A stretch of DNA of 28,972 nt. It comes from Saccoglossus kowalevskii. Taxonomy: Eukaryota > Hemichordata > Enteropneusta > Harrimaniidae. A model generated the notes under the pieces. The model was given only the letters and a program-made list of their open reading frames with translations, was not told the origin of the DNA and did no database searches. Both the position numbers and the translations under genes were made by a program. Each line of letters begins with the position of its first letter. The first letter of the stretch is position 1. The stretch spans positions 27,657 through 56,628 of the forward strand of contig NW_003132363.1 in assembly GCF_000003605.2 (NCBI RefSeq). Reading direction: 5' to 3'. Shown here piece by piece: positions 1-28,972 of this stretch.

Positions 1-541
1 AAATCATGCATAGTGTGAAAGTTTAAATCATGCATAGTGTGAAAGTTCAGTGAAATCACGGATAGTGTGAAAGTTAAGTGAAATCACGTATAGTGTGAAA
101 GTTAAGTGAAATCACAGATAGTGTGAAAGTTCAAATCATGTATAGTGTGAAAGTTCAGTGAAATCACAGATAGTGTGATAGTTCAGTGAAATCACGGATA
201 GTGTGATGTTCAAATCATGCATAGTGTGAAAGTTTAAATCACGCATAGTGTGAAAGTTTAAATCACAGAGTGATAGTTCAAATCATGCTTAGTGTGAAAG
301 TTCAAATCATGCATAGTGTGAAAGTTCAAATCATGCATAGTGTGATAATTCAAATCATGTATAGTGTGAAACTTTAGTGAAGTCGCGGATAGTGTGAAAG
401 TTCAAATCATGCATAGTGTGAAAGTTCAGTGAAATCACGGATAGTGTGAAAGTTCAAATCATGCATAGTGTGAAAGTTCAGTGAAATCATGGATAGTGTG
501 ATAGTTTAAATCACGGATAGTGTGAAAGTTCAGTGAAATCA
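1..541. repeat. Minisatellite array of alternating 24-bp and 28-bp units
   Basis: Twenty-one units can be read, starting at 1, 25, 53, 81, 109, 133, 161, 189, 212, 236, 260, 280, 304, 328, 352, 380, 404, 432, 456, 484 and 508, with a broken start at 536. The core is AAATCAxGxATAGTGTGAAA followed by GTTC or GTTT. Some units carry four extra bases, AGTG, giving 28 bp. The variable bases are CATGCATAG versus CACGGATAG. Two units are short (23 bp at 189, 20 bp at 260). The array continues past the left edge and ends inside the retrotransposon's recombinase gene. Confidence 0.95.
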
Positions 542-630
542 CACAGCCAACAAGTCCGCGGTATTGGTTCCCTTGTATGGGGGTCTTGGCATCTGGAATG
601 CGTATAGTCTCCTAATAATAGGACAAACGG

Positions 631-1020
631 CTAGTCTTGTTCCTGTACGTTCTCAATGGTAGGGGACAAGGCCGACCTGTAGCCAACGATCGCTGCGTAG
701 GACAAACCCACTTTGTCAAACAGGTGGACGAAGGAGCCTGCTACCCGGCCAATAGAGGGATGGTATGGATCAATCTCCCTTCCGCTACACCAATCAGTGT
801 ATGCTCGCAGCCTAGCAATGTAGGCTGCATTGGTGGAATCCCTGTTCGCCCTGGCCAGGACGTTGGCAGCCTGCTCAGATAAGGCTTTCGTATGTGCGGG
901 TCTAATGACAGTCTCTATGCGTGTAAGTGATACCCGCTGGGCTCGTTGGTAGTGCACCGTCTCGCTGGGACGGCAGGTCTGGTAAGTCCCGAAGCACACT
1001 ATTGGTGTTTCGTCTAGCAT
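631..1020 (-). pseudogene. DIRS tyrosine recombinase (YR integrase), N-terminal core-binding part only
   Basis: The 129-residue frame contains a typical DIRS recombinase N-terminal domain. A helix with S-T-N-A-A-Y is followed by R-A-Y-T-D-W-C, G-R-E-I-D-P, a stretch of the form I-G-R-V-A-G-S-F-V-H-L-F and then G-Y-R-S-A-L-S-P-T-I, all familiar from this family. In the enzyme this part clamps the DNA; the catalytic domain with R, H-x-x-R and Y follows it. Here the frame stops at 631 and only about 90 bp more remain before the minisatellite, so the catalytic domain is absent and the gene cannot be functional. Family assignment is by recognition of motifs, without a database search. Confidence 0.8.
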
Positions 1021-1038
1021 TTCTGATAGAAGTGGAAA

Positions 1039-1502
1039 CTAGGCCTTGCTTGGCCAATTGAGTACGACCATTGATAATATGCAGGCGTGCAGACTGTTCC
1101 TCACCCCTGGAAGTTGGTGTGCGGTTAGCTCCACATTGTATTCCAGGCACCAAAGGAGGATTTGCTCCGCTAGGACTGACAACGATGAGGAACGCGTCCC
1201 CCCCTCTTTCTTGAAGGAGACCACCACTGCGTTGCCTGTGCGGAGCAGGACTCTGTGGTCTTGAATTACGGGTAGAAAGTGTTGTAGTGCTAAGTACACT
1301 GCTCTCAGTTCAAGCCGGTTGACATGGTAGTCCCAAAAATAATGCGGGAGCCATATCCTTGGGCTTGTTGGTCCAATAGATGCGCTCCCCAACCCTGTGG
1401 GGAGGCATCTGTTACCAGAGTCATACCTGTGGCGAGCGGGTCCAAGGGGCCCCCCTGTCCGAGGTTGGCCAGTGACGACCACCAGAGCAGGGCTTCCTTC
1501 AC
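1039..1502 (-). pseudogene. DIRS RNase H domain, frameshifted
   Basis: Two overlapping minus-strand frames together cover an RNase H. The first (1502 down to 1305) carries V-T-D-A-S-P-Q-G-W-G-A-H-L, with the first catalytic aspartate. The second (1482 down to 1039) carries N-R-L-E-L-R-A-V-Y-L-A-L, with the catalytic glutamate, then L-L-R-T-G-N, where family members have an aspartate in place of G. The switch of frame falls around 1310-1400. In an active element the domain degrades the RNA of the RNA-DNA hybrid during reverse transcription and is fused to the RT. The frameshift and the apparent D-to-G change mark it as dead. Confidence 0.78.
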
Positions 1503-1524
1503 TTGGTCCGAGATCGAAACCCGC

Positions 1525-2423
1525 CTATCTAGTTCCCATAGGAGAGCTTGGCGTTATAACAAGCGCTATACTGGGCGGCTGCGTAGTGCAGCCTAGGAAA
1601 CAACACTTTGAACTGAGGTCATCATTCCGATGATCAGCATTAGTTCTCGGAGGGACACTGAGGGAACACTGACTAGGCATTCGGCTAGGCTGCTTAGCGC
1701 TAAGCATCATGCTTGAAATAGCTAAGCCAAGCTTACCTCTGTGTCCAAACTCCATGCCCAGGGACACCAACTGCGCGTTGGGTCGAGGTGGGACTTGTCG
1801 ATTTACTAACGAGCCCAACTGGTGAAGTAAATCCTGTGTTAGCCTTACGTGTTTGGCTATTAACCCCTTGTCTGGGTTGTGTAGTAACCAGTATTCTGGG
1901 TACAAATTGAGGTGTACCGACATTTTGTGAAGCAGCAGCCTACCTGTTTCGTCACTCTGGTGAACACGTAGGGTACTGTGCATAACCCGAACGGGGGGTA
2001 CCTGAAATTCAAATACTTGGCCCAGCTGGGCGATTCGAAGGAGATGGCAACTCGCTGGGTGCATCGGTATGTGCAGGTTGACTCGCTTAAGTCTAGTGGG
2101 GCTAGCCAGTCAAAAGAATGGATGGAGAGAAGAACCCTGAATGGTGTCTCCATGTGGAACCGATCGAGGAGCACATACTGTTTCAGTCTACCTAGGTCCA
2201 GAACTGGACGCACGCCACTTGTAGATTTGGTACTACGAACACATTTGGGTAGAAGCCTGGATTTAGTTCCGGCTGATCCTACCCTGTGTATGGTGCCTTT
2301 TCCCAGCAAACTGCTACTTCCTGTCTGATTGCTTCTGCCTTGCGGGAGTCCCCTGGCAGTGCCCAACAGGGGAGACACAGACAGGGGAAATTTCAGCAGT
2401 ATCCCGTAACTGGATGTCACCAC
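1525..2423 (-). pseudogene. DIRS reverse transcriptase, frameshifted, catalytic motif eroded
   Basis: The frame from 2423 down to 1860 has the RT fingers and palm: S-G-V-R-P-V-L-D-L, then M-E-T-P-F-R-V-L-L-S-I-H and D-W-L-A-P-L-D-L. Just after this the frame shifts (near 2070) and the protein continues in the frame from 2064 down to 1525 with M-H-P-A-S-C-H-L-L-R. Where DIRS reverse transcriptases carry the paired aspartates before W-L-L, this copy reads L-Y-P-E-Y-W-L-L, so the active site is gone. The following segment (T-Q-D-L-L-H-Q-L-G) resembles the RT thumb. A DIRS RT would normally be continuous with RNase H; here the two are separated by frame changes. Confidence 0.8.
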
Positions 2424-2810
2424 CTGGAAAGGTCCAGGGATCGGTCACCCGCTGACTCCAAAACGGACTGCACTGGCACAATCTGTGTACGACAGGGATA
2501 CAATGTATGTGCCCATGGGTTCGACAGTTGCGAGGGCTGTGCTCTCTTCTCCCATGAAGTGATTCCCCAAGGCCTGAGGTAGTCACTAGGTTGTGACCTG
2601 GCCACTCGTCGAACACATGCCTGTCCCCCCCGGTAGCAGAGGTGAGCGTCAAACACGCTTACCCCGCTGCCGGAGTAGACGTCTGCTCAGGGAGGGTGAG
2701 GAGCCACCACCTGGCTTTTTCCTCCCTGGAGGCGCGCCACTACTCTTCCCTCCCATGGAGAAGGGTATGAGCGCTTGCCTCCTGGCTGACTCTGGCTAGC
2801 CGCCGACGCC

Positions 2811-4510
2811 CTAGGGCGTTGTGTTTTCTGTGCTTGGGGTGCCCTCTGCTTGCCCTTGGCAGGGCCAACTGGCTAGCGATTCGTTCTGAACCCTCTGGTT
2901 CATTGCACTCAAAAGCTCTGAGATTGTACCCACCATTCCCTGAACAAAGAGGGTGGAAGATGTCCAGTCTGCGTTACTGAGGTGGAGACGTGCCTCCTGA
3001 CTCAGTTTGTCAGCGAAAACATGTGCGTCTAAGGCCATGTCTCATAGCACAGTAGTGGCCCCGGCCAAGAAAGCCAGGTGATACTAGGGGAGGTCGCACG
3101 TAGATGGGCGGTGGCCCACCAGTCGCCTGGTCTAGAAGGCTGGCGCGTTCTGCCTCTGAGGTCTCAGAGTCCTGGGCGCGCACAGTAATGCGCCCAAGCA
3201 ACTCTGCCCTCAGGGCTGGATGGGTCGTCTCCGATTGAGCTGGCGAAAATGCCCTTGGAACGCGGCTGTCCCCCTTTGTCTGGTTTGCCAAACAGAAATT
3301 TGTGGTACGGGGGTCTGGGGAAGGAGCCTTGGGATCTGGTTGGGGGCATTTTGGTCTCATCCCACGCTATGGGGTCTTATCCCAAAACGACACCGACCTG
3401 GTAGCGTTTGGTCCAACGGGAAGTGTTGCCTTAGGTTATCCCCACCCGGGGGCCTTAAGCATTACGTTCTCCGTGGCTGACCAACGTCTGCCCATCAACA
3501 CCATTTGTGCGTCCTGCGCCCCACTCCGCACTAAGACGAACAGTGAGAGACGTGCCGACGGGGTTGCTTTGGATCCCGATGCCCGTGATCCCCAAAGTGT
3601 TGAAGCAACCTTAGGTGGTCGCCTTAGGATCAAGGGTGGGGGTATTTACATCGTATCACTGGGAACGATGATACTCAGCATCACCCCAAAAGCGTGGCTC
3701 ACAGAGTCATTGCGGATGGAAGACTCTGAGGGACCACCCGGAGTACCGGCTGTATCCGACGCGAGCGAACTGCGTCTCCTTTCACTTTAAATATGTGAGA
3801 GGGAGCATGTTCGACTGTGCGTCTCATGACAGGGTTGGTTCCTTCTGGGGTCGGTAAGAAGGGAGTCAAAAACCAGACACAAGGATAAATTCGTTTACGT
3901 TGTACCGTTACCGCACGTCAAACCCTGGCTGGCTGAGAGTAGGGGGGTCAACGTGTGCCCTGCCCTGAAAGCCCTGCTCCGAGATCGGAGTCTTGGCTGC
4001 CAGCACCCCATTGGCATTCAGTGCCCGAGGCTCCAGAGGAGGCCCGGTGCAATTAGCTTGAGCCTCGGCCTCACCCAAATTAGTGGGAGCGCCGCGGCTG
4101 TGAATGGGGGTCCCCCGGAAGAGACGTGTTTGAATGCAAACATTCTTTCGTGTTTCTTCCTGCTTGCCCACCGAGGGGCCGCAGTGGAGACAGCTCGCTC
4201 CGACTGTGTCTTATCTACCCGGCTTGCCAGGGACGCAATTGCCACGACAGTCCTTCGACCGAAGCCCTCAACTCGGAGGCAAACCCGGCGCTGTGCGAGG
4301 AAGGGTCCACAAAGGGATCCGCAACTGGCCCCATAGGAGGAAAGCCTCCAGGGGCACAGCGTCACTGCAGCCGGTAAAATCGGGTAAAGCACTGCCTGAA
4401 AAAACAGACTATGAGGATGTCCTCCAATCAGCGAGGGGAGACCAAGAAAAAGTATCGGTACCTCCACCATCAAGCCTCCTACTCGACGTCCCGGTACACG
4501 AAGCACCGGT
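2811..4510 (-). pseudogene. Probable gag-like region of the DIRS element
   Basis: This is upstream of the RT on the minus strand, where DIRS elements carry gag. The clearest piece is 3038 to 2811: A-L-D-A-H-V-F-A-D-K-L-S-Q-E followed by a leucine- and serine-rich helix-like stretch, reasonable for the C-terminal part of gag. A Pro-rich piece lies at 3360 to 3010. Between 3640 and 4510 several minus-strand frames are open for 60-160 residues, but none is clearly gag and I did not find a convincing zinc-binding CxxC pair. I assign this by position and composition more than by sequence. Confidence 0.4.
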
Positions 4511-6704
4511 AGCCGAGCGTGAGGACTTTTAACCGATTTGTTTACTGGACGCGCGATCTTGCTGTAAAGAAACGAGCAACGCGGCCATTCTCAGCGATTT
4601 TGATGACTCTGAAAGAAAAATCTCAGGCCTCAGAACTCTAGTGAAAAAAACACACGCCTTCACGGCAAAAACGCCAACCCCGCACGCAGCTACGACAAAA
4701 GTATTTTGGATGCGGGTTCTATGCTGGTAAATTCTGAATATAACCACTGCACAATCGACTCGAAACACGAGGAGCCCCAAAAAACCGGCAGCGAGCCCTG
4801 GTGCTGTCATTACAACTATTCATTTCTAAATGCCTAGATCAAGCATACAATGAAGACGACATGCATGAGGGAAGCGAATCACAGTAGGAAAGGAGACATA
4901 ACAAAACCAACAAGTGATTAAGCTACATCGCCCGGGTTTTATTTCTTTGTTGTGAAAAATACTACACAACAAATGGGAAAACGACACAAGGGTAAAAATG
5001 ACAAGGAAAACTTATCCTACCAGCTACAATGTCGGGTGCTGGGCAGCGGCAACAACCCCTGCTAGAAACCCGGACAGAAAAAAAAGCAGGCGATCCAGGC
5101 AGAGCTCGCTAGACTTGAACTCCATTCGATGCGGAGAAAAAACAGAGTGATTGGACAGCCGTCTATGGCGCCGCCATATGGGCTTGGCCACGTGGTTCAT
5201 GACGTAAGGGAAAAAGAATCTTGGGGTCATGAGGCTTCCCCTGACCTAGATTCTATCTCTCGGTCACCAGCAGAATCGCTGATTAATGCCTACAGTTCAA
5301 AATAGTTATTTTGACTGACCGGAGTCTATGGTGGGTAATTGAACGTAGTGAATTTTTCACCAACCCGACTGAATAGTTACTGTGCTGGGAACATACTTGA
5401 AATCTTGCTGAAAAGGTATTAATTTCGTTGACACAATCTTTTTTTCCATGGTCTTGAATCCAGTGTAATGTAATCTGACCAGAATGAATGATAATGATTT
5501 GGAAACAAATTGACTTAATCATGTAGCAATGCCCATTAACTCCAGATGCGGTAAAGTCAATTTCTGATGGCTGGAGAGACTATGGTTTTCATGATAACTA
5601 TATTAGTAGATTTAAATACTGTAAGCCTTTTCTGAGAAATCTGAGAAGGCATGTATTACTGCATTAGTGGCATAATGCTTGGTACTGTCTACATCAGTAA
5701 CTTAATGTAAATAATTTTACCTTATAAATTCTGATGGCATGTAAATATTATTGTAATAAAACATGCATTTTTTTTTGTGATCATTTCTGTTTCATCATTG
5801 TATTGTGGAGATCAATGGCAATGTAAATCATTTCACAATTTTAAGACATACATGTACCTAATCTGGCACATGGTGAATGAAAATTTTCTTTTGGACTAAG
5901 CGCCCACCCCTACAAAAAAAAATCAACACAATTTTGTGAGCTGATTACCCTGGGCCCTAAGTTGGACGAGTATGGTATTATGTAAAATATTTGGCGAATT
6001 AGATTGTTAAAACAATGCATTTGTCAGGTTTGGGTGTAATTTTATACTAACTAGTCTTGTTCCACTCATGATAGAGCTCCTAGAATATAACTGAATTATT
6101 AAAAAAAGCACTATGTGTACAGCATCATTAAACTTTGTCTTTATAGCTTTACAAGTGTTTTGGGAGATTGAAAATCAAGTCAATCAAAAATGTTGTCACT
6201 TCTTTTTTGTCTTGTTTCATTCTACCAACACAGTGGCGAACTGTGTCAATGACTACAAGTAAACTAACTTTATAGTGTTTTGAGAGCATGAAATTTAACA
6301 TTTAAACCCTTTTCTATATTGTATTTTCTGGACTTGCGCTCTGGTGCCATTTCGCTTGTTTACTTGTTGTTGTTCAATCCTTGGGTGGCTTGACATGTGT
6401 ATATATTGATTTTTGATTGGGCAAATGATTGGATTTGTTTCAAAATATCAAAACAGAATGTGTTGATTTATGTGAATTTATTCAGCGTCATGACAACTCG
6501 TGTCTTGGTGAGCACAATGTGTTTCATGTTGTTAATGTTCAAAATTAACTCAAGCCTTGTATCAGCTATGGTCATGATCTGATTTTGATTTGTATTTAAA
6601 TACATGTTTTTGCTTTTTAAAAACTCATCTCCCTCACCATACAGCGTAAATCTGGCAAATTTGATATATAAAATGTAAATGCTTGTACATTTCATTTGCT
6701 CTGA

Positions 6705-6850
6705 ATTGTATTTTAATGCCACGTGCAAGTCTGATTTTTGTGTACACGTAAATATTAAGTGCCACAAGTAAGTCTTCGCGTACATTTCAGTTGTTCTTAA
6801 ATTTAAATGCAACACGCAAGTCCGACTTTCGCGTGCTCGTTTGTGGCATA
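6705..6850. repeat. Degenerate short repeats with CACGxGCAAGTC-like cores
   Basis: Three related segments occur in a row: one with TGCCACGTGCAAGTCTGA near 6717, one with GTGCCACAAGTAAGTCTTCG near 6760, and one with TGCAACACGCAAGTCCGACT near 6808. Each is followed by a TTTTGTGTACACG- or TTCGCGTGCTCG-type sequence. Spacing is irregular (about 45-50 bp), so this is an old, decayed tandem repeat. I see no function. Confidence 0.5.
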
Positions 6851-7019
6851 CAATCGAAAATGCACCTCAGCTTTTTCATGCATAACTACCCTCTAGAGGC
6901 ACCCTTACATACATGGATTTGGGTTAAATTTTGTACAAAGGGTTAAATGCTATTTTCTGTTATTTTTCATTTTCATCGAAATTTTAGCAGAATGATGGCT
7001 ATTTTCATCAAAATCACAA

Positions 7020-7860
7020 AAGTCAAACATGTCATCGCCGTTTCTTGAACATGCCTTCAACAATTTGATTCAAACTTGGCATTGACATTAGTCATAGTGG
7101 GTTACTGATGCACTTCATTTTTTTTTTTTTTGTGATTCAATTCAAAATAGCTCAGCTGTTGGCCATTTTGTTTAAATGAATGTGCTTCTAGAGCCATATC
7201 TCTGATATTATACTTTGATATTATATATATCTGTACTACATGTAGACCTCTTTCAGATTTGTTCATTTTGTGATGATATCTTTGATTCTCTAATTTTGTT
7301 GAATATTTTTGTCATTTTTGGTAAAAAGTGATATTTTCGAATCCTTGAAAACAGCAAGTCTGATTGCTTTGATACTGTACATATTGTTCATTTTCTAATG
7401 ATATCTTCTCTCTTTAATTGAAATGTGCATTGCTAACAGCAGAGCTATATTTCAGCCAACAGGCTGCTTGTTTATGAGTGTTCTGCCCATTTTACAGACT
7501 GAGATGAGTGAGTGGCTTAAATTTGGTACAAAGGCAGGGTATATTGGGTTAAATATTGTTGTTTTTCAAAGTTGGTACATCACAAGTCATGATACATGTG
7601 AATATCGCTTTGTTTTATTTTTTGACCTTCAACTGACTGCCATTAATTGTCCTAAAAATCAACATGTGTACATGTCATTGACAGTTTCTGGGGCATGCCT
7701 TGGCCAATTTCATTCAAACTTCAATATCTTCAATTCTGTAATTGAAATGTGCATTGGTAATAGCAGTACTATCTTAGCTGAGAGGCTGCTTGTTATTATT
7801 TTTTATTTGGAATACCTGCAACACTGTTTTGGATCCTGCTTTAGAACACGCTCATAACAA
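7020..7860. repeat. Ancient interspersed repeat block
   Basis: The block shares segments with two other places in the window. Bases 7639-7721 align without gaps to 19689-19771 with about ten differences. The AATGAATGxGCTTCTAGA stretch near 7175 recurs at about 9553 and 9834 in the 150-bp array. The block also repeats internally: GAAATGTGCATTG(G/C)TAA...AGC occurs near 7421 and 7743. A 144-codon open frame at 7423-7857 covers two of these internal copies and looks like chance. Confidence 0.65.
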
Positions 7861-8789
7861 CTAGGCTGGAATATATACAATGTTTGATATTCACTTGGAT
7901 GCAATAGAAACAGTTGTTATGAAATCTTGTATATCATGTATAAATTTAGATAGGACGGGATAGAACAATATGAGAAGTAGGTGTTCATCAAACAAACATA
8001 GACCTAAGGTCTATGGTTCAAATTTGAATAATTAGGTAGACCACATTAGAGAAGGGTCAGTTTCGATGGACTTGTTGATGCTCTAAGCTGAATCTACATA
8101 AATGCTTGACAGTGTTCGGCTGTTTGTTAATTTCTAATCCAGATATCTTGCAAATATCATTGAAGTTGTATACAGCACATACTTCTTCTTACGTCAAATG
8201 CTACAAATAAAATATATCTGATAGTAATGTACATCTTCAAATGCTGGCAGCTATCTGCTGTCCTGGTTTTACTCTCATGTGTTAAGCACACAATGGGAGT
8301 CTTGTTGTACAATGTAATGTACATGTACATGTATGTATGTACGCTTAGCTTACATTACAATATGCATTGATGACATACATATACATTGTACCATCCTTAA
8401 AGAACCATACATGATGTTATAGTCTTTAATAAACCTAATTTATATTATTAGTTAATTCAAATTTAAGTTGGCGAAGCTTGGGTTACAGTAGTAATTATTA
8501 GTAATAAACTGTACCATACGTTAAAATTTAATTCAACTTTATTAAAAGTTAATTCAATGGAACATATAGGAATCACAGTATGTATGTACGTGTGTATGTA
8601 CATGTACATGTATGTGATTATGCATGTATATTTATGTCTGTTTCACCATTAAACCATTCATCACAAACTTAGTACATAGTGGTGCTTTGGCACAATCAAA
8701 GACTTCATTAATTTAGGTTAAAAACTGTGCATTTTAATTATCTATTTTGTAGAATATTTAGTAAATTTTCCACTTTCCCATGATTTGAA

Positions 8790-8930
8790 TAGGGTTCCAC
8801 CAATATCTCAAGAACCAATCATTGCATTCAATGAAACTTGGCATATACAGATAGGTGGATGAGGATAATTCACACACCTGATTAGTTTGGAGTTGAAATC
8901 TGTGCAAAATAATTACCTAAATTTTAGTCC
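8790..8930. repeat. Dispersed repeat copy flanking the 150-bp array (left)
   Basis: The sequence ACCAATATCTCAAGAA, then a segment with ATTGCAT...AACTTGG, then a stretch ending GAAATCTGTGCA, recurs to the right of the array at about 10168-10270. A weaker third copy follows at about 10310-10390 (AATTACCTAAGAAGCAAT...GAAACTTGGTAC). The 150-bp array is thus bracketed by related sequence, suggesting it expanded inside a larger repeat. Confidence 0.6.
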
Positions 8931-8979
8931 CCTTTCGAACGCAGTGCATCCATGCGTGCGTCCGGACCTGTATCTTAGA

Positions 8980-9960
8980 AATGCCTGGACCAATCACAAT
9001 CAAACTTCACACATACATCATACATGATATTATACATATGCACATCAATTTGTTTCACGATCTGATTCAAGATGGCCGAATGGCGGCCATTTTTGTGCTA
9101 AAAATCATCAAAATCAAGCATTTTTCGGCTGTTTACAGATGGATTTTGTTCAAAATTGGTATATACGTTAAACATTATAGGACCTTGATGCACATCATTT
9201 TGTTTTTCAGATAAGATTTAAAATGGCCGACTGGCGGCCATTTTTGTGCTAAAAATCCTAAAAATCAAGCATTTCCCGGCTGTTTACAGATGGATTTTGT
9301 TCAAACCTTGTATATACGTTGGACATTATAGGATCTTGATGCACATTATTTTGTTTTACGATCTGATTCAAGATGGTTGAATGGCGGCTATTTTTGTGCT
9401 AAAAAATCATAAAAATCAAGCATTTCTCGGCTGTTTACAGATGGATTTTGTTCAAACTTGATATATACATTAGACATTATGGGACCTTGATGCAAATAAT
9501 TTTGTTTTTTAGATAACATTCAAAATGGCCGACTGGCGGCTATTTTGTTTTAATGAATGGGCTTCTAGACCCATATCTCCTACTGATTATGTTTAAATTT
9601 TAAATATTCGTTATACATCATGTCATAGATAGACAGATATATTGACGATCCTATTTAAAATGGCCGAATGGTGGCTATTTTTGTGCTAAAAAATCCTCAA
9701 ATATCAAGCATTTCTTGCATTTATGAATGGATTTTGTTCAAACTGATAACATACATTAGACATTATAGGTTCCTGATGCACGTCATTTTATTTTTCAGAT
9801 TGGGAATAAAATGACTGGTGGTCATTTTGTTTTAATGAATGGGCTTCTAGAGCCATATCTCTTAAATGCTTTGACTGATTATATTCAAATTTTATATATT
9901 CGTTATACATCGTGTTATATATATACATGTATTCAAAATGGCTGATTTTGAATGCTGTTC
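8980..9960. repeat. Tandem array with a period of about 150 bp
   Basis: The landmark ATGGCCGAxTGGCGGCCATT (or a variant) starts at 9072, 9223, 9373, 9525, 9660, 9811 and 9938, giving spacings of 151, 150, 152, 135, 151 and 127. The first three to five units continue with TTTTGTGCTAAAAATC and CGGCTGTTTACAGATGG. The units at 9525 and 9811 instead continue with GTTTTAATGAATGGGCTTCT. Two unit subtypes therefore alternate at the right end. The landmark is itself a small palindrome (TGGCCGxxTGGCGGCCA). No coding capacity is supported. Confidence 0.85.
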
Positions 9961-10159
9961 CAGAGCAATATCTCTCAATATGGACATGTACTTGTTTGAC
10001 AATCAGTTACAAATGTCAATCATTTTAATGTTAAAAAATCATATTCCTGACATGGTTATATTCCAGCTATATTACTATAAAAAAAACTATATATCTTAAA
10101 TTTGATAACTAACAGGGACTGTGCCATGCATGGCTTGTCTTGATAATAACGAATTTCAG

Positions 10160-10420
10160 CTTTGTCACCAATATCTCAAGAAGCATTTATTGCATCTCGA
10201 TAAAACTTGGAACATAGAGGGGACTATGTGTAAGACCTTATTAGTTTTAGATTGAAATTTGTGCACCCTATTAGTAAATTTGCATAATTAGCCAAATCCT
10301 AGGTTTTCCATCAATTACCTAAGAAGCAATCTTTATTTATTGAAACTTGGTACAAAGAGGTTTGGCGCATATTAATTTGTGTAAATTATTCTATTTATAG
10401 CTTTTCCACAGTTTAATAAA
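10160..10420. repeat. Dispersed repeat copies flanking the 150-bp array (right)
   Basis: Related copies of the segment seen at 8790-8930 begin at about 10168 (CACCAATATCTCAAGAAGCA) and again at about 10310 (ATTACCTAAGAAGCAATCTT). Each is followed about 20 bp later by a GAAACTTGG- or AAACTTGG-containing stretch. They are in the same orientation as the left copy. Confidence 0.55.
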
Positions 10421-10877
10421 TGAATAACTACTCATCAAAATTCAATGAAACTTCATGCATTGATTCAGAAGTATTCTGGGATAATCTATAGAAGTGATTA
10501 ATATAGAGTTAAAACAATGCATATTGAAGAGTGGTGTCATTGCACCATGCATGCATAGGATATGGGTCTTGTATGAACAAAGATGGCAACACATTGACAT
10601 TACCAAGCTTTAACAAGATAATTTATTCAGTAATTAGAAAGTATCAAAGGAGTCATCAGAGGTAATTAGTGATGTTGCGCCCAGGTAAAAACTCATACTC
10701 ATGCTTTCAATTAGAAATGTGCATTGGATTATGGGAAAAATCAATGTTTATCAACACAAATATTGCACATCTTTAATTAACTTAAATTCCTAATATCTGA
10801 AAAATCAGATTAAAATTAAACATGTTTGATTTAAATTTATTTTTCTGCACTTTCTTCTAGCTTATTTGAGTGATACT

Positions 10878-13479
10878 ATGGCAGATATGCATGGAGTGCT
10901 TAATTTTCAAAATGAAGATTTGTTATTCATCCGTCGTGAAGGAAAGCAGTATGTGGTTTTTGAAGAAGTAGTTGAAAAATTCTTTCCCAAGTGTCAGTCA
11001 TCAAGATTCATATGCAATATGCTAAGTCAGATTGGAGAAACCACCAGCAAGATTACACATATAGAGGTGATGAAACTTCGCAGGAAGCTTGTTTACACTG
11101 AACATGGACGATGTTTAAATTTGCATAATAATTTGCTCAGTTTAAAGACGTTAAAACAGTGTTATGAAAAACTAACAAAAGAGTATAGTTTATCATTGAA
11201 AATGCTAGAAGATACCAACAGTTCAGCAGTGTCAACTTATGATGATTCTATTGATCAGAACCAAACCCAAATGCATACTCAGTCTGAAAAGAATGTTCAT
11301 AAGCCATTGTCTTTATTAGAACATCATCCTATTGCAACAGATACTCAAGTCTCAGGTAATGATGATGATGTTCCATCAAACAACAGAATGGAATCAGAAT
11401 CTCAGGCATCACAGCATGTATCAAATGAAGTGTCTGCAAATGTGAGAGGAACTAACTACATCTTGATTGACCATGTTCTTTTGCAAACTGTTACTCTTCT
11501 GGATGAGAAGTTCATATCAGCCAAATCAATCAAGGAGGATATTTTTCCAGTCAATTGGAAGAAAGCTGCCAGAATTATGAAAGATCTTCAAATAAAGATG
11601 TTACATCTTGTGGAAGATATGGGAAAGCATAAATGTTACTCAAAAGTAGAAAACAAGTTTATTTCAGCTGAACAGTTTGAACAGAAGTACCATTTGATAA
11701 AACAGATGTATGACCAGGAAATAGTTGAACAAGAAAATGTTCAAGATAGACATAGCTCACATATTGAGAATGATAATCAAGATGAAGGACATACACAACT
11801 AACACAAAAACCTGAAACATTGAATGGATTAACTGAGTGCTGTGAGAGTGTGTCTGATAATATCCAGGAAAATAAAGTTACAGATAGCGAAATGTCCAAT
11901 ATTAAAGCAGGATGTGAATCTGTTCATGCTGATCATGAAACAAACTCAAAAAATAACTGCACTGTTAGCTCCAGTACTGCAAATGGACTTGGCAGCTCAA
12001 TTGAATATAAAGATCATGATAACATTGATACTCCAGCATTAACACCATATGTTGCTACTACTGTTGTGAAAAATGATAAGTTGGAATGTGGTAACATACA
12101 TCATAGTAATGGTGAAAACATTAACCAGCCACTGGTAGAACTTAGGGGAGAAGAGGAATCATTGAGAAATGGTACTATTAGCCACAACAAATCTCTGAGT
12201 GAGAATTACAGTGCTGTTGATCACTTCAATGGTGGAAATTGCTCAAAGGACTATAGACTCAATGAAGGTAATGCAGATGAACGTGATGCAGCACTCTGTT
12301 CAGGAATGAATACACCTGAACCTAAGTCGGCAAATAAATGTATGTCTGTATGTTCTAGGCCAGCACTGTCATCATCATCGTCTGTCACCTCAATGTCTAA
12401 AGTTACTGGAATAAAAAATTCAAACTTAATTGATGAGACACAAACAATGTTAGTGACAGATCCAACAAAGTCTTATACTATCATTCAAGAAATATCTCAA
12501 CCACAACAATCGTTAACTAAAACTACCTCACCTGAGTCTATCATAACCTCTTTAGACAACACTACAGGTTCTCACTCCAAATTACCATTGAAAGAGCATG
12601 CATGTGACATGCATAATAGCCCTCATCAATCAAGAAAAAACAATCTTAAAAATGAGATGTCTTTCACTCAATTATCATTGGCTACCAGTGATGCATTGCC
12701 TGCCACGGAATGCATAGTTTCTAGTAATCAAAAACAAACATTGACAAAGTCCAGTAGTCAACAGACCAGCAGGCCAAGCACAAAGATTGATTGTGTTGTC
12801 TCAAGATTAAAGAACTGTGAAAAATTGCTAGTTACAAATAGTAAAGTTTCTGTTGGAATTACAGAAAAAAGCAAAAACCGGGACTGTGAACCCTCTGAAA
12901 GACGTAAACGGAAACAAACAGGAAAGGTTTTCACATTGTCAAAAAGAATTAAGTTGGAGTTTGATGAGGAAAAAGACCTTCAACATGATAAAGATGATGT
13001 AGACAAAGAACCTGATATGTCATCATCTTATCAACATTCGTGTGATGATGTATCTAGTATAAAAGATGTTTCAGAATGTGCTAGTGCTACCCGAAGTCCT
13101 CCACCTAACCCTAACCTGAAAAACAAAGTAATGGGTGTACATGCAAGCTCTACAGGACACAACAACAGGGAAAACAAACAGTCTGAACAAGAGTCTACTG
13201 TAGCTGCCAAAAATAATTCAGCAACACCATTGATTGAGCATCTTAATGCAGGTAACCAACCAAGGAAAAACAATCGCCGCAAGCAAAGCAACCCGACCTC
13301 CACAAAATGTGTGGATTTTCCCATTGTATCTTCAAAAATGATCCCCAAAAGCAGGGCCAAATATGGTTGTAGAAAATCAAAGCAGGTTGAGTTTGAAAAT
13401 GATGAAATACGTGGTGATTGCATTGCACATTCAACTGATTCTCATCAGATGAAAAACACTAAGGAATCATCTATATCCT
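10878..13479 (+). CDS. Large nuclear-type protein, exon A: duplicated Ski/Dachshund-like domain plus disordered region
   Basis: This exon encodes residues 1-867 of a predicted 1,935-residue protein that I do not recognise as a named gene. A splice acceptor (TTTCTGCACTTTCTTCTAG) ends at 10860. The ATG at 10878 has a good context (A at -3, G at +4), so 10861-10877 would be 5' UTR; the frame is also open back to the acceptor, so an upstream coding exon is possible. Residues 12-99 and 193-277 are two copies of one domain: both share E-x-x-FP (36-37 and 223-224), a following R, and a tail N-x-(L/I)-S-x-x-x-(L/F)-x-Q-x-Y. The G-K-Q near residue 22 and the final 'I/L-S ... Y' recall Ski/Sno/Dachshund domains; that link is my inference. 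The remainder is Ser/Asn/Thr-rich and probably disordered, with basic clusters at about 675-695 (R-R-K-R-K ... K-R-I-K), 796-803 and 822-835. The exon ends CCT|GTGAGT. Confidence 0.85.
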
Positions 13480-13894
13480 GTGAGTACCGTATTTTGTTTT
13501 CAAATATTGTGACATTGTAACCCTGATTCTGTGTTTGTTGGTCTTATTCTATATTACATGCTGAATCACATGATAATCAGATTGTTGAAAATGGTGATTC
13601 AAAGGGGAAATAACGTACCCAACCATAATTCTTTATAAAAAAAAAAGTCATATAGGAAAGTCCAAGAAGACAAAACAAATGATTGACAACAAACTATCCA
13701 CAAGAACAAGTCAGTACACTACAATTTATAAAAGAGTGAGCACAAATGTATACACAAACCCTTTGAATAGTAAAATTGAAAATAAATGACAATACTGTAC
13801 TTTTATTTAAAAAATATGATCTTTGCATATGTGATAATGTATACACTATTACCACCGATTGTTTATAAATTTTATATACGTTTGTCATTTACAG
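13480..13894 (+). other. Intron between the two giant exons (415 bp, phase 1)
   Basis: The donor is T|GTGAGTACC and the acceptor is TTTGTCATTTACAG|TATCA, preceded by a T-rich tract. Exon A ends with one base of a codon (T) and the next exon supplies TA, giving Leu 868 and keeping both large frames open. Unspliced, each frame would run into the intron: the upstream frame stops at 13520, and the downstream frame's nearest ATG is inside the intron at 13786. AT content and stop density rise inside it. Confidence 0.88.
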
Positions 13895-16800
13895 TATCAT
13901 CTGAATCTAATACCATATTTGTTGGTGGGTCAGTTGAAGAACAACAGGATTATACAAGAAGAAGAAAATTGAATGCATGCCAAGCTCCCCTCAGTTCAAC
14001 AAATAGTTCTCACCTATGCATCCCTGACAAACAGAATAAAAATCTACCGCAAAACATTTCAAATGAACATTCTACTCAGATTTTTAGAAATACCAGAGAT
14101 ATGAGAGACCTTAGTTCATACAACCAACGACATCCTGAGTTTAGCAGAAATGTTGAAAGCCATGAGGTAAATAATTTGCCTCCAGCTGGTGTTCCGGTGA
14201 GCAATTCTTTTCATAACATTACCACTTCACACTTGGAAAACAACATTCCCGCACAGTCTAAAAGCAGTGCTGCTTTGCTGAAACCACCTAAACCAAAGAA
14301 TTATGAAGCCCCATTGCATAATTCAGAACCTCAAAATCGTGTTGTATGCCCTATAATAAGAGAACTCCTACAGAATACAGATTATATTTCATTACCATAT
14401 GCATATAATTCAAGAGAAAAAATTATATATGGTGGTACTGGAAGATGCGAAAAAGGGAGTAATAAAAAAAAAAGAACTCAATATGCTTATAGTGACAGTC
14501 TACCCAAAAGAAGAAAGCGTAAGGTTATTGTTGATGTCAAAAAAAACACACAGAATGCATCACAGAAAAATCAATTTCGACAGCCATCTCCTTCAATGGA
14601 AAGTGTATGTCCATTAGATACAAGAATACCAGTTTCCAAGAGTGCAGAACAGAATATTGCTTTAGAGTCATTAAAAGAGTTGAACAATGACATGTCAATG
14701 GAATCTATTAGTCAGGAAAAAACTGTTAAACGACTATGCACAAGGAATGGAAGCATTCAGCAACAAGTAAATCAACAACAATGTGTGTGTACTTGTCTGC
14801 CTATGAGTAACCTCAACAACCTTGAATGCAGAAATTCTAACCCTGAATTGAATGAATGCCATCATAAACAAAATGTTTGTTTAACCAACTTCAATCTTGG
14901 ACCCGAATCAGTGGAAGACTTGCCATACAACATTTCATCTGCAAATAATCGGAATCTGCTACTACAAATCAAACCAAGGGCAATTGATGTTGCACAGAAG
15001 ATCTTCTCTGGTGATAATGGGAAACCAGTCAAATCGATTCAGAGTGACATAGGCCATACAGACAGAATGTTCAGTCCACCACTTCATTCTAATAACAGTT
15101 CCATGGTTAATAAACATAGGGAGTCATTTAAGCAAAATGATTTGACAAGTCAGCTATATCAGCAAACCATGAGTGATGTTTTGCATAATCTTGTTACCAC
15201 CAGGCAGAAAGATACTAATAAGGCACCTATGTTATTGGAAGGAGCAACAGATGTGTCATCTGCTAATTCCCAAAATGGACTTAAGATTGGTTCAGTTTAT
15301 TCTCTGTCAGGTATAATTGGCGAAAATGGAAAGCTTGTTGACACAATAGAAGCACAATCATTTCTTACAAACATGGAACCCATTGCATTCAGAAATACTG
15401 AATCATCCATCACACCAGTGTCAAATGATCCGACTATTATGCCCGCGAGTATGTGGCCTGATAATGAGAAAACTTGCACTGATGTTCCATCTGATTCTGG
15501 CCTGAAAATAGATTCTGTCTGTTCTCTCAAAGATATGAATAAATCAGTGCAGGAGGAAATTCATTGGTTAAACAATCACAACACTATGAGTAATCAATGT
15601 GAAATTTCTGTTAACGATAACGATGTCAAAACATTGATTGCACAAGAGAGAGAAAATATACCAGATGTGTGTGCAGTATATAGTGAAAAAAAACTTGTAA
15701 CTCAAGAAAAAAACTGTGCTGAAGGAATAAATCCTGGGCTGAAAATTGAATCAGTTTTTTCACTGAGTGAGATGCCTGAAGGTTCCCTGGCACTAATGAA
15801 CAGTGAAAATAATGTTAACAATTCTACTAAGATGGTAAACTCTGTTCTTTCTTCTGATTTTCATCAGTCTGATACACAGTCTGTGATTGGATTGAGTGGT
15901 GTTGAACCAGATGAAGGATTATATAGCATACCAAACAATTCAGGATTAAGAATTGACTCTGTGTGTTCTCTGTCTGGAATTCCTGAATTATCCAGTGAAG
16001 AGTTTGTAGATGTCATTAATTCAAATTATGTGACAAATATTAGGAAGTTGGGTCACACTGTTGAAACAAATCATGCAGAAAGTTCTTGCATCGATGTAGA
16101 TACTAATGGGTCATTACAAAATGGAATTGATAGTTCTACTGATTTCAGTGTTGATGTTCCCAGACCAGCATATCGTCATTCTACGTTTACTAATGATAAA
16201 TCACCTGTGAGTCCAATAAACAGACGCAACTCTTCCTCACATAATCTGGTTCATGATTGCCAGATATTGGAATTTCCTCAAAAGTCCAATATACAAAATT
16301 TAGGACTTACTACACAAATTTCCCATGCAAATGGAGTGGACATAACATCCAATAAACATATTTTACAAAGTGATAATCTTATTCAACCGGATGTTAACAA
16401 TGCTGTTTCACCCTCGCTATTGCCACCAGGTATGTGTATACCATATGTTCATGGTATGGTACCGAGCAGTGATGTGACTGGCCTAAGAACAACTTTTCAA
16501 AATGTAGCCCCAATTGCCTCCATAAACTCAGGAAAAGATGACCACCATTTTTCAATGACCCTTAGGTCAATGGCCAAGTATAATAAAGCGTCACAGATTC
16601 AACCTTCCAGGTCTTCAGAAAATTCAATCACAGCTGCAGAAACATCTGTGAAAACAAATGGTGCCTTTCAAACTAGAAGAGAACCACTTATACAGGCACA
16701 TGACACCAGCTCTCAATTCACTGCAATCACAAATACTCAAAGCATTCAGTTGTCTAGTGTATCATCAACTCCTGCTCAGAGAGTCAAAATGGTTTCATCA

Positions 16801-17077
16801 CTGCAGAGAGAAGATGTATGGGAGCCGAAATTGGTTACTGCTAAAAGAATGTTAGCAAAGAATCAACATCAGGACACAAGCAATACTAGTAGGTATGAAA
16901 ACAATCAAGATGATTCCAAAGTTGTGACAAAGAAAAAAAGTAGAGGAAGAAAGAATCTGTATTTCTCAATAAAACCACAACAATCATTAGGAATTAAGAC
17001 TCTACGTGTAACTGAAGGGAAGAAAAAAGGTGCAACATTTCATGATTTGCTTGAAGCGACAATAATTAAATGCTCTG
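13895..17077 (+). CDS. Large nuclear-type protein, exon B: disordered region with four GLKIxSVxSL motifs and basic C-terminal block
   Basis: This exon encodes residues 868-1928, continuing exon A. Most of it is Ser/Asn/Gln-rich and of low predicted order. A bipartite basic cluster (K-K-K-R at 1058, P-K-R-R-K-R-K at 1071) is a strong nuclear localisation candidate. A short motif G-L-(K/R)-I-x-S-V-(Y/C/F)-S-L appears at residues 1329, 1403, 1482 and 1551, usually followed by S-G/E-(I/M) and acidic residues; a half-copy (S-V-I-G-L-S-G) lies just before the fourth. From about 1881 to the end the composition changes to a basic, hydrophobic-patterned block (R-G-R-K-N-L-Y-F-S-I ... F-H-D-L-L-E-A-T-I) that looks folded and conserved. 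The exon ends TCTG|GTAAGT; reading on would add only 19 residues of intron. Function is unknown; I infer a nuclear scaffold or cofactor. Confidence 0.85.
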
Positions 17078-17365
17078 GTAAGTGTAGTATTCCACATGTA
17101 GAGGAATGGATATATTTTGACAGTTCAGCTCCATAATAATGCATGTTCCAAAAAGTCTGTTTGATTTTCTTTGTGGTGGCCATTAACTTGCATTATTACT
17201 CGTGTTTAACAAAGAGAATTACCGGTAGTACATTGTGGATACTAATAGTGATATTTTTCTAATACCCATTCCAATTTACCAATAAGCAGGTTGTCTAGAA
17301 ATTTAGGGTTGCATCCTCAATTGAAATACAGTTGAATAAAAATGATTTTAAAATCTTTTTTGCAG
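17078..17365 (+). other. Probable last intron (288 bp, phase 1)
   Basis: The donor GTAAGT at 17078 is a perfect consensus. The nearest good acceptor downstream is AAATCTTTTTTGCAG, ending at 17365. Joining them keeps the phase (G + AG gives Glu). The donor is strong; the acceptor choice is less certain, because another exon further right could be used instead. Confidence 0.6.
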
Positions 17366-17388
17366 AGCGTTTACAAGAAAGTCAATAG
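17366..17388 (+). CDS. Probable terminal coding exon of the large gene (7 residues and stop)
   Basis: After the TTTTTTGCAG acceptor the frame reads E-R-L-Q-E-S-Q and then TAG at 17386-17388. The charged helical run continues naturally from the preceding T-I-I-K-C-S. The exon would go on as 3' UTR. The coding part is so short that only the splice sites and phase support it. Confidence 0.5.
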
Positions 17389-17927
17389 TCTTGCGTTCAC
17401 AGCAGATGTATTAGAAATGTGACAAATGGCTAGCTGACAGTTCATCTCAGGCTTAAGTTTTCATCCAGTTTGAATGATTTGCTGTGGTTCACTTCCCTAA
17501 ATTTGCCTTTGATGCGTGATACTTTACTGGTTGGAATGGCATTCATGAAGTAATCTTGTACGTTTTCTGACTGGGGCATACGTTCTATCTTTAACAGTAG
17601 CAGTGGATTCTAAATCTTCAGGTTGATTGATACAATAGCGATAATTAAGGTAGAAGCCTAGTCATACTTTTTGACAAAATTGGTCATAAATCACATGACA
17701 ATGTTCATTAGTTTATTATGTACAATCGTGAAACTAATGTCTCATGGTAAATTGAAATAGCATTATTTTGTGTGTTACAGTTATGCTTTTTGAGAAACTT
17801 GTCCTAATATTTCTTGAAAATTTCTATTTTTAGAATAATTCCATAGAACTCTTTTTAAAACCCAAATTTTGAAATAATTCAGAACAACAAAAAGTACTCC
17901 ACCATTAACAATATATGATTTTTTCAG

Positions 17928-17971
17928 CCTATGTCAGATTTTGAGATATTGCATAATATCTCTGCCATAGG
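17928..17971. repeat. Short inverted repeat / hairpin
   Basis: The stem GAGATATT (17943-17950) pairs with AATATCTC (17955-17962) around the 4-base loop GCAT. The outer bases CCTATG (from 17928) pair with CATAGG (to 17971) after a short interruption. If the last exon is right this lies in the 3' UTR. Confidence 0.7.
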
Positions 17972-18122
17972 AACCTGTGGTAAGAGTGTTATAATAGTGT
18001 CAAAATGGCGACTTTCCACTAAAATACAACCATCAATTTCTTGGAAAAAAAGGCTGGTGACCCCCTACTTTTTTTAGGTCAATAACCTTACATTGCCTTG
18101 AAGTAAAGTTTATTGCAAAATG

Positions 18123-18128
18123 AATAAA
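18123..18128 (+). terminator. Candidate polyadenylation signal AATAAA
   Basis: This is the first AATAAA after the proposed stop codon at 17388, about 740 bp downstream. It is followed by a T/G-rich stretch (CTGGGTTTTTTT). The hexamer is common in AT-rich DNA, so this is only a candidate. Confidence 0.35.
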
Positions 18129-18218
18129 TTCTGGGTTTTTTTAATTTATGAGTAGACTTCTACTTTTAGTTAATTCATGATCTTTTTGTATACAAGTAAT
18201 TTCATATGATAACGTGTT

Positions 18219-18243
18219 CATATATATATATATATATATATGT
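18219..18243. repeat. (TA)n microsatellite
   Basis: About eleven consecutive TA dinucleotides are seen, bounded by CA on the left and TGTA on the right. Confidence 0.9.
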
Positions 18244-18492
18244 ATTTTTTCCCTGTCTCTCATTTATAAATATTATTTATTGTATGTATAACATGTCACC
18301 GTTTTGTAATTAATGTTTTATTAAACACATTTGTTTCACACAGCTTTTCATGTTTCAGATCAAACATGATATGAAAATTGTAAGTGTGTATTGCCCAACA
18401 AACGTTAATGTTAAATGTTAATGATTTATATTTGATAAATGCAATTTTTTCATTTAACGTGTTGAGTAGATTTTCCATTGCATTCCAAGTTG

Positions 18493-18578
18493 CATTGTAA
18501 TATGTGATGACTAAATGCAACAACTATGGTATTCACATTGTAATATGTGATGACTAAATGCAACAACTATGGTACCCA
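18493..18578. repeat. Tandem duplication, two 43-bp copies
   Basis: Copies at 18493-18535 and 18536-18578 both read CATTGTAATATGTGATGACT and then TAAATGCAACAACTATGGTA, differing only in the last few bases (TTCA versus CCCA). The near identity points to a recent duplication. Confidence 0.92.
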
Positions 18579-19497
18579 CATTAGCAGTTTTCAATAGCCG
18601 AACATCTTCAAGCAGTGATTGACTTTTCAGTATCTCTAAGTGTCAAGTCGCTGAATTCACGCAGGATAGTTTTTTTCAAAATTGGGCAATATTACAAAAT
18701 CTTTGCTTCCAAAATGAGCATTGAACATTATGAGCTTGTGTTTATCATGCAGCCAAAGCAGAATTAAAACAGCCATGCAATGCAAGATTTATTAATAGTG
18801 AAGGCAAATAATAACTTAGTTGATAAACTGCTATAAGTCAATTTTTGTGTAGTATAGTTCATGATTTCAGTTTTCGCCTGGTTGCTCAAAATAATGAAAC
18901 TCCAAATTTAAACTTTGCCAATAAAATTGTGAATGCTGATCTGCTTTCATTCAAATTCCAATATTTGAGTGATTGGCTCAAAAGAAAAACATTGTCTAAG
19001 CATGTATAACTGCATGTGACATAACTACGATTCCCACTTATTCAAATTGCGACACTTGCTGAATGTATTTATGAAACGTTTATAAGAACCCTGACTTTCT
19101 GCCATGTGTGATTGTTGCTACTAATAAATAAGCTGAAATATATGAAATTTAAATATATACAGCATTACTGTTATGTTGGTGTGTATACTTGCATATGCAT
19201 TTTTTGTTTTGTTTTGAGTTGATTTTTTTTGCACATTCAACATGTTCAATGAAAATACTATTATTTGTTCAATATGCAATTACATGTAATATGTATTGCC
19301 TTATTTAATCTGTTTTTATGTTACCATTGCCATATTTCAATAAAATTTTTTTATTTTGGATGTGCAAAGATCACTAATTTGTCATGTACATGTACTCCAT
19401 TCTCATTACATCATATATGTCCATGCAAGGTTGTCTTAATGCATAGCCATGCATATCAATAGATTTGTGTGTGTTTCTGTGTGATGTGTCTTCACAC

Positions 19498-19672
19498 ATT
19501 AACTCTTCTGTGATCTTTTGGCTGGGACGGTTTCGTTCAAACTTGGCAGGCAGGTCATACCATCACTCTGGTTTTGTGGTAAAGTCTTTAAAAAATCCTG
19601 GCCCACCTTGCCATGGCAACAGGCATAATACTGATTGTTTAATAGCTTCGCAGCAAATGTATCTCTTAAAAA
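19498..19672. repeat. Dispersed repeat, first of two nearby copies
   Basis: This segment starts TTAACTCTTCTGTGA, contains CCTTGCCATGGCAACAGGCA and ends TAGCTTCGCAGCAAATGTAT. A second copy at about 19952-20085 starts TTAACTCTTCTGTGA, contains TGTTGCCATGACAACAGCAA and ends TAGCTTCGCACCAAATGTAT, in the same orientation but with indels. Confidence 0.75.
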
Positions 19673-19688
19673 TCTAGGATTAAAAACG

Positions 19689-19771
19689 GCCATTAATTGA
19701 CCCAAAAATCAACATTTAGACATGTTATTAACAGTTTCTGGGGCATGTCTTGACCGATTTCATTCAAACTT
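19689..19771. repeat. 83-bp dispersed repeat copy, pair of 7639-7721
   Basis: It aligns base for base, without gaps, to 7639-7721 with about ten substitutions. The most conserved part is ACAGTTTCTGGGGCATG followed by ATTTCATTCAAACTT. The two copies lie on either side of the large gene in the same orientation. Confidence 0.8.
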
Positions 19772-19951
19772 AGTTTTTATGCCTGTTTCATGCACATTTG
19801 TAGTTAATATGCTAAATACTATCCCAATATGTAAGCATAATCTGACTATGCACATGATGTGTCATTGACAATGACTTGTTGATATCTTTTTTTTTATTAC
19901 TGAGAAATTTGACCTCAATGTTTTGGTAACTTTTCACCAGGAATGGCTTTT

Positions 19952-20085
19952 TTAACTCTTCTGTGAGTTAAAAGTCAAGTCATACTTTCAACTCTAGTTG
20001 GGTGGTAAAAATCTGCCCGCTGTTGCCATGACAACAGCAAAAAAATGTTTTTTAAATAGCTTCGCACCAAATGTATAACCTCTTA
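19952..20085. repeat. Dispersed repeat, second of two nearby copies
   Basis: This is the partner of the copy at 19498-19672; the shared landmarks are given there. Between the copies lies the 83-bp repeat and about 180 bp of unrelated sequence. Confidence 0.75.
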
Positions 20086-20653
20086 CCAGTCTTGTAATAG
20101 CAGTGTTCAAATGATCATGCTTTTTATTTTGGATAAGTAGCGCAATAACAATAGATGACTACAGGCATGATATTGTTACACTTTATCAACACAAGTCGCC
20201 ACGTAACTTTGAATGAACTTTAAATGCTGCGTTCAAAAAATTTAGAAAATACAATCGCAAAATGGTCAGAAATAAAAATAATCTAATTGCAGCAGAACTA
20301 TTGTAATACACATCGTCGGATGCATACACAACATTGACAATGTACCAGTTACAATATATAGTGTATTTAATCAAATATGTCCTAGGAATACAAGTGTAAC
20401 CCAATTATTTTGTGTGCCCAATATGTAGGTATTACTCATTAACTTAGGAAATGAGTTAGTATTTACACACCATTTTAGCATTCAATTGCAAACTATGTTT
20501 TATTACGTACTATTCATTCGTTTCGTATGCATAAATTACTCATCTACTCAGACAATATTGACAGGTTGGATACCTGTTTTGAAAACGAGGCAGTGGACAG
20601 AAATGACCGGGAATGAGAGTTGATTTAATTTTCTGTGCTCGCTATGTTGTATG

Positions 20654-20692
20654 TACTGTGGCCCATATATACAATTGGTCGATTACTTGGAA
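20654..20692 (+). repeat. Left terminal inverted repeat
   Basis: It begins TACTGTGGCCCATATATACA and runs to TACTTGGAAAT at about 20692. It pairs with the reverse complement of 25621-25682. Confidence 0.75.
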
Positions 20693-20790
20693 ATCACTCG
20701 TCTACATGAAAACTGCTCTGCTACATGAAAATCACTACACGAAAATTGTTCTGCTACTTCAAAATTGTTCGGTTACATGAAAATCTGGAA
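20684..20790 (+). repeat. Subterminal 19-bp repeats
   Basis: Six units of the form TACxTGxAAAxxxxTxCTGC start at 20684, 20703, 20722, 20736, 20755 and 20774. Spacings are 19, 19, 14, 19 and 19. Subterminal repeats next to a terminal inverted repeat are typical transposase-binding sites in several DNA transposon families; that role is inferred here. Confidence 0.6.
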
Positions 20791-21389
20791 AAATCATGTT
20801 GTATGTTGCAAGGTAACCTTTGACCTGCAGATATGACCAGGAAGTACAACATGGCAAGGTATACCATTTATTGTGTGTGCTTATGAAGTCGGGTAAACCA
20901 CTGTTAAATAAAATGAAGTCAACCAACCTGCTTGAAACATCGTATTTGCATGTGTTGAATGTATTGGCATGCTGACTGTAGGCTTTGAACTTAATATGAA
21001 AACAGGTTACAAGTTAGACTTGCTTGCAATCTGTTGCGATTTCGATGAAAAATTCGTGAAAAATAAATATAAATTGCGTTAACAAGGGGTGAACGTGAAA
21101 GTCATGTGGCTGCAAAATCCCAACAGACTTGCCAAAATTTTGTAATGATATCTTTAATTCTCTAATTTTGGTGAATATGGAATATTTTTCTGCTACTGTG
21201 TGTACTGGACAAACGAGGTAGATTACAGTTGTTCACTGAGCTTCCTAAAAATCTAGTGCTTTGACGATCGACACTGACAGTTATGTCATCACGGTAAGGG
21301 CTTTCCATTATAAGGGCTTCAGATTTTTGGGGGGTGAATTTTCTCGTTTTTTCACAATCTCATTTCTAATCTTTTCCTAGACTGCATAA

Positions 21390-23290
21390 TGCCTAAGTCG
21401 GCAAAAAAGACTAAGAACGTGCTAACAAAATTGTCAGCACATAAGACATGTTCATCTTGCCACTTGGTAATGTCGATTTGGAACCCACATACGTGATCTC
21501 TTGTCTGGGTTGTGTGCGGCACTCAGGTTTTTGCCTCAAAGGTATTTGCGACCTATTGGACTCCCAAGCGTGGAAACACTTTGAGGTGAGATTCAAAGCT
21601 GAAGGCAATCAATTGCGAAAGGCTGGTAAGTGTCGCACTAAAAAGGGGAAATCTATGAGTGAAAAATCTCCCTCCCCTTAGTGACCAAGACGAGGCTTGC
21701 CTCCTATGGCAAACTGAGGGTGTTAGAGAGTTGCCAGGGTCCAACTCCCTGCTCAATGTAGCGGGATCGAGGATCAAGGCAAGACCTTCATAGCCGTCCA
21801 TCTCTGAGGTGATGGAGGCATCGGTTTCTGCCCTGGAAGCACCGACGGTGGGACTTTCCCTCAGTGTGGAGTCAGTTTCTCTGTGCGATTTTACCGAGGC
21901 GGGCATGCATCGTTCCACCGCTTTTGCTAGGAGTTGCCAGTCACCGCGAATACCGACTTCATCGATACCAACGCAGCCAGAGTTGCTTGAGCGAGTACAG
22001 GGACATACCTTGTTGTCTTTCCTTACCGGTGTTCAGTGAAAGGGGCTCCTCCCATGGTGATGAGCCGGCTTGGAAGGCCTGGATGTTTGATGTGGCCTCC
22101 AAAGTGAACTCCCTCCTACAGTCTCGGGGTATTACGCAGGAGGACCTGAGGGGTGAGAGTCCGGTGGGAGGGGCATGGGCTGTACTGCCTGTCTCTCCCC
22201 CGCCAGGACTTGGGTCAGATGTGATCCATTCTCCCGTTGGTCTCTTCTTTAGAGGATCTGGAGGGGAACAACTCACATCAGTTGGAAAGGCAGCGTCCAC
22301 TTCTCCTATGGAGGGGGATCCTCTCTCTGGAAGGGAGCTCCCTATGCACTCTCCTCCAAACTTCCCACACCTGCCTCAGGCACAGTCTGACCAGGCTTCA
22401 TTTCCTGTGCTTCACCAAGCCTCTGTGGGGTGCAGCTACCACTTCCCCAGACTTTTGTTCCGTGCGGGGCCGGGGGTAATCCTCTCGATAGGGGAGTCGC
22501 CTTTGGACTCGTTTTCATCGGTGCTCAACTCTGCCACTGCCATTGGCCAACGTGTGTTGGGCAACTCCCCTGGACATCTCATGTGGCCCAGTCTATGGAG
22601 GGGGCTCAGAGGGCGATGGAGGAGGGTGATTGGTATCCTTCGGGAGAAAAATACAAGAAGACTGATTCTGGATTTGGGGCGGTCCTGTCCCATGCCTTCC
22701 ATCGGGGGAACCAATACCCCATTGGGGCTATGCGATCATCGACGGTTCTCTGGTGTGGGGATACACATGCGGTACCACAGCCTTCTCCATGGATTCTCCG
22801 TCCTGAATCCAGTACTCATGCCCTTGTTAAGGCGGGTTGCATGGAACGAGAAGTCCATGTTGCATGGTCATTTGACTGGCACCAGAGCATTCAAGTGCAT
22901 CAGACTCTATGGGCAGAACTTAAACTCATCAATATTTTTGGAATGGGTTTCTTTGTCGTTAGAGCATCAGCTCACCCTTTTAAGTTCTGACCGACTGCTC
23001 AGCAACAAAACATGATCTTTGGGAAGATGGGCCAGTTTCTGGCTGCGCAGAGATGCGATATCACGCAAATCCATACTGCCCTCTTGGCAGAAGTGGTTTT
23101 GGTCGAACAGGAGGCAGTTTGGAGTCAGTGTGCCTATCCTACTCTAGTTTGGAAGTTGCTGAGGATCAACGTATCCAATTGATGCAATTGTCCTTGTTAG
23201 CCAAGGTAGCTAATCCTTCTGGCCAGCAGTTCAAACCAAAACCACAGGGCGGCTCAGAGAATAAGTCCTCCGCTCGGGACCAGAACCAGT
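21390..23290 (+). pseudogene. DIRS gag, frameshifted
   Basis: The ATG at 21390 opens a lysine-rich start (M-P-K-S-A-K-K-T-K) that runs into H-K-T-C-S-S-C-H. A shift of frame near 21457 then leads to P-L-G-N-V-D and C-L-G-C-V-R-H-S-G, completing a C-x-x-C ... C-x-x-C pair typical of the zinc-binding start of DIRS gag. More shifts follow. A 383-codon frame at 21864-23015 contains P-A-W-K-A-W-M-F-D-V-A and S-L-L-Q-S-R-G-I-T-Q-E-D-L, and the piece around 23053-23290 (D-I-T-Q-I-H-T-A-L-L) would be its C-terminal part. In an active element gag packages the RNA. Exact frame boundaries cannot be set by eye. Confidence 0.6.
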
Positions 23291-23388
23291 GAGGATCAAA
23301 GCGCTCAAGGTCCTCTTCTAAGGGGCAGAAGAAGACTAGTAGAGGGAAGCGTCAAGAAGAAGCCTAAGAAACTCCCCCTCCAAAGTCC

Positions 23389-24061
23389 TTGGGCTCAGTC
23401 TCCTCATCTTCGTCCTCCCACGCTGTAGGCTGGAGTTTGGGGAGCTCTAGTCCCGAACTTCGCTACGGACCTCAAGCAGCACACACCAGCTTGACGCAGG
23501 AGAGTTTCCGATGCTTAGACACTCGCAGTACTCCTCATTCTCCCTCTGGTCTTCTGCCGAGGGACGAGGTCAAGGCGGAGACGGTCTGGCAGGAATTAGC
23601 CAGCCTTCTGGAGAAAAGGGTGATACATCTAGTGAAGAACCCCCATTTAGTTCCAGGGTTCTATTCCTACATATTCCTCGTTTCTAAGAGTTCGGGGCTG
23701 GCGTCCTGTCCTAGACTTCAGTCGGCTGAACGGGTTTGTGAAGCTCAATCGCTTCTGGATGGAAACACCAGCTTCGGTACTTCTGTCAGTGCACTCAGGC
23801 GATTGGCTGGCGTCGCTGGATTTGAGGGATGCATATTTCCACATCCCCATTCACCACTCATGCAGTCCTTATCTCAGTGCTAAGACAGGTGACCCAGCTG
23901 CTACACCGGTTGTCAGTTTATCTGAACCCATATCTCAACGACTAGTTATTACACAACCAAGACAGGGAGGTGCTCCAGGGGTGGGGTGTCCATCTGATGA
24001 ACCTTCCAAGGGACATGACCGACCGCATATTTGGCTCTATCAATCTCTGGGAGTCACATAG
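23389..24061 (+). pseudogene. DIRS reverse transcriptase and RNase H remnant with internal deletion
   Basis: The first frame (from 23389) carries E-L-A-S-L-L-E-K-R-V-I and then F-L-V-S-K-S-S-G. After a shift near 23695 a second frame has L-N-R-F-W-M-E-T-P-A-S-V-L-L-S-V-H, D-W-L-A-S-L-D-L-R-D-A-Y-F and H-I-P-I-H, the RT fingers and first catalytic aspartate. The expected palm with the paired aspartates does not follow. Instead, within about 110 bp, another frame reads L-Q-G-W-G-V-H-L, which is an RNase H start. Roughly 150 codons of RT are therefore missing. The rest of RNase H (to about 24240) is scrambled. Confidence 0.72.
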
Positions 24062-24289
24062 ACACTTGCGTCTTTCAACCCTTCCAACTAGTGCAGCAAG
24101 TGTTGGAGAAACTGTGACTCGAGCCCACCTGTCTTCTGTTGGCACCCAATTAGCCAGTGAAGGTCCTGGTTCCCAATGTTGCGGGACCTTCTCGTTGAGT
24201 CCCCTGTTGTCCCAGTCGTACGGCACACTACAGATGATCACCATGCTATTCCATCTTCATGCATGGAGGATGTCAATAAACTCATGCAA

Positions 24290-25152
24290 GTGCAGCCTTT
24301 TCTGCAAAGTTGTCCAAATTCCTCGGTTCGGCACAGTCTGGCGGCACCAAACGTTTGTACGAGTCCAGATGTCAATGTAAAGGAAGGGAGATTGATCATC
24401 TCCGTCCCTCTATTAGCGAGGTAGCAGATTTTTCCTTCTATTTATTTGATCAAGAAAAAACAATATCAACGATTCTTCTTCCCAGTTTTATCAGAATCTC
24501 CGGGACTGAAACTGGCCTTGGATTCGGGGCAATGTCCTCCAGTGATGTATGTGCCTCCTTTATGAACTCGAATGGACTTTCTTGCCAAGGGTGTGACCTG
24601 GAACCGATTGCCATTCCACGCCTCATTAACATAGTGGGCATGGAAGACCGCCAGGAACGGATTCTATGTTTGCTCTGAGCTGGTACTTTGATTGCCCCAA
24701 GGTGTCTTGGGGCAGTGAGAAGCACATGTTTGTCTGTTATTGGCGGGTCAAGGAAAGCCACCTTGCCTTGAATATCACCATTTCACTGTGGATTGTCGTG
24801 GAAGTGTATAATTTAACGGCTTCTTCAATGACCAGTTTGGAACGTCACCAAGTGGGGTACATGAAGTGTAAGAAATAGCCCACTCTTTGGCTTTAATATC
24901 TGGTGCCTCACTAGAGCTGGTGCCCCGAGCAGGGTTCTGGAGATCTTAGAATGTCTTCATTAACTATTACCTGATAGACCTCCAAGCATTTGAAGAGGGT
25001 CTCTACAGGTTGGGACCAGTCGTGACGGATCAGACAGTGTTCGTGACCCCAGCCTGCACCACCAAGTGCACAAAAGCGTTAGCACGATGGCGTCTTCAAA
25101 TGAAACCAGCCTCTTTTTGCTTGGCGCTGCTGGCTTCAATCTGTGCTATTAG
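24290..25152 (+). pseudogene. DIRS tyrosine recombinase, broken, with likely H-x-x-R loss
   Basis: The core-binding domain is split between frames: S-G-G-T-K-R-L-Y-E-S-R, C-K-G-R-E-I-D-H-L-R-P-S-I and E-V-A-D-F-S-F-Y-L-F-D. The catalytic domain starts around 24666 with A-L-S-W-Y-F-D, W-G-S-E-K-H-M-F-V and I-S-L-W-I-V-V-E. A last piece in another frame, ending with TAG at 25150-25152, reads H-Q-V-H-K-S-V-S-T-M-A-S-S and then L-G-A-A-G-F. This lines up with the family's H-x-x-R box and the helix before the catalytic tyrosine. The arginine would be replaced by histidine (H-Q-V-H). Alignment of this last piece is my inference. Confidence 0.65.
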
Positions 25153-25231
25153 TAAGCCTCCCTGATTTGTTGTATCCCACGACAAGACTCCTTGTTGTTG
25201 AGTAGTTTTTGATTTTCACCTCCAGTGAGTG

Positions 25232-25608
25232 TCCTACTCTGCCTAATGAGTAATAAATGAAATTTATTATTTGCACGGATTTTCTGGTAAGTGATGTAGT
25301 AAACTATTTACCTGTTTACCTAATCATACCTGCCAGAAAATCCATGGAAACACGCCAACCTCTCCACAAGCTTATGAGCGACCCAGAAACATTTGTGAGA
25401 ATGTAACTACAGGCCTCGGATTCGTGATCACCCTGGGGGTGACCCCTTAGGTGAGGCCTTTTTCTTAAAGAATATTAATCTATGGTGTTCCCTTTGGACC
25501 CGGGTATATATTGGAACTGTAATCTGTAATTAAGCCTAACGAGTAATAAATGAAATTTATTATTTCCACAGATTTGCTTATAGGTATGATTAGGTAAACA
25601 AACAGGTT
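25232..25608. repeat. Direct and inverted repeats at the DIRS 3' end (likely internal complementary region and right terminus)
   Basis: A direct repeat, GCCTAAxGAGTAATAAATGA followed by AATTTATTATTT, occurs near 25238 and again near 25532. Between and beyond them, CCTGTTTACCTAATCATACC (near 25310) is the inverse of GGTATGATTAGGTAAAC...CAGG (near 25583). A small hairpin, GGATTTTCTGG (near 25280) with CCAGAAAATCC (near 25334), sits across the first copy. DIRS elements carry such a complementary region after the recombinase, used to close a circular intermediate. Confidence 0.65.
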
Positions 25609-25620
25609 TGTACAACCATA

Positions 25621-25682
25621 GTATTTCCAAGTAGATAATCGTTTCTCATGCAGCGGACTAATTGTATATATGGGCCACTGTA
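25621..25682 (-). repeat. Right terminal inverted repeat
   Basis: On the minus strand it reads TACAGTGGCCCATATATACA and then AATTAG. After an extra stretch of about 25 bases it continues GATTATCTACTTGGAAATAC, matching the left end at 20654-20692. Confidence 0.75.
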
Positions 25683-25954
25683 TGTATGTTTAACTTATGA
25701 TTTGTCAATAGAATACCTAGGAAAGGACTGAGTTAAGTGTGTTGCATTTCATGGACGAGTTGCCGTACAAAGTTTACATTATTCCAGCACCTAACCAGTG
25801 TCGCAGCAGCTGTGTTGACATCCAACGATTGGTTGTGTCGTTGATGGCCGCGTTGATGGGATTGATGTGACTCCGGAACTGATCAATAAGCATGAATGAT
25901 TCCTTGCAAAGCAGTGGCAGTGGCACAGGGTGTTGGCCCTCTGAAATCAAACTA

Positions 25955-25996
25955 CGAGGGGCGTTCAATAAGTAATGCCCCTGACCCACTTCCAGT
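25955..25996 (+). repeat. Mariner left terminal inverted repeat
   Basis: It reads CGAGGGGCGTTCAATAAGTA, then ATGCCCCTGACCCACTTCCA. It pairs with 27083-27124. Confidence 0.9.
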
Positions 25997-26074
25997 TGAA
26001 TGATCTAGATGAAATTGTGCATGTGTAATGATTTACATCTATATGGGTTATGTTGCAAAAACAGCTCTGAACTA

Positions 26075-27057
26075 ATTCTGTTTTTTTTGTATTTGAAAGG
26101 ACACACAGCAAAGGAGATTTTGTGATGAAATGAAAGAAACTTATGGTGATGTTTCCCCATCATATGACCTTGTAAAACGCTGGCATCTTGAATTCAAACA
26201 TGGCCGGAAGTCTGTGGAAACAGTTCCCAGACCTTTGATGAGACATCTGTCCGTCAAGTTGAGGCAGCCATTTTGGAAGATCAACACATTGCTGTTCGCC
26301 AAATAGCCCAAGAGATCAAGATTAATACAGGGTCTGTGGAAACTATCATTCATGACCATTTGCATATGCATAAAGTGTTTGCCAGATGGATTCCCAGGTT
26401 GCTCACACCTTTCCAAAAGCAAGAATGCATTGAGTGCTTGAGGATGAATTTGGAGATGAGTCAAAGTTTTTCAAAAGACTGATTACACAGGATGAAATTT
26501 GGGTCCATCACTATGATCCAGAGACCAAAGCCCAGTCAATGCAGTGGAAGCACTTATACTCACCAACTCCAAAGAAGGCAAAGGGGCAGCCCTCCGCTGA
26601 CAAAGTCATACTCACAGTCTTCTGGGACCAGGAGTAGTAGTGATGGCAAAAGGTACCACAATTACAGGAGCCTATTACGCTTCACTTTTGATGAAATTAA
26701 AAGAAGCTATCAAAATCGAGAGGTGGAGCAAGATCAGCAAAGGTATTCTCCTTCTGCAGGACAACACTACGGTCCACAACTCGCATGTCGCCAGATCAGA
26801 AGCACGGCGTGTGGCTATGAAATCCTCCCCATCCCCCTTACTCTCCTGACCTTGCACCCTCTGACTTTCATCTCTTCCCAGCCATGAAGTTGTTTTTGAA
26901 AGGAAAGCGTTTCCCAGATGACGCAGCCTAGATTTCTGAAGTTACGACATGGTTGGTGGACTAACCTGGGGTGTTCTACAAAAACGGTGTCTAGAGCTGC
27001 ATCAAACGATGGGAGAAATGCATAACTCTGGGTGGTTCCTTTGTAGAGAAAGACTAA
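26075..27057 (+). pseudogene. Mariner-family transposase, multiply frameshifted
   Basis: The pieces in order are: G-H-T-A-K-E-I-L (about 26098), then after a shift and stops K-E-T-Y-G-D-V-S-P-S-Y and K-R-W-H-L-E-F-K-H-G-R (helix-turn-helix); Q-H-I-A-V-R-Q-I-A-Q-E-I (second HTH, 26273-26482); T-Q-D-E-I-W-V-H-H-Y-D-P-E-T-K with the first catalytic Asp (26434-26637); a stop where the conserved V-L-L-I-D-Y-type stretch should be; G-T-T-I-T-G-A-Y-Y-A-S-L-L and L-L-Q-D-N-T-T-V-H with the second Asp (26640 on); after another shift S-P-D-L-A-P-S-D-F-H-L-F-P with the third Asp; and finally C-I-T-L-G-G-S-F-V-E-K-D before TAA at 27055. All three catalytic residues survive, but there are at least four frameshifts and several stops, and the start codon region is unclear. 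It would cut and paste DNA at TA sites. Confidence 0.85.
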
Positions 27058-27082
27058 TAACTGTGCCAAGTTTCATTAATGC

Positions 27083-27124
27083 GATGGAAAATGGGTCAGG
27101 GGCATTACTTACTGAACGTCCCTC
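27083..27124 (-). repeat. Mariner right terminal inverted repeat
   Basis: On the minus strand it reads CGAGGGACGTTCAGTAAGTA, then ATGCCCCTGACCCATTTTCC. It pairs with 25955-25996. Confidence 0.9.
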
Positions 27125-27126
27125 GT

Positions 27127-28972
27127 GAAACCCTTTGTGCCAACAAAATTTGCCCACCAAAATGCAGAAAATGTCGTTTTACAGGGTCTAGATTTCAAAA
27201 ATTTTAAGGGGGAGCGTGCCTCTGGACCCCCCTTCCTAGTAAGGTTGAGCCTTTGACGCGAGATTGGTGGGCAGATCTCGCCCCTCCATGCACAATTTCG
27301 TGCCGCTACATCTGCAAAGTGAGACTCAATGAACTTGACATACATTAAATCGTATATAATAGTATATAATAGTAATTCTCTGAGAGTGGCGATGTTCTCT
27401 GTTATAATTTATTACTGAGTCGAACGTACGGTTTTGTGCCATATTTGTTATTATTGCTGAGTGTATCATTTAATGAGAACCGACAAGAGGGGTAAAGCTT
27501 TTGTGCACTTGCTGTAAATGTTACAAAGTAATTAGTGTATGGCGTGATTCTGTTTGGGCCCCAGTAATTTGGTTTTGAAGTGACAATATTCTCCATTTCC
27601 ATTTTTTTGTTGGCAGTGTAGAAAACATCACTGTAATGTTCAGTTCAGCTTAGCTTTGGATAGCGCAGTACTTTTGGGCGCTACCATGTTTTGACAATAG
27701 CATGGGCACTACTCATCTTTTTGCTTATTTTTCTGTGAAGTACCTATCTCCTCCCTGTAGGGTCAGCTGCATATGAATTATATTGTTTAAACATAGTCTG
27801 GATTTATTCAATTGTACATAGAATCCCTGCATTTTACATTGAGTTTGAAGCATATTAATGAGTTTCTAGAAATACCGAAATGTGTTTAACAGAGCTTAGA
27901 AATGTGCTTTAACAGAGCTTATGAGCATTTCTGTGTAGTAATTTGTATTTCATATTATTATACATCTGTCACTATAATGCCATAACTTACAGCGTGTGGT
28001 AATTTTGCGGTATTGCACTGGGTATTTTCATCTTACCATATTAGGAAATGCGAATTCCAAATATGGAGCGATTACTTGCGCATGAGTGTTCTCTAAGTGT
28101 TCTTATTATTGCAACAATTATTGTTGTTGTTCCTTATGATTGTTTAAATTGGGGACTCTAACAGGGTAATACAGTGCATGGGATAATAATTAGGCACTGT
28201 TCGAATGATATTGTTTGCGAGTATCAGTCTAATACATGGTAGATTAATAAGGTTAGTGGTGTATTTTCCACAAATCTTGTTGGATTAATAAGGTTGATGT
28301 AGTTTGCTTAGTTTGAGATGGATCAAGCCTGCATGTAATATAGCTAGGGTATGCTGGATTGATATATAATTTGTGATTAATATAGTTTAAGTTAATTATT
28401 TGTATCAACAAGGCTGTTATAGTGATTAGCTCTACTGACTGCTAGTGTAGGTAGTTGTTATATTGACCCATTCAGCCAGGTCAAAGTACTTATAATTAAG
28501 TATACCGTTAAAGTCCTATTATAAACCGCGGTTTATATTACAATGTATCAATTTAAAAATTGGGATCAAAAGCTCAAGTTCGGGGTGCGGTTTCTATTAC
28601 GTACATATTGCAATCACTAAATGGGCGTGGTCATTTTTTGTCCACAACACATGCACAAAACAAACAATACACCGTACAATCTCTTGAATAGGCGTCGGGG
28701 AAGAGTGAAAGGCCTTATTTTGGTTCTAAAATAGGCGTTACGAAATGTTGAAAAATTACAGTCAATCAAAAAAAAATTCTACATGATACAAAAAATACTC
28801 AGTATTTTTAATGTAATATGCATTTATTTTTTTTAATTTTCTTGGCAACAAAAAGTATATTCTAACAGAAGTTTCAAATAAAAACACGAATGCACTGCTT
28901 AGTAGCAAATGATCACATAACGGTAGCTCGATCCGGCCATGCTGCTGGTCACAAGTGAATAACTTACTTGTT
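27127..28972. other. Non-coding DNA to the right edge
   Basis: No gene is supported. The first 200 bp (to about 27330) is GC-richer than the rest and has the look of an old interspersed repeat. Near 27878-27922 a sequence of about 22 bp, GAAATGTGxTTTAACAGAGC, is present twice in tandem. The words ATTAATAAGGTT recur at 28242 and 28284. A perfect 18-bp palindrome lies at 28520. The remainder is AT-rich and featureless. Confidence 0.6.
28520..28537. repeat. Perfect 18-bp palindrome TATAAACCGCGGTTTATA
   Basis: Both strands read the same across all 18 bases, with a CCGCGG centre in an AT-rich neighbourhood. It could be a protein-binding site or the core of an old palindromic repeat; nothing nearby decides. 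Confidence 0.85.

Follow-up and report, generated by a model that had tools for sequence, protein, structure and literature searches.

Four copies of a GL[KR]IxSVxSL motif, candidate docking sites in a putative nuclear scaffold of Saccoglossus kowalevskii

Disordered scaffolds that carry arrays of short motifs are a well-known kind of system. In the BRC repeats of BRCA2, which dock RAD51, short conserved words lie in a disordered region and are joined by drifting linkers. The MELT arrays of KNL1/Spc105 dock Bub3-Bub1 in the spindle checkpoint, and there the copy number and affinity of the motifs tune checkpoint output (PMC7292645). The array described here comes from the hemichordate Saccoglossus kowalevskii and was found in a stretch of 28,972 bases that forms the end of a 56,628-base contig, in a genome of 572 Mb in 4830 contigs; we refer to the whole of this stretch as the window.

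The array resembles that of KNL1/Spc105 in that a single protein, here a putative scaffold, carries a short motif several times. The two differ in the motifs themselves, as the 1947-residue protein contains no instance of M[DE][LIV][ST], [RK]V.F or [SG]ILK, and a broader RVxF pattern occurs twice (compared with 1.2 in shuffled sequences) and in none of the copies. At most, the array would work like KNL1/Spc105, and it would not be a member of that family. The likeness to the BRC repeats lies in short conserved words that are separated by drifting linkers, whereas none of the four copies contains F.[ST]A, the core of a BRC repeat, and the protein has its two FISA words at residues 212 and 261, outside the array.

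The array belongs to a single gene that spans the middle of the window on the forward strand. Its two large exons (Table 1) are predicted to join in frame, giving the 1947-residue product, and the open frame of exon A extends over 896 codons from stop to stop. Basic clusters at four places (residues 673, 796, 1070 and 1880) make it likely that the protein is a nuclear scaffold. By eye, a strong-looking GTAAGT donor is visible at 17078, within the last codons, and a downstream acceptor, TTTTTTGCAG (AG 17364-17365), could pair with it; this splice could replace the last 19 codons with an alternative C-terminus that ends at a stop at 17386-17388.

Table 1. Positions in the window of the predicted gene structure, the motif array and the basic clusters.
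Feature	Position	Strand	Remarks
Coding exon A	10878..13479	+	Start ATG at 10878; residues 1-867 and first base of codon 868; donor GT at 13480
Basic cluster SERRKRKQT	12894..12920	+	Residue 673; NLS-like, presumed localisation
Intron, GT...AG	13480..13894	+	415 nt; predicted from the sequence, in-frame join
Coding exon B	13895..17136	+	Remaining protein to residue 1947, and stop; holds the motif array
Basic cluster LPKRRKRKVI	14500..14529	+	Residue 1070; NLS-like, presumed localisation
Motif copy 1, NGLKIGSVYSLSGI	15274..15315	+	Core at residue 1329
Linkers 1-3, interrupted by copies 2 and 3	15316..15939	+	Linkers mutually dissimilar
Motif copy 2, SGLKIDSVCSLKDM	15496..15537	+	Core at residue 1403
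Motif copy 3, PGLKIESVFSLSEM	15733..15774	+	Core at residue 1482
Motif copy 4, SGLRIDSVCSLSGI	15940..15981	+	Core at residue 1551; followed by PE
Basic cluster KKKSRGRK	16930..16953	+	Residue 1880; NLS-like, presumed localisation

An initial annotation, made by reading the sequence, had placed the word GL(K/R)IxSVxSL at residues 1329, 1403, 1482 and 1551, and the regular expression GL[KR]I.SV.SL indeed matches the protein at these four positions and nowhere else in its 1947 residues. The cores start at nucleotides 15277, 15499, 15736 and 15943, with spacings of 74, 79 and 69 residues. Spacing as even as this, which was also part of that description, would arise with p = 0.005 if the outer copies were kept fixed and the inner two placed randomly (a post hoc test). 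The word is longer than first noted: the continuation SL[SK]x[MI] is common to all four copies, so that the full consensus comprises 14 residues, [NSP]GL[KR]I[DEG]SV[CYF]SL[SK][GDE][IM], and the array occupies residues 1328-1564.

The four-copy motif is real and hardly a product of chance. For a random protein of the same composition, about 2e-6 matches to the consensus are expected, a figure that refers to a consensus chosen post hoc. When each copy is scored against a model built from the others, the copies reach 37.3-43.0, compared with 11.7-15.7 for the best other site in the protein, and in a scan of all six frames of the window the copies score 44.75-49.25, compared with 19.5 for the best site outside the four. 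The top score among 2000 shuffles of the protein is 32.25. A supposed partial copy just before copy 4 (HQSDTQSVIGLSGV, residue 1524) does not withstand this kind of scoring; at 11.5 it falls below the mean best score in shuffled proteins (14.8), and we therefore attribute it to chance.

The reading of the array that we favor below, as a set of docking sites, rests on a comparison of codons between the copies. Seven residues are invariant, and with six pairs of copies these give 42 comparisons, in which the nucleotides at codon positions 1, 2 and 3 are identical in 93%, 100% and 33% of cases, respectively. The value for the third position is close to the 36% expected for random synonymous codons of this gene (simulated mean 36.3%, sd 8.4%). 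Silent change has thus reached saturation, whereas the word has been retained at the protein level. Such a combination points to ancient copies maintained by purifying selection, and not to a young DNA repeat or minisatellite. It would also illustrate how constraint on a short linear motif can be read from a single genome, by setting silent against replacement differences between the copies within one protein. Purifying selection between copies would also be expected, however, if each motif served as a structural element or as a site of modification instead of docking.

The linkers have no such shared content. No similarity was found in the three linker-linker pairs (p = 0.38-0.49), and in a wider comparison of five stretches (the three linkers and the sequence on either side of the array), the ten pairs include one with p = 0.010, formed by linker 2 and the upstream flank, while the other nine have p values of at least 0.073. 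The picture of conserved words between drifting linkers is thus borne out inside a single sequence, by the invariant residues, the random third positions and the dissimilar linkers, and the word appears to have been held by selection while the silent positions and the spacers drifted. With respect to the origin of the copies, TCN codons encode all eight core serines (p = 0.058), which is a weak hint of common descent. Taken together, the TCN serine codons and the even spacing favor an old tandem duplication of a unit of approximately 75 residues, and we infer that the copies arose in this way; convergence instead of duplication is a conceivable origin as well.

The array had further been described as lying in a disordered region, and this part of the description is weakly supported. 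The Ser/Asn-rich character of exon B stands (13% Ser and 9.5% Asn), but three of the five 60-residue blocks over residues 1321-1620 are weakly positive on the charge-hydropathy folding index (0.15, 0.03 and 0.07). Across the protein, 21 of 33 such blocks do not rise above zero on this index. Judged from its composition, the protein is probably disordered.

Within the word itself, hydrophobic residues recur at every third position (I4, V7, L10 and I/M13), which is not the pattern of an amphipathic alpha-helix. Ranked among the 13-mers of the protein in a post hoc comparison, all four copies have a low alpha-helical hydrophobic moment (7th-18th percentile) and a high period-3 moment (91st-98th percentile). 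The moment at the beta period is intermediate to high (62nd-94th percentile). Hydrophobic residues with this spacing would face the same way along a peptide in an extended or 3-10-like conformation.

The best reading of these observations, and one that we consider reasonably probable, is that the four words, in what is putatively a nuclear scaffold, act as multivalent docking sites for a single folded partner. According to this mechanism, the linker part of the duplicated unit would have drifted and purifying selection would have kept the motif, each copy of which would dock into the same groove on that partner. The docked peptide would probably be extended or turn-like, with I4, V7, L10 and I/M13 on one face. 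The array would let one molecule bind several partner molecules, or alternatively an oligomer with high avidity, and a phospho-switch may be provided by the two conserved serines (core positions 6 and 9). If true, this adds an unnamed docking motif with a built-in control, in the form of four natural copies, and short peptides could be used to fish out the partner.

A more specific proposal can be made only tentatively, and we would not be surprised if it failed in one or another part. It holds that the word is a docking motif without a name, with two invariant serines and hydrophobic residues at period 3, and that four copies of it sit in an animal nuclear scaffold, a protein covered by none of the domain libraries searched. 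The copy number would set the stoichiometry of the partner, and phosphorylation would switch the interaction, so that the logic would be MELT-like and the sequence unrelated.

The absence of a named motif with this consensus, already suspected at the outset, is borne out by 5.39 million open-access papers, which contain neither the literal copies nor the consensus forms. Seventeen patterns for known motif classes were counted in the protein and in shuffles: B56 (strict and relaxed), SUMO, NES, SIM, HP1, CK1, CK2, RVxF, EH1, SQ/TQ, SP/TP, LIR, LxxLL, beta-TrCP, ET-like and basophilic kinase. None of them accounts for all four copies above the shuffle background. Only three match each copy, and over the whole protein their counts are 49 for S-x-x-[ST] (46.8 in shuffles), 44 for [KR]-x-x-[ST] (42.0) and 6 for [VIL][KR][VIL] (7.3); the CK1-primed form S-x-x-S, also present in all four copies, is to be read against the first of these backgrounds. 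Two individual candidates were rejected. The ELM-like pattern for a CRM1 nuclear export signal occurs in none of the four copies, and the SUMOylation pattern, [hydrophobic]-K-x-[DE], occurs in two, with Arg in copy 4 and Gly in copy 1.

These counts bear on the alternative that survives best, in which the array would be a substrate for serial phosphorylation. Here a kinase would act on the first serine and a CK1-type kinase would then act on the serine three residues later (S-V-x-S), so that the protein would be a four-site phospho-counter and docking would be secondary. Both serines are invariant in the four copies and always form S-x-x-S, and [KR]-x-x-S is likewise present in every copy. The S-x-x-S match carries little weight, however, because S-x-x-[ST] is equally common in shuffles; [KR]-x-x-[ST] is no more enriched, and a kinase site alone does not account for the invariance of G, L, I, V and L. 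We regard serial phosphorylation as the principal function as rather unlikely.

An explanation that we find improbable is that the copies form or join one folded structure, such as a set of beta-arches or a repeat fold stabilized by the four hydrophobic words, instead of serving as independent docking peptides. The period-3 hydrophobicity, the even spacing and the three array blocks with weakly positive folding index would all be compatible with such a structure. The spacings nevertheless range from 69 to 79 residues and the linkers are without a common pattern, while in repeat folds a larger part of each unit is generally conserved.

A PP2A-B56 docking array, in which the C-terminal half of the extended motif would be LxxIxE, is very improbable. 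Copy 4 fits the published form [LMFI]xx[ILV]xE with LSGIPE, followed by LSSEE, and the B56 pattern is found eight times in the whole protein, compared with 3.0 in shuffles. In the published form, however, the glutamate at position 6 is obligatory and allows no substitution (PMC10970375). By that definition copies 1-3 do not fit, as copies 1 and 2 are without the glutamate and position 4 of copy 3 is Met, which leaves one of the four; in addition, GL[KR]IxSV is left unexplained. Finally, almost no credence can be given to the view that the array has no function and reflects chance or a recent DNA duplication of the minisatellite kind, because the copies, although alignable as a 38-nt DNA repeat in which copies 2-4 match copy 1 at 68-71% identity, differ at silent sites to the random level with their protein positions fixed, and because the chance expectation is so small.

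Searches for relatives of the proposed scaffold place neither the gene nor its motif in a described family. The gene is without a match above cut-off in Pfam and NCBIfam, and no significant solved relative was found in the PDB. Paralogues of the two exons in the same genome are absent among the best 2 and 3 candidates scored. Queries with the motif peptides of copies 4, 3 and 1 against the whole genome gave matches inside this gene only, in a search that is insensitive: copy 4 recovered only copy 2 of the other three (E = 2.4), and copies 3 and 1 recovered none. With exon B as the query, no relatives were found in the IMG/VR and GTDB contigs, where 5 and 28 pattern matches, respectively, yielded none that was confirmed.

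Domain candidates at the two ends of the protein were likewise rejected. For Ski_Sno_DHD (PF02437) in the N-terminal region, there is no Pfam match up to E = 5 with the frame of exon A or up to E = 10 with fragments, and comparison of residues 1-108 and 189-295 with the Ski/Sno/Dachshund homology domain by hhalign gives weak alignments only, with a probability of about 0.2% each. A RAMA domain in the C-terminal region was considered as well, and no Pfam family matches the last 118 residues up to E = 10. The Ski_Sno_DHD family belongs to animals; elsewhere in the same genome three exons match it above the family cut-off, which we take to resemble DACH, SKI and SKIDA1. No such exons were found in 14 control genomes, a result that does not bear on the restriction of the family to animals.

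The surroundings of the gene contain several features of other kinds. Upstream of the window, positions 5000-5600 of locus L003 (contig C2398) are all N, and no open frame of at least 70 codons is listed for loci L002 and L003. Retroelement-like open frames were seen by eye on either side of the gene, at 23651-24058 (+) and 631-2444 (-); the former has a weak RVT_1 match that is below cut-off (E = 0.0079), and the four frames tested at 634-2444 have none. Transposase pieces, presumably of mariner type, lie in several frames at 26097-26887, with a Transposase_1 match above cut-off at 26434-26634 (+; E = 3.4e-7) and no Pfam match for the frame at 26192-26479. The window also includes two tandem arrays, one at 1-542 with a period of 24 and about 21 copies, and one at 9038-9546 with a period of 151 and 3.4 copies.
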